Assembly (NCBI RefSeq): GCF_010119195.1
Contig: NZ_WRXL01000003.1
Location: 448,168 to 512,167, forward strand
DNA: 64,000 nucleotides
Source of the DNA: Haloarcula salina
GTDB lineage: Archaea; Halobacteriota; Halobacteria; Halobacteriales; Haloarculaceae
Reading direction: 5' to 3'
The translations under genes and the position numbers were made by a program. Positions 1 to 64,000 of the stretch are shown piece by piece; within the stretch, counting starts at the first letter, position 1; the number at the start of each line of letters is the position of its first letter. A model generated the notes under the pieces. That model saw only the letters and a list, made by a program, of their open reading frames with translations. It did no database searches and was not told the DNA's origin.

Positions 1-38
1 CGATGCTGGAAGCCGATGGCGCTCGCACAGAGGCGAGC

Positions 39-737
39 TTAGTTCGTCTTCGCATCGGTCTCCTCCCCCGGTTCTGTCACATCCACACCTTCCACGGCTT
101 CGACGGCCTCGGTGACCTTTTCGGTGTCGACGTGCCAGCGGTCGACGGACTGCTCGTAGTCGGCGAGCTTGTTCGAGACGCGCATCTTCAGGTCGTCGTC
201 GTTGACGTTGACCTCGAAGACGTACTCGGGGCGCTCCTCGTCGCCGGTCCGCTGGAGGTTCGCGCTGACGAGGTCGTTGTCGAAGTAGTACGGCGCGATC
301 TGTGTCATCACGTTGCGGTAGACCGCGTCCTCGACCTTCCGCAGGGCCTTCCGACTGGCCGAGTCGGCCGCGCGGGCGACGTAGTCGACGGACTCGCTCC
401 AGCGCTCCATCGCCTCGTCGGGCTCGTCAAGGTTCTCGTAGGACTCGCTCAGCTTCTCGCCGGCGGTCTGGAGGTCCTCGTCGGGGTCCTTGCCCGCCTG
501 TTCGCCCTTGCCCTCGTCGACGCTGGCCTGCTCGGCGGTCTTCTCGTTGACGTCCTCGTCGAGTCGCTCGTGGCTCTTGGGCCGCCACTCGTCGAACTCC
601 TCCAGCGAGTCGAGGTCCACCGTCGCCTCCTCGTCGATGTCTTTCAGCGCCCGGGTGATGCGCTCGCCGTGTTCGACGACGTCAACCCAGCCACCGCGCG
701 TCTTGAAGCCTGAAACGCTCTCTTCGATATCAGCCAT
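39..737 (-). CDS. Haloarchaeal conserved protein, DUF5828-type
   Basis: A 232-residue, very acidic soluble protein without signal peptide or membrane segment. It looks like the haloarchaea-restricted DUF5828 family, which has no known function; that assignment is from memory of the family. The middle (about residues 85-115) is a charged, helix-rich linker, and the last third has alternating hydrophobic strands that suggest a small folded domain. The ATG at 737 is the first Met of the frame. The gene is divergent from the PfpI-family gene, with 144 bp between the starts. No role can be deduced from its neighbours. Confidence 0.8.
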   Translation of the reverse strand: MADIEESVSGFKTRGGWVDVVEHGERITRALKDIDEEATVDLDSLEEFDEWRPKSHERLDEDVNEKTAEQASVDEGKGEQAGKDPDEDLQTAGEKLSESYENLDEPDEAMERWSESVDYVARAADSASRKALRKVEDAVYRNVMTQIAPYYFDNDLVSANLQRTGDEERPEYVFEVNVNDDDLKMRVSNKLADYEQSVDRWHVDTEKVTEAVEAVEGVDVTEPGEETDAKTN

Positions 738-847
738 GGTACAATAAGTGCGTATGCGACAGCCGCGGCCCCGACAGGTGGCTGTCCATTATACTCTCCT
801 CGTTACTGCTCAGAGCGGTTAAGCGTTTCCGCATCGGCGGCGAGCGG

Positions 848-857
848 CCACTTATCA
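848..857 (+). promoter_or_regulatory. TATA-like box of the PfpI-family gene
   Basis: The element CCACTTATCA lies about 27 bp upstream of the ATG at 882. This is the usual haloarchaeal spacing for a leaderless mRNA. The divergent gene starting at 737 must be transcribed from the same 144-bp interval. Confidence 0.45.
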
Positions 858-881
858 GTCGCGACCACCAAGTATCGGTCG

Positions 882-1574
882 ATGTCATCTGCACTGTTCG
901 TCGTGAGCGAGCACGGCTACTGGGGCGAGGAGTGTATCGAGCCGCTGACCACGCTGTCCGAGGCCGGCGTGGATATCACGGTGGCGACACCGACCGGAGA
1001 GCCGCCGGTGCTGGACGAGCGCTCGGTCGATCCCGACGAGGTCGACGCGGACCTGGCCGAGCACGTTCGGGAGGTCCACGAGACCGACGAGCGCTTGAAC
1101 GACCCGATTCCCCTGGCCGCGGCCGACGCCGCCGACTACGACGCCGTCGTGTTCCCCGGCGGCCACGGCGCGGAGTGGGACATCACGCAGGACACCCACG
1201 CCCGCGAACTGCTGCGCGAGAGCGTCGCCGGCGACGACGGCACGGCCCTCGTCGTCTGTCACACCGTCGGAATTCTGGCCTTTACCCGCGACAGCGACGG
1301 CGAGTTCCTCGTCGAGGGTCGCTCGGTCACCGGCTTCCCGAACGCCTGGGAGGAGGGCATCGTCGACGAGAACGACCTGCTCCCCGACGGCCGGAAGCTC
1401 CCGTACTGGGTGGAAGACGAGGTGAAAGCCGCCGGCGCGGACTGGGACGCCGAACTCGACGACGACACGAGCGTCACCGTCGACGGTGACCTGATCACGG
1501 CGCGCGGTCCGCCGTCCTCGGCCGAGGCCGCACGGACGCTCCTCGACGAACTGGGCATCGAGGCGCCGGCGTAG
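882..1574 (+). CDS. Type 1 glutamine amidotransferase-like (DJ-1/PfpI superfamily)
   Basis: A 230-residue cytosolic protein with the flavodoxin-like fold of the DJ-1/PfpI/Hsp31 superfamily. The nucleophile elbow is Cys126 in VVCHTVG, preceded by a GGHG turn at 93-96, and there is an acidic residue near position 18-20 as in the Hsp31 branch. Members act as chaperones, glyoxalases/deglycases or proteases; which applies here cannot be read from the sequence. It is monocistronic: upstream is a divergent gene and downstream about 230 bp precede the TRAP operon. A second superfamily member lies at 30025-30639. Confidence 0.88.
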   Translation: MSSALFVVSEHGYWGEECIEPLTTLSEAGVDITVATPTGEPPVLDERSVDPDEVDADLAEHVREVHETDERLNDPIPLAAADAADYDAVVFPGGHGAEWDITQDTHARELLRESVAGDDGTALVVCHTVGILAFTRDSDGEFLVEGRSVTGFPNAWEEGIVDENDLLPDGRKLPYWVEDEVKAAGADWDAELDDDTSVTVDGDLITARGPPSSAEAARTLLDELGIEAPA

Positions 1575-1671
1575 TCTGACCACGCACCGGCCGTTTTCCC
1601 TCTCGTACAGTCAGCCGCGCCCGGCCCGATGCCGCCGTTTCCCTCGTGGGAATGATTGGGTAAATTTGATA

Positions 1672-1770
1672 CATTCTATGCGTGAGAATAACGAGCACTG
1701 AATCGCTGTCTCCCGACTGTCCGATGATATAGATCTCGATAGAATGGTAAAGCAAACGTTGTATTCTAGA
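1672..1770. promoter_or_regulatory. AT-rich TRAP operon upstream region with repeated ATTCTA/TAGAAT sites
   Basis: The interval between the PfpI gene and the TRAP operon is unusually AT-rich. CATTCTAT at 1672-1679 has its exact inverted complement ATAGAATG at 1739-1746, and another ATTCTAGA lies near 1763. The last copy is about 45 bp upstream of the chosen ATG (1809). Paired operators for a regulator of the transporter are a reasonable inference; no regulator gene is adjacent. Confidence 0.3.
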
Positions 1771-1808
1771 TAACACTTTTCAACATGCCGTTCTACGTAG
1801 CAGTACGT

Positions 1809-2876
1809 ATGGCTGACAACTCTTCGCGTCGACGGTTCCTCAAGACAGTCGGAATCACCGGAGCTGCCGCACTGGCCGGGTGTAGCGGCGACGGCGGTGA
1901 CGGCGGCGGCGACGGTGGCACAACCGAGACAGAGGGCGGGGACGGCGGCGACGGCGGGATGACCGAGACGGAAGACGGCGGGGGAATGACCGAGACGGAG
2001 GGCGGCGACGGCGGGAGCACGGACACGCGACTCTCGTGGCACGCGGGCGGGACCGGCGGGACGTACTTCCCGCTCTCGAACGAGTTCAAGTCGGTCGTCG
2101 AGGCCAACACCGACTTCACGCTGAACGTCCAGTCGACCGGCGCGAGCGTCGAGAACGTCGGCAACCTCGCCAGCGGCGACGCCGACTTCGCGCTCATCCA
2201 GAACGACGTGGCGTACTTCGCGAAGAACGGGACCGGCATCGACGCCTTCCAGGGCAACGCCATCGAGAACCTGCGCGGCGTGGCGACGCTGTACCCCGAG
2301 ACGATCACCGTCGTCACGCTCGGGGACACCGGTATCACCTCGCTCTCTGACCTCTCCGGGGCGATCATCAACACCGGCGACCTCGGGAGCGGGACGCAGG
2401 TCAACGCGAACCAGATCCTCGACGCCGTCGGCATCACCGACTACACGGAGCAGAACGCCTCCTTCTCGCAGGCCGCCGACCAGCTCCGAAACGGCGACAT
2501 CGACGCCGCCTTCGTCGTCGGCGGCTGGCCGGTCGGGGCCATCGAGGACCTCGCGAACACCAACGACCTCGTCATCGTCCCGATTCAGGGCGACAACCGC
2601 GAGGCGGTCAAGGACGCGGCCTCGTGGTTCGCCGACGACACCATCCCGTCCGGGACCTACACCGGCGTCGACCAGGCCGTCGAGACGGTCGCCGTCCAGG
2701 CCATGATCGCGACCAACGCCGAACAGCCCGAATCCACCGTCGAGACGGTCACCGCGGCCATCTTCGACAACGTCGACGACCTGACGATCAAGACGGACTT
2801 CATCAGCGCCGACTCCGCGCAGGACGGGATGTCCATCGAGCTCCATCCCGGTGCGGCTGCCTACTTCGACATGTAG
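1809..2876 (+). CDS. TAXI family TRAP transporter substrate-binding lipoprotein
   Basis: 355 residues. The chosen ATG places a twin-arginine signal (Arg7-Arg8-Arg9-Phe-Leu-Lys) and a lipobox ALAGC with Cys25 at the N-terminus, so the protein is predicted to be Tat-exported and lipid-anchored. An earlier Met at 1785 would put eight extra residues before this signal. A Gly/Asp/Thr/Glu linker (about 26-75), typical of haloarchaeal surface lipoproteins, precedes the periplasmic-binding fold of the TAXI type, which starts at GGTGGTYFPL. Substrates of TAXI-TRAP systems are generally organic acids such as glutamate or other carboxylates; the one used here is unknown. First gene of a three-gene operon with the DUF1850 gene and the permease. 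Confidence 0.93.
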   Translation: MADNSSRRRFLKTVGITGAAALAGCSGDGGDGGGDGGTTETEGGDGGDGGMTETEDGGGMTETEGGDGGSTDTRLSWHAGGTGGTYFPLSNEFKSVVEANTDFTLNVQSTGASVENVGNLASGDADFALIQNDVAYFAKNGTGIDAFQGNAIENLRGVATLYPETITVVTLGDTGITSLSDLSGAIINTGDLGSGTQVNANQILDAVGITDYTEQNASFSQAADQLRNGDIDAAFVVGGWPVGAIEDLANTNDLVIVPIQGDNREAVKDAASWFADDTIPSGTYTGVDQAVETVAVQAMIATNAEQPESTVETVTAAIFDNVDDLTIKTDFISADSAQDGMSIELHPGAAAYFDM

Positions 2877-2935
2877 GCCCCGCCCCCTGACGAATCGCGG
2901 TCGACCGCAGGCTGGCGGCTCGCAGACGAGACGAG

Positions 2936-3427
2936 ATGAGACGACGATACGTAGCTATCACGGCGCTCGTTGCACTGCTGCTCATCGGGTCGGCAGCGGC
3001 GGCGCTGCCCGGCGGCCGCACGCTGGTCGTCGAGGACGCCGAGACCGGCGAGGTGTACCTGCAGGTCCCGGTCGAGGACGGGACCGTCGTCGCGCTGGAG
3101 TACACCCACAGCGTCGAGAAGACCCGCGTCTACGACGAGTACACCGTCCGCGGCGACCACCTGGAGATGACCCGCATGGAGTTCGAGTCCTTCGGCTGGG
3201 GACTGCCCAGCCGCGCGAACGTCACCCGCGAGGACGGCGTGTACGTCTTCGATCCGCCCGGCAATTACACGCGGATCACCGTCGCTCCGGGCGAGATCGC
3301 CGGTCACAAGCTTCACGTCAACGGGGAAACATACGACTTGGTAGCACGGACCAATGAGCGCTCGGTCACGATCCACGTGACCCGTCGCTCGGCGTTCGAG
3401 GCGGCAACGGACCAATTCGACACATGA
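2936..3427 (+). CDS. DUF1850 domain protein of the TRAP-TAXI operon
   Basis: 163 residues: a hydrophobic N-terminal signal or anchor (about residues 6-24, ending SAAAALPGG) followed by a small beta-rich extracytoplasmic DUF1850 domain. EYTHSVEKT is a typical conserved stretch. DUF1850 genes are known companions of TAXI-type TRAP transporters, where they probably assist the binding protein or permease outside the membrane. Its TGA overlaps the permease ATG (ATGA, 3424-3427), so the two are translationally coupled. Confidence 0.88.
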   Translation: MRRRYVAITALVALLLIGSAAAALPGGRTLVVEDAETGEVYLQVPVEDGTVVALEYTHSVEKTRVYDEYTVRGDHLEMTRMEFESFGWGLPSRANVTREDGVYVFDPPGNYTRITVAPGEIAGHKLHVNGETYDLVARTNERSVTIHVTRRSAFEAATDQFDT

Positions 3428-6138
3428 CCGACGACACGACACCCGACGACGGAGCGGCCGAGACTGTATCGGACGAGGAAGTCGAAGAAGTGCTCCAGGA
3501 ACTCGAGCGCAAGCGATCGCTTCGGGGGGTGAGCGTCGTCGCCGTCGCCGTCATCGGCATCGCCTTCTCGCTGTTCCAGATGTGGCTCGCGGCGAAGGGC
3601 TTCATCCTCTCGATCGACGTGCCCGGCGTCGGGCGAGTGACGCTGGCGTCGCTGCAGCTCCTCCAGATCAACGCCATTCACGTCGCCTTCGGCCTGATAC
3701 TGGCGTTTCTGCTGTACCCACCGACGACCGGCGACGGGCCGATCTCGCGGGGCTGTCGCGCGCTGGCGGCTCGGACCGAATCGCAGTTCGGCGCGTCCCA
3801 TCCGGTCACAACCGCTGTCCGGGCGGTCGGATCGGTCCTCTCGTTCCTGTTCGTCGACCCCGACCTCGACCGCATCACGCCGGTCGACGTGCTGTTCTCG
3901 TTCCTGATGGTGCTGGCGGCGGCGTACTTCATCACCGACTTCCAGGAGATCCAGCGCATGCGGGCCCTGGGGCTCGAACGCGGCCGGCCGATTCAGGAGG
4001 TGTTCACCTTCCTCGAACCGATTGCCGGCCTGCTCGGCCCGCTCGCCGACACCTCCTACGCGTTCGTCCTCGGCGTCCTCGGCGTCCTGCTTGTCCTCGA
4101 GGCCACCCGTCGGGCGATCAGCCTCTACCTGATGGTCATCGTCGCCGCGTTCGTCGTCTACGCGCGCTTCGGCGTGCTCATCCCGCAGAACGCGGCCTAC
4201 GTCGGCGTCCTCTCCATCCCGGAGCTCGGCTGGGGCTCGATCGTCCAGAACCTCTGGTACAACACGGAGAACGGCGTCTTCGGCATCCCGATCACCGTCT
4301 CGGTGCAGTTCATCTACATCTTCATCCTCTTCGGCGCGTTCCTGGAGATGTCCGGCGCGGGCCAGTGGTTCATCGACCTCGCGTACTCGGCGACCGGGAC
4401 GCGAAAGGGCGGCCCGGCGAAGGCGAGCATCCTCGCCAGCGGCTTCATGGGGACCATCTCCGGGTCGTCCATCGCGAACACGGTGACGACCGGCGCGTTC
4501 ACCATCCCGCTGATGAAGCGCTCGGGCTACCGTCCGGAGTTCGCGGGCGGCGTCGAGGCGTCGGCGTCCTCCGGCGGACAGATCCTTCCGCCCGTGATGG
4601 GGGCCGCGGCGTTCCTCATCGTCCAGTACACGGTGACGCCGTTCGCCGACGTGATCGTCGCCGCCACCGTTCCGGCCATCGTCTTCTTCTTCGGCGTCTG
4701 GGTGATGGTCCACTTCGAGGCGGTCCGGAAGGGGATCGGCGGCCTCGACCGCTCGGAACTGGTCGACTTGCGGTCGCACCTCACCAACGGGTGGTTCTAC
4801 CTCGTCCCCATCGGCCTGTTGCTGTACTACCTCATCATCGAGCGGCTGTCGGTGGCCCGCTCCGCGTGGTTCACGCTCATCGCCATCGGGGCGCTCATCA
4901 CGCTCGTCGCGGCCTACAGCGAGGAGACGCGCGGCCGCCTCGCCGCGATATTCGGCGGCCTCTTCGCGCTGACGCTGCTCTCGCAGTTCCTCGCAGGCAC
5001 GGGCATCCTGACCGCGCTGGCCGGCGGGGGTCCCGGCGGGCAGTCCCTCGGCGCGGCCTTCTCGGCGACCGTCGGGCAAGTCGGGACCGTCGCCATCCTC
5101 GCCGGCGTGCTCACGCTCGCGACGAAGCCGCGGCTCGACGCCGCGCTACTGGAGTTCGACAACGCGGTGGACGACGCCGCGGAGTCGACCGCCGAGGCGA
5201 TGAACCGGCCGCGCCTCGCCGACAACGGGCTGTACCGCCTCGGCGTCTTCCTCGGCAAGTCGATGGAGGGCGGCGCGCGGACGGCGGTCCCCGTCGTCGT
5301 CGCCGTCGCCGCGGCCGGCATCATCCCCGGCGTCATCAGCGTCTCCGGCCTCGGGCCGAACCTCGTCGCGCTCATCGAGGCCGTGGCGGGCGGCTCGCTC
5401 GTCCTCCTGCTGGTCGTCACGGCCTTTTCCTCCATCCTGCTCGGGATGGGGATGCCGACGACGGTCACCTACATCATCCTCGTCTCCCTGCTCGCGCCGG
5501 CGCTCGTCGACTTCGGCGTCCCGCAGCTGACCGCCCACCTCTACATCCTCTACTTCGGCGTCATCGCCGACATCACCCCGCCGGTGGCCGTCGCCGCCTA
5601 CGCCGCCGCCGGGGTGGCGAAGTCGGACCCGTTCCAGACCGGTATCGAGGCGTTCTCGCTGTCACTGAACAAAGCCATCGTCCCGATAGCGTTCGTCCTC
5701 GCGCCGGGCATCATGCTGATCCGGCGGAAGGCGAACTGGCAGGAACTCGAACAGGACGAACAGCACCGCGTCCTCCAGCTCGCGGATCTGGGCGACATCG
5801 GCTTCATCGTCCCGGAGGTCATCTTGCCCATCGCCGGGGTCTTCCTCGGCGTCGTCGCGCTGGCTGCAACGGTCATCGGGCACGCCTACGCCAGGGTCAC
5901 CATGGCCGAGCGCGCCGCGTTCGCGGTCAGCTCGCTGCTCCTGATGGCCCCGGGGCTGGCGGTGTTGACCGTCTACGACCTCATGGGACTGCTCGGACTC
6001 GGCGGCGGCGAGATGACGCTCGTCATCGACCTCGCGCTCCGCGGCGTCGGCCTGGTGCTGTTCGCCGCGCTCATGGCGCGCAACCGACGGCGGAGCCGAG
6101 CGGAAGTCGAACAGCGGGGGACCCCGGAACCGGCCTGA
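3424..6138 (+). CDS. TRAP transporter fused permease (DctQ-DctM / 4TM-12TM)
   Basis: 904 residues. After about 35 charged residues come multiple membrane segments: an N-terminal DctQ-like bundle (about 35-260), then the large DctM-like permease with its signature glycine-rich loops (for example SGSSIANTVTTG and GMGMPTTVTY). The C-terminus continues with extra hydrophobic helices and a basic tail. This fused architecture is the partner of TAXI binding proteins and uses an ion gradient, probably Na+ in a halophile, to import the bound solute. With the two upstream genes it forms a complete transporter. It is followed by about 120 bp before the upp promoter. Confidence 0.95.
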   Translation: MTDDTTPDDGAAETVSDEEVEEVLQELERKRSLRGVSVVAVAVIGIAFSLFQMWLAAKGFILSIDVPGVGRVTLASLQLLQINAIHVAFGLILAFLLYPPTTGDGPISRGCRALAARTESQFGASHPVTTAVRAVGSVLSFLFVDPDLDRITPVDVLFSFLMVLAAAYFITDFQEIQRMRALGLERGRPIQEVFTFLEPIAGLLGPLADTSYAFVLGVLGVLLVLEATRRAISLYLMVIVAAFVVYARFGVLIPQNAAYVGVLSIPELGWGSIVQNLWYNTENGVFGIPITVSVQFIYIFILFGAFLEMSGAGQWFIDLAYSATGTRKGGPAKASILASGFMGTISGSSIANTVTTGAFTIPLMKRSGYRPEFAGGVEASASSGGQILPPVMGAAAFLIVQYTVTPFADVIVAATVPAIVFFFGVWVMVHFEAVRKGIGGLDRSELVDLRSHLTNGWFYLVPIGLLLYYLIIERLSVARSAWFTLIAIGALITLVAAYSEETRGRLAAIFGGLFALTLLSQFLAGTGILTALAGGGPGGQSLGAAFSATVGQVGTVAILAGVLTLATKPRLDAALLEFDNAVDDAAESTAEAMNRPRLADNGLYRLGVFLGKSMEGGARTAVPVVVAVAAAGIIPGVISVSGLGPNLVALIEAVAGGSLVLLLVVTAFSSILLGMGMPTTVTYIILVSLLAPALVDFGVPQLTAHLYILYFGVIADITPPVAVAAYAAAGVAKSDPFQTGIEAFSLSLNKAIVPIAFVLAPGIMLIRRKANWQELEQDEQHRVLQLADLGDIGFIVPEVILPIAGVFLGVVALAATVIGHAYARVTMAERAAFAVSSLLLMAPGLAVLTVYDLMGLLGLGGGEMTLVIDLALRGVGLVLFAALMARNRRRSRAEVEQRGTPEPA

Positions 6139-6226
6139 GACGGCTCGCCGTCGCCGTGTCGCGGGGACCGTCGAGTCGCCCGACGATTTCCGGAACGAGA
6201 CCGCGACGCGCCGAATGATTGAGAAC

Positions 6227-6234
6227 TATTTATA
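6227..6234 (+). promoter_or_regulatory. TATA box of upp
   Basis: CTATTTATA is centred about 28 bp upstream of the upp ATG (6259). It stands out in GC-rich surroundings and fits a leaderless transcript. Confidence 0.7.
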
Positions 6235-6258
6235 CCGACGGGGGTCGACGGCCCGGAT

Positions 6259-6936
6259 ATGCCAATCGAACAGCGCGGCGACGCGTCCGTCGTCACGCAC
6301 GCGCTGGCGAAGGACGAACTGACACGAATCCGGGACGTCGAGACCGAGCAGGTCGCGTTCCGCAAGGGACTGGTCCGCCTCGGCCGCATCTGCGGCTACG
6401 AGATCATCGACGGCCGGATGGAGACCGAGTACACCGAGGTCCAGACCCCGCTGACGACGACGATGGGCGAGCGCGTCAAAGGTCTCGACGACGTGGTCAT
6501 CGTCAACGTCCTCCGGGCGGCGACGCCGTTCGTCGAGGGCCTGTTGAAGGCGTTCCCGCGCGCCAGACAGGGCGTCATCTCCGCCAGCCGCGACGAGGAG
6601 GCCGGCATGAACGAGGACGGGGAGTTCCCCATCTCCGTCGAGTACGTCAAGCTCCCCGAGATCACCGAGGACGACACGGTCATCGTCGCCGACCCCATGC
6701 TCGCGACCGGCTCGACGATGTCGACGGTGCTGGAGTACATCGCCACGGAGAAGACCGAACCGGAGAACCTGCTCGTCCTCGCCGCCGTCTCCGCGCCCGA
6801 GGGCATCGTCCGCGTCTCGGAGGCCGACGCCGACGCCGACATCATCAGCGTCGCTATCGACGACGAACTCGACGAGGACGGCTTCATCGTCCCCGGCCTC
6901 GGCGACGCCGGTGACAGGGCGTTCCGGACCACCTGA
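6259..6936 (+). CDS. upp: Uracil phosphoribosyltransferase
   Basis: 225 residues, normal length. It converts uracil plus PRPP to UMP in pyrimidine salvage. The PRPP-binding loop [14 protein letters not shown] lies around residues 138-151, and the C-terminal uracil-binding region ends [10 protein letters not shown], both diagnostic for UPRT. It has its own promoter and stands alone. A pyrimidine biosynthesis enzyme, PyrE, is encoded 41 kb away in this window. Confidence 0.97.
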
Positions 6937-7205
6937 GTCCGGCCACGAGCACTCCCGCGACGAGGCGGAACACTTTTGTCTCCGACTCCGGTTACCAGCA
7001 GGCGTCGCGATTTCTCGTCCGTGGCCGGCTCCGCAACCCGATTGTTTCGCGTGGAGACCGACAGACAGCTGCGGAATTTTTCTCCAGTAGAAACGGTACT
7101 GACACCGTGGCGCGACCCGCGCGTCGGGCCAGCCAATCGCGAGCGCGGTCGGGTCCGGTCGTCTCACACCGGGGGTTTTTCCTGTCGAGCGAGCGGCGAC
7201 CCTGT

Positions 7206-7643
7206 ATGGGTCGACGCCGATACCGCATCGCGGACACCGCCCAGCAGGTCGTCGGGGGGTTCCTCCTCGCCGGGCCGTTCGTCGTGACCGAGGAGGTGTG
7301 GGTCCTGGCGGCGAGCATGCGGTGGTATCACGCCGTCGCGGTCGTCGCCATCGTCTTCGCCATCGGCTACGGGGCGCTGTACAAGGCCGATGCCGGGCGC
7401 GACGTGGAGCGCGAAGCGGAGGTCGCCGGAATCCCGATTCGCTTCGTCTCGCTGATGCTCGTCGCGTTCGGGTCCGTGGGGATCCTGGCTGTCGCGCTGA
7501 CCGCCCCCGATACCTTCCTCGTCAAGGGCGGCATACTCCCGAATCCGACGCGGATGGCGGTCACGCTGACGACGCTGAAGGCGGTCGCCGTCGGCGCGAT
7601 CTTCAGCGTCGTGGGCGCCGCGACCGCCGACAGCGTGTTCTGA
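7206..7643 (+). CDS. DUF2391 family membrane protein
   Basis: 145 residues from the ATG at 7206. The frame is open farther upstream, but that stretch is arginine-rich and unlike a protein N-terminus. About four hydrophobic segments are visible (roughly 13-33, 37-58, 76-97, 118-140), giving a small integral membrane protein of the DUF2391 type (TIGR02587-like). Function unknown. It ends 50 bp before the next gene, which has its own TATA box. Confidence 0.75.
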   Translation: MGRRRYRIADTAQQVVGGFLLAGPFVVTEEVWVLAASMRWYHAVAVVAIVFAIGYGALYKADAGRDVEREAEVAGIPIRFVSLMLVAFGSVGILAVALTAPDTFLVKGGILPNPTRMAVTLTTLKAVAVGAIFSVVGAATADSVF

Positions 7644-7657
7644 CCCGCTGATACCCG

Positions 7658-7667
7658 TATACTTAAT
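7658..7667 (+). promoter_or_regulatory. TATA box for the gene at 7694
   Basis: The AT-rich element TATACTTAAT is centred about 31 bp before the ATG at 7694, which supports that start over an in-frame Met at 7667 that lies inside the element. Confidence 0.6.
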
Positions 7668-7693
7668 TGGCCCCGAGTCCCCTTGGAGACCAC

Positions 7694-8281
7694 ATGGAGT
7701 ACACGCTGGCTATCGACAACGCGCCGGAGACGATACCGGGCGGGACGGGCATTCTCCTCCTCCATCCGAGCACCGGCGAGACGGACCGACTGGACACCGA
7801 CTTCCTCTCGACCGACACGGACGCGATGCTCGTCATCTCGACCCGAACGACCGCCAGGGAAGTCACGCAGAAACTGGACTACTACGAGGTCGACGAGTCG
7901 AAGGCCGACATCCTCGACACGCTCTCGGTCGAGCGCGGGTACACCCGCCGCCGTTCGGAGAACGTCCGGTACGTCTCCGCGCCCGACGACCTGAGCGGCA
8001 TCGTCGACGAAACGGAGTCGTTCCTGCACGAGCACGACGGCAAACTGCGCGTGAGTTTCGACTCGCTGACCGAACTCATCTACTACGCCGACGAGGAGGG
8101 CGCGCTGGCGGCCGTCGAGGACATCCTCGAACTGCTCGACGAGTACGACGCCGTCGGGATGTTCCACCTCGCCGACGAGGTCCACGACGAGGACACCGTC
8201 GCGGCGTTCCGCGACCTCTTCGACGGCGTCATCGAACTCTCGGAGGACGGCTCTATCGAGAGTTCGTTCGACGGCGAGTAA
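7694..8281 (+). CDS. Haloarchaeal protein, degenerate RecA/KaiC-like (HTR-like)
   Basis: 195 residues, acidic and soluble. The strand/helix pattern (GILLLHPS; DAMLVISTR; LRVSFDSLTELI; AVGMFHLADEVH) resembles the RecA/KaiC-like fold, but there is no Walker A GKT motif, so it is probably not an ATPase. Similar haloarchaeal proteins are annotated as DUF7090 or HTR-like with unknown function; the family name is from memory. The start is chosen at ATG 7694 from the TATA box spacing. Confidence 0.7.
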   Translation: MEYTLAIDNAPETIPGGTGILLLHPSTGETDRLDTDFLSTDTDAMLVISTRTTAREVTQKLDYYEVDESKADILDTLSVERGYTRRRSENVRYVSAPDDLSGIVDETESFLHEHDGKLRVSFDSLTELIYYADEEGALAAVEDILELLDEYDAVGMFHLADEVHDEDTVAAFRDLFDGVIELSEDGSIESSFDGE

Positions 8282-8439
8282 ACGGGACCCGACAGTTCGT
8301 GACAGCCGAACGACTCGAACCCGTCTGTCCGTGACGAAGGAAACGCCGATTTCACCGGATAGACGGCCCAGTCCTTGGAGACCTGTCATCTTGCCAGACC
8401 AACAACCATTAAGAGGGTCTGACCCCCATACAGGCGTGT

Positions 8440-8598
8440 ATGCCGGAATGCCAGAACTGCGGTAATTTTGTCACGGCTGACTACGCGCGTGTGTTCACGC
8501 CGAACGGGGTCGAAAAGCCCAGGGTCTGTCCGCAGTGCGAAGACAAGATTCGCGACGGGGCAGACGTCCGTGAGGCGCGGTCCACACGACGCGGATAG
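8440..8598 (+). CDS. Small zinc-finger protein (52 aa)
   Basis: A 52-residue protein with two CxxC knuckles: Cys4-x2-Cys7 (CQNC) and Cys30-x2-Cys33 (CPQC). It probably binds one zinc ion. Haloarchaea encode many such micro-proteins of the DUF7563-like type, some implicated in regulation. A TATA-like element (CCATTAAGAG) lies about 28 bp upstream of the ATG, consistent with a leaderless mRNA. The basic tail (RSTRRG) could contact nucleic acid; this is inference. Confidence 0.75.
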   Translation: MPECQNCGNFVTADYARVFTPNGVEKPRVCPQCEDKIRDGADVREARSTRRG

Positions 8599-8684
8599 CG
8601 CGTCCAATCGGGTCAGGAATCGCCGCCCTGTGACCGCTTCGGTTGCGGGGGATTCTCACCTCCTCGCTTCTGTACCAGCGTCCG

Positions 8685-10001
8685 CTAGCGACGGGCGTCG
8701 TCGACGACGGTCCGCGCTTCCTCGAACGCGTCGTCGGCGCGACCCGCGTCCCTGGCTTCCGCCGTGAGCCGGACGAGCGGTTGGGTCCCGCTGGCCCGCA
8801 GGAGGAACCACGCGTCGCCGAGGTCGACGCGGACGCCGTCAAGCGTCGTCACGTCGTCGTACTCGGCGGTCACCCGCTCGCGGATCCGCTCCATCACCGT
8901 CCGCTTCTCGTCGGTCTCGACGCTGTCTCGGCGGATGGGGTAGGTCGGCACGTCGGCGGCACGCTCACCGAGCGGTCGCTCGGCGTCCAGCGCGGCGACG
9001 GTGCAGGCTGCGAGCGGCCCGTCGGGACAGAGCGTCCGGTCGGGCCAGATCCACGCGCCGCTCGGCTCGCCGCCGAAGGCGACCCCCTCGGCGCGTGCGG
9101 CCTCGGCGACGTACACGTCCCCGACGGGCGTGTACTCGACGCTCACGTCGATCTCGGCGAGGTGGTCAGCGACGGCGAGGCTCGTGTCGACCGGGACGGC
9201 GACGCGCTCGCCGGCCGACGCCGCGGCGCGGGCGAAGACGGCGAGCAGTTCGTCCCCCGAGAGGAAGGTCCCGTCGGCCGCCACCGCGCGCATCCGGTCG
9301 GCGTCGCCGTCGTGTGCGATGCCGAGGTCCGCGTCCGACTCGGCGACCAGCGTCGACAACGACCCGCAGTTCGACGCTTTCGGCTCCGAGGGCCGTCCCG
9401 GGAACGCCCCGTCGGGCTGGCCGTTCAGCGTCTCGACGGCACAGCCCAGCTCGCCGAGCGCCTCGACGCTGACTCGGCCCGCTCCGTTGCCGAGGTCGAC
9501 GACCACGCGGCTGTCGAGGCCCGACGCGCCGACCTCGGCGACCAGCGCGTCGACGTGGCGCTGGCCAGCGTCCCACGAATCGATGGCCCCGCTCGCATCC
9601 CAGTCCGCCGGGTCGAACGCCCCGTCGCCCAGTCGCTCCTCGATGGTCGCCCGGCGGTCCGCGTCGAAGGCCTGCCCGCTGGGCTGCCAGAGCTTGATGC
9701 CGTTGTCCGCTGGCGGATTGTGGCTCGCCGTCACCGAGACGCCGGCGTCGGCGTCCTCCCAGGCCACGGCGCGACCGACGGTCGGCGTCGCCGCCACGCC
9801 GAGGTCGACCACGTCCGCACCGCTCTCGCGCAGGCCGGCCGCGAGCGCCGCCTGCAGGTACTCGCCGCTCTCGCGGGGGTCCCGCCCGACGACGACGCGC
9901 TCGCTGTCGATACCGAGCGCGCGACCGACCGACAGCGCGAGGTCGGCCGTGACCGTCTCGCCGACGGGCCCGCGGATCCCGCTCGTTCCGAACTGTGTCA
10001 T
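8685..10001 (-). CDS. Phosphohexomutase (phosphomannomutase/phosphoglucosamine mutase family)
   Basis: 438 residues with all four loops of the alpha-D-phosphohexomutase superfamily: phosphoserine loop TASHNPP with Ser93, metal loop DGDADR, sugar-specificity loop GGEPSG, and phosphate loop RASGTQPLVR near the C-terminus. It interconverts sugar 1- and 6-phosphates for nucleotide-sugar synthesis; the exact hexose cannot be fixed from sequence, and GlmM- or ManB-type activity are both possible. The GEPSG sugar loop differs from the GEGNGG loop of the paralogue at 48589-49968, which suggests distinct substrates. Confidence 0.92.
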   Translation of the reverse strand: MTQFGTSGIRGPVGETVTADLALSVGRALGIDSERVVVGRDPRESGEYLQAALAAGLRESGADVVDLGVAATPTVGRAVAWEDADAGVSVTASHNPPADNGIKLWQPSGQAFDADRRATIEERLGDGAFDPADWDASGAIDSWDAGQRHVDALVAEVGASGLDSRVVVDLGNGAGRVSVEALGELGCAVETLNGQPDGAFPGRPSEPKASNCGSLSTLVAESDADLGIAHDGDADRMRAVAADGTFLSGDELLAVFARAAASAGERVAVPVDTSLAVADHLAEIDVSVEYTPVGDVYVAEAARAEGVAFGGEPSGAWIWPDRTLCPDGPLAACTVAALDAERPLGERAADVPTYPIRRDSVETDEKRTVMERIRERVTAEYDDVTTLDGVRVDLGDAWFLLRASGTQPLVRLTAEARDAGRADDAFEEARTVVDDARR

Positions 10002-10077
10002 TACCCGCCCCTGCGGGCGGCCGCCCTAAAACCTATCCGGCGTCGAGCGGTGGCGGCCTCGATTGACGCCGACACTA

Positions 10078-10087
10078 TCGTTTTTAC
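10078..10087 (+). promoter_or_regulatory. TATA-like box of the thioesterase gene
   Basis: CGTTTTTACA sits about 28 bp upstream of the GTG at 10110. This favours the GTG over an ATG ten bases upstream in another frame. Confidence 0.5.
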
Positions 10088-10109
10088 ACCCCCGTCTGTA
10101 TGACGCGCC

Positions 10110-10550
10110 GTGCCAGCCATCGCCGACACCCACATCGTCAACCGCGAACGCGTCCAGCCGACCCACGCCAACAACTACCAGAGCGCCCACGGGGGCATCG
10201 TCATGAAGTGGATGGACGAGATCGGCGCGATGTCCGCCATGCGGGCCGCCCGCGAGACATGCGTGACCGCCCAGATGTCCCGCGTCGACTTCGAGCGCCC
10301 GATCCCCATCGGCGACACCGCCCTCGTCGAGTCCTACGCCTACGCCACCGGCCGGACGAGCGTCCGCGTCCGCATCGAAGTCTCTCGCGAGGACCCCCGG
10401 ACCGGCGAGACCGAACAGACCACCAGCGCCTACGCCACCTTCGTCGCCATCAGCGACGGCGAACCGACCGCCGTCCCGGAACTGACCGTCAAAGGCGAGA
10501 AGTGCCGGGAACTGCGGGACAGAGCGCTGGCCGAGGAACCCGAGCGATAA
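10110..10550 (+). CDS. Acyl-CoA thioesterase (hotdog fold)
   Basis: 146 residues starting at GTG. A single hotdog domain: the long helix region HANNYQSAHGGIVMKWMDE, with Asn/Asp residues typical of YciA/BFIT-like thioesterases, then strands with TAQMSRVDF and a C-terminal RxxYATFVA strand. It hydrolyses acyl-CoA thioesters to free acid and CoA; chain length preference is unknown. It stands alone upstream of the tRNA-Thr remnant region. Confidence 0.88.
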   Translation: MPAIADTHIVNRERVQPTHANNYQSAHGGIVMKWMDEIGAMSAMRAARETCVTAQMSRVDFERPIPIGDTALVESYAYATGRTSVRVRIEVSREDPRTGETEQTTSAYATFVAISDGEPTAVPELTVKGEKCRELRDRALAEEPER

Positions 10551-10617
10551 TCCGTCGTTTCACACGCTCACGGGAGTCGCGCGGAGGTGGAACTCCGCGC
10601 AGATAGTTCGCGTGAGA

Positions 10618-10753
10618 AGCCTAGGCCGGAATTTGAACCAGAGGAAGACTCGCGTCGCTCGTCTTCCAGGGATTCAAATCCCGGTTCTGTCTCACACGTC
10701 ACAACGGGACGCGGCGCGACGAGACGCGCCGCTCGCAGTTTGCTTCCGAGAAG
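10618..10753 (-). repeat. Remnant unit 1: decayed tRNA-Thr 3' end with mirrored T-arm hairpin
   Basis: Positions 10618-10637 are identical to the 3' end of tRNA-Thr (10887-10906); identity stops in the T-arm. Inside the unit a perfect 7-bp stem, GGAAGAC (10643-10649) with GTCTTCC (10661-10667), encloses an 11-nt loop. Just outside it, GGGATTCAAATCCCGG at 10669-10684 is the T-arm in opposite orientation to the remnant. Unit length is 136 bp to the next copy. The rest of the tRNA (D-arm, anticodon) is absent, so it is not a functional tRNA. Confidence 0.8.
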
Positions 10754-10886
10754 AGCCTAGGCCGGAATTTGAATCCGGAGTCAGACGGTTCTGCTCGTCT
10801 CGCGGTGCTCGACTGCGCGGACTGCGACTGACAGGGATTCAAATTCCGCGTGGTGCTTTCGCTCCTCACGTCCGTTCGTCGCAGAA
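10754..10886 (-). repeat. Remnant unit 2: decayed tRNA-Thr 3' end with mirrored T-arm hairpin
   Basis: Positions 10754-10778 (25 bp) match tRNA-Thr 10887-10911 exactly. The copy is followed by a stem GTCAG (10780-10784) / CTGAC (10828-10832) and by GGGATTCAAATTCC (10834-10847), the T-arm in inverted orientation. The spacing to the functional tRNA copy is 133 bp, close to the 136 bp of unit 1, although the spacer sequences differ. Confidence 0.8.
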
Positions 10887-10958
10887 AGCCTAGGCCGGAA
10901 TTTGAATCCGGGGTCTCGTCCTTACCAAGGACGCGCTTTACCGCTAAGCTACCCAGGC
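10887..10958 (-). tRNA. tRNA-Thr (anticodon GGT)
   Basis: The minus strand folds into a complete cloverleaf of 72 nt. The acceptor stem GCCTGGG/CCTAGGC has one G-U pair; the D-stem is GCTT/AAGC; the anticodon stem CGTCC/GGACG holds the loop TTGGTAA (anticodon GGU); the T-stem CCGGA/TCCGG holds loop TTCAAAT. No CCA is encoded. No intron is seen. A TATA-like CCTAAAGAC lies about 30 bp upstream of the 5' end. Its 3' end is repeated twice just downstream. Confidence 0.95.
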
Positions 10959-10983
10959 GCGCATCAGTGTGTATCCGGCAATT

Positions 10984-10993
10984 GTCTTTAGGC
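10984..10993 (-). promoter_or_regulatory. TATA-like box of tRNA-Thr
   Basis: On the minus strand GCCTAAAGAC lies about 30 bp upstream of the tRNA 5' end, in the position expected for a haloarchaeal tRNA promoter. Confidence 0.5.
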
Positions 10994-11025
10994 GTTTCGA
11001 TTCGGGGCCGGTATGCCGGTCGCTC

Positions 11026-11682
11026 TCAGTGGTCGGCCGCGGCCTCGGTCCCGTCGCCGGCGGGCTGTTCGGCGCCCGCGCGGGCCCGGAGGGCGTCGGC
11101 GACCTCCTCGGCGAGCAGGTCGGCGTTCGGGGGGAGGCCGTCGGCGGCCAGCCCGGTCGCGTACTCCCGGAGCGGCGCGGTGGGGCGGATGCCCGCGGCG
11201 GTGACACCGGCGACGACGGCGAGTTCGAGGATGTCCGTCTCCAGCGCGCCGTCGAGGGCCTCGTCGCCGGTGGTGCGCTGGACGGTCTGGTCGCGGCCGA
11301 ACGAGCGGACGACGGAGACGGCGGCGTCCGCGGCGTCGGTCCGGGCGAGCAGGTAGAAGCCTCGCGAGACGAGGATGTCCGCGATGAGGATGTCGAGGTC
11401 CGCCGCCTCGCTGTCGCCCCCGTCCCAGGGGTCGTCGCGGGCGAGCTGACGGGTGAGCGAGAGCCCCTCGTAGATGAGCTGGACGCCGGCGGCTCGGTCG
11501 GCCACGCCGTCGGCGAGGTCGACCGGCGGATCGCGGGTCGCACCGGCGCTGACGAGGGTCAGGACGCCGGGCGCGAGCGACGCCTCGTCGAGGCGCGCGT
11601 CGATGCGCGCTCGGAGCCGGTCGGGCTCGACGTCGTCGACTGCCGCCAACGCTGCTCGGCGAACCGCCGCCACTTCCTCCAT
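11026..11682 (-). CDS. Haloarchaeal all-helical protein, isoprenoid-synthase-like (DUF7114-type)
   Basis: 218 residues, predicted almost entirely helical and acidic. Stretches such as DLDILIADILVSRGFYLLART resemble the helix around the first Asp-rich region of polyprenyl synthetases or the small HepS-like subunit, but no DDxxD motif is present. It could be a catalytically inactive partner of a prenyltransferase; that is inference, and the DUF7114 name is from memory. It is divergent from the enoyl-CoA hydratase gene, with only 60 bp between starts. Confidence 0.7.
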   Translation of the reverse strand: MEEVAAVRRAALAAVDDVEPDRLRARIDARLDEASLAPGVLTLVSAGATRDPPVDLADGVADRAAGVQLIYEGLSLTRQLARDDPWDGGDSEAADLDILIADILVSRGFYLLARTDAADAAVSVVRSFGRDQTVQRTTGDEALDGALETDILELAVVAGVTAAGIRPTAPLREYATGLAADGLPPNADLLAEEVADALRARAGAEQPAGDGTEAAADH

Positions 11683-11742
11683 TACCGCGACCTAGCGGCG
11701 GCAAGGGCAAAGACCTTTGGAAACGGCCGAGTCACAGCCGGC

Positions 11743-12420
11743 ATGGTTCGGACGACGACCGACGACGGCGTCTGTGTCCTGACGCTCGACCGCCCCGACC
11801 AGCGGAACGCGCTGACGCGGGCTGCCCTGCGCGACCTCGAGGCCGCGGTCGATGACGCGACGGCTCCGGTGCTGTACCTCCACGGGGCGGGCGAGGCGTT
11901 CTGCGCCGGCGCGGACCTGGACGTGGTCCGGGACCTGGACGCCGACGGCGCGGAAGCGTTCGCGGCGCTGGGACAGCGCGTCGCACGCACGCTGGAGACC
12001 TACGACGGCGCGGTCGTCGCCGGCATCGACGGCGCGGCGCGGGGCGGCGGCGTCGAACTGGCGCTGGCCTGCGACATCCGGGTGGCGACCCCGGACGCGA
12101 CCCTGGCCGAGACGGGCGTCAAACTCGGCCTGTTCGGGGCGTGGGGCGGCACGGCGCGGTTACCCGCTATCGTCGGCGCAGGCGAGGCGCTGGATATCGC
12201 GCTCTCGGGGCGGACGCTCGACGCCGGGGACGCCCTCCGGATGGGGCTGGTCTCGCGCGTCACGGACGACCCGCGGGCGGTGGCGGACGAACTCGCCGCC
12301 GTCGACGAGCGGGCGCTCCGGGCGCTGAAAGCCCGGATGCGCGACGACGCCGACCGGGAGACACAGGAGGTGCGCGAGCGCGCGGCCTTCGCCGACCTGA
12401 TCGCCAACGCGGACCTGTAA
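11743..12420 (+). CDS. Enoyl-CoA hydratase/isomerase family protein
   Basis: 225 residues, somewhat shorter than typical crotonases (about 255). The ATG at 11743 begins MVRTTTDDGVCVLTLDRP, a canonical N-terminus; the frame is open far upstream but that part is antisense to the neighbouring gene. The oxyanion-hole strands GEAFCAGADLD and ARGGGVELALACD and a Glu in LAETGVKLGLF are present. It probably acts in fatty-acid or amino-acid catabolism on an acyl-CoA substrate. The C-terminal trimerisation helices are shortened. Confidence 0.9.
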   Translation: MVRTTTDDGVCVLTLDRPDQRNALTRAALRDLEAAVDDATAPVLYLHGAGEAFCAGADLDVVRDLDADGAEAFAALGQRVARTLETYDGAVVAGIDGAARGGGVELALACDIRVATPDATLAETGVKLGLFGAWGGTARLPAIVGAGEALDIALSGRTLDAGDALRMGLVSRVTDDPRAVADELAAVDERALRALKARMRDDADRETQEVRERAAFADLIANADL

Positions 12421-12464
12421 TCGGAGGAAAGGGTACAAGACGACCGCTCGCATAGCGACGGGCA

Positions 12465-13193
12465 ATGGTCGACTGTGAGTACTGCGGAGAATCGTTCGAC
12501 GGCGAGGACGCGTATCTCGACCACCTCGCCGACGCCCACGACGGAGACCTGGGCGCGATCGACCGCCGACGGGTGGACAATCGCGTCGGGAGCGACGACG
12601 GCGACGGGCTGCCGCTCGGCCCCATCGTGCTCGGCGTCGTGGTCGTCTTCGCGCTCGGCCTCGGCGTGTACGTGACCCAGCTGAGCGGTGGCGGGGCCGA
12701 CGAGGGCGTCACGGTCGACGGCATCGAGGCCGAACCGCTGGCCGAGTCCGGCGACGCCGCCCGTCTCGAAGCAGTGGAGTCGTTCCCGAATCGGGGGACT
12801 CAGCACGTCCAGCAGGGGTCGACGATAGACTACGAGCAGATGCCCCCGCTGTCTGGCCCGCACTACGGGTCGACCGTCGACGCTGGCTTCTACGAGGAGA
12901 CGCCGCCGCTGGGCGCGCTCGTCCACACGCTCGAACACGGCGCGGTCGTCGTCTACTACGACCCGGCGGCGCTCTCGAACGAATCGAGGGCGAGCCTGCG
13001 GGAGTTCGCGAGCGCCCACACCGGGACCTGGCGGAGCGTGGTCGTCGCGCCGAACCCCAGCGACGAGCCCGAGGCGTCGTTCGTCCTGACCGCCTGGCGA
13101 CACCGGCTGTACGTGGACGACTACGACGCGCAGACGGTCCACGCCTTCCTCTCGGAGTACCTCGGTCGCGGCCCGGAGAACCCGGTCCGGTAA
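12465..13193 (+). CDS. Membrane-anchored DUF3105 protein with N-terminal C2H2 zinc finger
   Basis: 242 residues in three parts. An N-terminal C2H2 finger has Cys4, Cys7, His20 and His25; one transmembrane helix spans about residues 44-67; an extracytoplasmic DUF3105 domain follows (GPHYGSTVDAGFYEE, HTLEHGAVVVYYDP). DUF3105 has no established function. A finger in front of the membrane helix suggests the cytosolic end binds a protein or nucleic acid. It converges on nadE with a 22-bp gap. Confidence 0.85.
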   Translation: MVDCEYCGESFDGEDAYLDHLADAHDGDLGAIDRRRVDNRVGSDDGDGLPLGPIVLGVVVVFALGLGVYVTQLSGGGADEGVTVDGIEAEPLAESGDAARLEAVESFPNRGTQHVQQGSTIDYEQMPPLSGPHYGSTVDAGFYEETPPLGALVHTLEHGAVVVYYDPAALSNESRASLREFASAHTGTWRSVVVAPNPSDEPEASFVLTAWRHRLYVDDYDAQTVHAFLSEYLGRGPENPVR

Positions 13194-13215
13194 CTCGGCG
13201 ATAGCGGGGAAAAAC

Positions 13216-14049
13216 TCAGTACAGCGGGCTCGGGCCCGGCGGCATCGCGCGCTTGTGCGCACTCGAGTCGTGCATCTCGCGGACGGTGTCGACGACCTCT
13301 TGCGAGACGCCGATGTGGTCCGCCGTCGCGGCCGCCGGCATCCCGCCGTCGATGTGCAGCGCCAGGACGGAGTCGAGCGTGTCGTAGTCCATCCCCATCT
13401 CGTCGGCGTCGGTCTGGCCCGACCACATCTCCGCGCTGGCGGTCTTCTCGGCGAGGTCATCGGGGACACCGATGTGAGACGCGAGCTGTCGGACCTGCTG
13501 CTTGTACAGCGTCGCGATGGGGTGGCAGTCGACCGCACCGTCGCCGTATTTCGTGTAGTACCCCACCGCCGCCTCGCTGCGGTTGCCGGTCCCCAGCACC
13601 AGGGCCCCCTCGTGGTTGCCCACGAGGTAGTTCAGCACCGCTCGACAGCGCACGCGGAGGTTCCCGACCGCGAGCTGGTCGCCCTCGGCCTCGGGGTAGG
13701 CGTCGAGGAACGCGTCGACCAGCGGATTGATCTCGATCACGTCGTACTCGATGCCGAGCAGGTCGTCGGCCACCCGCTCGGCGTCGCTCATGTTGTCCTC
13801 GCGGTTGACCTCGCTCGGCATGACCAGCCCGTGGACGGCGTCCTCGCCGAGCGCCTCGACGGCCAGGTGGGAGGTGAGCGTGCTGTCGATGCCGCCGGAG
13901 AGCCCGATGACCGCCGTCTCGACGCCCGCGGCGTCGAGCTGTCCCGCGATGAAGTCCGTGATGTGCTCGCGGTGAGCCTCGAGTTCGGCCTCGGAGAACG
14001 TCAGGTCGAGCGGGTCGTCCGCCCGCACGACGGATTCGGCTGTCGCCAT
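13216..14049 (-). CDS. nadE: NAD+ synthase
   Basis: 277 residues. It amidates nicotinic acid adenine dinucleotide to NAD+. The N-type ATP pyrophosphatase P-loop SGGIDS is at residues 51-56, and GTGNRSEAAVGYYTKYGDG is the deamido-NAD-binding region. There is no N-terminal glutaminase domain, so the enzyme is the ammonia-dependent form. Monocistronic, with about 217 bp before tRNA-Gly on the other strand. Confidence 0.96.
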   Translation of the reverse strand: MATAESVVRADDPLDLTFSEAELEAHREHITDFIAGQLDAAGVETAVIGLSGGIDSTLTSHLAVEALGEDAVHGLVMPSEVNREDNMSDAERVADDLLGIEYDVIEINPLVDAFLDAYPEAEGDQLAVGNLRVRCRAVLNYLVGNHEGALVLGTGNRSEAAVGYYTKYGDGAVDCHPIATLYKQQVRQLASHIGVPDDLAEKTASAEMWSGQTDADEMGMDYDTLDSVLALHIDGGMPAAATADHIGVSQEVVDTVREMHDSSAHKRAMPPGPSPLY

Positions 14050-14266
14050 ATCCGATGGTCGGTCGGCCGGAACTAATAGCCATCCATCGGCGCGATATTT
14101 CCGAACGCTCGTCCAGTCGAAACGCTACGTTCAAGTGCCACGACCGACCACGTCCTGATACGACGTGTCCGTCGTGTGCCGGTGACGAGCGCCGTGTGAC
14201 TCGCCGCACTGTCGAAGTGTTCGTCGGCGGAGAGCGATTCACCCGCAATCGCTGTCCTCGACACGC

Positions 14267-14337
14267 GCGCCGTTGGTCCAGTGGTAGGACAGAGCCTTCC
14301 CAAGGCTCTAGCCCGGGTTCAATTCCCGGACGGCGCA
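14267..14337 (+). tRNA. tRNA-Gly (anticodon CCC)
   Basis: 71 nt with a full cloverleaf. The acceptor stem is GCGCCGT/ACGGCGC with discriminator A; the D-stem GTCC/GGAC; the anticodon stem GAGCC/GGCTC around loop TTCCCAA; the T-stem CCGGG/CCCGG around TTCAATT. No encoded CCA and no intron. Unlike the other two tRNA genes in this window, no duplicated 3' end is visible downstream. Confidence 0.95.
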
Positions 14338-14444
14338 TTCTACTGCGAGCAGTTCGTGAGCTCCCTCCGCAGTGTTTTGAACTCGACCGGCGACCCGCGG
14401 ACCGCGGGATACTTGTCGGGGCCGGGCCTACCGAGGGCCAACAG

Positions 14445-15452
14445 ATGGACGCGCCGCTGTGGACGGAGACCCACGCCCCGGAGCTGTCGGAGATTCGCCA
14501 GCCGAAGGCCCGCGAGCACCTCGAAGGGGCCGTCCAGGAGCCGATGAACCTCCTGGTCCACGGGCCGAAAGGGGCCGGCAAGACGGCGGCGGTCCGCGCG
14601 TTCGCCCGCGAGGTCCACGCGAACCCCGACGCGGACTTCACCGAACTCAACGTCGCCGACGTGTTCGACATGACGAAAAAGGAGGTCTCGAACGACCCGC
14701 GCTTCTCGTCGTTCATCGACAGCAAGCGCCGCCGCGAGTCCTCGAAGGCCGACCTCATCAACCACGTCCTGAAGGAGTCGGCCAGCTACGCGCCGATGTC
14801 GGGGAGCTACAAGACCATCCTGCTCGACAACGCCGAGGGGATGCGCGAGGACTTCCAGCAGGCGCTGCGCCGGGTGATGGAGCAGTACTACGAGGCGACG
14901 CAGTTCGTCATCGCGACGCGCCAGCCCTCCGCGCTGATCCCGCCGATTCGCTCGCGGTGCTTCCCGGTGGTGGTGCGCGCGCCGACCCACGAGGAGACGG
15001 TGTCCGTCCTGCGCGACATCGTCGCCGCGGAGGGGGTCGACCACGACGACGACGGCCTGGAGTACGTCGCCGGGTACGCGGAGGGCGATCTCCGGACGGC
15101 GGTTCTGGCCGCGCAGACGACCGCTGAGGAGGAAGGCGAGATCACGATGGACGCCGCCTTCGAGACGCTGAACGCCGTCGAGGCCGACGACCAGGTCGAG
15201 CAGATGGTCGAGGCGGCCGAGGAGGGGCGTTTTACCGACGCGCGCTCGACGCTCGACGACCTGCTCGTCGACGAGGGCTACGGCGCGTCCGACGTGCTGG
15301 ACGACCTGCTCGCGGTGGCCCGCTCGCGGTACTCCGGCGACCGACTGGCCGAGGTCCACCGGCTCGCCGGCGAGACGGACATGGCGCTGGTCGACGCGGC
15401 CAACGAGCGGATTCACCTCTCGCACCTGCTGGCCCAGCTGGGGCCTAGATGA
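14445..15452 (+). CDS. Replication factor C small subunit (clamp loader AAA+ ATPase)
   Basis: 335 residues. AAA+ clamp loader subunit that helps load the PCNA sliding clamp. Walker A GPKGAGKT is at residues 40-47; the Walker B region reads ILLDNAEGM instead of the usual DEAD-type box; the RFC SRC arginine-finger motif appears in IRSRCFP. The altered Walker B and overall sequence fit the second, divergent haloarchaeal small subunit (often called rfcC/RfcS2) rather than the main one. The start at ATG 14445 begins MDAPLWTETH. Its 3' end overlaps the convergent histidine kinase gene by 8 bp. Confidence 0.92.
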   Translation: MDAPLWTETHAPELSEIRQPKAREHLEGAVQEPMNLLVHGPKGAGKTAAVRAFAREVHANPDADFTELNVADVFDMTKKEVSNDPRFSSFIDSKRRRESSKADLINHVLKESASYAPMSGSYKTILLDNAEGMREDFQQALRRVMEQYYEATQFVIATRQPSALIPPIRSRCFPVVVRAPTHEETVSVLRDIVAAEGVDHDDDGLEYVAGYAEGDLRTAVLAAQTTAEEEGEITMDAAFETLNAVEADDQVEQMVEAAEEGRFTDARSTLDDLLVDEGYGASDVLDDLLAVARSRYSGDRLAEVHRLAGETDMALVDAANERIHLSHLLAQLGPR

Positions 15453-17307
15453 TCGAGACGCCGGTGACCTCGAAGCGAGCGCCGTCCTCGTCCGTATCCG
15501 TCGCGATGATCGACCAGCCGTGGGCGGCCGCGATGTCGTCGACGATGTTCAGTCCGAACCCGGTCCCGTTGTCCTGCGTCGAGTAACCGCGTTCGAACAC
15601 TCTGTCTTGCTGGTCGGCCGGGATTCCGGGGCCCGTGTCCTCGACGTAGAAGCCGTCGCCGAGCGTCCCGACGCGGACGGTCAGATCCTCGGCCGGGCCA
15701 CCGTGCTCGACGCTGTTGCGAAAGAGGTTCTCGAACAGCTGTTGGAGCCGGCTCGCGTCGGCCTCGACGACGCCGTCGTCCTCGACGCGGAGCGAGGACT
15801 CGGGCGCGTTGACGGTCCGCCAGGCTCGCCGGGCGACGGCGTCGAGTTCGGTGGGTCTGCGTTCCGAGACGGTTTCGCCCTCGCGGGCGAGCGTCAGCAG
15901 GTCCTCGATGAGTCGCTCCATCCGGCCGGTGGCCCGCTCGATGGCCTCGACGTAGCCGTGCTGTTCCTGGGGCACGTCGAGAAGGTCGAGGCGAGCGTCG
16001 ATGACCTGGAGCGGGTTTCTGAGGTCGTGACTGACGATACCGGCGAACTCTTCGAGGCGAGCATTCTGCCGTTCGAGTTCGCGCTCGCGGCGCTTCCGGG
16101 CCGTGATGTCGTCGACGATTCCCACGATGCGGGTGGACGCGTCGTGGGGGGCGGGGACGGGGTAGGCGCTGGCTTCCGCCCACCGGGTCGTCCCGTCGGC
16201 GTGGCGGAGACGGTACTCGAAGTGATACGCGTCGTCCGCAGCGCCCGCAGCGACCTCGTGCAGCATCGCGTCGAACTCGCCGGACACGCGCTCGGCGTCG
16301 GCCCGGTGGACGTGATCGAGTGCGGTCGCCAGCGGGTCCGTCTCGGCGGCGAGGTCGTCGGAGGAGCGTCCGGTGAGGTTCTCGTAGCCGCTACTGACGT
16401 ACAGGAGGTCGCCGTCCTCGTCGAGCATCCAGATCATCTCGTCGAGATTCTCTGCGATCCGGCGGAACCGCTGTTCGCTCTCGCGAAGTTCGGCCTCGAC
16501 CCGCTTGCGCTCGGACACGTCGCGCAGGACGACGGTGACGACCTGTTCGCCGTCGACCGCGACCGCATCGGCGTTGAGCGAGACGTACCGCGTCTGTCCG
16601 TCGGGGGTCGTGAGTCTCGCCTCGGTCTCCGCTGGGGGGCGCTCCGCGATGGCCGCGTCGATGCAGTTCTCGACGGCGCGGGCGGCGTCGGCGGCGAAAC
16701 AGTCCACCGACGCGACCTCCGCCCCCTCGGCGTCGTCGGAGGCGATGTCCGCCACCGCGCGGAACGCGTCGTTGACGACCACCAGCGTCCCGTCGGCATC
16801 GGCGACGAACGCCGGGTCGGGGAGCGTCGCGAACAGCGACGAGAACCGCCCCTCGCTGTGCCGGTACCGGCTATCGAGCGTCTGCGAGAGCGTCCGCCGT
16901 TCGAGGAGGTTCTCCATGCGCCGGTGGAGCACCGGTTTCTCGACCGGCACGGAGACCACGTCGTCGATGATGTACAGGCCGTCGATGGTCTGCCAGTCCG
17001 CCGGGTCGAACCGCTCGTTGACGCGCTCCTCGCTGACGAGCAACACCGGGGCGAACACTGGCGAGCTCCGCCGCTTCCACTCGTCGAAGGCCTCCCTGTG
17101 ACGGGCGAAGGCGGCGGCGTCGACGAGACAGAGGTCGACGTGCGGTTTCAGGGACGGCTCGGTCGGCGTCTCGACGGTGTACGTCTCGCCGAGCCACGCC
17201 TCCAGGAGGTCACCGTTTCGCTCGTGATCGAAGAGTACCTGGACGTGACGTTGCGACTGCTCGAACAGCGGCTCGCCGGATTCCTGGTCGCCCTGGTCGT
17301 CACTCAT
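15445..17307 (-). CDS. PAS-domain sensor histidine kinase
   Basis: 620 residues, no membrane segment, so cytosolic. An N-terminal receiver-like domain (about 20-135; LCLVDAAAF) is followed by two PAS domains (about 150-268 and 278-403) and a HisKA domain with His427 in IVSHDLRNPL. The HATPase domain has N-box QLFENLFRNSVEH, G1 EDTGPGIP and G2 GTGFGLNIV. All kinase motifs look intact. Its start overlaps the end of the KaiC-like gene by 8 bp, so the two are co-translated and probably work together. No response regulator gene is adjacent. Confidence 0.93.
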   Translation of the reverse strand: MSDDQGDQESGEPLFEQSQRHVQVLFDHERNGDLLEAWLGETYTVETPTEPSLKPHVDLCLVDAAAFARHREAFDEWKRRSSPVFAPVLLVSEERVNERFDPADWQTIDGLYIIDDVVSVPVEKPVLHRRMENLLERRTLSQTLDSRYRHSEGRFSSLFATLPDPAFVADADGTLVVVNDAFRAVADIASDDAEGAEVASVDCFAADAARAVENCIDAAIAERPPAETEARLTTPDGQTRYVSLNADAVAVDGEQVVTVVLRDVSERKRVEAELRESEQRFRRIAENLDEMIWMLDEDGDLLYVSSGYENLTGRSSDDLAAETDPLATALDHVHRADAERVSGEFDAMLHEVAAGAADDAYHFEYRLRHADGTTRWAEASAYPVPAPHDASTRIVGIVDDITARKRRERELERQNARLEEFAGIVSHDLRNPLQVIDARLDLLDVPQEQHGYVEAIERATGRMERLIEDLLTLAREGETVSERRPTELDAVARRAWRTVNAPESSLRVEDDGVVEADASRLQQLFENLFRNSVEHGGPAEDLTVRVGTLGDGFYVEDTGPGIPADQQDRVFERGYSTQDNGTGFGLNIVDDIAAAHGWSIIATDTDEDGARFEVTGVSII

Positions 17308-18766
17308 CAGCGTCCTGCTCGGCCCGGACGACCGGGTTCCCCTGTAATATTCCTTCGTCCTCGGTGAGCGGCGGCCCGACCTGGATTCCGTCGGTAGTCA
17401 TGTCGAACTCACGGAGCGTCTCTTCGAACGTCCCGACCCGTTTTTTCAACACGCCGATGACCTTCCGGAGCTCGCCGTGGCTCTCGACGTGACGCAGGAA
17501 GACGACGTTGTCCGCGAGGTAGCTGATGCCCGCCTCCGTCGCCTGGAACGGCCCCGTGACGTAGTCGACTTCGTCGATCATGATGACCGTCACGCCCATG
17601 TTCTTCAGGTAGCGACCCAGTGCGTGGAGTTTTCCGGTGAGCTCGTCTTCGCGTCCCTGTATCGAGAGCTTGTACCCCTCGATCCCGTCGAGCATGACGA
17701 CGCCGACGTCGTTCCGTTCGACGGCCGTCCGAACGGTGTCGGCGAACGCCTCCGGCGAGCGATCCAGGGCCTCGATTTCCTCGACGACCAGCGAGCCGTC
17801 CGCTTCGAGGTCCGAGACGGAGATGCCGATGCTCTCACACCGATGGCGGAACGTCCGGGCCGTCTCTTCGAAGTGGTAGATGGCCGCGTTCTCTCCGCGT
17901 TTTGCTGCCTCTTGGAGGAACAGCGTCCCGGTCGTCGTCTTGCCGACCCCGGTCGGGCCGCTGATAACGCTGATTGTCCCCCGCTCGATTCCGCCGCCGA
18001 GCAGTTGGTCGATCGAATCGACGCCGGACCGGAGCTGCTCGGTCTCGAAGGCGGCTGTGTGATCGCCCGGAACCAGGCGCGGATACACCGAGAGCCCGCC
18101 CGCCTCGATGCGGACCGAGTGGGTCCCGCTCAGGCGGTCCGACCCCCGGAGCTTCGGTACCGAGAGCGTCCGCTTGTCGTCCGGGCGACCGAGTTCGACG
18201 ATGCCGTCGGCGAGGAACTGCAGGTCGTCGTCGGGCGTCGATTCGGACTGCTGGGAGGTGAACAGCACGGTCGCGTCGCTCTCCTTGAGATACCGCATGA
18301 AGGAGATGACCTCCTTGCGGAACTGGTAGTCGTCGGAGGCGAGATACCGGAACTGCGTCACCGGATCGAGGAACACGCGGTCCGGATCCACCTCCGCGAC
18401 TCGCTCCCTGATCCGGTCCCGGATCGGGTCCTGCTCGACCGACTCGGACTCGAAGATGCTGTAGGACTTGTCCTCCGCGAAGAACTCCGAGGTCGGCGAG
18501 AGGTCGAGGAACGAGACGTCGGCGAGGTCGAAGCCGAGCGACGCCGCGTTCTGTCGGATGTCTCCGGTCGGCTCTTCGAGGTTGATGAACAGGACCGTCT
18601 CGCCTGCGTCGACCCCGGCTGTCAGGAAGTGAAACCCGAGAATCGTCTTCCCCGTCCCTGGGGCTCCCCGAACCAGGTAGCTCCGATCGGCGGGGAGCCC
18701 GCCCTGGAGCACCTCGTCGAGTCCCTCGATGCCAGTCGAAACCCGGGAAATGTTCGGTTCCGCCAT
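17300..18766 (-). CDS. Two-domain KaiC-like RecA superfamily ATPase
   Basis: 488 residues with tandem RecA-like domains. Domain 1 has Walker A GAPGTGKT (34-41) and the KaiC-type catalytic Glu64-Glu65 in FINLEE; domain 2 has GPTGVGKT (270-277) and Glu300-Glu301 in HFEE. The Walker B regions are VFLDPV and VVMLDG. Unlike cyanobacterial KaiC it is not known to run a clock in haloarchaea; such proteins are thought to act as ATP-driven signalling platforms. Co-transcription with the downstream PAS histidine kinase supports a shared pathway. Confidence 0.9.
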   Translation of the reverse strand: MAEPNISRVSTGIEGLDEVLQGGLPADRSYLVRGAPGTGKTILGFHFLTAGVDAGETVLFINLEEPTGDIRQNAASLGFDLADVSFLDLSPTSEFFAEDKSYSIFESESVEQDPIRDRIRERVAEVDPDRVFLDPVTQFRYLASDDYQFRKEVISFMRYLKESDATVLFTSQQSESTPDDDLQFLADGIVELGRPDDKRTLSVPKLRGSDRLSGTHSVRIEAGGLSVYPRLVPGDHTAAFETEQLRSGVDSIDQLLGGGIERGTISVISGPTGVGKTTTGTLFLQEAAKRGENAAIYHFEETARTFRHRCESIGISVSDLEADGSLVVEEIEALDRSPEAFADTVRTAVERNDVGVVMLDGIEGYKLSIQGREDELTGKLHALGRYLKNMGVTVIMIDEVDYVTGPFQATEAGISYLADNVVFLRHVESHGELRKVIGVLKKRVGTFEETLREFDMTTDGIQVGPPLTEDEGILQGNPVVRAEQDADE

Positions 18767-18917
18767 GGTTGATGATCCCCCCTACGCTCCCGTGGTAATT
18801 AGTGTCCCGCCTCCGTTTTTCAACGGTGATACGCGGACCGGTTCGATCGACAGGAAACCGGCGGTGCTCGGAACAGCGGGCGTGTAGCCGTCGAGCGGGC
18901 GTCCCGGGCTTCGAAAT

Positions 18918-18927
18918 CCTTTTACGC
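18918..18927 (+). promoter_or_regulatory. TATA-like box of the S24e-S27ae-Kae1/Bud32 operon
   Basis: CCTTTTACGC is centred about 35 bp upstream of the S24e ATG (18958), giving a very short leader. Confidence 0.5.
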
Positions 18928-18957
18928 GCTTCGACGGGTAGATACGGACAACGAACC

Positions 18958-19266
18958 ATGGATATCGACATCATCGAGGAAGACGAAAATCCCATGTTGC
19001 ACCGAACGGACGTCCGCTTCGAGGTCGTCCACGACGAAGCCACGCCCTCCCGTCTCTCCGTGCGCGACTCGCTCGCCGCGACGCTGAACAAGGACGCCGA
19101 GGAGGTCGTCATCCACAAGCTCGACACGAAGTTCGGCATGCGAAAGACCATCGGCTACGCCAAGGTCTACGACTCCCCCGAGGCCGCCCGCGACGTCGAG
19201 CAGGACCACATGCTCGAGCGCAACAAGATCGTCGCCGACGGCGAGGAAGAGGCGGAGGAGGCATAG
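18958..19266 (+). CDS. rps24e: 30S ribosomal protein S24e
   Basis: 102 residues, normal length for archaeal S24e. N-terminal MDIDIIEEDENPMLHRTDV and the central region with KLDTKFGMRKTIGYAKVYDS are characteristic. The acidic C-terminus (EEEAEEA) is a halophilic extension. First gene of a tight operon: its stop is immediately followed by the S27ae ATG. Confidence 0.96.
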   Translation: MDIDIIEEDENPMLHRTDVRFEVVHDEATPSRLSVRDSLAATLNKDAEEVVIHKLDTKFGMRKTIGYAKVYDSPEAARDVEQDHMLERNKIVADGEEEAEEA

Positions 19267-19398
19267 ATGCCCCACAACGAGTACTACGACGACGGCGAGC
19301 TGGCCCGCGAGACCTGCCCCCGGTGTGGCGACACCGTCCTCGCCGAGCACGAGGACCGCCAGCACTGCGGCAAGTGCGGCTACACCGAGTGGAAGTAA
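19267..19398 (+). CDS. rps27ae: 30S ribosomal protein S27ae
   Basis: 43 residues. A zinc-ribbon ribosomal protein with Cys17, Cys20, Cys34 and Cys37 (CPRCG and CGKCG) and the typical ending GYTEWK. Here it stands without the ubiquitin fusion found in eukaryotes. It starts directly after the S24e stop and precedes kae1-bud32 by 9 bp, the conserved archaeal gene order. Confidence 0.95.
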
Positions 19399-19407
19399 GG
19401 CCGCCCG

Positions 19408-21054
19408 ATGCGCGTTCTGGGTATCGAGGGAACCGCCTGGGCAGCCAGCGCTGCGGTGTTCGAGACGCCTGACCCCGCCCGGGCGACCGACGACGACCAC
19501 GTTTTCATCGAGACCGACGCTTACGCGCCCGAGAGCGGCGGCATCCACCCGCGCGAGGCCGCAGAACACATGGGCGAGGCGATTCCGACCGTCGTCGAGA
19601 CGGCCATCGCCCACGCCCGCGAGCGAGCGGCCGCGGCCGGCGAGAACGGCGTCCCGATCGACGCCGTCGCCTTCGCTCGCGGCCCGGGGCTCGGACCCTG
19701 TCTGCGCATCGTCGGCACGGCCGCCCGCGCCGTCGCCCAGCGCTTCGACGTGCCGCTCGTCGGCGTGAACCACATGGTGGCCCATCTAGAAGTGGGCCGC
19801 CACCGCTCGGGCTTCGACTCGCCGGTGTGTCTCAACGCCTCCGGCGCGAACGCCCACGTGCTCGGCTACCGGAACGGCCGCTACCGCGTGCTCGGCGAGA
19901 CGATGGACACCGGGGTCGGCAACGCCATCGACAAGTTCACCCGCCACGTCGGGTGGTCCCACCCCGGCGGCCCGAAGGTCGAGCGCCGCGCCCGCGAGGG
20001 CGAGTATCACGAACTCCCGTACGTCGTCAAGGGGATGGACTTCTCCTTCTCGGGCATCATGAGCGCCGCGAAGCAGGCCGTCGACGATGGGGTCCCAGTC
20101 GAGGACGTCTGTCGCGGCATGGAGGAGACCATCTTCGCGATGCTCACGGAAGTCTCCGAGCGGGCGCTGTCGCTGACGGGGGCCGACGAACTGGTGCTCG
20201 GCGGCGGCGTCGGCCAGAACGACCGATTGCAGGGGATGCTCGCCGAGATGTGCGACCAGCGCGGGGCCGACTTCTTCGCGCCCGAGGACCGCTTCCTTCG
20301 GGACAACGCCGGGATGATCGCGATGCTCGGGGCGACGATGTACGCCGCGGGCGACACCGTTCCGATCGCGGACTCGGGTATCGACTCGAACTTCCGGCCC
20401 GACGAGGTGGCCGTCACCTGGCGCGGCCCCGAGGAATCCGTCGACCGCCGCCGCGCGGCCGAGACCGAGGTCCAGGGCGCGGAGGCGACGGTCCGCTTCG
20501 AGGGCGACCGCGTGGTCAAGGAGCGCGTCCCGCGGAGCTATCGCCACCCCGCCCTCGACGAGCGCCTCCGCACCGAACGCACCAGACAGGAGGCCCGCCT
20601 CACCAGCGAGGCGCGCCGAAACGGCGTCCCGACGCCGCTGATCCGCGACGTGGACCCGCAGGAGGCCCGCATCGTCTTCCAGCGCGTCGGCGGGGCCGAC
20701 CTGCGCGAGGGGCTGTCCGCGTCGCGTGTCGCGGACGTGGGACGCTGGCTCGCCCGCATCCACGACGCCGGGTTCGTCCACGGCGACCCGACGACGCGGA
20801 ACGTCCGGGTCGGGGCCCGCGGCGACCGCCCGGACCGCACCGTCCTCATCGACTTCGGCCTGGGCTACTACACGCGGGAGGCCGAGGACCACGCGATGGA
20901 CATCCACGTGCTGGCCCAGTCCCTCGCCGGGACCGCCGACGACCCCGAGACGCTGCTGTCGGCCGCCGAGGACGCCTACCGGGCCGAGAGCGAGCACGCC
21001 GACGCGGTGTTCGCGAGCCTCGACGACATCGAGGGGCGCGGGCGGTATCAGTAG
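19408..21054 (+). CDS. kae1: Bifunctional tRNA threonylcarbamoyladenosine synthase Kae1 / kinase Bud32
   Basis: 548 residues: an N-terminal Kae1 (ASKHA-fold) domain to about residue 325 and a C-terminal Bud32 RIO-like kinase from about 345. Kae1 metal ligands His122 and His126 lie in NHMVAHLE. Bud32 has catalytic Asp in VHGDPTTRN and a metal-binding DFG in LIDFGLGY. As part of the KEOPS complex it adds the threonylcarbamoyl group to A37 of ANN-decoding tRNAs. Fusion of the two subunits is usual in Euryarchaeota. Confidence 0.96.
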   Translation: MRVLGIEGTAWAASAAVFETPDPARATDDDHVFIETDAYAPESGGIHPREAAEHMGEAIPTVVETAIAHARERAAAAGENGVPIDAVAFARGPGLGPCLRIVGTAARAVAQRFDVPLVGVNHMVAHLEVGRHRSGFDSPVCLNASGANAHVLGYRNGRYRVLGETMDTGVGNAIDKFTRHVGWSHPGGPKVERRAREGEYHELPYVVKGMDFSFSGIMSAAKQAVDDGVPVEDVCRGMEETIFAMLTEVSERALSLTGADELVLGGGVGQNDRLQGMLAEMCDQRGADFFAPEDRFLRDNAGMIAMLGATMYAAGDTVPIADSGIDSNFRPDEVAVTWRGPEESVDRRRAAETEVQGAEATVRFEGDRVVKERVPRSYRHPALDERLRTERTRQEARLTSEARRNGVPTPLIRDVDPQEARIVFQRVGGADLREGLSASRVADVGRWLARIHDAGFVHGDPTTRNVRVGARGDRPDRTVLIDFGLGYYTREAEDHAMDIHVLAQSLAGTADDPETLLSAAEDAYRAESEHADAVFASLDDIEGRGRYQ

Positions 21055-21258
21055 CTGCGGTGCGGCTTCGGTTGGGAGTACGGCTGGCGACGTGGGTCTG
21101 ACGCATTCGCGGCGAAGCCGCCGATTTCCCCGAAGCGACGCGGCGCTCCCGGCCTGTTTCGCCCACTTCTTGCCGTGAGCGGTCGTCTGCAGACTCCCCC
21201 CGGAGCAAAAAGGTCGGGGTGGACAAATGGTTTAACGTCGGCCCGAGTAGAGTGCCGT

Positions 21259-21534
21259 ATGGCTGACAAACCGCAGTCGGGAACGCTGTTCGGCGTGCCG
21301 TACAACTTCGAGCGACCGAGCCTCAAGCGCCTCGTCTCGTCGTACTGGAAGCCGGGCGAGGACATGCTGGTCGAGAAGCCCTTCGGAATCGGCTACACGC
21401 TGAACCTGGCGAACTGGCGCTCGTGGGTCGTTCTCGCGGTCGCCGGCGTGATGCTGTACCTCGAACGCGGCGGCGGCGAGGCGGAGTTCGACTCCGAGTC
21501 CGAGGACGAACCGGTCGAAGTCGTCGTCGACTGA
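21259..21534 (+). CDS. DUF5808 domain small membrane protein
   Basis: 91 residues. The core YNFERPSLKRLVSSYWKPGE...GIGYTLN matches the DUF5808 pattern (W-x-P...G-x-G-x-T-x-N), followed by one hydrophobic segment (about 56-71) and an acidic tail. Haloarchaeal versions have unknown roles. A TATA-like TGGTTTAACG lies about 28 bp upstream of the ATG. Confidence 0.78.
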   Translation: MADKPQSGTLFGVPYNFERPSLKRLVSSYWKPGEDMLVEKPFGIGYTLNLANWRSWVVLAVAGVMLYLERGGGEAEFDSESEDEPVEVVVD

Positions 21535-21583
21535 GCGGGACCGCTTTCGACGGCTCTTTTGTCGCCGGACGCGGTGTGCCGGT

Positions 21584-22243
21584 ATGCTCAATTTCGTCAC
21601 GACCAACCCCGGGAAGGTCCGGGAGGCGACGGCGTATCTCGACGACGAGGTCCGGCAGTTCGACTTCGACTACCCGGAGGTCCAGGCCGACGACCTGGGG
21701 ACGGTGGCCGCCGAGGGCGCGCGGGCGGCCTACCGCGCGGCAGAGGGGCCGGTCATCGTCGACGACGCGGGACTGTTCATCGACGCCTTCGACGGCTTCC
21801 CCGGGCCGTACTCGTCGTACGTCGAGGACACGGTCGGCGTCGAGCGCGTCTGGCGCATGACCGAACCCGAAGGCGACCGCGCGGCGGCGTTCAAGACGGT
21901 CATCGCGTACTGCGACGGCGAGGACTTCGCCGCCACGCCGGACCCGGTGGATCGGGCGGAGCGCCGGGGACAGGACCTCGCGGCCGACGACCGCGGCGCG
22001 GCCACGACCGACGAGCAGGTCCGCGAGGGTGACGCGAGCGGCGAGACGCTCCCGGTGAAGCTGTTCGAGGGCCGCGTCCCCGGTGAAATCGTCTCGCCGC
22101 GGGGCGAGGGCGGCTTCGGCTTCGACCCGGTCTTCGAGCACGACGGAACCACGTTCGCCGAGATGAGCACCGAGGAGAAGAACGCGGTGTCCCACCGCGG
22201 ACGGGCGCTGTCGAAGTTCGCCGAGTGGTACGGTGAGCGCTAG
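21584..22243 (+). CDS. Non-canonical purine NTP pyrophosphatase (RdgB/HAM1 family)
   Basis: 219 residues. It hydrolyses ITP/XTP/dITP to the monophosphate to keep deaminated purines out of nucleic acids. FVTTNPGKVREA at the N-terminus, VDDAGLFIDAF, PRGEGGFGFDPVF and the C-terminal NAVSHRGRAL are family signatures. It is about 30 residues longer than usual because of an acidic, low-complexity insert at roughly residues 113-155 (PDPVDRAERRGQ...SGETLPV) before the KLFEGRVPGEI strand. Its last 18 bp are repeated 115 bp downstream, where they form the start of the SDR gene. Confidence 0.92.
   Translation: MLNFVTTNPGKVREATAYLDDEVRQFDFDYPEVQADDLGTVAAEGARAAYRAAEGPVIVDDAGLFIDAFDGFPGPYSSYVEDTVGVERVWRMTEPEGDRAAAFKTVIAYCDGEDFAATPDPVDRAERRGQDLAADDRGAATTDEQVREGDASGETLPVKLFEGRVPGEIVSPRGEGGFGFDPVFEHDGTTFAEMSTEEKNAVSHRGRALSKFAEWYGER
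22225..22242 (+). repeat. Direct repeat copy 1 (3' end of the rdgB-type gene)
   Basis: An 18-bp sequence, GTGGTACGGTGAGCGCTA, covering the codons for the last residues of the pyrophosphatase and the first two bases of its stop. An exact copy is at 22340-22357. This copy also contains a GTG in a position that could once have started the following gene with an overlap. Confidence 0.9.
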
Positions 22244-22339
22244 CGAACCGTCCGTCGAGGGATGGCGGTCCGTCCCTCGGAAGTTTCAGCGGAGGCGCGA
22301 AGCGACGACGCTGAAGCCCGCGCCGACGACGGTCGGGGC
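22243..22339. other. 97-bp hairpin-rich spacer between 18-bp direct repeats
   Basis: The spacer holds two perfect inverted repeats: CGAGGGA (22256-22262) with TCCCTCG (22273-22279), and TTCAGCG (22285-22291) with CGCTGAA (22309-22315). It contains no protein gene. Its position between two copies of the upstream gene's 3' end resembles the tRNA and citrate synthase duplications in this window. Confidence 0.75.
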
Positions 22340-22357
22340 GTGGTACGGTGAGCGCTA
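22340..22357 (+). repeat. Direct repeat copy 2 (provides the start of the SDR gene)
   Basis: Exact copy of 22225-22242. The GTG inside it (22348) is the initiation codon of the SDR gene, so duplicated 3'-terminal DNA of one gene now forms the 5' end of the next. Confidence 0.88.
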
Positions 22358-23139
22358 ACGACGCGATCCGCCGCGGCGACACCGCCCTGATCACCGGCGC
22401 GTCGGGCGGCATCGGCGCGGCGCTGGCCCGGGAGTTCGCCGCGCACGGGCACGACCTCGTGCTGGTCGCCCGGCGCGAGGAGCGGCTGGCGACCCTCGCC
22501 GACGCCCTCGAAGCCGAAGGCGTCGCGGCCACGCCGCTCGCGATGGACCTGGATCGGGCGTCGGCCGCAGACGACCTCTACGACGCGGTCCACGACCGCG
22601 GCCTGGACGTGGGCGTGCTCGTCAACAACGTCGGCGTGGGGACCTACGGCCCGTTCGCCGAGAGCGACCTCGACGCCGAGCGCACCCAGCTGCGGCTGAA
22701 CGTCGTCCTCCCAGTCGAACTGACGCGGCTGTTCCTCGACGACTTCGCCGACGGCGGGGCGGTCCTGAACGTGGGGTCGGTCGCCGGGTTCCAGCCCGGC
22801 CCGTGGCTGGCGGGCTACTACGCGAGCAAGGCGTACGTCAACAGCTTCAGCGAGGCGCTGGCAGCGGAGCTTCGGGAGACGCCGGTCGACGTGACGGTGG
22901 TCTGTCCCGGCCCGGTCGACACCGAGTTCCAGGCCCGCGCGGGGATGGGCGACTCCGCGGTGGGAGCGCTCACGTCGAACACGCCCGAGGCGGTCGCGGC
23001 GGCGGCCTACGACGGCCTGGCCGCGGGTGAGGCGGTCGTCGTGCCGCGACGGGCGATGCGGGCGATCGACCTCCTCGGCCGCGTTCTGCCCCGCGGTGTC
23101 GTCCGGCGCGTCGCGAACTGGGTCAACGGCGACCGGTAA
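22348..23139 (+). CDS. SDR family oxidoreductase
   Basis: 263 residues from GTG. Rossmann-fold short-chain dehydrogenase with cofactor motif TGASGGIG near the N-terminus, NNVG, a catalytic Ser in GSVAGF, and Tyr/Lys in YYASKAY. The Arg after the second strand (ARREER) suggests NADP(H). It most resembles the DltE/YqjQ-like branch acting on hydrophobic or lipid-like carbonyls; substrate unknown. The start lies within the duplicated 18-bp repeat. No other start candidate precedes the TGASGG motif at a sensible distance. Confidence 0.9.
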   Translation: MSANDAIRRGDTALITGASGGIGAALAREFAAHGHDLVLVARREERLATLADALEAEGVAATPLAMDLDRASAADDLYDAVHDRGLDVGVLVNNVGVGTYGPFAESDLDAERTQLRLNVVLPVELTRLFLDDFADGGAVLNVGSVAGFQPGPWLAGYYASKAYVNSFSEALAAELRETPVDVTVVCPGPVDTEFQARAGMGDSAVGALTSNTPEAVAAAAYDGLAAGEAVVVPRRAMRAIDLLGRVLPRGVVRRVANWVNGDR

Positions 23140-23238
23140 CGTCAGACCTGATACCGGTCTGCCATTCGGGTACGAAGGACGATGTTCTCCCCTATTGTTC
23201 GGGTATAACTTTTTCAATTTCCGATAATCCGCGGGAGT

Positions 23239-23247
23239 GTTTATAAG
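23239..23247 (+). promoter_or_regulatory. TATA box of the transducer gene
   Basis: TGTTTATAAG stands about 27 bp upstream of the ATG at 23270, indicating a leaderless mRNA and arguing against an in-frame start at 23237 that would lie within the box. Confidence 0.7.
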
Positions 23248-23269
23248 CCGTACGTCGAAAGCGTTCGGT

Positions 23270-24976
23270 ATGCCTACAGACCCGGTCGAACGCTACAAAC
23301 AGTTCATACGGAAGACGCTCGCCATCGCCGGCGTCTCCGAGTCTATCGAGCGGAAGGTGCTCGCCGCCGTCGGCCTACAGTTCGCGGCGTCCGTCGCGCT
23401 GGCGCTCGTCTCGGTCGTCACGAGTGGGACCCTCCAACTCCTCCTGACCGCGGCGCTGCTTGCTGGGGCGGTGGTCGCGTTCGCGAATACCGTGTTCATC
23501 ACGCGTGAGGACCTCGTCGAACCGGTCGTCGCGATGGCCGAGAGCGCGGACCACATCGCCGCCGGCGAGCTCGACGGCGACCTGCCCGAGAGCGACCGCG
23601 ACGACGAGGTCGCGAGTCTGCTGGCGTCGTTCCGCTCGATGCACGCGTACCTCGAAACGGTCTCCGAGCAGGCCGACGCGCTCTCCAGACAGGAGTTCGA
23701 CGCCGACGTCCTCGACGAGGACGTGCCGGGCACCTTCGGCCGGTCCTTGGAGCGGATGGCGGCGAGCATGGACGACTACACCACCGAACTCAAGGCGATG
23801 ACGAGCGACCTCGAACGCCGGTCGCAGGCCCTCAACGACCTCGTCGTCGCCTTCGGCGAGGCCGCCGAACGAGCCAAGGACGGCGACCTGACGGCGACCA
23901 TCGACGAGGAGTTCGCGGCCGTCGACGACGAGCAGTTCGCGGCCGTCGTCGAGAACTACAACGACCTCGTGACGACGCTCGGGGACACCGTCGGGACCGT
24001 CACCGCGTTCGCCGACGAGGTCGACGACACGAGCGATCACGTCACCCGGAGCGTCAGAGAGATCGACCGCGCCAGCGACGAGATCGCTCGCTCGGTCCAG
24101 GAGATTTCGGCCGGTGCGAGCCAGCAGTCGGACCGCCACGCCGACGTGGCCTCCGAGATGAACACGCTGTCGGCGACGGTCGAGGAGATCGCCGCGACCG
24201 CCGAGAACGCCGCCGACACCGCCGACAAGGCGACCCAGCGGGGACGGGAGGGGCGCGCCGACGCCGAGGCGGCCATCGACGAACTCGACGAGATGGAGAC
24301 CCGGATCGGCGACATCGCCGCGTCCGTCGAGAGCCTGGGCGACCAGATCGGCGAGATCGACGAGATCGTGGATGTCATCACCGACATCGCCGAGCAGACC
24401 AACATGCTCGCGCTGAACGCCTCCATCGAGGCCGCTCGCGCCGACGGCGAGGGCGACGGGTTCGCCGTCGTCGCCGACGAGGTGAAGACGCTCGCCGAGG
24501 AGACCCACGACGCCGCGACCGACGTGTCGAACCGCATCGAGGCGGTCCAGACGGAGGCGACCGAGACGGTGACCGACGTGGAGGCGACGAACCAGCAGGT
24601 GACCGACAGCGTCGAGACCATCGAGTCGGCGCTGCGGGACTTCGAGGACATCGTCGACGTGCTCGGGGAGGTCAACGACTCGATTCAGGAGATCTCGGCC
24701 GCGACCGCGGAGCAGTCCGACACCACGCAGGAGGTCGTCGACATGGTCGACGAGGTGGCGTCGGTGAGCGAACAGACCAGCGAGGAGTCCGAGTCCGTCG
24801 CCGCCGCGACCGAGGAACAGACCGCGACCATCACCGAGGTGACCGACGAGGTGCAGGCGATGGCGTCACGGACCGACGACCTACAGGACGTGCTCGACGA
24901 GTTCGAGGTCGCCGAGGAAGCGGTCGGCACGTCGGGCCCGGTCGACGAGTCGACCACCGTGCCGGCCGACGACTAG
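23270..24976 (+). CDS. Halobacterial transducer (methyl-accepting chemotaxis-type protein)
   Basis: 568 residues. Two close transmembrane helices (about 33-51 and 55-77) with only a short turn between them are followed by a HAMP domain (about 80-135), a second HAMP-like/linker coiled coil, and a long MCP signalling domain with the CheA/CheW-binding tip [17 protein letters not shown]. There is no extracytoplasmic sensor, so it senses either a membrane or cytosolic cue or a partner protein. Glu/Gln-rich heptads flanking the tip are candidate methylation sites. It converges with the PIN-like gene; both stop codons share a CTAG. Confidence 0.93.
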
Positions 24977-25449
24977 GCTCTCGGGTCCCGATCCGGGCCG
25001 GGGTAGGGACCGCTTTCTACGACGGCGTACAGCGATTCCGCATCGAACAGACGGGCGAAGGCGTCCGGCGGTCTGACGCTCAACGACGTGTGCCGACTGA
25101 GCGACGCGGCGGTCTTCGCGCTCCGCAGTCGGTCGTCGTAGGAGAGCAGATGCGCCGCGCCGCCCCGATAGGCGGCGGCCAGCGCGGGGTGGTCGCCGTC
25201 GGGGTGGTCGACCAGTTCGCACTCGGCGTCGAGGCGCGCCCGCCAGTCGGCCGCCAGGGCCGCGTCGGCGAGGTCGCGGACGACGGCGGTCGCGTCGTCG
25301 AGCAGCGCCTCGCTCGCGACCAGCGTGACCCACGAGTGCCGGCGGACGTGATCGATGGCCGCCCGGGCGTCGCCGTCGGGGCCACACAGCAGATCCGCGG
25401 CGAGCACGTCCGCGTCGGCGACGACGCGAGCGGGCGAGGTCTCAGGCAT
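24973..25449 (-). CDS. PIN-domain-like protein (DUF7384-type)
   Basis: 158 residues. It begins with a PIN-type strand [13 protein letters not shown] carrying the first acidic residue, then SEALLDD, and a C-terminal half [25 protein letters not shown] that matches the late PIN motif (acidic residue, helix, GA-x-x-LLSYD). The acidic constellation is compatible with a metal-dependent RNase as in VapC. Its ATG overlaps the TGA of a 34-codon upstream ORF. A toxin-like ribonuclease is plausible, as is an RNA-processing role; DUF7384 as family name is from memory. Confidence 0.75.
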
Positions 25450-25546
25450 CGCCGTCCTCGGCCCGGTGTTCGGCCAGCGTCTCGCGGACGGTCTCGACCG
25501 TCGTCTGGTACTCCGTCGCGCGCTCGAAGAGGGTCGCCCAGGTCAT
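25442..25546 (-). CDS. 34-residue ORF coupled to the PIN-like gene
   Basis: ATG at 25546, stop TGA at 25442-25444, overlapping the ATG of the PIN-like gene (ATGCCTGA). The peptide starts MTWATLFERATEYQTTVE and is predicted as one or two amphipathic helices with a charged C-terminus. Similar short proteins occur in haloarchaea, but I cannot name a family. The overlap indicates translational coupling; by position it could be an antitoxin-like partner, which is inference. Confidence 0.65.
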   Translation of the reverse strand: MTWATLFERATEYQTTVETVRETLAEHRAEDGDA

Positions 25547-25776
25547 ACCGGGAGACAGGGTCGCGCCGGTGAAAAAGCCGCGCCGTCTGTCGCCCGTCGT
25601 CCGCCCGTCTGACGGGTGTTTATGCGTACCGATTCCCTCCGAACCGATACGGGCGCGCTTCGACGGCCTCAGTGTGTGTCGGTGACACTGACCGCCATCC
25701 TATCCTCCCCTCACGCGCGCCCGGACACCGCGATCCTCCCTTTCGATACTCTCTCCCCGAGTGCCGTCTCCGCGAC

Positions 25777-26442
25777 TCAGGCCGGCGCGTCGCCGCGGAG
25801 CGTCGCCCGCACGTCGTCGAGACCGCCGGGGTCGGCCATGACCGCGAGGCTGTCGCCCGGTTCGATCGTGGTCTGTGGCAGCGGGATCGTCATCGGTTCG
25901 TGGCCGCTGCCGTGGGCGTAGATGTGGGCGTCGCCGGGCAGTTCCACCTCGACGACGCGCTTGCCGACGAACGGCGACCCGTCGGGAACGCGGATGCTCG
26001 CGACGGAGAGCTGTTCGGTCAGGTCCGCGAGGACGTTGAAGTCGCCGCCGAGTAACGCCGTCTTCGCACCGGCCGCGCCCAGTCGCTCGGGGTAGATGAT
26101 CTCGTCCACGTCGGCGGCGTACTTCTCGTAGATCTCCTCGCGGTAGTCGGCGTCGATGCGCAGGACGGTCCGACAGCCGTGCTCCTTGCCGATCATGCAG
26201 GCGGTGAAGTTCGTGTTCAGGTCGCCGGTCAGTCCGCCGATGGCGTCCACCGACGCGACGCCGGCTTCCTCGAGGACGCTCTCCTCGTTGCCGTCGCCCT
26301 GGATGGTCGTGAAGCCGGCCTCTCTCGCTCGTTCCACCTTGGCGGGGTCGTTGTCGACGATCGTGACCTCGTGGCCCTCGCTCTGGAGGATCCGCGCGGT
26401 CCGGATACCGACTCGGCCGTAGCCGACGATCAGGAACTTCAT
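25777..26442 (-). CDS. TrkA-type potassium channel/transport regulatory protein
   Basis: 221 residues: an RCK/TrkA-N Rossmann domain with NAD(H)-binding GYGRVG and acidic end DNDPAKV, then a TrkA-C domain (about 140-215; AVASIRVPDGSPFVGK in type). Such proteins gate K+ uptake systems in response to nucleotides. The ATG at 26442 starts right at the first strand; the upstream in-frame codons are not part of the fold. No membrane partner gene is adjacent here, but two other RCK proteins are encoded at 38.6 and 41.9 kb. Confidence 0.92.
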   Translation of the reverse strand: MKFLIVGYGRVGIRTARILQSEGHEVTIVDNDPAKVERAREAGFTTIQGDGNEESVLEEAGVASVDAIGGLTGDLNTNFTACMIGKEHGCRTVLRIDADYREEIYEKYAADVDEIIYPERLGAAGAKTALLGGDFNVLADLTEQLSVASIRVPDGSPFVGKRVVEVELPGDAHIYAHGSGHEPMTIPLPQTTIEPGDSLAVMADPGGLDDVRATLRGDAPA

Positions 26443-26501
26443 GGACCACGGTACGACGGCCACCGTTAAAAATGTGAACGGGTAACAGGTGACAGGCTCA
26501 G

Positions 26502-27611
26502 TTAGCCTTCGGTCGTCGCCTGTTCGGTGCCTTCCTCAGTCCCGCTCTCGGTGGGTTCTTCGGTTTCCTCGACGGGCTCGGCGGTCTCGTCTTCGGTCGG
26601 TTCCTCGGTCTCGTTGCCGATTGGTTCAGCGGTCTCGTCTTCGGTCGGTTCCTCGGTCTCGTTGCCGATGGGAGCCTCGGTTTCGTTCTCGGTCGGCTCT
26701 TCAGTTTCGTTGCCGATGGGAGCCTCGGTTTCGTTCTCGGTCGGCTCTTCAGTTTCGTTCTCGGTCGGCTCCTCGGTTTCGTTCTCGGTCGGCTCCTCGG
26801 TTTCGTTCTCGGTCGGCTCCTCGGTTTCGTTCTCGGTCGGCTCCTCAGTTTCGTTCTCAGTTGGCTCCTCAGTTTCGTTCTCGGTCGGCTCCTCGGTTGG
26901 GGTCTCCGTTGGTTCCTCGGGGGCCTCTTCGACGGTGAGTTCGGCGAAGTCGCCGTCATCACGCGTGAAGACGCTGTGGACGTACGTGTCGGGGTCGACG
27001 TCTTCAGTGGAGACGGTGAACGTGACGGTGGTCGACTCGTTGGCCGAGAGGTTCACCGACTGGGTGGCGAGTCGGTCGCCGTCGAGGCGGAACTCGACCG
27101 GCTGGGTCGTCTGGAAGTCGTTGGGGTTGGTGACGGTGGCGTTGACGGTGACGTTGTCACCGGCCGTGACGTTCGACGGGGCGTCCAGACTGTCGAGGGT
27201 GAACGACTCGGAGACGGTGATCTCCGCGATCTGGCCGTCTTCGCTGGTGAAGACGCCGTGGCGGTACTCGCCCGTGTCGAGGCCGGTCGTGTTGGCCTCG
27301 AACGTGACGGACGCGCTCTCGTTGGCGTCGAGCGAGACGACGGTGCGTTCGACGACCGCGCCGCCGAGGCGGAACTCGACGGGCTCGGTCACGGCCTCGT
27401 CACCGTTGTTCGTCACCGTCGCGGCGACGGTCACGGTGGAGTTCGGTGCGGTGCTGTTCGGCGCTGTCAGCGAGTCGACGCTGACGCCTGTCGTCTGTGT
27501 CGTCGGCGATTCCTGTTGCGCTGTCGCGCCCGGGACGGCCCCGGCCTGGGCGGCGAGGCCGCCGGCGACGAGCAGCGCGACGAATACGGCAAGCGTGTGG
27601 GTGCGTATCAT
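26502..27611 (-). CDS. Secreted CARDB-type protein with long PTENETEE repeat tail
   Basis: 369 residues. An N-terminal signal peptide (hydrophobic about 7-24, AQAGAVPGATAQQ) is followed by two Ig-like CARDB domains (about 45-130 and 135-240), each with SLDANESASVTF or NLSANESTTVTF, and a very acidic Thr/Glu/Pro/Asn tail from about 245 made of 8-residue units. NxT sequons in the tail are potential N-glycosylation sites. There is no C-terminal membrane anchor or PGF motif, so the protein is either released or held by other means. Probably a cell-surface or matrix protein. Confidence 0.85.
   Translation of the reverse strand: MIRTHTLAVFVALLVAGGLAAQAGAVPGATAQQESPTTQTTGVSVDSLTAPNSTAPNSTVTVAATVTNNGDEAVTEPVEFRLGGAVVERTVVSLDANESASVTFEANTTGLDTGEYRHGVFTSEDGQIAEITVSESFTLDSLDAPSNVTAGDNVTVNATVTNPNDFQTTQPVEFRLDGDRLATQSVNLSANESTTVTFTVSTEDVDPDTYVHSVFTRDDGDFAELTVEEAPEEPTETPTEEPTENETEEPTENETEEPTENETEEPTENETEEPTENETEEPTENETEEPTENETEAPIGNETEEPTENETEAPIGNETEEPTEDETAEPIGNETEEPTEDETAEPVEETEEPTESGTEEGTEQATTEG
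26570..26905 (-). repeat. 24-bp tandem repeat array encoding 8-residue units
   Basis: Coding repeats of 24 bp, each specifying EEPTENET or a variant (EAPIGNET, EEPTEDET). The central copies are nearly identical at DNA level, while the ends have diverged. A 48-bp higher-order duplication (EAPIGNET-EEPTENET) is also visible. Whole-unit gain or loss would keep the frame, so length polymorphism between strains is likely. Confidence 0.88.
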
Positions 27612-27977
27612 GGATAGTGTAGCTGTGGTGTGGCAGTAGTCGGAGGCAGTGCGGACGAGGAGAAGGCGCACGGCGGTATAAACCGAAACGACCGTTCACG
27701 GGCGAATAACGAGTTGCTAAGCCATAATTCGAGATTGGAAGGACGTGGCCACGAGCGTTGCCCGACCTTACTCCGGGCGTGAAGCGTTTGGATGGTCATT
27801 AAGAACGGACATTCAGCGGACTCGGTCGATTCGAACGGTCGTCGACGTGGCGGGTGTGGTGCCTCGACGGCCGGATTCGCGTTCGCGGTGGGGACGGCGG
27901 GGCGGTGTGTCACGTCCTCTCCCGACACGTCGGCTTTCGACACGTGTTTACCCGTCGGCGGCCCAGCATTCGACGCT
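27612..27977. other. 366-bp divergent intergenic region
   Basis: It holds the promoters of the surface protein gene (minus strand) and RNase Z (plus strand). GGTATAAACC at 27675-27684 is the likely TATA box of the surface gene, implying a leader of about 40 nt. GTTTACCC near 27947 is about 27 bp upstream of the rnz ATG. An open frame from 27792 in the rnz frame is not protein-like and is excluded. Confidence 0.6.
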
Positions 27978-28904
27978 ATGCGCGTGACGTTTCTGGGGAC
28001 GAGTGGGGCCGTGCCGACGACCCAGCGCAACACCAGCAGCATCTTCTGTAACCGGGACGGGGACTACCTCCTCTTCGACTGCGGCGAGGGGACCCAGCGC
28101 CAGATGATGCGCTACGGCACCGGCTTCGCCGTCGACCACCTGTTCGTCACGCACCTCCACGGCGACCACGTCCTCGGGATTCCGGGCCTGCTCCAGACGT
28201 GGGACTTCAACGAGCGCGACCGCGCCGTCGCCATCCACACGCCGGCGGGGACCCGCGGCAACATCGAGCAACTGATTCAGGCCAACGGCACGACGCCGTC
28301 GTATCCGGTCCGCGTCAACGAGGTGTCGGCCGGCGACGTCGTCCTCGACCGCCCGGAGTACGAGGTCCGGGCCATCGAGACCGAACACCGCTGTGCCTGC
28401 GTCGGCTACGTCCTCGAAGAGGACGACCGCAAGGGGAAGTTCGACCGCGAGAAGGCCGAAGAGGAGTTCGGCATCCCGCCGGGGCCGAAGTACTCGAAGC
28501 TCCACCGCGGCGAGGCGGTCGAACACGAGGGCGAGACCATCCCGCCCGAGGCCGTGGTCGGGCCGCCGCGTCCCGGCCGGACGTTCGTCTACACGGGCGA
28601 TACGCTCCCGACCGAGAGCGTCGTCGAGGCCAGCGAGGACGCCGACCTGCTCGTCCACGACGCCACGTTCGCCGCGGACCGCATGGAGCGGGCCAAGGCG
28701 ACGGCCCACTCGACCGCTCGGGAGGCAGCCGACATCGCCCGTCAGGCCGGCGTCCGGACGCTGGCGCTGACCCACATCTCCACGCGGTACGCAGGCGGGG
28801 CCGACCAGCTGGCCGCGGAGGCCCGCGAGACCTTCGACGGCGAGGTGGTCGTCGCCGAGGACGGGATGGAGCGACACGTCCAGTTCGCCGACGCTGGCGA
28901 ATAG
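27978..28904 (+). CDS. rnz: Ribonuclease Z (tRNA 3'-end processing)
   Basis: 308 residues, the short archaeal form. It cleaves tRNA precursors just after the discriminator base, which is needed here because the three tRNA genes lack an encoded CCA. The metallo-beta-lactamase core has His59-x-His61-x-Asp63-His64 (THLHGDH), and further ligands fit YTGDT and the late HIS motif (LTHIS). The start at ATG 27978 (MRVTFLGTSGAVP) is at the conserved N-terminus. Confidence 0.96.
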   Translation: MRVTFLGTSGAVPTTQRNTSSIFCNRDGDYLLFDCGEGTQRQMMRYGTGFAVDHLFVTHLHGDHVLGIPGLLQTWDFNERDRAVAIHTPAGTRGNIEQLIQANGTTPSYPVRVNEVSAGDVVLDRPEYEVRAIETEHRCACVGYVLEEDDRKGKFDREKAEEEFGIPPGPKYSKLHRGEAVEHEGETIPPEAVVGPPRPGRTFVYTGDTLPTESVVEASEDADLLVHDATFAADRMERAKATAHSTAREAADIARQAGVRTLALTHISTRYAGGADQLAAEARETFDGEVVVAEDGMERHVQFADAGE

Positions 28905-28949
28905 CGATGAAATAGTGCAGCATATGTTCTCTCGCACAATAGCACGGGT

Positions 28950-30023
28950 ATGACACAGCGACTGGTCCACGTCGGCCTGGGGGGACAGGGCTCCACCTGG
29001 GCGACCGATGCCATCCCGCCGAACGTCGACGACGGCCGCATCGAGGTCGTCGCCGCGGTCGACACCGACCCCGAACGACTCGAACGCGCCGAGACGTACC
29101 TCGGACTCGAACCGGAGCAGTGTTACACCGACCTCGAAACGGCGCTCGGCGAGCGCTCGGCCGACATCTGCTCGGTCGTGACGCCGCCGGCCACCCACGA
29201 ACCGGTCGTCGAGATGGCCCTCGACCACGACCTTCACATCATCTCGGAGAAGCCGGTCGCCGACACGCTGGAGGGATCGGTCCGCATCGCCGAGAAAGTC
29301 AGCGACGCCGGCAAGAAGATGGGCGTGACGATGAGCCACCGCTTCGACCGCGACAAGACGACGTTCCGGCGGGCCGTTGCCGAGGCGGGCGCAGTCGACT
29401 ACCTGACGGGCCGATACACCGGCAACGTTCGCAACCGTGGCTTCTACGCCGACTACGTCTACGAGATGGACGACATGCTCTTGCTCGACGGCGCGATCCA
29501 CCACCTCGACATCCTCGCGTCACTGGCCGACGCACCCTGCGAGCGGGTGTACGCCGAGACGTGGACGCCGGAGGGGGCCGACTACGACGGCGACTGCGCC
29601 GGCCTCGTGACCCTCCACTTCGCCGACGGGACGCGCGCCCAGTACGAGGGCAGCTACGCCAACGCGACGACGCTCAACGGCTGGGGCCACGAGCAGTTCC
29701 GCGCCGAGTGCGACGACCAGACCGTCGTCCTCGACCGCCGCGATGTCGAGCGGTTCCACGCCGACGACTACCCGGTCGGAAACTTCGAGGGCCTCGGCCG
29801 GGGCGACGGCGAGGCGGTCCCGCTCGCCGAGCGCCCCCACTGGAAGAACGCCTGGCTCATCGAGCAGTTCGTCGACTGGGTCGAAGGTGGCGACCCGATG
29901 GCGACGAGCGTCGACAGCGTGCTGGAGTCGATGGCCATCGTCTTCGCGGCCATCGAGAGCAGCGAGACCGGCGAGGCCGTCGACGTGCAGGACATGCTCG
30001 ACGAGGCCCGGACGTACGCCTGA
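28950..30023 (+). CDS. Gfo/Idh/MocA family oxidoreductase
   Basis: 357 residues. N-terminal Rossmann domain (VGLGGQGSTWA; VDTDPERL) and the family's EKP motif in SEKPVADT, followed by the alpha/beta C-terminal domain with DGAIHHLDIL, where the His residues are typical of sugar-like substrates. It probably oxidises or reduces a polyol, sugar or related compound with NAD(P). No pathway genes are adjacent. Upstream lies a GTGC...GCAC dyad at 28918-28940. Confidence 0.88.
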   Translation: MTQRLVHVGLGGQGSTWATDAIPPNVDDGRIEVVAAVDTDPERLERAETYLGLEPEQCYTDLETALGERSADICSVVTPPATHEPVVEMALDHDLHIISEKPVADTLEGSVRIAEKVSDAGKKMGVTMSHRFDRDKTTFRRAVAEAGAVDYLTGRYTGNVRNRGFYADYVYEMDDMLLLDGAIHHLDILASLADAPCERVYAETWTPEGADYDGDCAGLVTLHFADGTRAQYEGSYANATTLNGWGHEQFRAECDDQTVVLDRRDVERFHADDYPVGNFEGLGRGDGEAVPLAERPHWKNAWLIEQFVDWVEGGDPMATSVDSVLESMAIVFAAIESSETGEAVDVQDMLDEARTYA

Positions 30024-30024
30024 G

Positions 30025-30639
30025 TTACCGACTCCGCGCGCCGCCGAACACGTCGCCGCGGCGTTCGTACTCCATCTCCGCGGAGACGGCCGCCGCCACG
30101 TCCGGACCCCACTCGCGCTCGACGAGGTAGAGCGCGAGGTCCAGGCCGGCCGTGACGCCGCCGCAGGTCAGCACGCCGCCGTCGTCGACGACGCGCTCGT
30201 CGACCACCTCTGCACCGGTCTCCCGCAGGTCGTCGAGCGCGCCGCCGTGTGTCACCGCCGGCCGGCCGTCGAGGACGCCGGCCCGCGCCAGCAGCATCCC
30301 GCCGGTACAGACCCCGGCGACTGTCGCGCCGCGCTCGCGGGCCGCCGCGATCGCGTCGGGCAGGTCGCCGCGCTCTGCCTCCGCCCACGCTCCCGCGTCG
30401 CTCCGCGCGTTCCAGCCCCCGCCGGCCACGACGAGGAGGTCAGGACTCGTCCCGGCCAGCGGACCGTCCGGTTCGACCCGGAGACCGTGGCTCGCGGTGA
30501 CGCGTTCGGCGTCCCGGACCGAGCGGAGCGTCACGTCCCACGACGCGCCGAAGCGCGCCGCGTTCTCGAACACCTCGTAGGGACCGACGGCGTCCAGTTC
30601 GTCGAACCCGTCGAAACAGACGACCGCGACAGTGTCCAT
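30025..30639 (-). CDS. DJ-1/PfpI family protein (GATase1-like)
   Basis: 204 residues from the ATG at 30639. The nucleophile is Cys111 in AGVCTGGMLLA; VAGGGW and the N-terminal FDGFDELDAVGPYEV place it in the GATase1_PfpI/isonitrile hydratase-like branch, where the Asp and Glu near the N-terminus assist catalysis. Function otherwise unknown. Its stop lies 1 bp beyond the stop of the convergent oxidoreductase gene. Confidence 0.88.
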   Translation of the reverse strand: MDTVAVVCFDGFDELDAVGPYEVFENAARFGASWDVTLRSVRDAERVTASHGLRVEPDGPLAGTSPDLLVVAGGGWNARSDAGAWAEAERGDLPDAIAAARERGATVAGVCTGGMLLARAGVLDGRPAVTHGGALDDLRETGAEVVDERVVDDGGVLTCGGVTAGLDLALYLVEREWGPDVAAAVSAEMEYERRGDVFGGARSR

Positions 30640-30815
30640 GCGGACCGATCGGGGCGCACCGGCAAATAGCCACGCGCTCACTGCCCGACCAGTTCGAGAC
30701 GAGTCTGTGAGTTGTTCGGGCCGATTCCGTGTGCGAGTCCCGATGCCGTTTCGGCCTCGCCGAAAACAGTCGGATGGTAAACACTTTTCTCCCGGTGGTG
30801 TGTCAAAACCGACCG

Positions 30816-31931
30816 ATGGCAACGGCCCTCCATCCCTCCAAGACCCTCCTCGTGGTCCTCGCCATCGGCCTGCTCTGTGGCACGGTCCCGCTCTTCGTCG
30901 GGACGCCACAGCAGGACGACTGTCGGTATCAGGCGACGGCGTTCGACCCCGAGACCGAAGCGAACGTCCTGGCGCACCGCTCGGACGACGTGACGAACCT
31001 GTCGTACTACGACGATACGAACCGAACGCGGCGCGTCATCCGGCGGGCCGCGAGCGGCGAGTCGGTCACGTTCCCAACGAACGACAGCGAACTCGCCAGC
31101 CTCACCAACGAGAACGACCACGCCGTCTACCGCGGCCGGTACTACCACCTGAACGTCACCGAGCGCGACGAGACGGCGACCCTCCGACTGGAACCGCGCA
31201 GTGCGGACGCGTTCGTGAGCGACATCGCAGTCGACTACGAGTCCGTCCGGCCGGCAGTCCAGCGCGTGGTCGACCGCGGGAACGGCACCATCTCGACCGC
31301 CAACGCGTCGGCGCCCGTCTCGTCCGGCGGCGTTCCGTCGGTCGTGGAGAAAGACGGTACGTACTACGTCGTCGAGCCGACGAACGAGCTGGCCGTCGTC
31401 GTCCGGTTCCTCCTCGGCATGGCGTGGCTGATGGTCGGCTCGACGCTGATGTGGCTCGCCGGCGGCTACCTCGGCGCCGGACTGGGCGTCTACGGGGTGC
31501 AAGTCGCACGCGGGCGACGCCGGGCGCTCACCGCTCGCTCGGTGGCCGTCGTGGTCGCGCTGGTCGCGGTCGCCAGCGGCGCCGGAGCAGCCGCCTGGCA
31601 GGTCACCGCAGCCGGTGCGTCGCCCGGGGACGCCGAGCGACTCCTCCTGAGCGCGCTCATGGCGGTCCCGTCGGCCGTCGCGCTGGCGTTGCTGCTCGGC
31701 GTCGGCGTGGCGCTCCGACGCCGGTCCTCGGACACCGAACTCCTCACCGCCGGCGTGCTCGTCGTCGCGGCCGTCGCCGTCGGCGCCGCCGTCGACGCCG
31801 CGATGACGGGGTCCGCGTTCCTGTTCGTCTCCACGGCCGTCATCGACACCGTGACGACGACTGTCTTCGGACTGCCGCTCGCCGCGCTGGGGTACGTCCA
31901 CGCCGACGCGGACTCCGTCGGGAGCGCCTGA
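30816..31931 (+). CDS. Haloarchaeal multipass membrane protein
   Basis: 371 residues. An N-terminal membrane segment (about 9-27) is followed by an extracytoplasmic domain of about 170 residues with several N-glycosylation sequons, then about five to six hydrophobic segments in the second half. No known domain is recognised. The ATG at 30816 puts the hydrophobic segment close to the N-terminus; an upstream in-frame ATG at 30774 overlaps the TATA-like TAAACACTTTT. Confidence 0.65.
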   Translation: MATALHPSKTLLVVLAIGLLCGTVPLFVGTPQQDDCRYQATAFDPETEANVLAHRSDDVTNLSYYDDTNRTRRVIRRAASGESVTFPTNDSELASLTNENDHAVYRGRYYHLNVTERDETATLRLEPRSADAFVSDIAVDYESVRPAVQRVVDRGNGTISTANASAPVSSGGVPSVVEKDGTYYVVEPTNELAVVVRFLLGMAWLMVGSTLMWLAGGYLGAGLGVYGVQVARGRRRALTARSVAVVVALVAVASGAGAAAWQVTAAGASPGDAERLLLSALMAVPSAVALALLLGVGVALRRRSSDTELLTAGVLVVAAVAVGAAVDAAMTGSAFLFVSTAVIDTVTTTVFGLPLAALGYVHADADSVGSA

Positions 31932-32011
31932 CGGCGCCCGGCAATCTGTCGTGCGGTAGCAGTACCCACTGCTCCCCAGCGCTCTTTTGCGTCGCCGTCC
32001 AGCCCACCAGT

Positions 32012-32890
32012 ATGTCCCACCCGTTCCACATCGTCGACGTGTTCGCCAGGCGGCGCTACGCCGGGAACCAGCTCGCCGTGGTGACCGACGCCGGCGACCT
32101 CGACGGCGAGGAGATGCAGGCCATCGCCGCCGAGATGGACTACTCCGAGACGACGTTCGTCACCGGCGACCCGACCGAGGGCGCGTGGCCGGTCCGCATC
32201 TTCACGCCGGCCGCGGAGATTCCCTTCGCCGGCCACCCCACGCTCGGAACAGCGCAGGTGATCCGCGAGCACTTGGCCGACGGCCGCCCGGAGTCGGTGA
32301 CGCTCGCCCTCGACGTGGGCGAGGTCCCCGTCGAGGTCCGCCGGCGCGACGGCCGCGAGACGCTGTGGATGACCCAGCGACCGCCCGAATTCGGCGAGGA
32401 ACTGGAACACGCCCGTCTCGCCGAGGTGCTCGGGCTCTCGGTCGATGACCTCGACGTGGACTGGCCGGTCCAGGTGGTCTCGACGGGGCTGCCGACCATC
32501 GTGGTCCCGGTGGCCGACCGTGCCGCGCTGACGGCTATCGACCTCGATCGGGCGGCCTACGACGCCGTCACCGGCGACCGGGAGGCGAAGAACGTCCTCG
32601 CCGTCTGTCGGGACCCGCGCGAGGCCGACGACGACCTCGCCGTGCGGGTGTTCGCGCCGTTTTACGACGTGGCCGAGGACCCCGCGACCGGCTCCTCGAA
32701 CGGCTGTCTGGCCGCCTACCTCGCCCGCCACGAGGTGTTCGGCAGCCCCACCGTCGACGCCCGCGTCGAGCAGGGCTACGAGATGGGGCGACCGTCGCTG
32801 CTGCACCTCGCCGCCGACGCGACCGGCGACGCGGTGACGGTAGAGGTGGGCGGCGGCGTCGTGCCCGTCGCCCGCGGCGACCTGCTGTAG
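32012..32890 (+). CDS. PhzF family isomerase/epimerase
   Basis: 292 residues, diaminopimelate-epimerase-like fold. It starts MSHPFHIVDVFARR. Conserved catalytic Glu46 lies in YSETTFV; PFAGHPT and GSSNGCLAAYL (phosphate/carboxylate-binding turns) are diagnostic. In phenazine producers PhzF isomerises a dihydroxyanthranilate precursor; stand-alone archaeal members have unknown substrates. The frame stays open far upstream but that part overlaps another gene. Confidence 0.9.
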   Translation: MSHPFHIVDVFARRRYAGNQLAVVTDAGDLDGEEMQAIAAEMDYSETTFVTGDPTEGAWPVRIFTPAAEIPFAGHPTLGTAQVIREHLADGRPESVTLALDVGEVPVEVRRRDGRETLWMTQRPPEFGEELEHARLAEVLGLSVDDLDVDWPVQVVSTGLPTIVVPVADRAALTAIDLDRAAYDAVTGDREAKNVLAVCRDPREADDDLAVRVFAPFYDVAEDPATGSSNGCLAAYLARHEVFGSPTVDARVEQGYEMGRPSLLHLAADATGDAVTVEVGGGVVPVARGDLL

Positions 32891-32937
32891 CGGCCGCGAC
32901 CGGCACACTCATTTCGCCCCCGGCGGAAGGCCGCCGT

Positions 32938-33315
32938 ATGGATCTCGCACACGTCGCGATCTGCGTTTCCGACCTCGACCGCGCGATGGACTTCTACGGC
33001 GACCTCGGCTTCGAGGAGACCCACCGCTTCACGCTCGACGGCGTGACGAACGTCTATCTCGGCCGCGACAGCGACGGCGAGGCCGACCTGCAACTGCGCC
33101 ACGACCCCGACCGGACCACGCCAATCGCTCCCTCGCGCGCGGATGTGGACCACGTCGCCTTCACCGTCGACGACGTGGACGACACCTTCGAGACGGCCAT
33201 CGACGCCGGCGCGGCCCCGGTGCTCGAACCGACCGAAATCGACGCCGCCGGGGCCTACGCGGCCTTCGTCGAGGACCCCGAGGGGTACACGCTGGAGTTC
33301 TACCGCTGGCTCTGA
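32938..33315 (+). CDS. VOC family (glyoxalase I-like) protein
   Basis: 125 residues with one pair of beta-alpha-beta-beta-beta modules. Metal ligands fit His5 (MDLAHVAI), His in DHVAFTVDD and Glu in GYTLEFYRWL, as in lactoylglutathione lyase. Substrate unknown; detoxification of methylglyoxal-type compounds is possible. It follows the PhzF gene by about 47 bp and may be co-transcribed. Confidence 0.87.
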   Translation: MDLAHVAICVSDLDRAMDFYGDLGFEETHRFTLDGVTNVYLGRDSDGEADLQLRHDPDRTTPIAPSRADVDHVAFTVDDVDDTFETAIDAGAAPVLEPTEIDAAGAYAAFVEDPEGYTLEFYRWL

Positions 33316-33488
33316 GGCGCACGGACGGGCCTCGCTTCTCGCGTCGGTGACGCCCCTCGGCGGCGGGTCCCCGTCGAGATTCGCGGTCGGCGCGTTCACC
33401 GCCGGTTCGCTCACCGCCGACACGGAAGCACCGGCCGACCCGGCTCTAGCACCAATATTCAACTGTGGGTCGAGAGAACCAGTCTGGT

Positions 33489-34547
33489 GTGAGTGACTAC
33501 TCTATCGCCGTGATTCCAGGCGACGGCATCGGTCCGGCGGTCACCAGCGCGTCGGAAGAGACGGTCGCGGCCGTGGCCGACCGGTTCGGGTTCTCCGTCG
33601 AGACGACGGCGTTCGACTGGGGGACGGAGCGCTACCTCGACCGCGGGGCGATGATGCCCGATGACGGCCTCGACCGATTGGCCGAGTTCGACGCCGTGTT
33701 CCTCGGCGCGGTCGGCCACCCCGACGTGCCCGACCACGTGACCCTCCACGGACTGCTGTTGCCGATTCGCAAGGGGTTCGACCAGTACATCTGCAAGCGG
33801 CCGAACGTCCTCTTCGACGGCATCGAGAGCCCGCTGCGCGGGTACGAGGGCGGGGACATCGACTTCGTGGTCTACCGGGAGAACACCGAGGGCGAGTACG
33901 CCGACATCGGCGGCCGCGAGCACGCGGGCTTCGACCACGAGACCGCGGTCCAGTCGGCGCTGTTCACCTGGCGCGGGACCGAGCGCATCGTCCGGGCGGC
34001 CTTCGAGGCGGCGACGGAGCGCGCGGGCACCCTCACCAGCGTCACGAAGTCGAACGCCCAGGCCCACAGCATGGTGTTCTGGGACGACGTGGTGGCCGAA
34101 GTCGGCGAGGAGTATCCCGAGGTGTCGGTCGAGCGGATCCTGGTCGACGCGGCGGCGATGGACCTGATCCGCCGGCCCGACGAGTTCGACGTGCTCGTCG
34201 CGTCGAACCTCTTCGGCGACGTGCTGACCGACGTCGGCGCGCAGGTCACTGGCAGCATGGGCCTCGCCCCGTCGGGGAACATCCACCCGGGCGAGGCGTA
34301 CCCCTCGATGTTCGAACCGGTCCACGGGAGCGCCCCCGACATCGTCGGCGAGGGCGTGGCGAACCCGCTCGCGGCGGTCCTGTCGTGGTCGATGCTGTTC
34401 GAGGACCTCGGCGAGGACGACGCCGCAGCGGCCCTCTGGAACGCCGTCGCGGACCAACTCGCGGACGCGTCGGCCCCGCGGACGCCCGACCTCGGCGGCG
34501 ACGCCGGCACCGAGGCGGTCGTTGCGGACCTCCGCGACCGGCTCTGA
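33489..34547 (+). CDS. Isocitrate/isopropylmalate dehydrogenase family: tartrate or D-malate dehydrogenase-like
   Basis: 352 residues from GTG 33489. Beta-decarboxylating dehydrogenase: N-terminal VIPGDGIGP, DGLDRLAEFDAVFLGAVGHPD, catalytic Tyr in VYRENTEGEY and Lys in TSVTKSN, metal-binding Asp residues in DVLVASNLFGDVLTD. The segment VPDHVTLHGLLLPIRKGFDQY resembles tartrate/D-malate dehydrogenases (TtuC/DmlA) more than LeuB or Icd. An MFS transporter gene follows, which could import the acid; that link is inference. Confidence 0.88.
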   Translation: MSDYSIAVIPGDGIGPAVTSASEETVAAVADRFGFSVETTAFDWGTERYLDRGAMMPDDGLDRLAEFDAVFLGAVGHPDVPDHVTLHGLLLPIRKGFDQYICKRPNVLFDGIESPLRGYEGGDIDFVVYRENTEGEYADIGGREHAGFDHETAVQSALFTWRGTERIVRAAFEAATERAGTLTSVTKSNAQAHSMVFWDDVVAEVGEEYPEVSVERILVDAAAMDLIRRPDEFDVLVASNLFGDVLTDVGAQVTGSMGLAPSGNIHPGEAYPSMFEPVHGSAPDIVGEGVANPLAAVLSWSMLFEDLGEDDAAAALWNAVADQLADASAPRTPDLGGDAGTEAVVADLRDRL

Positions 34548-34772
34548 ACCGCGCAATCGGGACGGCGACCGCGACCCTCTCACCGGCTGGCCACTCGACG
34601 CTCCGGATCGACGCGGCCGCCAGAGAGACAACCGTTATGACCGTCCGGTCGGTATCGGCCCCGGTGTGACGGCGAGACGTGACCGAGTGCCGGTCCGACG
34701 AGAGGGGCGTCGACGCGGGAGGGCGGCACGCCGCGAGAACTCCGCGGCGAGCGACCCCCGATCCGACAGCGG

Positions 34773-36008
34773 GTGTCGCCCGTGAAGTCGTCCGTCCGAC
34801 TCCCGTCGCTCTCGGGGCTCCGACGGTTCGACGCGCTGGCGCTGACCTCGGCGCTCTGGTTCCTCGGGAAGTTCGTCCGGTACGCGTTCCCGCCGCTGTT
34901 CGAACAGTTGGCTGGCGTCTACGACGTGTCGACGGCGGTGCTCGGGACCGCCTTCAGCGCCCTCCTGTTCGTCTACGCGCTGATGCAGTTCCCGTCCGGG
35001 TGGCTCGCCGACCGATTCAGCTCAGTCGTCGTCATCGGTGCCGGAGCGACGGGCGCGGCGCTCGGTGCGCTCGTCCTCGCCGTCGACGGGCCGCTGGTGG
35101 TCCTCGTCGGGGCGATGGTGGCCATCGGGGCCGGGACGGGGACGCTGAAGACGGTCGGCGTCCGACTGCTCTCGCGGACCTACCCCGCTCAGACCGGCCG
35201 CGTCCTCGGGGTGTTCGACACGTTCGGTACGTTCGCGGGGGTCGCGGCCCCCACCGTCGCGCTCGCCTTCGCGGCCAGACCCGGCGTCGTCGGCTCCGGG
35301 TGGCGGACGACGTTCCTCGCCGCTGGCCTGGCGACAGTCGCCGTGGCCGCCGCCTTCGTCGCGCGGGTCCCGGAGCGGCTCTCGGCCGCCGGCGCTGCCG
35401 GCACGGACGGGGACGCCGACGTGTCGCTGTCGTCGTACGTCTCCCTGTTTCGCCGGTGGCGCTTCACAGCGTTCGTCGCGGTGGCGGTGCTGTTCTCCTT
35501 CGTGTTCAACGGGACCGTCGCCTTCCTCCCGCTGTTTCTCACGCGGCAGGCCGGGTTCGGGCCCGGCACGGCGGGCCTGCTCTACAGCGCCCTGTTCGCC
35601 GTCAGCCTCGTCCAGCTCGTCACCGGCGAGGTCAGCGACCGGGTCGGTCCGCTCCCGGTGCTCGCGGCCACGCTCGGCCTCTCCTCTGCCGCGTTGGCCG
35701 GGCTGATCGTCCTCGCAGGCGACGCCGGATCGCTGGCAATCGGTGCGGTGGTCGCGACGCTCGGCATCGGCATGCACGGGTACCGCCCGGTCCGGGGCGC
35801 CTACCTGATGGCCGTCATCCCCTCGTCCGTCGCCGGCGGCAGCCTCGGCGTCGTCCGCACACTGCTGATGATCGCCGGTGCGCTCGCCCCGGCGGTCGTC
35901 GGAGTCCTCTCGGAGACGGCGGGCTTTCGGCCGGTGTTCTGGGGGCTCACGGCGCTACTCGCCCTCTCGACGGCGCTCATCGCGGTCCTGTGGATCGCCG
36001 GCGACTGA
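34773..36008 (+). CDS. MFS transporter
   Basis: 411 residues from GTG 34773 (GTG 34782 is an alternative). About 12 transmembrane helices with the MFS loop 2-3 motif in GWLADRF and a charged central loop near residues 205-220. It resembles nitrate/nitrite-porter or oxalate/formate-type carriers in length, but the substrate cannot be named. It lies 225 bp downstream of the tartrate/malate dehydrogenase-like gene. Confidence 0.88.
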   Translation: MSPVKSSVRLPSLSGLRRFDALALTSALWFLGKFVRYAFPPLFEQLAGVYDVSTAVLGTAFSALLFVYALMQFPSGWLADRFSSVVVIGAGATGAALGALVLAVDGPLVVLVGAMVAIGAGTGTLKTVGVRLLSRTYPAQTGRVLGVFDTFGTFAGVAAPTVALAFAARPGVVGSGWRTTFLAAGLATVAVAAAFVARVPERLSAAGAAGTDGDADVSLSSYVSLFRRWRFTAFVAVAVLFSFVFNGTVAFLPLFLTRQAGFGPGTAGLLYSALFAVSLVQLVTGEVSDRVGPLPVLAATLGLSSAALAGLIVLAGDAGSLAIGAVVATLGIGMHGYRPVRGAYLMAVIPSSVAGGSLGVVRTLLMIAGALAPAVVGVLSETAGFRPVFWGLTALLALSTALIAVLWIAGD

Positions 36009-36127
36009 ACCGCGACGTACCGCGCTCGCCGCCGTCGCTCCTCACTCACCGTCAGTCGTAAAACGCGTTCACGGGTCGTGCCTCCCCGTTCACGCATTCG
36101 ACGGCCCTCACTTCGTTCGCGCCGTCC

Positions 36128-36240
36128 ACGCCAGGACTGGGATTTGAACCCGATGCCAGACCTCGCTGTGTTCGGTCTGCCGTGATTCAAACCCCAGCCA
36201 TCGAGTATGTGCCGCTCACGAAGTTGCTCGCGGCAAAAGT
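36128..36240 (-). repeat. Remnant unit: decayed tRNA-Ser 3' end with mirrored T-arm hairpin
   Basis: Positions 36128-36151 (24 bp) are identical to 36241-36264 at the 3' end of tRNA-Ser. The unit then has a 6-bp stem CAGACC (36157-36162) / GGTCTG (36174-36179) and GATTCAAACCCCAG (36184-36197), the T-arm in inverted orientation. It has the same design as the two units beside tRNA-Thr, with a 113-bp repeat period. No anticodon or D-arm is present. Confidence 0.82.
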
Positions 36241-36241
36241 A

Positions 36242-36323
36242 CGCCAGGACTGGGATTTGAACCCAGAATCCCGAAAGGGAACACGCTTTCCAGGCGTGCG
36301 CCTTACCGTTCGGCCATCCTGGC
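36242..36323 (-). tRNA. tRNA-Ser (anticodon GGA)
   Basis: 82 nt class II tRNA. Acceptor stem GCCAGGA/TCCTGGC with discriminator G; anticodon stem CACGC/GCGTG with loop CTGGAAA (anticodon GGA); a long variable arm containing TCCC-TTTC-GGGA; T-stem CTGGG/CCCAG around TTCAAAT. No encoded CCA, no intron. A TATA-like CCTTAATC lies about 30 bp upstream, at the 3' end of the preceding small gene. Its 3' end is duplicated 113 bp downstream. Confidence 0.95.
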
Positions 36324-36351
36324 TCGCAGACGTGAGTCCGGGGGCGGCCGA

Positions 36352-36555
36352 TTAAGGGCTTTCGTTTCCGAACAGGCGCGGCTGGGTGGCGTAGGTGGCC
36401 AGCGCGGCCCCGGCGGCGACGACCAGCGCGACGCCGACCTTCGCCGGAACCGAGACCGGCTCCGCCGCGAGGAGTTCGTAGCCCTGGACGAGCACGAGAA
36501 AGGCCAGCCCGCCGACGACGCCCCACAGCAGGCTCGATTTGGTTCGGGGCTTCAT
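36352..36555 (-). CDS. Small two-helix membrane protein
   Basis: 67 residues with two hydrophobic segments (about 9-29 and 38-58), a basic N-terminus (MKPRTKSS) and a short polar tail. It fits a family of haloarchaeal 2-TM proteins of unknown function. The tRNA-Ser promoter overlaps its stop codon. Confidence 0.68.
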   Translation of the reverse strand: MKPRTKSSLLWGVVGGLAFLVLVQGYELLAAEPVSVPAKVGVALVVAAGAALATYATQPRLFGNESP

Positions 36556-36648
36556 CGGTGCTGGTCGGCTGGCGCGTCGTCGCTCGCTGTCCTGGCGGGT
36601 CGGTCCATACCCGTGAGCGGGGCCGCCGCCGCCAAAACACCGCCGGAT

Positions 36649-36858
36649 TCAGAGCAGGAGCGTGACGATGGCTAGGACGAGAAAGACCAGGACGAGGAGC
36701 TTCGCCACGCGGATGCTCAGTCCGGCGACCCCGCGGAACCCGGCGACCCCGGCGATCAGCGCGAGGACGAAGAAGACGATGGCGTAGTACAGGAGGCCGC
36801 CACCGCCGGCCTGGAGCGGGACGGCCGCCGAGAGCGCGGCGAGGGGCGCGGCTACCAT
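36649..36858 (-). CDS. DUF1328 family small membrane protein
   Basis: 69 residues. Two transmembrane helices with the DUF1328 (YtjA-like) core [20 protein letters not shown] and a following [14 protein letters not shown] segment. Function unknown; bacterial relatives respond to envelope stress. The ATG at 36858 is chosen because upstream in-frame codons are arginine-rich and unlike a protein start. Confidence 0.8.
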
Positions 36859-37125
36859 TGCGACCACCCGACGGCGCGGCGGCGCGACGATGGCTGTTCG
36901 GAACGCGTCTGTGGCTGCTGTGACGTTCGTGACATGATTCACCGTTCGAGGCCAGGCATCCCCCGTGTTGTGCTTGCGAGCGCGTCCGGCGCGGAACGGA
37001 CTGTAGCGGCGCGAACGAGGAACGCCGGCGTCGGGACCCTCCCCCTCTCGTGATCGGGTGTGCTGCCATCGGACAGCTACCACCTTTCACATGCAGGGGT
37101 GGTGCCGCCCAGCGCGCCGCCGGCT

Positions 37126-38337
37126 TCAGACCAGCACGTCGACCTCGTAGCCCGCCTCGCGGAGCGCCGAGAGGAGATGGTCGACGTGGTCCGGGCCGCG
37201 GGTCTCCAGGTCCAGTTCGACCTCGGCGGAGTTCATCGCCACGTCGCGGTTGGTCCGCTCGTGCTCGATGGCGTAGATGTTGACCTGCTCGCGCGAGAGG
37301 ACCGTCACGAGCTCTTCGAGCGCGCCGGGGTGGTCTCTGAGCACGGTCCGGATCCGGAGGTAGCGACCGGTCTCGGCCAGCCCGCGCATGATGACGTTGG
37401 TCAGCATGTTCAGGTCGATGTTCCCACCACACAGCGCGGGGACGACGGTCTCGTCCTCGGCGTAGTCGAACTTCTCCTCCGTGACGGCGGCCAGCGGGAC
37501 GGCCCCCGCGCCCTCGGTGAGCGTCTTCGAGCGCTCCAGCAGCGCCGTCAGGGCGACGGCGATCTCCGAGTCCGAGACGGTGACGACCTCGTCGACGCGC
37601 TCGCGGATGACCTCGAAGGTCTTCTCGCCGACGGTCCGTGTCGCGATGCCGTCGGCGATGGTCTCGACGCTGTCGCGCTCGATCCGGTGGCCCTTCTGCA
37701 GTGACTCGGCGACGCTCGACGCGCCCTCGGCCTGGACGCCGACGACGCGGATGTCCTCGTCTTTGCCCTTCAGCGCGGTCGCGATGCCGCTGATGAGGCC
37801 GCCGCCGCCGATGGGGACGACGACGGTCTCGACGCTGGGGAGGTCCTCGTAGATCTCCAGGCCGATGGTCCCCTGGCCGGCCATCACCCGCTCGTCGTCG
37901 AACGCGTGGACGTAGGTCCGGCCCTCCTCGCGCTCGATCTCGTGGGCGCGCTCGGCGGCCGCGTCGTAGTCGCGGCCGTGGAGGACGACCTCGCCGCCGT
38001 AGCTCCGCGTCGCTTTCACCTTCGAGACGGGGGCCTGCTCGGGCATGACGATCTTCGAGTCGACGCCGATGCGCGTGGCGGCGAGCGCGACGCCCTGGGC
38101 GTGGTTCCCGGCGCTCGCCGTGACGACGCCCGCCTCGCGCTCCGCGGGCGAGAGCGTCGCGATGCGGTTCGTCGCGCCGCGGACCTTGAACGAGCCGGTC
38201 CGCTGGAACAGTTCGTGCTTGAGGTGGAGGTCCGCGCCCGTCATCGCGGAGAAGGTGTGCGAGTAGTCGAGCGGCGTGTGCCTGGCCGTCTCGGAGACCC
38301 GGTCCTGTGCGGCGAGGACGTCCTCGAACGAGAGCAT
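37126..38337 (-). CDS. ilvA: Threonine ammonia-lyase (threonine deaminase)
   Basis: 403 residues. A PLP enzyme converting threonine to 2-oxobutyrate and ammonia. Lys51 in GSFKVRGA carries PLP; SAGNHAQGVA and the glycine loop PIGGGGLISGI bind it. A single C-terminal ACT domain (about 325-403; TVLRDHPGALEELV) suggests amino-acid feedback control. The single ACT domain fits the shorter type shared with catabolic enzymes, so biosynthetic or catabolic use is undecided. Confidence 0.94.
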   Translation of the reverse strand: MLSFEDVLAAQDRVSETARHTPLDYSHTFSAMTGADLHLKHELFQRTGSFKVRGATNRIATLSPAEREAGVVTASAGNHAQGVALAATRIGVDSKIVMPEQAPVSKVKATRSYGGEVVLHGRDYDAAAERAHEIEREEGRTYVHAFDDERVMAGQGTIGLEIYEDLPSVETVVVPIGGGGLISGIATALKGKDEDIRVVGVQAEGASSVAESLQKGHRIERDSVETIADGIATRTVGEKTFEVIRERVDEVVTVSDSEIAVALTALLERSKTLTEGAGAVPLAAVTEEKFDYAEDETVVPALCGGNIDLNMLTNVIMRGLAETGRYLRIRTVLRDHPGALEELVTVLSREQVNIYAIEHERTNRDVAMNSAEVELDLETRGPDHVDHLLSALREAGYEVDVLV

Positions 38338-38637
38338 GGCTGTGGCTATTCGCCGAGTCGTGTTATACTGTCGGCCGTCGGTCGCCGCGGGCGTACCGCT
38401 CGCGGAGTGGTAACTATCAGAGGTGTACTCTACCACGGAAAGGGGAGCGTGTGACTGCAATCGGTGAGTCGTTCCCGATTGACTTAAAGGCAGTCGTAGC
38501 AGAGTGAAAGTGAAAGTGACGGACGGAGAGGGGACCGTCCCGTGGCCGAGGGCGCGACGAGCCGGCGGCCGCGCCACGCCGGAGCGACCGCCTGCCGGTC
38601 AGAACTGTTTTGGGTTCGGTGCGTAAGGTTGGGGTAG
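38338..38637. other. 300-bp divergent intergenic region (ilvA / K+ channel)
   Basis: It holds the ilvA promoter (AGTATAACAC about 25-30 bp upstream of its ATG, minus strand). Farther on are an inverted repeat GTGGTA (38407-38412) / TACCAC (38431-38436) and a purine-rich GTGAAAGTGAAAGTGA stretch near 38505. I see no convincing gene. The 38478-38487 ACTTAAAGG element could be a second promoter, but no clear ORF follows. Confidence 0.5.
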
Positions 38638-40272
38638 ATGGACACCTGGCAGCGGCGGACCTCTCTGTACGTCCTCGCCCTCGTTGGCATCATTCTCGGG
38701 TACGCTCTCGCATACGACTACGGGATGTCGGCCTTCGAGAACGAGCCGCGGTCGTTCCTCAAGTCGCTACAGATCGTCGTCGAGACGTTCACGACGACCG
38801 GATACGGGTCGGACGGGGATTGGCAGAGCACGGGGATGTTGCTCCTCATCATCGTGATGGACGTGACCGGCGTCGTCCTCATCTTCCTCGCGCTCCCGGT
38901 CCTCCTCTTTCCGTTGTTCGAGGAGGCGATGGCGACGAACGCCCCGACGTCTGTCGAGGAGGACATCGCCGACCACGTCGTCATCTGCCAGTTCACCCCC
39001 CGCGGTGAGACGCTCATCACGGAACTGGAGACGTGGGACGTGCCGTACGTCGTCGTCGAGTCGGACCGCGCCCGAGCCAACGAACTCTACGAGGAGGGGT
39101 ATCACGTCATCCACGCCGACCCGCAGTCCGTCGAGGGACTAGAGCGGGCCCACCTGTCGTCGGCCCGCGCGCTCGTCGCCGACGCCTCCGATCAGGTGAA
39201 CACGAGCATCATCCTCACCGCTCGCGAAGTCGACGAGGCCGTCCAGACCGTCAGCGTCGTCGAGGAGCCCGACCGCGCGCGCTACCACGACCTCGCCGGG
39301 GCCGACGCCGTCCTCTCGCCGCGCCGACTGCTCGGCGAGAGCCTCGCGAGCAAGGTCACCACCGGCGTGTCGACGACGCTCGGCGACTCAATCGAAATCG
39401 GCCAGGACTTCGACATCGCCGAACTTCCCGTCCACCGCGGGAGCGACCTCGTCGGGACGACGCTGGCCGACAGCGGCATCCGCGAGGAGACCGGCGTCAA
39501 CGTCATCGGCGCGTGGTTCCGCGGCCAGTTCGTCAGCCCGCCGGACCCGGACGCCGAACTCGACGGCAGCACCGTCCTGCTGGTCTCGGGGACCGAACGC
39601 CAACTGGAGCAACTGAAAGAGCTGACGCTGTCGAGCGTCCGCGGCTTTCGCCGGGGCGAAACCGTCATCATCGGGTCCGGCGAGGTCGGTCAAACCATCG
39701 CCGCGGACCTGCGCAGTGCTGGCGTGCCTCATACCGTCCTCGACAAGACCGACCAGCCCGGCGTCGACGTGGTCGGCGACGCGACGGAGCCGGACGACCT
39801 CCGCGCCGCCGGCATCGAGGACGCCCGAACGGTGATCCTGGCACTCTCCGAGGACACCGACACGGAGTTCGCCACGCTGGTCATCCGCGATCTGAACCCC
39901 GGCGTCGAGATCATCGCGCGCGCCGAAGAGACGGCGAACGTCAAGAAGATGTACCGCGCCGGGGCCGACTACGTTCTCGCGCTGTCGACGGTCAGCGGTC
40001 GGATGCTCGCCTCCACGATCCTCGAAGACGAGGACGTCATCTCGATGGACCAGCAGGTCGAGATAATCCGCGTCACCGCGGACGGTCTCGGCGGCACGAC
40101 CCTCGGCGAGGCGGACATCCGCTCGCGGACCGGCTGTACCGTCATCGCCATCGAGCGCGATGGGACTGTCCTCACCGACCTCGGCCCGGACGTGCGGATC
40201 GAGTCGAACGACAGGCTCGTCATCGCCGGGACCGACGACGGCGTGAATCGGTTCCAGTCGCTGTTCGAGTAG
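38638..40272 (+). CDS. Two-RCK potassium channel protein (TrkA-N/TrkA-C)
   Basis: 544 residues. Two membrane helices (about 9-28 and 62-90) flank a pore loop with filter-like TTTGYG, close to the K+ channel signature. The cytosolic part carries two RCK units: one from about 105 (VVICQFTPRG, lacking the full GxGxxG) with TrkA-C near 255-320, and one from about 335 (VIIGSGEVGQ, intact) with a second TrkA-C near 470-544. Tandem RCKs form a gating ring on their own. It probably handles K+ conductance, central to a salt-in halophile. Confidence 0.88.
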   Translation: MDTWQRRTSLYVLALVGIILGYALAYDYGMSAFENEPRSFLKSLQIVVETFTTTGYGSDGDWQSTGMLLLIIVMDVTGVVLIFLALPVLLFPLFEEAMATNAPTSVEEDIADHVVICQFTPRGETLITELETWDVPYVVVESDRARANELYEEGYHVIHADPQSVEGLERAHLSSARALVADASDQVNTSIILTAREVDEAVQTVSVVEEPDRARYHDLAGADAVLSPRRLLGESLASKVTTGVSTTLGDSIEIGQDFDIAELPVHRGSDLVGTTLADSGIREETGVNVIGAWFRGQFVSPPDPDAELDGSTVLLVSGTERQLEQLKELTLSSVRGFRRGETVIIGSGEVGQTIAADLRSAGVPHTVLDKTDQPGVDVVGDATEPDDLRAAGIEDARTVILALSEDTDTEFATLVIRDLNPGVEIIARAEETANVKKMYRAGADYVLALSTVSGRMLASTILEDEDVISMDQQVEIIRVTADGLGGTTLGEADIRSRTGCTVIAIERDGTVLTDLGPDVRIESNDRLVIAGTDDGVNRFQSLFE

Positions 40273-40280
40273 TCGTTGTC

Positions 40281-40406
40281 GGGCGAAAAAGCCCGAGTGC
40301 TCGCTGCGCTCGCACTCGGGACCGTTGCTTACCGCACGTCGAGCGGGACGAACGTCGTGTCTTCGGGCTTCGCACCGACGTATCGGGCCCGCGGGCGGAT
40401 CAGACG
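40281..40406 (-). repeat. Duplicated 3' end of citrate synthase gene, distal copy
   Basis: 126 bp that match 40483-40608 with four mismatches. Read on the minus strand it contains the last 25 codons of citrate synthase including the stop (40329-40331), then 48 bp of downstream sequence with a hairpin CCGAGTGC-N11-GCACTCGG. One mismatch changes the penultimate codon (PLDVR versus PLDER at the C-terminus). It has no start codon or body, so it is not a gene. Confidence 0.9.
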
Positions 40407-40482
40407 CTCCCCCTCCACCTTTTTCGTCGTCGCCGTTCCTCGCTCGCGTCGCTCGCTGTGGGGACGGCTCCTCGAAAAACGT
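40407..40482. other. 76-bp spacer between citrate synthase 3'-end copies
   Basis: The spacer contains CTTTTTCG and CGAAAAACG as an inverted pair near its two ends, and a CGCTCGCGTCGCTCG core. No gene. Its layout is like the spacers beside the two tRNA genes and the rdgB-type gene. Confidence 0.7.
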
Positions 40483-40530
40483 GGGCGAAAAAGGCCGAGT
40501 GCTCGCTGCACTCGCACTCGGGACCGTTGC
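40483..40530. terminator. Hairpin downstream of citrate synthase (and its copy at 40281-40328)
   Basis: CCGAGTGC-N11-GCACTCGG directly follows the citrate synthase stop, with an A/T-rich flank (GCGAAAAA on the plus strand, TTTTTCGC on the minus strand). On the minus strand the hairpin plus T run resembles a transcription end for citZ; the duplicated copy would serve both converging genes. Confidence 0.5.
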
Positions 40531-41676
40531 TTACCGCTCGTCGAGCGGGACGAACGTCGTGTCTTCGGGCTTCGCACCGACGTACCGGGCCCGCGGGCGG
40601 ATCAGACGATTGTCCTCGATGTACTCGAAGACGTGGGCGACCCAGCCGCCGACCCGGGACATCGCGAAGATGGGGGTGTAGATGTCGATTGGGATGCCCA
40701 TCTGGTAGTACGTCGACGCGGAGTAGAAGTCGACGTTCGGGGCCAGCCCCTTCTCCTCCATGAGGTAGTCCTCGATGGTGGTCGACATCTCGTACCACTT
40801 GAGCGAGCCCGCGGCCTCGCCGAGCTCCTTCGAGCGTTCGCCGAGGATCTTCGCGCGCGGGTCCTTGACGTTGTAGACGCGGTGGCCGAACCCGGAGACG
40901 CGACGGCCCTCGTCGAGGGCGGTCTGGACCCACTCCAGGGGGTCCATCTCCGCGTCGTCGACCTCCTTCAGCATCTCCATCACGTCCTGGTTGGCCCCGC
41001 CGTGGAGCGGTCCCTTCAGCGTCCCGATGGCGGAGGTGACGGCGCTGTGCACGTCGGAGAGCGTCGACGCCGTCACGATGGCCGAGAACGTCGAGGCGTT
41101 GAGCCCGTGGTCTGCGTGGAGTACGAGCGCCTGGTCGAACACGTCGGCCAGCACGTCGTCGGGCTCCTCGCCGTTGAGCATGTAGAGGAAGTTCGCCGCG
41201 TGGTCCAGGTCCTCCCGGGGCTCGACCGGCTCCTCGCCGTCGCGGATGCGGGTGAACGCCGCGATGATGGTCGGGATCTTGGCCGTGATCCGCCGTCCCG
41301 TCTCCAGATTGACCGCCTCGTCGGTCGGCTCGGCGTCTTCGGGCGACGGGTCGAACGCCGACAGCATCGACACCGCCGTGCGGAGCGCCGCCATCGGGTC
41401 CTCGTCGGCCTCGGCGAGCTGGCGAACCGTCGAGATCACGTCCTCGTCCACGTCGCGGGCGTCCACCATCGCCTGCTTGAACGTGGAGAGTTCGTCGCTG
41501 TCGGGCAACTGGCCGTGCCAGAGCAAGTACAGCACCTCTTCGTAGCTGGCACCCTTCGCGAGGTCCTCGATGGTGTACCCCCGGTACACGAGTTCGCCCT
41601 TGTCGCCGTCGATGACGCTAAGTTCGGATTCGGCGACGAGGACACCCTCGAGTCCCTTCTTGAGGTCGTCGGACAT
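40531..41676 (-). CDS. citZ: Citrate synthase
   Basis: 381 residues. It condenses acetyl-CoA and oxaloacetate in the TCA cycle. Catalytic residues are visible: His in LHGGANQDVM, His in GFGHRVY and Asp in NVDFYS. The N-terminus MSDDLKKGLEGV is the usual haloarchaeal start; the frame is open upstream but shows no family similarity. The last 78 bp and the following hairpin are duplicated downstream. A 6-bp inverted repeat separated by 8 bp lies 75 bp upstream of its ATG. Confidence 0.97.
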   Translation of the reverse strand: MSDDLKKGLEGVLVAESELSVIDGDKGELVYRGYTIEDLAKGASYEEVLYLLWHGQLPDSDELSTFKQAMVDARDVDEDVISTVRQLAEADEDPMAALRTAVSMLSAFDPSPEDAEPTDEAVNLETGRRITAKIPTIIAAFTRIRDGEEPVEPREDLDHAANFLYMLNGEEPDDVLADVFDQALVLHADHGLNASTFSAIVTASTLSDVHSAVTSAIGTLKGPLHGGANQDVMEMLKEVDDAEMDPLEWVQTALDEGRRVSGFGHRVYNVKDPRAKILGERSKELGEAAGSLKWYEMSTTIEDYLMEEKGLAPNVDFYSASTYYQMGIPIDIYTPIFAMSRVGGWVAHVFEYIEDNRLIRPRARYVGAKPEDTTFVPLDER

Positions 41677-41750
41677 ACGCAACCAGTTCCCAACCTGCCG
41701 GGAAAAGCATTTTCTTTCCAAGCGTGTGTGCCACAATGTCAGGACTGTTT

Positions 41751-41770
41751 TAGTGGACATTTGGCCACTA
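41751..41770. promoter_or_regulatory. Perfect dyad upstream of citZ
   Basis: TAGTGG (41751-41756) and CCACTA (41765-41770) are exact inverted half-sites spaced by 8 bp, in an AT-rich patch about 75 bp from the citZ start and 140 bp from the divergent PhoU/RCK gene. A TATA-like AAAGAAAATGC for citZ lies between the dyad and the ATG, so the dyad is positioned like an activator or repressor site. Confidence 0.45.
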
Positions 41771-41909
41771 ATTTCTCCATAACAGAGTAATTTTATCCCA
41801 ACCTGGCACCGTCGCTGTGGTTCTGGCGCGCAGATCCGGGCGGAGCGGGGTCCGCTACCGCCTCTCACAGTGAGGAACGCTTTTCCTCGGCGCAATCGAA
41901 GCGGCGCGT

Positions 41910-43142
41910 ATGGATCCGACGGGGACGGTCGAGTACGAGCCGGTCAGCGTCAAGGAGCTGCTGGCCGAGATGAAAGACACCGCCGAGTTGCTCATCGACC
42001 TCTCGTACTCGGCCGTCCTGCTCGGGAGCGACGACGTGGCCGCGGAGGTGCTGGAACTCGAAGAGAAGATGGACGTGCTCCAGCTCCGCGCCCGGATGAG
42101 CCTGCTGATGGCCTGTCGGTCGACCGAAGACGCCGAATCGCTCGCGCCGGTCCTGGGGATGGTCGGGGCCGCCGAGAAGATCAGCGACGCTGCGGGCGAC
42201 ATCGCGAAGGTGGTGCTCGAGGACATCGGCCTCCCGGACACGATGCGGGCGGCGCTACCCGAGGCCGTCGAGACGCTCGTCCGGGCGACCGTCGAGCCGT
42301 CGTCGCGGCTGGCCGGCGAGACGCTCGGCGGGCTGAACCTCGAAACAGAGACCGGCGTGCGGGCGCTGGCGATCCGGCGGCAGGGGGCCTGGCTGCTCAA
42401 CCCCGACCGGGAGACGCGCATCGAGGCCGACGACGTGGTCCTCTTTCGCGGCCCCGAGGACGGCGTCGCCGGGGTCTACCGCGACGCCACCGGCGAGGCG
42501 TACGAACCGCCCGAGCCGCCGGCCGGCGGGATTCGCGACCTCGAGCGGGCCGTCGACTCGATCGTCCTGATGAAGGACATGGGCGAACTGGCGGTCGACC
42601 TGGCCTACGGCGCGGTGCTGTTCGACAGCGCGGAGGTCGCAGAGGAAGTCGTCGAACTCGAAGCCGAGGTCGACGCGCTCCAGTCGCGCTTCGAGGCGTG
42701 GACGCTCCGGGCCGCGGCCGACATCGACGACCCGGTGTCGCTGCGGGGGCTGGTCCACCTGGCCCGCTCGACGGAGGTCATCTCGGACGCCGCCCTGGAG
42801 ATGAGCGAGGGCGTGCTGCGCGGGCTCTCGACGCACCCGGTCGTCGCCGAGGCCGTCCGCGAGTCCGACGAGGTCATCGTCCGGACGACGGTGCACCCCG
42901 GCAGCGACCTCGCGGGGACGACCATCGGCGAGGCGGCGGTCAAGACGGCGACCGGGATGCGCATCATCGCCATCCGGCGGGCGGCCGGCGAGAGCGAGCG
43001 CACCGGCCGGGAAGGCGGCGACTGGGTCGTCTCGCCGGGACCGGAGACGCCGCTGCGAACGGGCGACGTGCTCATCGCCAAGGGGACGCGGACCGGGGGC
43101 GACCGGCTCGCGGACCTGGCGACCGACGGTGAGCGGAACTAG
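41910..43142 (+). CDS. PhoU/TrkA-C repeat protein (potassium transport regulator)
   Basis: 410 residues built as a tandem duplication: PhoU-like helical half (about 12-110) plus TrkA-C (115-195), then a second PhoU-like half (about 210-305) plus TrkA-C (about 310-405). MKDTAELLIDLSYSAVL and MKDMGELAVDLAYGAVL mark the two equivalents. Without a nucleotide-binding TrkA-N domain it probably senses a ligand through the TrkA-C units and acts on a K+ channel or exchanger. It converges with the next gene, the two stops sharing a CTAG. Confidence 0.85.
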   Translation: MDPTGTVEYEPVSVKELLAEMKDTAELLIDLSYSAVLLGSDDVAAEVLELEEKMDVLQLRARMSLLMACRSTEDAESLAPVLGMVGAAEKISDAAGDIAKVVLEDIGLPDTMRAALPEAVETLVRATVEPSSRLAGETLGGLNLETETGVRALAIRRQGAWLLNPDRETRIEADDVVLFRGPEDGVAGVYRDATGEAYEPPEPPAGGIRDLERAVDSIVLMKDMGELAVDLAYGAVLFDSAEVAEEVVELEAEVDALQSRFEAWTLRAAADIDDPVSLRGLVHLARSTEVISDAALEMSEGVLRGLSTHPVVAEAVRESDEVIVRTTVHPGSDLAGTTIGEAAVKTATGMRIIAIRRAAGESERTGREGGDWVVSPGPETPLRTGDVLIAKGTRTGGDRLADLATDGERN

Positions 43143-43390
43143 CGCCTGGCGAGCTTGACCGCCGAGACGGCCGTCAGGAGGGCCGTCGCCAGCCCGCCGA
43201 GCGAGACGATCAGGACGAACGCGAGCGCGACGTACAGCGCCATCGGTCGCCGCGTCCCCGGCAGGACGAACAGGGCGAACACCGCCGCCGTGAACAGGGC
43301 CGACAGCGCGAACCCGACCGCCGCGTTCCGGGGGACGTCGAGGGCCGAGACCATCGCCGCCTTTCCGCTCCGTGGCTCGGACTCTGACAC
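43139..43390 (-). CDS. Small two-helix membrane protein (DUF7536-type)
   Basis: 83 residues from GTG 43390 (71 if the ATG at 43354 is used). Two transmembrane helices (about 25-43 and 51-76) and a short basic C-terminus (KLARR). It fits a family of haloarchaeal small membrane proteins of unknown function; DUF7536 is from memory. GTG is preferred because it yields the polar N-terminus SESEPRSGK usual for such proteins. Confidence 0.68.
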   Translation of the reverse strand: MSESEPRSGKAAMVSALDVPRNAAVGFALSALFTAAVFALFVLPGTRRPMALYVALAFVLIVSLGGLATALLTAVSAVKLARR

Positions 43391-43483
43391 GACCGGCGAT
43401 ACGGCGGGAGCCCCCAAGACGCCGTCGGTCCGGCGCCGCGCGAATCCGAACCAGTAAAGGCTCCCAACGCAAACGTGTCGGTA

Positions 43484-44440
43484 ATGGTTACCCTCGGTAC
43501 GGCGAGCGCCGCTCCCGGCGAGGTCGACACGGGACGGCTGGAGGTCGGTGAGACCCGCGACGGGTCCGCCGTCGGGCTCCCCGTCGCCGTCGTCAACGGC
43601 GTCGACGACGGCCGGACGCTCTACATCCAGGCCGCGAGCGACGGCGACGAACTGAACGGCGTCGGCGTCGTCCGGCGGGTGCTCCCGCGACTCGACCCGG
43701 CCGAACTGTCCGGGACGATTCTGGTCTGTGGCATCGTCAACTACCACGCCTTCCAGGTCGCCGAACACCGCAACCCGATCGACGACACGAAGATGAACCG
43801 GGCGTACCCCGGCGACCACTCGGGGACGTCGAGCGAGCGCATCGCCGCGGCCACCTTCGACGCCGCCATCAGCGCCGACCTCGTGCTCGACCTCCACCAG
43901 GGGTCGACCTCTCGAATGATCGACGAGGTGCGAGTGCGCTGTGGCTCCCGCCACCGCCTCCACAGTGACTGCCTGGAGCTCGCCAAGGTGTTCGGCTGCG
44001 GTCACATCCTGGACCAGAAGGGGCCGGACGGCCAGCTCGCCCGCGCGGCCCCCGACGAGGGCGTCCCGACCATCGACCCCGAGCTCGGCGGCTGCGTCGG
44101 CTGGGACGAGTCCTCGATCCAGCGCGGCGTCGACGGCGTGTTCAACGTCCTCACGTACTACGACTTCCTCGACGGCCGGCACGACTCCCGACCACAGACC
44201 CGAGCGACGGGATTCGAGCAGTACGGCTCGCCCGTCGGCGGCCTCGTCGACCTCCAGGTCGACCTCGGCGACCGCGTCTCGCGGGGGGAGACGCTGTTCG
44301 AGGTGACCGACGTGTTCGGACGGACGAAAGCCGAGATCACCGCCGACTCCAACGGGATCTTCTGGCGCGCTCGCCGCCTCCCCCAGGTCGCGACCGGCGA
44401 GTACGTCTGCTCGGTCGGGACGAACATCGACACGTACTGA
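43484..44440 (+). CDS. Succinylglutamate desuccinylase/aspartoacylase family protein
   Basis: 318 residues. Zinc carboxypeptidase-like N-terminal domain followed by a beta-sandwich with a biotin-lipoyl-like turn (VDLGDRVSRGETLFEV). The second zinc ligand His in LDLHQG and the general base Glu in DPELGG are present. The first ligand motif, usually HGxE, reads SDGDELNG, so the expected His is an Asp. It may be a deacylase with an unusual metal site or a non-catalytic member. ATG 43484 is chosen; a GTG nine bases upstream is possible. Confidence 0.83.
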   Translation: MVTLGTASAAPGEVDTGRLEVGETRDGSAVGLPVAVVNGVDDGRTLYIQAASDGDELNGVGVVRRVLPRLDPAELSGTILVCGIVNYHAFQVAEHRNPIDDTKMNRAYPGDHSGTSSERIAAATFDAAISADLVLDLHQGSTSRMIDEVRVRCGSRHRLHSDCLELAKVFGCGHILDQKGPDGQLARAAPDEGVPTIDPELGGCVGWDESSIQRGVDGVFNVLTYYDFLDGRHDSRPQTRATGFEQYGSPVGGLVDLQVDLGDRVSRGETLFEVTDVFGRTKAEITADSNGIFWRARRLPQVATGEYVCSVGTNIDTY

Positions 44441-44461
44441 GCGTCGCGCCGCGCGACGCCG

Positions 44462-44692
44462 TTATCGCATCAACAGGGTCGACACGGGGAACTCCGCGTC
44501 GACAGAAAGCCACTGGTTTTCGACGTCGGTCGCGTCGACGTCCGGCGCGTAGCAGATGAACCGGTCGGTACCGTCTGGGCGGGAGCGCACGACAGCAGGC
44601 AGGGCCCCCTCATCGGGGTCGGGGGTAGTCGTCACGTCGTCCGTTGACCGAGTGTCCGAGTCCATACGTCCGCTGTCGGCATCAGTACTCAT
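44462..44692 (-). CDS. Small DUF7511-type protein
   Basis: 76 residues. A disordered acidic N-terminus precedes a short domain ending ENQWLSVDAEFPVSTLLMR, which resembles the haloarchaeal DUF7511 pattern (strand with a Tyr-Pro/Ala turn, then WL and a terminal Leu-rich segment). Function unknown. It lies 29 bp after a similar gene and is probably co-transcribed with it. Confidence 0.65.
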   Translation of the reverse strand: MSTDADSGRMDSDTRSTDDVTTTPDPDEGALPAVVRSRPDGTDRFICYAPDVDATDVENQWLSVDAEFPVSTLLMR

Positions 44693-44721
44693 TGTTACCA
44701 GTCGATTATTGCCGGAAAGGA

Positions 44722-44928
44722 CTACTGAACGTCCTCGAGTGACACCAGTTCGTCCGCCGGAACGGCCAGCCACTTCGACCTGACCTCGGTGCCGGATTCG
44801 TTCGACGGGTAGAGTATGGCTCGCTCGCCACCGCCGGCCGCCGGCTCGCGCTCGACGGTCAGTAGCTCCTCTGTGACCTCGTCGCCTACCGTGTTCCGCC
44901 GCCTCGTCTCGCGGTTCTCGCCGTTCAT
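44722..44928 (-). CDS. Small DUF7511-type protein (paralogue)
   Basis: 68 residues ending EVRSKWLAVPADELVSLEDVQ, with an ILYPSNES turn. It has the same plan as the following 76-residue protein, so the two look like diverged tandem duplicates. Function unknown; the family name is from memory. Confidence 0.65.
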   Translation of the reverse strand: MNGENRETRRRNTVGDEVTEELLTVEREPAAGGGERAILYPSNESGTEVRSKWLAVPADELVSLEDVQ

Positions 44929-45152
44929 ACCAGCCGTGTATATCGGACCGAAGGATTGTTATCCGCCACCTAAACGGCCGTTTTCAGTCTTGGTACTCCG
45001 ACGTTACCGACGCCGGTCGGGGCGCTGACACCTCGGAATCGGGCCACGTCTGGAAGGCAGTGCCGACGACGGTCCGCCCTCGGTCAGGGACGCCATTCGC
45101 GCACGAAGGCACTGGCGGCGGTTCGCCCTCAAGGCCGGTCTGTTCAGAGCCC

Positions 45153-46418
45153 TCACCGCGACGGGTGGGTGGGCGCGTCGAAGCCGCCGCGGACGAGCGG
45201 CTTCGAGATGTGCCGCCGCGCGACCGGCGGGACCTCGTACCAGCCCCGTTCGAGGCCGCGGTCGAGCGGTCGGGGGACCTTCTCGTCGGCGCTGGTGTCG
45301 CAGTCCCGACAGCGATAGCCCTGGTCGCGGCCCGCCGACTCCATCGACCGGCCGCACGTGGGGCAGTCCGGCGTGACGCGTTCCGTCGTCACCAGGTCGC
45401 GGACGGCGAACTTCTCCAGTTTGAGCGTCCCGTCGCTGACCTCGCCGCAGACGGTGATCCGGTCGCCGGTTCTGAGCGCCCGGACCCGGTCGCGAAAGCC
45501 CTTCGTCGGTTCGAACGCCGCGCAGTCGAGGGTCCCCGCGCCGTCGCTGAGCGCGAAGAACACGTGCCCGCCCCGCCGGGTCTCCGGCGGTTCGGTCACG
45601 TCGCCGGTGACGCGGTAGGCGCTGTCGTCCGTGACCGTCCCGATTTCGACGTCCTGTAGGTGCACGTCGGTCCCCTGATTGGTGACGAACGTGGCTCGCC
45701 GGGCTATCGGTTCGCTCTCGATGGCGTCGGAGACGGCGCGACAGGCCGCGGGGTCGTCGCCGCGGATGCCGTAGAGGATCGGACACGGCGTGCGCGGGAC
45801 GCAGACCGGGTAGCCGGACGCGCTGTCGACCGTGTCCCAGACCGCGGGGTAGCGCTCCTCGGCGGCGGCTCGCACGCTCTCGGCGTCGACCGCCCGTTCG
45901 GTCCCCCACCGCTCGCGCTCGCGGTAGGCGATGTGCTCGCACGTCCAGTCCGAGAACGCCGCCCACGCGCCGACGGCCGCCAGCGCGCCGATCATCCCTC
46001 GACCGTTCCCGCGCTGCCGGCGGGCGAAGCCCACCACGTCGGCGAGCGTCGTCGCCGCTATCGGATCCTGAATCGAGCGGACGGCGTCGCGGGCGAACGT
46101 CGCGACCTGCGGCGGGACCGCGTCGGGGTCGCAGTCGGCGACGACCGCGCCGGGGTTGGTCCGCGGATCGCCGGTCTCGGCCACGTCGAGCGCGTCGTCG
46201 ACCAGTGCGACCGCCGCCTCGGCGTCGAGGTCCGTGTGGACCGCGAGCGCGGCGTTGCCGCGGGTCTTGTGCTCGACGGCCGGGTTGAGGCGGACGAGGA
46301 GCAGGCGCTCGACCGCTCCGCCGGCGTCCCGTATCGACTCGGCGAGCCGGGCGGCGACGTAGGTCGTACACATCCCCCGCTCGCGCGAGTCGGTATCGTC
46401 GAGGCCAACGACCGTCAC
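45153..46418 (-). CDS. tiaS: tRNA(Ile2) 2-agmatinylcytidine synthetase
   Basis: 421 residues from GTG 46418. TiaS modifies C34 of tRNA-Ile2 with agmatine so that it reads AUA. N-terminal [11 protein letters not shown] and GMCTTYVA belong to the thiouridine synthase-related catalytic region; [13 protein letters not shown] and RGMIGALAA follow. The C-terminal part has an OB-fold (about 260-340) and a zinc ribbon with Cys pairs CPTCG and CRDCD. The GTG lies directly before the first strand; the upstream in-frame region has no similarity. Confidence 0.94.
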
Positions 46419-46531
46419 GGCTCCTCGTAGTCCCGAGTCGGTCAAACCCCTTTCGTCCGCTCGCCGAACGCCCGCGCGGTTACCGTAGTCACCGTATAAC
46501 CGCGCCTGACAGTTCAACGAGCGGCGCAACG

Positions 46532-46540
46532 CATATAACC
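46532..46540 (+). promoter_or_regulatory. TATA box of the HTH regulator gene
   Basis: CATATAACC lies about 45 bp upstream of the ATG at 46580. A GAGG sequence within the roughly 20-nt leader could serve as ribosome-binding site, unlike most genes here, which look leaderless. Confidence 0.55.
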
Positions 46541-46579
46541 GGTGAACGGCTTACCAACACAATAGAGGTACAGAGGACT

Positions 46580-47548
46580 ATGTCACGGTCGGCGCTGGTC
46601 GGAAACGTCATGGCGATGCTCGAGGACGCTGGCTTCCTCGTCAGCGATCGCTGTGCGATTCGTCCGAAGAGCTTCGACGTCGCGGCCCGACGCGGGAAGG
46701 ACGTGTTGCTCCTGAAGATACTGGGGAACATCGACGCCTTCGACGCCCAGACCGGCGGCGAGATGCGGCGGCTCGGCACGTATCTGAACGCCACGCCGAT
46801 CGTGGTCGGACTCCGGACGCGCGACGAGGAACTGAAGCCCGGCGTCGTCTACTTCCGTCACGGCGTCCCGGTGCTGTCGCCGGACACCGCGATGGACCTG
46901 TTCGTCGAGGAGGTCCCGCCGCTCATCTACGCGGCCCCCGGCGGGCTCTACGTCAACATCGACTCCGAGATCCTCGCCGACGTCCGCGAGGAGCGCGACT
47001 GGTCGCTCGGCCGTCTCGCCAAGGAACTCGGCGTCTCGCGGCGCACGGTCTCGAAGTACGAGGACGGCATGGACGCCTCCGTCGAGGTGGCCGCCGAGCT
47101 CGAAGACCTGTTCGACGCGCCGCTGACCTCGCCGGTCAGCGTCCTCGACGGCGCGGAGGAGGTCCGCGACGACGAGCCGACGCCCGACGACCCCGACGTG
47201 GCCCCGGAGGACGAGCCCATCGTCACCGTGTTCACCCGGATCGGCTTCGAGGTCCACCCGACCGACCGCGCGCCGTTCAAGAGCGTCAACGAGAACGCGA
47301 GCAGCCGCGAGCAGGTGCTCGCCGGCCACTCCGCGTTCACCGAGACCGCCGAGAAGCGAGCGCGCATCATGTCGTCTGTCGGCGAGGTGACCCGCACCCG
47401 CTCGGTGTACGTCGTCGACGAACTCCGCCGGGAGTCCGTCGAGGGGACCGCCCTCATCGAAAAGGAGGAGATGGAGAACATCGAGGACGCTATCGACCTG
47501 CGCGACCTCATCATGGAGCGCGGCGAGGAACCCGAGGAAGTGGCCTGA
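46580..47548 (+). CDS. Archaeal HTH-type transcriptional regulator
   Basis: 322 residues. The N-terminal half (about 1-125) is an endonuclease-like alpha/beta domain with [14 protein letters not shown], common to this conserved archaeal family. A Cro/C1-type helix-turn-helix follows at about 135-180 ([21 protein letters not shown]). A C-terminal domain from about 210 is alpha/beta. The target genes are unknown. Confidence 0.88.
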
Positions 47549-47577
47549 GCGGCGCTGTCTGATTCGTTCGACGCTTC

Positions 47578-47597
47578 GAGCCGAAAAGCGGCGGCTC
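47578..47597. terminator. Hairpin between convergent genes
   Basis: GAGCCG (47578-47583) and CGGCTC (47592-47597) form a 6-bp stem with an A-rich 8-nt loop between the HTH regulator and glutaredoxin stops. A shared transcription end is plausible. Confidence 0.4.
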
Positions 47598-47599
47598 CG

Positions 47600-47848
47600 T
47601 TACTGCCCGTAGGTCTCTTCGAGGTACTCGACGATGTCGTCGGACTCGGCCATTCCGTCGATACCGTGTTCCGGGTCGACGAGCACCGGCACGCCGGTCT
47701 GGCCGGAGACCTCCTTCACCTCGGTCCGCTCGTCGTGCGAGCGCGGGACCATGTGGGACTCGTAGTCCAGACCGAGTTCGTCCAGTTTGGTCTTGACCTT
47801 CGCGCAGTACGGACAGCCCTCCAGTTCGTAGAGTTCGAGGTTGGCCAT
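47600..47848 (-). CDS. Glutaredoxin-like thiol oxidoreductase
   Basis: 82 residues, a compact thioredoxin fold with active site Cys12-Pro-Tyr-Cys15, the cis-Pro turn GVPVLV and a C-terminal GMAESDDIVEYL helix. The CPYC site is typical for glutaredoxins; in haloarchaea the partner thiol is gamma-glutamylcysteine or protein disulfides. It follows pyrE by 79 bp in the same direction. Confidence 0.92.
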   Translation of the reverse strand: MANLELYELEGCPYCAKVKTKLDELGLDYESHMVPRSHDERTEVKEVSGQTGVPVLVDPEHGIDGMAESDDIVEYLEETYGQ

Positions 47849-47927
47849 TGCGTCACCCCGTAGCGGGTCCACCGCCAAGAACACATCGGTGGTGTGTCCG
47901 GCGCGCACAGGACCGCGGGCGAGCGCC

Positions 47928-48479
47928 CTACGCGTCCACGTCCTCGGGCGCGTCGGCGAGCAGATCCGAGGCGGTCACCAGCGACTCCAGTTCGAGGCCG
48001 TGCTCGGCGAGGTTCTCGCGAGCGCCCTCCTCGCGGTCGACGACGACCAGGACGCGCTCGACGGTCGCGCCGGCCTCGCGCAGCGCCTCGGCGGCGTCGA
48101 CGGCGCTCTGGCCGGTGGTCGCGATGTCTTCGAGGATGACGACCTCCTCGCCCGCGGCGAGGTCGCCCTCGATGCGGTTGCCCGTGCCGTACTCCTTGGC
48201 CTGCTTGCGGGCGATGACGTAGGGGATACCCGTCTCGACGCTGGTGACCGCGACCAGCGGGACGGCCCCGAGCGCGACGCCGGCGAGCGTGGGCTGTTCG
48301 TCCCATCCGGCGATGCGCTCGGCGAACGCTTCGGCGATGCGCTGGAGGCAGGTCGGGTCCGTCTCGAAGACGTACTTGTCGACGTAGTAGCTCGACGTGC
48401 CGCCGTGAGAGAGCTCGAATTCACCGAATTTGACGGCCTCCGCGTCTCGGAGGGCCGCGATGAGTTCCTCGTTTGCCAT
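47928..48479 (-). CDS. pyrE: Orotate phosphoribosyltransferase
   Basis: 183 residues. It makes orotidine 5'-phosphate from orotate and PRPP in pyrimidine synthesis. [16 protein letters not shown] at the N-terminus and the PRPP loop [13 protein letters not shown] are diagnostic, as is the flexible-loop Lys in ARKQAKEYG. Start at ATG 48479. Confidence 0.95.
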
Positions 48480-48588
48480 ACCTGTACTGCACGGGCACGG
48501 GGCTAATGGCTGTTGGAATCGGGCGGCCCCTGATTGACGAAGCAGATGGCGACATTCCTAAGCACCTCGCCCTCACACACTCGCTCGA

Positions 48589-49968
48589 ATGCAAGTGTTC
48601 GGGTCGAGCGGCGTCCGCGGTGTCGCGGGTCACGAGCTGACACCTCGGTACGTCCTGCGAGTTGCACAGGCCGCCGGGGCCGTCTGGCGCGAGGACCACG
48701 ACCGTGTCGCTATCGCCCGAGACACCCGGACCACCGGGCGGACGTTCACCAACGCCGCGACCGCGGGGCTGACCGGCGTCGGGTTCGACGTCGACCGCCT
48801 CGGCGTCGTGCCGACGCCGGGGCTCCAGGCCTACTGCGAGCGCGAGAGCGTCCCGGGCGTCATGATCACCGCCAGTCACAATCCGCCGGCGTACAACGGC
48901 GTGAAACTCATCGGTCACGGGGGCGTCGAGCTGACGCGCTCGACGCTCGACCGCATCGAGACGGCGTTGCGGGCGGACGACCCGGCGTACGCGGACTGGG
49001 AGACGGTCGGGACCGACACGGAGGTCGAGAGCACGCGGCGACGCTACCGCGAGCAACTGCTCGCGGCGGTCGACCGCGACCGCATCGCCGACGCCGGCCT
49101 CACCGTGGTCGTCGATCCCGGCCACGGGGCCGGCTCGCTGACCAGCCCCGAACTGTTCCGCGAACTCGGCTGCGAGGTCCACACCGTCAACGCCCAGCCC
49201 GACGGCCGCTTCCCCGGCCGGGACCCCGAACCCGTCGCCGAGAACCTCGCGGACCTGCGCTCGCTCGTACGCTCGACCGACGCCGACCTCGGGTTCGCTC
49301 ACGACGGCGACGCCGACCGGGCGATGTTCGTCGACGAGACCGGGAGCCACGTCGAGGGCGACGCCGCGCTGGCTGCGCTCGCGGCCGCGAAACTCGAGGC
49401 CGACGACAGCGTGGTCTCGGCTGTCAACGCCTCACAGCGCCTCGTCGACGTGGTCGAGGACGCCGGCGCGTCGCTGTCGCTGACCCCCATCGGCTCGACG
49501 TACATCGTCAGCCGCATCCGGAATCTCCAGGACGAGGGCGCCCACGTCGCCATCGCGGGCGAGGGCAACGGCGGCATCCTCTTTCCGGACTACCGCATCG
49601 CCCGCGACGGCGCGTTCACCGCCGCGAAGTTCCTCGAACTCGTCGCCGAACGACCCGCGAGCGACATCGCGGCGGCCTACGACGACTACCACAACGTCAG
49701 GCGGAACCTCCGCTACGAGACCGAGGGCGAGCGCGAAGCGATGCTCGACGGCATCGAATCCCACGCTCGCGAGGCGACGGCCGACCTCGACACGACGGAC
49801 GGCTACCGCCTCGACTACGGCGACGGCTGGGTGCTGGCCCGGCCCTCCGGCACCGAGCCGGTCGTCCGCGTCTACGCCGAGGCGCGCACGCTGGAGCGCG
49901 CCGGGGAACTCGCCGAGACGATGGTCGACCGGGCGACGCGGGACGTCGAGGCCTACACCGAGGAGTAA
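48589..49968 (+). CDS. Phosphohexomutase (phosphoglucomutase/phosphoglucosamine mutase family)
   Basis: 459 residues. Phosphoserine loop TASHNPP with Ser96, metal loop DGDADR, sugar loop GEGNGG and phosphate loop RPSGTEPVVR. The GEGNGG loop is like that of archaeal GlmM-type and bifunctional mutases. It is the second superfamily member here; low similarity and different sugar loops imply separate substrates. Its 3' end overlaps the convergent DUF7118-type gene by 16 bp. Confidence 0.93.
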   Translation: MQVFGSSGVRGVAGHELTPRYVLRVAQAAGAVWREDHDRVAIARDTRTTGRTFTNAATAGLTGVGFDVDRLGVVPTPGLQAYCERESVPGVMITASHNPPAYNGVKLIGHGGVELTRSTLDRIETALRADDPAYADWETVGTDTEVESTRRRYREQLLAAVDRDRIADAGLTVVVDPGHGAGSLTSPELFRELGCEVHTVNAQPDGRFPGRDPEPVAENLADLRSLVRSTDADLGFAHDGDADRAMFVDETGSHVEGDAALAALAAAKLEADDSVVSAVNASQRLVDVVEDAGASLSLTPIGSTYIVSRIRNLQDEGAHVAIAGEGNGGILFPDYRIARDGAFTAAKFLELVAERPASDIAAAYDDYHNVRRNLRYETEGEREAMLDGIESHAREATADLDTTDGYRLDYGDGWVLARPSGTEPVVRVYAEARTLERAGELAETMVDRATRDVEAYTEE

Positions 49969-51101
49969 GTCTCCAGCGCGTCCTCGACGGCCGCGAGCCG
50001 CTTCCGGGCGGCCGCCAGTTCTTCTTCGACGGCCCCGCTCGCGAGCCGCTCGCGCTCCGATTCGGTGAGGTCAGACCGGGCGACGGCGCTCTCGCGCAGG
50101 CGCTCGTAGTCGTCACGGCTCGCCAGCGCGCGCACGTCGCGGAGCGCGGCGACGACCGACTCGTCGGCGAAGCGGGCGACGACGGCTCGGCACTCCCGAC
50201 AACGCCACGGCAGTTCCTCGGCCGTCGGCGGCGGCCAGTCGAACCGGAGCGGTTCCGCGTCCAGCCCGCGGAGGTACGTCCGCCTTGTGGCGACGGCGCT
50301 CTGGAGCGCCGACACGTCGTCGACGTAGTGGTCCAGCTTCGAGGGCGAGTAGTCGGCGTACTCGAGCAGTTTCGGGATCGGCTCCGTTCCGGCGTCGTGA
50401 TTCTGAACGTATTCGAGGAGGTCGTCCGGCGGCGAGCGGAAGTCGACCAGCGGGTAGGCGCCGGCGCGCTCGATCACCGCCAGCACCTCCCTGGCCGGCG
50501 CCTCGCTCCGGAAGTCCCTGAACGCCTCGGTGACGGCTTCGTCGTAGCGCTCGATGGGATCGCGGAGGCGCTCGACCGGCGCGTCGAGGTCGGCCTCGCC
50601 GAGCCGCAGGAGGCGTTCGAGCTCCGCGATGCGGTCGTCGAGGTCGTCGCGCCTGTGCCGGGCGTCGCGGCGAGCGGTTCTGTAGCGCTCGCGGGCGTCG
50701 TCGCGCTCGTCCAGCCGGCCGACGAGGTCGCCGACCGGGGCCAGCATCTCGCGGGCCTCTTCGAAGTCGCTCTCGGTGAGGCGGCGCTGCTGGAGGAAGT
50801 CGTCGACGGCCTCGAAGGTATCTCGCTCGGGCAGGCCCTCGGGGAGGTCGTCGGTCAGCGTGCCGACGCGGCCCTGAAATTCCATGAACGCCTCGAAGTC
50901 GCCGCCGCCGGTCGCGCGGCCGTCGTAGCGCTCCAGCAGGTCCGTCAGCTCACGATAGACCTCCTGGCACTCCCGCAGCGAGTCCTCGCCGACTTCCGCG
51001 ACGCGTTCTTTCGCCCGCTCGTAGTCGTCCGCGGCGCGTTCCAGGGTCTCGACGGCGTCGGGCGCGCCGTCGCCCGGCCGGCTGTCCGTGTCGGAGGCCA
51101 T
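49953..51101 (-). CDS. Haloarchaeal coiled-coil protein (DUF7118-type)
   Basis: 382 residues, highly charged and mostly helical with long coiled-coil stretches (about 20-200 and 330-380). A single CRECR motif near residue 305 may form half of a metal or disulfide site. No enzymatic motif. It starts at the TGATG junction with hisI, so translation is coupled to it. The frame remains open upstream through hisI but that part is not coding. Function unknown; DUF7118 is from memory. Confidence 0.75.
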   Translation of the reverse strand: MASDTDSRPGDGAPDAVETLERAADDYERAKERVAEVGEDSLRECQEVYRELTDLLERYDGRATGGGDFEAFMEFQGRVGTLTDDLPEGLPERDTFEAVDDFLQQRRLTESDFEEAREMLAPVGDLVGRLDERDDARERYRTARRDARHRRDDLDDRIAELERLLRLGEADLDAPVERLRDPIERYDEAVTEAFRDFRSEAPAREVLAVIERAGAYPLVDFRSPPDDLLEYVQNHDAGTEPIPKLLEYADYSPSKLDHYVDDVSALQSAVATRRTYLRGLDAEPLRFDWPPPTAEELPWRCRECRAVVARFADESVVAALRDVRALASRDDYERLRESAVARSDLTESERERLASGAVEEELAAARKRLAAVEDALETYSSV

Positions 51102-51463
51102 CAGTACACGTCGTCCGGGTCGAACACCCGTTCGCCGACGGTCTCCCCGTCGATCGTGCGGTGGAAGCAGGACTCGTAGCCGGTGTGGCAGGCCCCGCCC
51201 GTCTGGTCGACGACGTACAGGAGGGCGTCGCCGTCGCAGTCGACACGGACCTCCTCGACGGCCTGCGTGTGCCCGCTCGTGGCCCCCTTGTGCCAGAGTT
51301 CGTCGCGGCTCCGCGAGTAGTAGTGGGCCTCCCCCGTCTCGCGGGTCCGTTCGAGCGCCTCCTCGGTGACGTAGGCGAGCATGAGCACGTCGCCGGTGTC
51401 GGCGTCCTGAGCGATGGCCGGGATGTACTCCTGCTCGTCGAACGCGAGGTCCACGTCGGTCAT
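51101..51463 (-). CDS. hisI: Phosphoribosyl-AMP cyclohydrolase
   Basis: 120 residues, single-domain HisI without the HisE part. It opens the adenine ring of PR-AMP in histidine synthesis. [25 protein letters not shown], the metal-binding DCDGDA and the Cys residues in GACHTG and ESCF are conserved. Start at ATG 51463 (MTDVDLAF). Its TGA shares one base with the ATG of the next gene. Confidence 0.95.
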
Positions 51464-51514
51464 ACTCTGGCGGAGGCGTGTCCGAAAAATAGGTCTTCTG
51501 CTCACCGCGCCCCG

Positions 51515-52915
51515 CTATCGCAACGCGTCGGCGAGGGCGTCGGCGAACGCCCCGGCGCTCGCGTACCGGCGCTGCGGGTCCGTCGACAGCGCGCGCCGGA
51601 GGACCGTGTCGACGCTCCTGGTGAGGTCCGTGCCGGCGCTCGGCTGTCTGGGCGTGCCGTTCCGAATCGCGTCCGCCAGGTCGCGCTCTCCGCGGAACGG
51701 CTCGCGCCCGCAGAGCAGCCGGTACGCGACGGCTCCGAGCTGATAGACCGGCGTCGTCGTCGCGACGGCCCCGTCGAGTTGCTCCGGCGCGGTGTAGGGC
51801 GTGACCCGCCGGTCGTCGAACGCGGTCCGCACGGCCCGTTCGATACCCCACCCGGCGAGCGCCGCGCGGGCGGGCTCGTCCCGCGAGCGGATCCGGATCG
51901 ATGAGGGCGTGATTGCCGTGGCGTACACGTCGCGTCGCGCCGCCGCGGCCACGGCCGACGCGGCGTCCTCGACGAGGCGCAACCGGGAGTCCAGCGAGAG
52001 GCTCTCGGCGAGTCGCTCGGCTGACCCTTCGCCCGCGTGGTACGCCACCCACGGGCTCGGGCTGACCCCCACGTCGTAGACGGTCGCGACGGCCGGTTCG
52101 TCGGCGAGCGCGTGCCAGTCCTCGACGGTCGTCACGAACCGCTTGGCCGCGACGCGCTCGCCGCTGCGGTCCGGGTCGAGCAGCGCGATGCGGGCGTCCT
52201 CGCCGTCGGTCCACGTCCCGCGGTAGCGGTGGACGTAGCCGGTGGTGTCGAGTTCGTCGAGCCGCGTGAGGTCCGGAATCGCGGCCATCAGCGTGCTCGA
52301 CGGCGTCGCCGGCCCGATGTCGAGCGGGTCCGTCTCCGTCTCGTCGGCCGCTCCCGTCGTCGAATCCGCGGCTTTCGCCGGGAGCCGGTCGCGGTCGAAC
52401 CGGACCCCCGACTCCGCGATGCCGTGGCGGAGAAAGCGGTGTTCGACCGTCTTCTCGGTCGACCCGTCCTCGGCCCGGACGTCGAGGCGCTTGAAGTCGT
52501 ACTCGCGCAGGACCGCCTTGCCGGCCTCGTACGCTCGTTCGAGCTCGGTCGCGGCGTGGAAGACGACGGGCTCGTCGTCGGGGACGACCACCCACGCGTC
52601 GAGCATCGGGCTCCGCTCGACCGCGAGGCGCTCGAACAGTTCGTTCCAGTAGATGTCGCCGACGATGTCGGGAGCGTCCCATCGCAGGAGACAGGGGTGG
52701 CGGTCGTCGTCCATCCGGCCCTGGCCCGCCCGCATCGCGTCGATGCGGCGGTCGTACGCGGCGAAGGTCGCCGCGTCGGCCTGATCGCGACGGTACTCCC
52801 TGACAAGCCACTCGCCGTCGGCCTCGACGAGTTCGAGCGGCGGTCGACAGGGCGGACGTGGAACGGCCTCGGAGCCGACTGCGACGGACGCACGCCGTGT
52901 CCCGTTCTCGCTCAT
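51515..52915 (-). CDS. Ser/Thr protein kinase-like protein, probable pseudokinase
   Basis: 466 residues. The N-terminal 230 residues are a haloarchaea-specific region (YWNELFERLAVERSPMLDAWV). A kinase-like domain follows (about 225-466). The beta3 Lys is seen in VAAKRFV, and the activation-segment end TPYTAPEQLDG plus the later RALSTDPQRRYASA helix are typical. The HRD catalytic loop is replaced by AITPSSIRIR and there is no DFG, so phosphotransfer is unlikely. Its ATG directly follows the TAG of an in-frame 24-codon ORF. Confidence 0.82.
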   Translation of the reverse strand: MSENGTRRASVAVGSEAVPRPPCRPPLELVEADGEWLVREYRRDQADAATFAAYDRRIDAMRAGQGRMDDDRHPCLLRWDAPDIVGDIYWNELFERLAVERSPMLDAWVVVPDDEPVVFHAATELERAYEAGKAVLREYDFKRLDVRAEDGSTEKTVEHRFLRHGIAESGVRFDRDRLPAKAADSTTGAADETETDPLDIGPATPSSTLMAAIPDLTRLDELDTTGYVHRYRGTWTDGEDARIALLDPDRSGERVAAKRFVTTVEDWHALADEPAVATVYDVGVSPSPWVAYHAGEGSAERLAESLSLDSRLRLVEDAASAVAAAARRDVYATAITPSSIRIRSRDEPARAALAGWGIERAVRTAFDDRRVTPYTAPEQLDGAVATTTPVYQLGAVAYRLLCGREPFRGERDLADAIRNGTPRQPSAGTDLTRSVDTVLRRALSTDPQRRYASAGAFADALADALR

Positions 52916-52990
52916 CTAGCGGGCGACACCCCGCACGCGCCGCTGCGGTCCTTGCCCAACACGAGTGCGTTCCCCCGGAACCCCTGCCAT
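52916..52990 (-). CDS. Possible 24-codon leaderless ORF upstream of the pseudokinase
   Basis: ATG at 52990, 24 codons (MAGVPGERTRVG..., Arg/Gly-rich), then TAG at 52918-52916 immediately followed in the same frame by the pseudokinase ATG. A strong TATA box lies about 36 bp upstream. It may be a short regulatory ORF, or the transcript leader only. Whether it is translated cannot be decided from sequence. Confidence 0.35.
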   Translation of the reverse strand: MAGVPGERTRVGQGPQRRVRGVAR

Positions 52991-53020
52991 GATTGATACG
53001 GGGATATCTAAGTCTATTTT

Positions 53021-53030
53021 CATATAAAAG
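53021..53030 (-). promoter_or_regulatory. TATA box upstream of the pseudokinase gene
   Basis: On the minus strand CTTTTATATG is the best TATA match in this area. The predicted transcription start is near 53000, about 85 nt before the pseudokinase ATG and about 10 nt before the 24-codon ORF. Confidence 0.6.
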
Positions 53031-53066
53031 GTCTCGGTTGAGAGAAACGTTCGCCCGGACTCCGCG

Positions 53067-54068
53067 TCAGGCCAGCCCGATCGCCTGCAGCAGCGAGAAC
53101 AGCACGTCGCCGTAGGTGAGCGAGACGACGAGGCCGACGAACATCGGGACGAGGAACGGAATGCCCGGCGACACCCACACTTCCTCGCGCTCGGTCAGGA
53201 CTTCGAGCCCGTCGCGGAGCTGGTCGGGTGAGGTGCCGTAGGCGGAGTGATCGATGTCCGAGAGGAATCGCTCCGCACCCCAGGGGTCGTCGACGGAATC
53301 GCCGTCGCCCGCGAGCGGGTCGTCGGCCGCCGGCTCGCCGCCGTCGGTCGCAAGCGACCCGTCGCCTGGGTCGTTCGGGACCCGCGGAAGCGAGGTCGGT
53401 AGCCGGTGTCGCGTCGGGTCCGACCGGATGTCGTCGAGCGTGCAGTCGCGCCAGCGCAGGTACATCCGCAGGGCGTCCAGGTCGAGGCCGCGCCGGTCGA
53501 ACCCGTCGGGCGATTCGAGCAGGCGACCGTACTCCTCGGTGACTTCCTCGACGGAGACCGGCCGACCGATGACCATCGCGGGCGAGAGCCGGCCGCGTGC
53601 GAGGTTGCCCAGGGCGACGGCCGCCGGATAGGCGACGCCGGCGAGGACGGTGTTCGAGAGAATCGTCAGCGAGAAGACGCCGATGGCGGTCTGTTGCAGC
53701 GGGAGCGCGACGGTCGGCAGGTAGTACACCGGATAGACGGGAAAGAGGACCGCGACGAGCATGAACGCCTTCGCGTCGGCCCCGCCGAAGCCGCCGATGT
53801 ACCAGAACGCGTACGACAGCGGGACGACGAAGCCGAGGCTGATCGCGACGCGGACGAAGAACAGGCGCTGGCCGACGGCGAGCGGGCCGGTCCACACCGC
53901 GTAGGCGTCCCACAGCAAAAGCAGGACCGCCAGCGCGGCCAGCGGGGTCCAGGTCCGATTGGGGACCCGGCGCGTCTTCACGTCGCGGTAGGCCGCCCAC
54001 CCGAACACCGGGACGGCGACCAGGCGGAGCAGGTCCGGTATCGACCCGAGCACGGCTGTACTCAACAC
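53067..54068 (-). CDS. A24 family prepilin/preflagellin peptidase (PibD-like)
   Basis: 333 residues from GTG 54068. An integral membrane aspartic protease that removes the signal from type IV pilin and archaellin precursors. Catalytic Asp residues fit [11 protein letters not shown] (first) and [11 protein letters not shown] (GxGxxD-type, second). About six membrane segments; a hydrophilic cytosolic insert of roughly 110 residues (about 170-285) separates the last two, as in other haloarchaeal versions. Confidence 0.9.
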
Positions 54069-54156
54069 AGCGGTGCCCCTAACGCTTCCGGTGACTCGGG
54101 CGCGACGGCGCTCGCGCTATCGCGAAACAGGACGGCACAGAAACCGCAGAGCCGCG

Positions 54157-54546
54157 TTATATGACGCGGTTCTGCAGGTAGTCGAGGTGCTTGGCGTTGT
54201 AGACGATCTTGACTTCGTCGGCGTCCGGGCTGCCGATGCAGGTCAGTCGGACGTTCTTGTCGTCGACCTCCTCGTCGCTGAGGATCTGCTGCATGTCCAT
54301 GTCGATGTCGCCCTCGAGGACGATGGCAGCGCAGTTCGCACAGGCCCCGGCGCGGCACGAGAAGGGCCAGTCGTAGCCCTGCGCCTCGGCCGCTTCGAGG
54401 ATGTATTCGCCTTCGTTGACTTCGAGGGACCCGTGGTCCTCGTCTTCGAGGTCGAGGTCGGACGCCTCTGCGAAGACGTCGTCGTCGTACATGTCCCAGC
54501 CGTTATCGTCCACTACTTCGTAGTTAAGGTACTCTACCGTGGGCAT
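54157..54546 (-). CDS. fer: Haloarchaeal [2Fe-2S] ferredoxin
   Basis: 129 residues. Plant-type ferredoxin that serves as electron carrier for 2-oxoacid:ferredoxin oxidoreductases. Iron ligands are Cys64, Cys69, Cys72 and Cys103 (CRAGACANC and LTC). The N-terminal acidic insertion ([19 protein letters not shown]) is the well-known haloarchaeal salt-adaptation domain. ATG 54546 ([10 protein letters not shown]) is the usual start; a GTG just before it is not needed. Confidence 0.97.
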
Positions 54547-54669
54547 CACCTGCTCGGTTCGAACCCCGACTTGTTAGACTTTGCCCTTCGGGTTTAGGTC
54601 GTGCAAAATAATGAGAGACGGCGGCCGGATCTGTCCCGGAATCGAAACGAAAACTGCCGCTATTTTTAG

Positions 54670-55878
54670 TCAGACGCCGGGCACGAACCTGAAGACGAGG
54701 TAGGCCGCCACGGTGGCGATGGAAGGCACGACGTTCTGGAGGAAGATGACGCGGGCGGTCGTCCCGGGCTCGAACAGGTCCGAAGCGGCGGGGATGTCGT
54801 CGCTCGACTCCTCGCCGATGGGCTCGGTCTCGCCCGACTTCGGCGTCCCCTTGGTGCCGCCGACCGTCGGCGCGTCGGCGGCCTCGGCGTCGGCGGCCAG
54901 CGCTCCCACGGAGGCCGCGGGCGTCTCGCCCTGAACGGTGTCCGAGAGGCGCGTCGTTCGAGTGGCCCGCCCCCAGCCGAGGCCGACGATGCTCATCGTG
55001 GCGATGATGACGAAACTGGCGGGGATGCCCAGCGCCGAGAGGAAGGTCACGATGGTCGAGGCCACCGTCGCGACGACGATGGCGGCCACGAGCGGGAGGT
55101 CGGTGAGGTCGTTGCCGACGGTGTCCATCGTCCGCCGGGCGATGGTGAACGCGCCGAGGCCGATGGCGCTCCCGCCCAGCAGGATGGCCGGGTACATCTC
55201 CAGCGAGCCGTTGCCCACGAGGGGCGCGACGGCGTTGGCGACGTTCGACGCGCCCGCCGAGAAGCCCATGTAACAGCCGATGCCGATGACGACGACGGTG
55301 CCGACGAACTCCCGCGGCGTGGTGTTGTCGCCGAGAACCGGCCGCGGCAGGCCGCCCGAGCGGTCGACGTCGAGCAGCGCGCCCTCGCTCTGTGAGACGG
55401 CGAACCACTCGACGAGCGTCGGGTAGAAGTACCGCCCGATGACGCCGCTGACCCAGAAGGCGATGATCGGCGAGACGAGCCACCACGAGACGATTTCGAG
55501 CATCAGGTTCGCGTTCAGCGTCCCGCGGGCCAGCCCCAGTCCGGCGATTGCGCCGACGGCGGTCATCGAGGTCGACGCCGGCACGCCGACGACGTTCGAG
55601 AGGAACAGCGCGACCCCGATGAAAAAGAGGACGACGATGCTGATGAGCGGCGAGAACTGCGTCGCGACGAGGTCGCTCCCGAGGCTCTCGACGACCGCCG
55701 GACCGACCAAAAGGCCGCCGAGGAGGGCGAACACGGTCATCAGTGCCGCCGCCGAGAGCTTGGAGAGCGTGTTCGACCCGACCGCCGGCCCGAACGCGAC
55801 TCCGGTCGAGGAGCCACCGATGTTGAAGCCGACGAAGATCGCGACGAGAACGCCCAGGGCAAAGAGAACCTCGACCAT
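54670..55878 (-). CDS. PiT family inorganic phosphate transporter
   Basis: 402 residues, about 10-11 membrane helices. The two PiT signature repeats are seen: GFNIGGSSTGVAFGPAVGS near the N-terminus and GFSAGASNVANAVAPLVGNG in the middle, each with the N-x-x-x-x Asp/Asn pattern of the family. A hydrophilic loop near 295-350 precedes the last helix. It imports phosphate (with Na+ or H+). It lies downstream of a close paralogue; no PhoU-like protein of the pit-accessory type is adjacent. Confidence 0.92.
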   Translation of the reverse strand: MVEVLFALGVLVAIFVGFNIGGSSTGVAFGPAVGSNTLSKLSAAALMTVFALLGGLLVGPAVVESLGSDLVATQFSPLISIVVLFFIGVALFLSNVVGVPASTSMTAVGAIAGLGLARGTLNANLMLEIVSWWLVSPIIAFWVSGVIGRYFYPTLVEWFAVSQSEGALLDVDRSGGLPRPVLGDNTTPREFVGTVVVIGIGCYMGFSAGASNVANAVAPLVGNGSLEMYPAILLGGSAIGLGAFTIARRTMDTVGNDLTDLPLVAAIVVATVASTIVTFLSALGIPASFVIIATMSIVGLGWGRATRTTRLSDTVQGETPAASVGALAADAEAADAPTVGGTKGTPKSGETEPIGEESSDDIPAASDLFEPGTTARVIFLQNVVPSIATVAAYLVFRFVPGV

Positions 55879-55943
55879 ACGCTATCCAGCAGCGGCGGCG
55901 GGTAAAGGGTACCGTCTCCCGGCCCGCGAGCCGGCGACGACCG

Positions 55944-57107
55944 CTAGTATGCGAGCACGTACTGGAAGACGAGGAAAGAGGCGACGGCGGAGATCGACGG
56001 CGTCAGGATCCAGAGCATGACGACTCGCCCGGTCGCCGCAGGGTCGAAGAGGTCGGCGGCGGAGGTCACCGACTCCGGGTCCTCCTCGCCGATGGGCTGG
56101 ACCTCCCGTTCCTCCGGCGGCGACCACGCGGCCTCGTCGCGGTCCGCGGTCAGCGCGTCGACGGTGACGGTGCCGCTCCCGCCGGCCGCGGCCGCACCGC
56201 TGACGGCCGCCCCCGCCGCGTCGGCCAGCGAGGTGGTCCGGGTGGCCCGCCCCCAGCCGAGGCCGACGACGCACATCGTCGCCGAGACGGCCAGGCTCGC
56301 CGGGATGCCGGCCCACGACAGCAGGCCGATGATGGTCGCGCTCACCGTCTCGACGATGAGCGCCGCCAGGATCGGCAGTTCGGTGAGGTCGTTGCCGACC
56401 GTGTCGAGCGTCCGCCGGGCGATGGTGAACGCGCCGAGGCTGATGGCGCCGCCGGCGAGCGCGACGCCCGGATAGAGGCCGAGTTCGCCGCTCCCGACCA
56501 GCGGGGCGACGGCGTTAGCGACGTTCGAGGCCCCCGCCGCGAAGGCCATGTAGCAGCCGATGGCGACGACGAGGACCTTCCCGATCTGTTCGCGCCGCGA
56601 CGTGCCGGGCCCTTTGCTCTCGAAGGCGATTCGGACCTCCAGATGCGGGTAGAGGTAGCGCCCGACGACGGCGGAGAGCCAGAACGCGGTGATGGGGGCG
56701 ACGAGCCACCACGAGACGATGCGGCCCATGACGGTCCAGTCGATAGTGCCCGTGGCGACGCCGAGGCCGGCGATGGCGCCGACGGCGGTCATCGAGGTCG
56801 ACGCCGGCACGCCGAAGAGGTTCGAGACCAGCAGGGCGAAGCCGACGAAAAACAGGATGGCGACGCTCGCGAGGAGGGTGAACTGCTCGCTGGGAACGAT
56901 GCGACCGCCCATCGTGTCGATGACCTCCGTCCCGATGGTCGCCCCGCCGAGCAGGGCGAACCCGGACATCAGCGCGGCGGCCCACTCCTTCGAGAGCGTG
57001 TCGGATCCGACGGCGGGACCGAATGCGACGCCGGTCGAGGAACCGCCGATGTTGAAGCCGACGAAGACGGCGACAAGGATACCGAGGGCGAAGAGAACCG
57101 AGACCAT
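55944..57107 (-). CDS. PiT family inorganic phosphate transporter (paralogue)
   Basis: 387 residues, with the same architecture as the following gene: GFNIGGSSTGVAFGPAVGS, AFAAGASNVANAVAPLVGSG, and the late loop with PIGEEDPES and AADLFDPA before the last helix. The two are a tandem duplication. Different loop composition suggests different affinity or regulation. The ATG at 57107 (MVSVLFALGI) matches the start of its paralogue (MVEVLFALGV); ATG 57119 is less likely. Confidence 0.92.
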   Translation of the reverse strand: MVSVLFALGILVAVFVGFNIGGSSTGVAFGPAVGSDTLSKEWAAALMSGFALLGGATIGTEVIDTMGGRIVPSEQFTLLASVAILFFVGFALLVSNLFGVPASTSMTAVGAIAGLGVATGTIDWTVMGRIVSWWLVAPITAFWLSAVVGRYLYPHLEVRIAFESKGPGTSRREQIGKVLVVAIGCYMAFAAGASNVANAVAPLVGSGELGLYPGVALAGGAISLGAFTIARRTLDTVGNDLTELPILAALIVETVSATIIGLLSWAGIPASLAVSATMCVVGLGWGRATRTTSLADAAGAAVSGAAAAGGSGTVTVDALTADRDEAAWSPPEEREVQPIGEEDPESVTSAADLFDPAATGRVVMLWILTPSISAVASFLVFQYVLAY

Positions 57108-57152
57108 ATCCGACGGCAAACACGGGCGCGTCTAAAGAATACCGACCGCGAT

Positions 57153-57779
57153 TCAGTCGCCGTCCTCGCCGTCGCGCTCGTTCTCCGCCGGGACCGTCTC
57201 CTCGACCTCGGTGGCGGTCTCCTCGACCTCGGACGCTTTCTCCTTGGCCGACTTGACCTCTCGCTGGACGGACTCGGCCCGCTCTTTGGCGTCTTTGGTC
57301 TTGTCCTTGGCTTCGGTCACCTGCTCGGCGGCGTCGGGGTCGCCGGCCTGCTCCGCCGTTTGTTCCACGTCGGCGGCGGCCTCGTCGACGGTGTTCGCCG
57401 CGTCCTCGACGGTGTCGACCGTCGTCTCCAGTTCCGTAGCGGTCTCCTCCAGTTGCTCGGCCGCCTGTTCCAGTTCGGCGGCCTTCGTGGCCACGTCCTC
57501 GTTCGTCCGCTCGAGGACGTTCGCGAGGACGAGAAACTGCAGGACGCCGACGATGACGAACGCCGTCACGGCGACGCTCGCCGCGGTCCCGAGCACCGAC
57601 TGCCCGCCCGGGCCCACGTCGATCACGCCTAGGGCGGTCAGCCCGTAGGCGAGCACCAGTCCGGCGGCGACGGCCACCACGGCCTGCGTGAACAGCCGGT
57701 ACTGGCGCTCGTAGTCCCCGAACATCACCGTTTCGAGCCATCGGGCCAGCGGCGTGAGCAGTGGGATCCCAGACGACAT
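57153..57779 (-). CDS. Membrane protein with long cytosolic coiled coil
   Basis: 208 residues. Two membrane helices (about 29-50 and 62-86) are followed by an extremely acidic coiled coil (about 90-208) rich in Glu, Ala and Thr heptads. No known domain. The coiled coil is of the sort that oligomerises or docks a partner. It precedes the two PiT genes in the same direction with a 45-bp gap, so co-expression with phosphate transport is possible; inference. Confidence 0.7.
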   Translation of the reverse strand: MSSGIPLLTPLARWLETVMFGDYERQYRLFTQAVVAVAAGLVLAYGLTALGVIDVGPGGQSVLGTAASVAVTAFVIVGVLQFLVLANVLERTNEDVATKAAELEQAAEQLEETATELETTVDTVEDAANTVDEAAADVEQTAEQAGDPDAAEQVTEAKDKTKDAKERAESVQREVKSAKEKASEVEETATEVEETVPAENERDGEDGD

Positions 57780-57965
57780 GCTTGGACAATTCAGAGCGCC
57801 CGTGATAAATATGTGGCACGGGACGGCGGCATCGAAACGCGTATCGGATCGGCGCCGGATACCGGAGTCGATGCCCTCCGCCGAACGTGCGACCCGATCG
57901 CAGCGACGCGTCTCTGGTGTCCGACTCGGTTCGGTCGCCCCGACAGACAGGACGGTGAGTCCCTG

Positions 57966-58826
57966 ATGCCGTCGTTCTGGACCCGGCTGGCCGACGGCTG
58001 GGAGCGGGCGCTCGACCACCTGCCGCTGGCGCTCGTCCCGCTGGTGCTCGCGCTCGTCCAGACGGACAAGATCGGCTCCGTGCTCGCCTTCGACGGGGTC
58101 CACATCGGTCTCAGACTGGGGATTCCGGCGTCGGTGGTGACCGTCTGGCAGTTCGTCGACCCGCCGAGTTCCGGGGTGACCGTCACCACCGGACTGCCAC
58201 TGTCGCACCCGTTCGCGGCCACCCTCGTTCCGGCGATTGTCGCCCTCGAAGCCGCTCTCCACGCGGGATACTTCGGGGCGATCGCGGCCGCGCTGGTCGA
58301 CCGCGACCGCAGTTTCGCGGCGAGCGCGGGAGCGTATTTCGGACCGTTCCTCGTCATCACGGCCCTGCCGTACCTCGTCGTCGTCCCGGTCGCACTGGGC
58401 GTGTTCGGCCTCGGATCCCTCGACGGGGGTGCGGTCGTCGCCGTGCTCGTCCTCCTGCCGGTGTGGCTGGTCGCGAGCTACCTGCTCTGGGCGACGCCGT
58501 ACCTCGTCGTGCTGCGCGAGACGGGACTCGTCGCGGCGGCCCGCGGCTCGTACGAACTGGCCGTCGACGGCGGCCCGTACTTCGCGTATACCGCCGGCTA
58601 TGCGGGATTCGTCCTCCTCGTGTCGCCGTTCGTCAGCGTCGTCGTGGTCTCGGTCCCGCTCGTCGGCTTGCTGGTCGGTCTCGCCGGCGGGAGCGTCCTC
58701 GGACTGGCGCTGAATTTCGTGACGATGGGGTTCGTCGCGGACATCGACCCCGAATCGCCGTCGGTTGGGCCGTGGACGGAGGAGCGCGGGGATTCGGTTG
58801 GGTCGCCCACGCCCGACGAGCGGTAA
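57966..58826 (+). CDS. Haloarchaeal multipass membrane protein
   Basis: 286 residues, about six to seven hydrophobic helices (for example 20-38, 80-105, 125-150, 155-180, 205-245) and a short polar C-terminus. The start MPSFWTRLADGWERALDHLP is typical of haloarchaeal proteins of the DUF7847-like kind. Function unknown. The frame is open upstream of 57966 but that portion is not protein-like. Confidence 0.7.
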   Translation: MPSFWTRLADGWERALDHLPLALVPLVLALVQTDKIGSVLAFDGVHIGLRLGIPASVVTVWQFVDPPSSGVTVTTGLPLSHPFAATLVPAIVALEAALHAGYFGAIAAALVDRDRSFAASAGAYFGPFLVITALPYLVVVPVALGVFGLGSLDGGAVVAVLVLLPVWLVASYLLWATPYLVVLRETGLVAAARGSYELAVDGGPYFAYTAGYAGFVLLVSPFVSVVVVSVPLVGLLVGLAGGSVLGLALNFVTMGFVADIDPESPSVGPWTEERGDSVGSPTPDER

Positions 58827-58832
58827 AATACG

Positions 58833-60089
58833 CTACTCGCCCTGCTCGTCCAGGCGCTCGACGAGGCTGATGCCGTAGACGGTCCGCAGCACCCTGGCGG
58901 CGTCGCCGGCCTCGTAGAGCAGGTCGTCGCGGCTGCTGACGTGGTCGACCACGTCGCCGGAGGCGTGGGCGGGCGCGGCGGCGATGCCCGCGTCGTGGTC
59001 CTCGACCCAGCGCATCACCCGCAAGTCGCTCTTGCTGTCGCCCATCACGAGCGCGAACGGGTCGTCGATGCCGAGCACGTCGAAGGCCTCCTCGACGCCG
59101 GCGGACTTGTCGAGTTCGAGGCTGACCAGTTCGGCCGCGTCGCCCTCGTAGTAGCCGAGGTCGACCCGCTCGACGATGTCGCGGAAGGCGTCGGGCGCGT
59201 CGCTGATGTCGGCGTCTGTCGACAGGCCGCCGGCCTGCAGCACGTCCAGAATCTCGGGGTCGCGGCTGAAGTACGACCGCGCGTAGCCCGCCGGGTCGGC
59301 CACGTCGGCGTCGACCTGCGCGGCGATGGCCTCGCCGACCAGCCCGCAGAGGTAGCGCAGCGACTCGTCGATGATCTCGACGGCGTCGTCGCTCCCGACC
59401 TCGGCGTTGGGCTTGAGCGTGACGTTGAACTCGTTTCCCTGGAGGTGACAGCGGTGGCGCACGTCCTCGGGGGCCTCCGAGAGGACGCGGCCGCGGACGT
59501 GCTCGAACACGTCGACGACGGCGTCGTCGAGGCGCTCGTACAGCAGGCGCTTGGTGTCCTGGCCGTGCTTGGGCGTGAACACGCCGTTGCCGGACTCGTA
59601 GACGATGCTCATTCGTCCGGACGAGACGAGGTCGTTACCCAGCCCCTGGATCATGAAGCCCTTGACGTTCTCCAGGGTCTGGCCGGTGCAGACGATGATC
59701 GGGACGCCCTCCTCGTGGAACTGGGTGAGCAGGTACAGCGTGTCGCGGGGAATCTCGTTGTCGGTGTCGCCGGCCGACCGGAGCGTCTCGTCAACGTCGA
59801 GGACGAGCGCGTTCACCGACCGGTCGTACTTCGAGTAGAGGTCCAGCGCGGTGAAGGCCTCGTCGCGGGTCAGTCGGGCCGCGATCTCGGCGTAGGTGTC
59901 GCCGGTGCCGGGGAAGTCGTCGGTGATCTCGCCCTTGAGTTCCTCGAGGCGGTCGCTGGCGGTCTCCCACTGCTCCAGCGCGACCGTCGAACTGAGCGGC
60001 GGAAACAGGTCGACGAACTCCTGGTAGCCGCGCAGCGTCGTCGTATCGGTGCCCTGATAGAGGCGGTAGAGTTGGTCGTATTGCTCCAT
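58833..60089 (-). CDS. HAD superfamily hydrolase (haloarchaeal type)
   Basis: 418 residues. A helical N-terminal region of about 90 residues precedes a HAD phosphatase domain: motif I LVLDVDETLR with nucleophile and acid Asp residues, motif II IVCTGQTL, a Cof-type cap in the middle, and motif IV LVMGDSKSDLRVM. It probably dephosphorylates a small phosphorylated metabolite. The promoter region carries an 8-bp inverted repeat. Confidence 0.88.
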   Translation of the reverse strand: MEQYDQLYRLYQGTDTTTLRGYQEFVDLFPPLSSTVALEQWETASDRLEELKGEITDDFPGTGDTYAEIAARLTRDEAFTALDLYSKYDRSVNALVLDVDETLRSAGDTDNEIPRDTLYLLTQFHEEGVPIIVCTGQTLENVKGFMIQGLGNDLVSSGRMSIVYESGNGVFTPKHGQDTKRLLYERLDDAVVDVFEHVRGRVLSEAPEDVRHRCHLQGNEFNVTLKPNAEVGSDDAVEIIDESLRYLCGLVGEAIAAQVDADVADPAGYARSYFSRDPEILDVLQAGGLSTDADISDAPDAFRDIVERVDLGYYEGDAAELVSLELDKSAGVEEAFDVLGIDDPFALVMGDSKSDLRVMRWVEDHDAGIAAAPAHASGDVVDHVSSRDDLLYEAGDAARVLRTVYGISLVERLDEQGE

Positions 60090-60102
60090 AGCGAATCCAC
60101 AG

Positions 60103-60140
60103 GATAGGTAGCGTGTATCGGCGAGCGCACTTTACCTATC
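60103..60140. promoter_or_regulatory. 8-bp inverted repeat upstream of the HAD gene
   Basis: GATAGGTA (60103-60110) and TACCTATC (60133-60140) are exact inverted copies spaced by 22 bp, with the first half-site 14 bp upstream of the HAD gene ATG (60089, minus strand). The position over the likely transcription start suggests an operator, but it could also be a transcript hairpin. Confidence 0.4.
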
Positions 60141-60234
60141 GGGTTTGCGCCGCGCCCGGTCGGTCCGTCGTGTCCCGAAAAAAGCGCGTTCGGCGGCCCG
60201 CCGGGACCGCCGAGGCCGTCGTCGTGTCGTCCTC

Positions 60235-60423
60235 TTATTCGTCGACTCCGTCGTCGGTGTCGTCCCCGTCGCCGCCGTCGGTCACGATTTCCGTCTCGAC
60301 GCCCTCCTCGTTGAGGAACGACGGCAGTTCGCCTGCCTCCTCCTCGTCACCGGCCGCTTCGTCGCGTTCACGGGCGGTCGAACGCTCCATCCACGGTCGA
60401 TTCTCGCCTCTGTGGTGGCACAT
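60235..60423 (-). CDS. Small acidic haloarchaeal protein (62 aa)
   Basis: 62 residues beginning MCHHRGENRPWMER and ending in an acidic tail with IVTDGGDGDDTDDG. The MCH(H/W) start and the ...FLNEEGVETEIVTDGGD end recur in a short haloarchaeal family, as I remember it; function unknown. The Cys2-His3-His4 cluster might bind a metal. AAAATAGTTAAC about 40 bp upstream is the likely TATA region. Confidence 0.6.
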   Translation of the reverse strand: MCHHRGENRPWMERSTARERDEAAGDEEEAGELPSFLNEEGVETEIVTDGGDGDDTDDGVDE

Positions 60424-60552
60424 GGCGTCTCACCGATCGACGCTCGGTACTGTGTCGTGTTAACTATTTTCATGGGTGGATGCACGCCTGCCAGCAGACA
60501 GTCTCAAGTCGCTCCGAGCGGTAGCCGGGGGCAAGAGCATGCGGGGCCAGCT

Positions 60553-62700
<2,148 letters not shown>

Positions 62701-62772
62701 CGAACTGGCACCGTGATTTCGGTGACTGATACGGCCGATTAAACTAAACCTACGTCTCACAATGGGCACGGT

Positions 62773-63717
62773 ATGTCGATCGTAACGTTCGGCGAGACCG
62801 CCCTCAGATTCGCCCCTCCAGACGGCCAGCGCTTCGAGACCGCTCGCGAGGCCACCATCCGCGTCGACGGCACCGCGAGCAACGTCGCGGCGACGGCCGG
62901 CCGCCTCGGCGCCGACGCCCGCTGGCTCTCGAAGGTCCCCGACACGCCGCTCGGACGGCGAGTGGTCGCGGAACTCCACGAGTTCGGACTGGAGACCGAC
63001 GTGATCTGGGCCGACCCGGAGACGGGCCGGCAGGGACTGACGTTCTACGAGGACGCGACGGCGCCCCGGCGCGCCCGCCTCCTGCAGGACCGGACCGAGA
63101 CCGCGATGGCGACGGTGACCCCCGGCGAGATGCCGATGGGGGCGATACAGAACGCCGACGTGGTGTTCACCTCGGGGACGACTCTGTCCCTCTCCGAGAC
63201 CGCCGCGGACACGACCGGAGCGCTGCTCAGAGCGGCCGCAGGGACGCGCGCTCTGGACCTCGACTTCCACCCCGGCCTCTGGGACGCCGAGACGGCCCGC
63301 GACGCGCTGGGCGACCTGCTTCCGGCCGTCGACGTGCTCTTCGTCGCCGAGGACCAGGCGACGGCCGTCTTCGGGAAGGCGGGCACGCCGCGCGAACTGG
63401 TCCACACCCTCGCCACCGAGTACGACCTCAACCGCGTGGTCCTCACCCGCAGCGAGTACGGCGCGGTGGCCTACCACGACGGCGTCGTCCACGAGCAGGA
63501 CGCCATCGAGACGGACGCCATCGACGAATCCGGTCAGCACGAGGCGCTCGTCGGCGCGGTCCTCCAGCAGTTGGCCGATGGGGCCGCGACGGACGAGGCG
63601 CTGCTCCACGGCGTCGCCGCGGCCGCGCTCGCCCGGACGATGTCGGGGCCGATGACGCCGCTGGAACCCGACGAAGTCACGCACCTCGCTGAGTCTCAGC
63701 AGTCACGTCGGCCGTAG
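62773..63717 (+). CDS. PfkB family carbohydrate kinase-like protein
   Basis: 314 residues. Ribokinase fold; the N-terminus MSIVTFGETALRFAPP and GTASNVAATAGRLG resemble haloarchaeal 2-keto-3-deoxygluconate kinases. The family catalytic GAGD is replaced by GQHE (DESGQHEALVGAVL): the anion-hole Ala-Gly is changed and the base Asp becomes Glu. Activity is therefore uncertain; the gene may be a regulatory paralogue or a subfamily with its own substrate. It starts 73 bp after mutL. Confidence 0.85.
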   Translation: MSIVTFGETALRFAPPDGQRFETAREATIRVDGTASNVAATAGRLGADARWLSKVPDTPLGRRVVAELHEFGLETDVIWADPETGRQGLTFYEDATAPRRARLLQDRTETAMATVTPGEMPMGAIQNADVVFTSGTTLSLSETAADTTGALLRAAAGTRALDLDFHPGLWDAETARDALGDLLPAVDVLFVAEDQATAVFGKAGTPRELVHTLATEYDLNRVVLTRSEYGAVAYHDGVVHEQDAIETDAIDESGQHEALVGAVLQQLADGAATDEALLHGVAAAALARTMSGPMTPLEPDEVTHLAESQQSRRP

Positions 63718-63736
63718 GCGGCTCCTAACGCCAATA

Positions 63737-63746
63737 GAGATTTATG
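63737..63746 (+). promoter_or_regulatory. TATA-like box of the last gene
   Basis: GAGATTTATG is centred about 29 bp upstream of the ATG at 63770, in an AT-rich interval; fits a leaderless mRNA. Confidence 0.5.
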
Positions 63747-63769
63747 TCCATCCAGTTAATTAGTGAAAT

Positions 63770-64000
63770 ATGGCTGCTTACCGTGATGCGTTCGTCGTCT
63801 GCCTCGTGGCGCTGCTGGTGGGGACTACAGCGTCAGGAACCGTTGCCGCACAGTCGCAGGTGACGCTCACCGTCACCGTCGTCGATCAGGACGGAGACAC
63901 GATAAGCGACGTGGACATCTCCGCAAGGTGGGACGACGGGGCGGGCGGGCCAGTCAACGAGACGACGCGCGCGAACGGCCAGGCGCTCGTCGACGTGCCG
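63770..64000 (+). CDS. Secreted protein, 5' part only (window edge)
   Basis: 77 codons are visible before the window ends. A Sec signal peptide (hydrophobic about 8-25, SGTVAAQS cleavage region) leads into a beta-rich stretch VTLTVTVVDQDGDTISDVDISARWDDG, like a carboxypeptidase-regulatory-like or Ig-type surface domain. Probably a haloarchaeal surface protein; its full length and anchoring cannot be seen. Confidence 0.7.
   Translation, partial: MAAYRDAFVVCLVALLVGTTASGTVAAQSQVTLTVTVVDQDGDTISDVDISARWDDGAGGPVNETTRANGQALVDVP

What the first reader, a model, noticed from the sequence alone, without database searches (positions are those of the whole stretch)
10618..10911. Tandem decayed tRNA-Thr 3' ends with mirrored T-arms
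Two units of 136 and 133 bp precede the functional tRNA-Thr, each beginning with its last 20-25 bp and containing the T-arm again in opposite orientation (10669-10684 and 10834-10847), with a short stem between. A read-through RNA would pair the T-arm with its own complement and form a long hairpin. Tandem tRNA 3' ends are classical attachment sites, but the inverted T-arm within 50 bp of each is unusual.
Basis: seen in the sequence. Interest (0 to 1): 0.72.

Follow-up and report, generated by a model that had tools for sequence, protein, structure and literature searches.

The report
tRNA-tail hairpin repeats of haloarchaea
In salt-loving archaea, many tRNA genes are followed by short repeats in which a conserved hairpin is framed by a forward and a backward copy of that tRNA's own last 22 bases; I found no description of this family, and its sequence looks like a small insertion or recombination device rather than random decay.

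Summary
Downstream of tRNA-Thr(GGU) (10887-10958, minus strand) lie two units (10754-10886 and 10618-10753). Each unit contains a leading hairpin, an inverted copy of the tRNA tail, a hairpin core, and a direct copy of tRNA positions 52-73. The tRNA-Ser in the same window has one too. In this genome 19 of 41 tRNA genes carry such units, each built from that tRNA's own tail. A covariance model of the hairpin hits 51 of 53 sampled haloarchaeal genomes and none of 242 other genomes of the phylum. In four Haloarcula genomes essentially every hit lies 3' of a tRNA. The core covaries, keeps conserved mismatches and coupled unpaired linkers, and occurs with different arms at different tRNAs, once identically in two families. 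Tail, inverted arm and tRNA track each other. "Decayed" is therefore wrong. "Attachment-site-like" fits the duplicated block (T-loop to base 73), but no carrier element was found. Best guess (0.42): a small hairpin insertion/recombination cassette acting at tRNA T-loops as a folded strand. Main rival: an RNA element of the tRNA trailer. Not in Rfam; no literature match found.

The parts
10887..10958 (-). functional tRNA-Thr (anticodon GGT); its positions 52-73 are 10887-10908
   Evidence: ARAGORN, Rfam RF00005 66.8 bits
10754..10886 (-). unit 1 (133 bp): leading hairpin region 10849-10886, inverted tail, core, direct tail copy
   Evidence: covariance-model hit G000:C8:458921-459020 = 10754-10853
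10754..10775 (-). direct copy 1 of tRNA-Thr positions 52-73
   Evidence: identical
10835..10848 (+). inverted T-arm of unit 1
   Evidence: 100% complementary over 14 nt
10776..10835 (-). core hairpin of unit 1 (CCTGTCAGTCGCAG...ACCGTCTGACTCCG)
10618..10753 (-). unit 2 (136 bp): leading hairpin region 10685-10753, inverted tail, core, direct tail copy
   Evidence: covariance-model hit G000:C8:458785-458855 = 10618-10688
10618..10639 (-). direct copy 2 of tRNA-Thr positions 52-73 (21 of 23 identical over the tested tail)
10670..10684 (+). inverted T-arm of unit 2
   Evidence: 93% complementary over 15 nt
10640..10670 (-). core hairpin of unit 2 (CCTGGAAGACGAGCGACGCGAGTCTTCCTCT)
36242..36323 (-). 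tRNA-Ser (GGA), second tRNA of the window that carries a unit
36129..36241 (-). unit downstream of tRNA-Ser (113 bp), tail copy at 36129-36150 (22/23)
   Evidence: covariance-model hit G000:C8:484296-484368 = 36129-36201

Best explanation
The units are a family of small, gene-less, tRNA-associated insertion/recombination cassettes of Halobacteria. A portable hairpin core becomes installed immediately 3' of a tRNA so that the tRNA's T-loop-to-end block (positions 52-73) is present twice as a direct repeat. The tRNA stays intact, as with T-loop-type integrase attachment sites. A further, inverted copy of the same block lets the sense strand of the unit fold into an imperfect hairpin: tail stem, unpaired linkers, a second stem with a conserved T.T mismatch, and a variable tip. 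I propose that this folded single strand is the substrate of the recombination machinery, in the manner of an attC site. I also propose that tandem arrays grow and shrink by exchange between the identical tails. SHOWN by sequence: the anatomy, the exact 52-73 block, tRNA specificity of both arms, the shared core, covariation and conserved mismatches, tandem arrays, class-wide distribution, strict association with tRNAs in four genomes, and strand bias of the wobble pairs. INFERRED: mobility, a recombinase, the folded single strand as substrate, and exchange between tails. NOT identified: the enzyme, and how the arms become those of the host tRNA.
For: (1) Identity between copy and tRNA is sharply bounded: positions 52-73 at 0.87-1.00, with <=51 and +1 and beyond mostly at background; this is the identity block expected of a T-loop attachment site. 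(2) The core is portable: the same 39-nt core stands beside tRNA-Leu(UAA) in G000 and tRNA-Cys in G077, a different family, each with its own tRNA's arms; cores resemble each other more within a genome across different tRNAs than expected (z 7.0). (3) Tandem arrays of up to 4-5 units: tRNA-Glu in G002 with about 122-bp period and tRNA-Gly in G077. (4) Structure under constraint: covariation score 0.247 vs 0.096 +/- 0.010 shuffled, 0/500; T.T mismatch in 106 of 132 cores and unpaired linkers coupled to each other, CT..C 107 vs CT..T/G 4 and A..T/G 45 vs A..C 5, p = 2e-29. (5) Strand-specific folding: wobble-preserving changes exceed the mirror-image ones in the tail stem (A>G 11.5% vs T>C 4.9%; C>T 10.2% vs G>A 2.2%), yet G.T:A.C is 4:9 in the core stem (4:2 in the second, smaller set) and 91:49 in the tail stem, against 88:4 in the tRNA stems of the same loci. 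(6) The core module also occurs outside tRNAs, in a dispersed non-tRNA repeat of G172 and in G062, which speaks against a purely tRNA-bound role.
Against: No recombinase was identified. No unit was found in phage records, and the single plasmid match has no annotated tRNA or integrase nearby (the plasmid gene table lists no RNA genes). No cargo-bearing unit was seen: unit length is 101-175 bp at 5-95%. The Leu(UAG) unit, including its leader, is conserved end to end across many families, which looks like function or very long residence rather than mobility. The displaced tail should decay if it were only a scar, but it does not. No closely related pair with and without a unit was examined, so insertion itself was not seen. 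Sense-strand wobble tolerance also fits RNA.
Confidence: 0.42

Rival explanations
1. RNA element of the tRNA trailer. The pre-tRNA is transcribed through the unit; the inverted arm can pair with the tRNA's own tail (misfolded) or with the copied tail (released), acting as a switch on tRNA folding or 3' processing, or the hairpin mimics the acceptor/T helix and is a decoy for processing enzymes.
For: The inverted arm can pair with either tail; tRNA, copy and inverted arm change together at position 57 among Leu(UAG) orthologues (17 A/A/A, 12 G/G/G, 5 discordant); sense-strand wobble bias in the tail stem; no run of five T stands between tRNA and tail copy in 113 first units; conservation of the Leu(UAG) unit across families.
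Against: Almost no G.U in the covarying core stem (4 G.T vs 9 A.C in 176 units, against 88:4 in tRNA stems); base 73, unpaired, is as conserved as the paired bases; presence and number vary between tRNAs and species; the core also occurs in non-tRNA repeats; no Rfam family matches. T-run statistics do not clearly distinguish tRNAs with and without units.
Confidence: 0.27
2. One reading: decayed remnants of ordinary integrative elements that used the tRNA 3' end as attachment site.
For: The duplicated block fits a T-loop attachment site; integrated elements are common at the same tRNAs, e.g. a 7-kb element with a tyrosine-integrase-like ORF at tRNA-Val.
Against: Same core, linkers and mismatches at all tRNAs and in nearly all Halobacteria; copies not decayed; real elements sit upstream of the units and have other duplicated blocks; no element or phage found with this hairpin at its end.
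Confidence: 0.1
3. Replication by-product: template switching at the palindromic T-arm makes inverted and direct tail copies, and conversion between the arms keeps them complementary without any function.
For: Arm-to-arm conversion would give compensatory changes without G.T intermediates; homogenisation of cores within genomes.
Against: A conserved core sequence, a conserved T.T mismatch and coupled unpaired linkers across the class are not expected from a generic process; conversion would erase the mismatch.
Confidence: 0.13

Closest known systems
T-loop-type attachment sites of tyrosine integrases in tRNA genes
   Same: Direct repeat from the T-loop to the last tRNA base, intact tRNA on one side, displaced tail on the other
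   Different: About 100-135 bp between repeats, no gene, inverted tail copy and conserved hairpin core, present at about half of all tRNAs of the genome, copies not decayed
Integron attC sites and attC clusters without integrase (CALIN)
   Same: Imperfect palindrome with complementary outer arms, unpaired central spacer, inner stem and variable tip; strand-biased; can occur in arrays (features as described in PMC8946536)
   Different: Arms are copies of the neighbouring tRNA tail instead of the RYYYAAC/GTTRRRY boxes; no cassettes with genes; no IntI identified
Short mobile repeats (SMR-A) and PATEs of Haloquadratum (PMC3119063)
   Same: About 110 bp, no gene, prominent inverted repeats, multicopy in haloarchaea, preference for palindromic targets, mobilisation unknown
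   Different: SMRs are described in transposon-derived repeats, with inverted terminal repeats of their own and no target duplication; here the arms are host tRNA tails and a 22-bp direct repeat flanks the unit
REP/MITE-type palindromic repeats
   Same: Dispersed, non-coding, imperfect hairpins
   Different: Strict tRNA association and target-matched arms

Membership tests
Integrase attachment site remnant at tRNA | Direct repeat extends from the crossover region to the 3' end of the tRNA | tested here: met
   Identity exactly at positions 52-73
Integrase attachment site remnant at tRNA | Repeats bracket an integrated element or a recognisable remnant with integrase or cargo | tested here: not met
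   Unit length 101-175 bp at 5-95%, no gene; hairpin absent from phage records
Integrase attachment site remnant at tRNA | Displaced copy evolves freely after integration | tested here: not met
   Copies 87-100% identical per position and tracking tRNA changes
Integron attC site | Imperfect palindrome folding into arms, unpaired spacer, inner stem, variable tip | tested here: met
Integron attC site | R boxes RYYYAAC / GTTRRRY | tested here: not met
   Corresponding stretch reads GTTCRAA, fixed by the tRNA T-loop; box consensus from general knowledge
Integron attC site | Associated IntI integrase and gene cassettes | not tested
   No cargo seen in about 240 units; a genome-wide search for IntI was not run
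Haloquadratum SMR-A | About 110 bp, inverted terminal repeats, palindromic target | tested here: inconclusive
   Size fits (median 126 bp); the inverted repeats are target-derived here; the T-arm is a palindromic target
Haloquadratum SMR-A | No target duplication | tested here: not met
   22-bp tail duplicated
Haloquadratum SMR-A | Sequence relation to HqIRS42/43/55 | not tested
Described RNA family | Match to an Rfam model other than tRNA | tested here: not met
   (only sub-threshold chance matches)
Described RNA family | Transcription of the unit | not testable with these tools
   Needs RNA-seq

The most novel reading that the evidence does not exclude
A new kind of genetic element: a portable hairpin that takes on, in both orientations, the last 22 bases of whichever tRNA gene it settles beside, either because its insertion copies the target (a folded-strand recombination system anchored on tRNA T-loops) or because the tail/anti-tail/tail triplet is a tRNA-specific RNA switch used throughout the Halobacteria.
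Probability: 0.4. Interest if true: 0.9.

Novelty: new variant of a known kind. Interest (0 to 1): 0.77.

Why it matters
The family sits beside about half of the tRNA genes in G000 and is in nearly every haloarchaeal genome sampled, yet it is absent from Rfam and I found no description in the open-access literature searched. If it is a recombination device, it is an archaeal counterpart of folded single-strand sites that uses tRNA T-loops as anchors, and its arms pose a clear question: how does one core acquire the inverted and direct tail of each different tRNA? If it is an RNA element, it would be a tRNA-specific control of tRNA maturation across a whole class of archaea. Either way the tail/anti-tail/tail layout makes direct predictions, and one RNA 3'-end data set plus one long-read data set would separate them.

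Tried and rejected
Decayed tRNA ends or chance GC-rich matches: rejected. Ends of known phages or plasmids: no haloviral match, one plasmid match with no annotated tRNA or integrase nearby. The 48 viral contigs matching the short pattern: none of those shown has the unit (output cut, so part of the viral list was not read). Transcription stop before the unit: T-run counts were uninformative. Bulge-helix-bulge splicing motif and kink-turn: considered by inspection of the loops and not matched (inference). 'DNA not RNA', on the G.T shortage of the core stem: weakened by the sense-strand wobble bias of the tail stem, so left open. Core as a strictly tRNA-bound sequence: rejected, it also occurs in a non-tRNA repeat. 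Literature searches gave no description; subscription papers and preprints are not in that library.

Full report
Setting. The window lies in a genome (G000, 3.79 Mb) whose genus is Haloarcula: relative G002 'same genus' has a chromosome of 3,034,613 bases, the length of Haloarcula rara NZ_CP119785.1, and G003 and G023 match Haloarcula sebkhae and H. mannanilytica in the same way. This naming is an inference from contig lengths.

Observation. tRNA-Thr(GGT) is on the minus strand, 10887-10958. Read in its direction, it is followed by unit 1 (133 bp) and unit 2 (136 bp). Each ends with a copy of the tRNA's last 22-23 nt (23/23 and 21/23), and each contains the T-arm in opposite orientation, 14-15 bp long. 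The sense and antisense hairpins are far more stable than shuffled sequences. The units are therefore real; they lie after the tRNA, not before it.

Not a local oddity. A search of the own genome with this stretch hit sites beside tRNA-Gly, Arg, Val, Lys and Leu, each with that tRNA's own 3' end. With all tRNAs collected, 19 of 41 usable tRNA genes carry at least one unit with both arms (22 units). The window's tRNA-Ser at 36242-36323 is one of them; its tRNA-Gly at 14267 has none. No comparable tail copy lies upstream of these genes (best upstream scores 11-16 of 23, apart from one spurious tRNA call). Over all collected loci, own tails occur downstream in 104 of 266 contexts, against 4 upstream and 9 for tails of another isotype; these loci were partly chosen through units.

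Distribution. The short signature TTYGAACCCTGNNAGNCG (inverted T-loop plus the start of the core) occurs in 177 of 391 genomes of the class and 56 of 86 genera, with one match of the reversed control pattern among the genomes listed. In named genomes most haloarchaeal matches lie 30-260 nt after a tRNA and are followed by its own tail (Halorubrum, Halosimplex, Natrinema, Halobacterium, Haloferax mucosum, Halorientalis and others), and the matches shown from other organisms are not (output partly cut). In four Haloarcula genomes 89 of 103 hits lie within 700 nt of a same-strand tRNA. Of the remaining 14, ten were fetched and read: three follow tRNAs missed by the tRNA search or table (Gln, Pro), several are units displaced from their tRNA by an inserted element, and one lies in an unrelated palindromic stretch.

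Anatomy. In the tRNA direction a unit consists of: a leader with a GC hairpin; the inverted tail; a linker (usually CTG, CTA, AGA, ACG or AGG); a stem NNAG-T-CG; a variable tip; CG-T-CTNN; a second linker (usually CTCC, CTTC, GCGT, CCGT); and the direct tail copy. The copied block is exactly tRNA positions 52-73: identity is 0.87-1.00 there, falls at position 51 and before, and falls again from the first base after 73. The inverted arm also abuts position 52. Unit length is 101-175 bp (5-95%, median 126) and core length 25-60 nt (median 44). Arrays reach four to five units.

Selection on structure. In 29 diverse units the covariation score is 0.247 against 0.096 +/- 0.010 in shuffles (0 of 500), with 54 cells changed on both sides against 17. 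Over 176 distinct units the core stem has 958 Watson-Crick cells, 4 G.T and 9 A.C. The T.T mismatch is kept in 106 of 132 cores, and the two unpaired linkers vary in step (p = 2e-29). In tRNA stems of the same loci G.T:A.C is 88:4, in the tail stem of the units 91:49. Strand-symmetric tests nevertheless show that the tail stem tolerates sense-strand wobble more than its mirror image (A>G 11.5% vs T>C 4.9%, p = 3e-4; C>T 10.2% vs G>A 2.2%, p = 7e-6). These counts are not corrected for relatedness. The folded strand is thus probably the tRNA-sense strand; whether as RNA or single-stranded DNA cannot be decided from these data.

Both arms belong to the host tRNA. Copies match their own tRNA over the acceptor part at 12.3 of 13 positions against 6.3 for other tRNAs. 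At T-loop position 57 tRNA, copy and inverted arm agree even among Leu(UAG) orthologues of different families (17 A/A/A, 12 G/G/G, 5 discordant). The inverted arm is also tRNA-specific, though less strictly (5.8 vs 4.8 of 7 positions).

The core is portable and old. The Leu(UAG) unit aligns end to end, exactly to the last base of the tail copy (query 194/195), in genomes of many families, so some units are old. Yet cores resemble each other more within a genome across different tRNAs than expected (z 7.0), with a weaker effect of the tRNA across families (z 3.3). An identical 39-nt core stands beside tRNA-Leu(UAA) in G000 and tRNA-Cys in G077, another family, each with the arms of its own tRNA. 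Convergence on a narrow consensus or conversion between units (shared T-arm sequence) could contribute; this was not separated from movement.

Relation to mobile elements. Integrated elements are frequent at these tRNAs but insert between tRNA and unit and have other duplicated blocks: an interval of about 20 kb at tRNA-Thr of G020, a 7-kb element with a tyrosine-integrase-like ORF at tRNA-Val of G002, attR-like ends in L135, L223, L366 and L372. The unit hairpin is absent from phage records, and the one plausible plasmid match has no annotated tRNA or integrase nearby. The core module also occurs in a second, non-tRNA dispersed repeat with arms GCGACCGGGCNGGGGCTTTC (93 matches of that arm in G172) as an additional inserted hairpin.

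Interpretation. The duplicated T-loop-to-73 block, the seamless tRNA, tandem arrays, the portable core and its presence in another repeat favour an insertion/recombination cassette; the imperfect palindrome with unpaired linkers, conserved mismatch and variable tip works like an attC site (features as given in PMC8946536). It is not filed as one: the attC boxes are not met. Against it stand the lack of an enzyme, of cargo and of an observed insertion. The RNA-switch reading explains why tail, anti-tail and tail stay matched, but not the conservation of unpaired base 73, the shortage of G.U in the core stem or the non-tRNA copies.

Literature. Searches of the open-access library gave no description. 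The nearest described elements are the short mobile repeats and PATEs of Haloquadratum (PMC3119063); tyrosine recombinases of archaea are reviewed in PMC8371274. Absence from this library is not proof of novelty.

Noticed in passing
L471:1029-1065, L472:986-1021, L473:1052-1094, L475:1059-1095 (G172); L476:1002-1038 and L477 (G062); base copies in L480, L483, L488: A second structured dispersed repeat (GGGACTGAAAGGGGC...CCCTATCC...GGATATGTCG..CAGCGACC-GCGACCGGGCGGGGGCTTTC) with 93 matches of its 3' arm in G172; some copies carry the same core hairpin as an extra insertion. Not in Rfam; nature unknown.
   Followed up: partly
L379:889-969 (tRNA-Glu, G002), L019:1653 onward (tRNA-Arg(CCT), G000), also L131 and L372: Tail copies interrupted by another double-hairpin insertion (CGAGAGACGC..GCGTCTCTCGACGTTCGCGAA..TTTGCTCACT) placed inside the T-stem, after which the tail continues.
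   Followed up: no
L371:576-7566 (G002, tRNA-Val(CAC)): A 7-kb integrated element with a tyrosine-integrase-like ORF (6426-7439, minus strand) whose inner end has a split T-arm: GTCGGCGGTTC, then hairpins, then TTCGAATCCGCC.
   Followed up: partly
G020:C1 1946952-1967618 (L376, L377): An interval of about 20 kb separates tRNA-Thr(GGT) from its units, presumably an integrated element.
   Followed up: no
L068 / G000:C9:286049-286401 (tRNA-Leu(CAA)): Variant downstream region that copies the variable-arm stretch (CGATCCGCTCCCGTAGGGGTCC) as well as the tail, unit length 292 bp.
   Followed up: no
window 14338-14375 and after many tRNAs of G000: A GC hairpin of the type TTCTGCxGCGAACnnnGTGAGCxGC directly after tRNA genes, also after some without a unit.
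   Followed up: no
G051 and G034: The two sampled haloarchaeal genomes without any hit of the unit model; useful for a co-occurrence search for the responsible enzyme.
   Followed up: no
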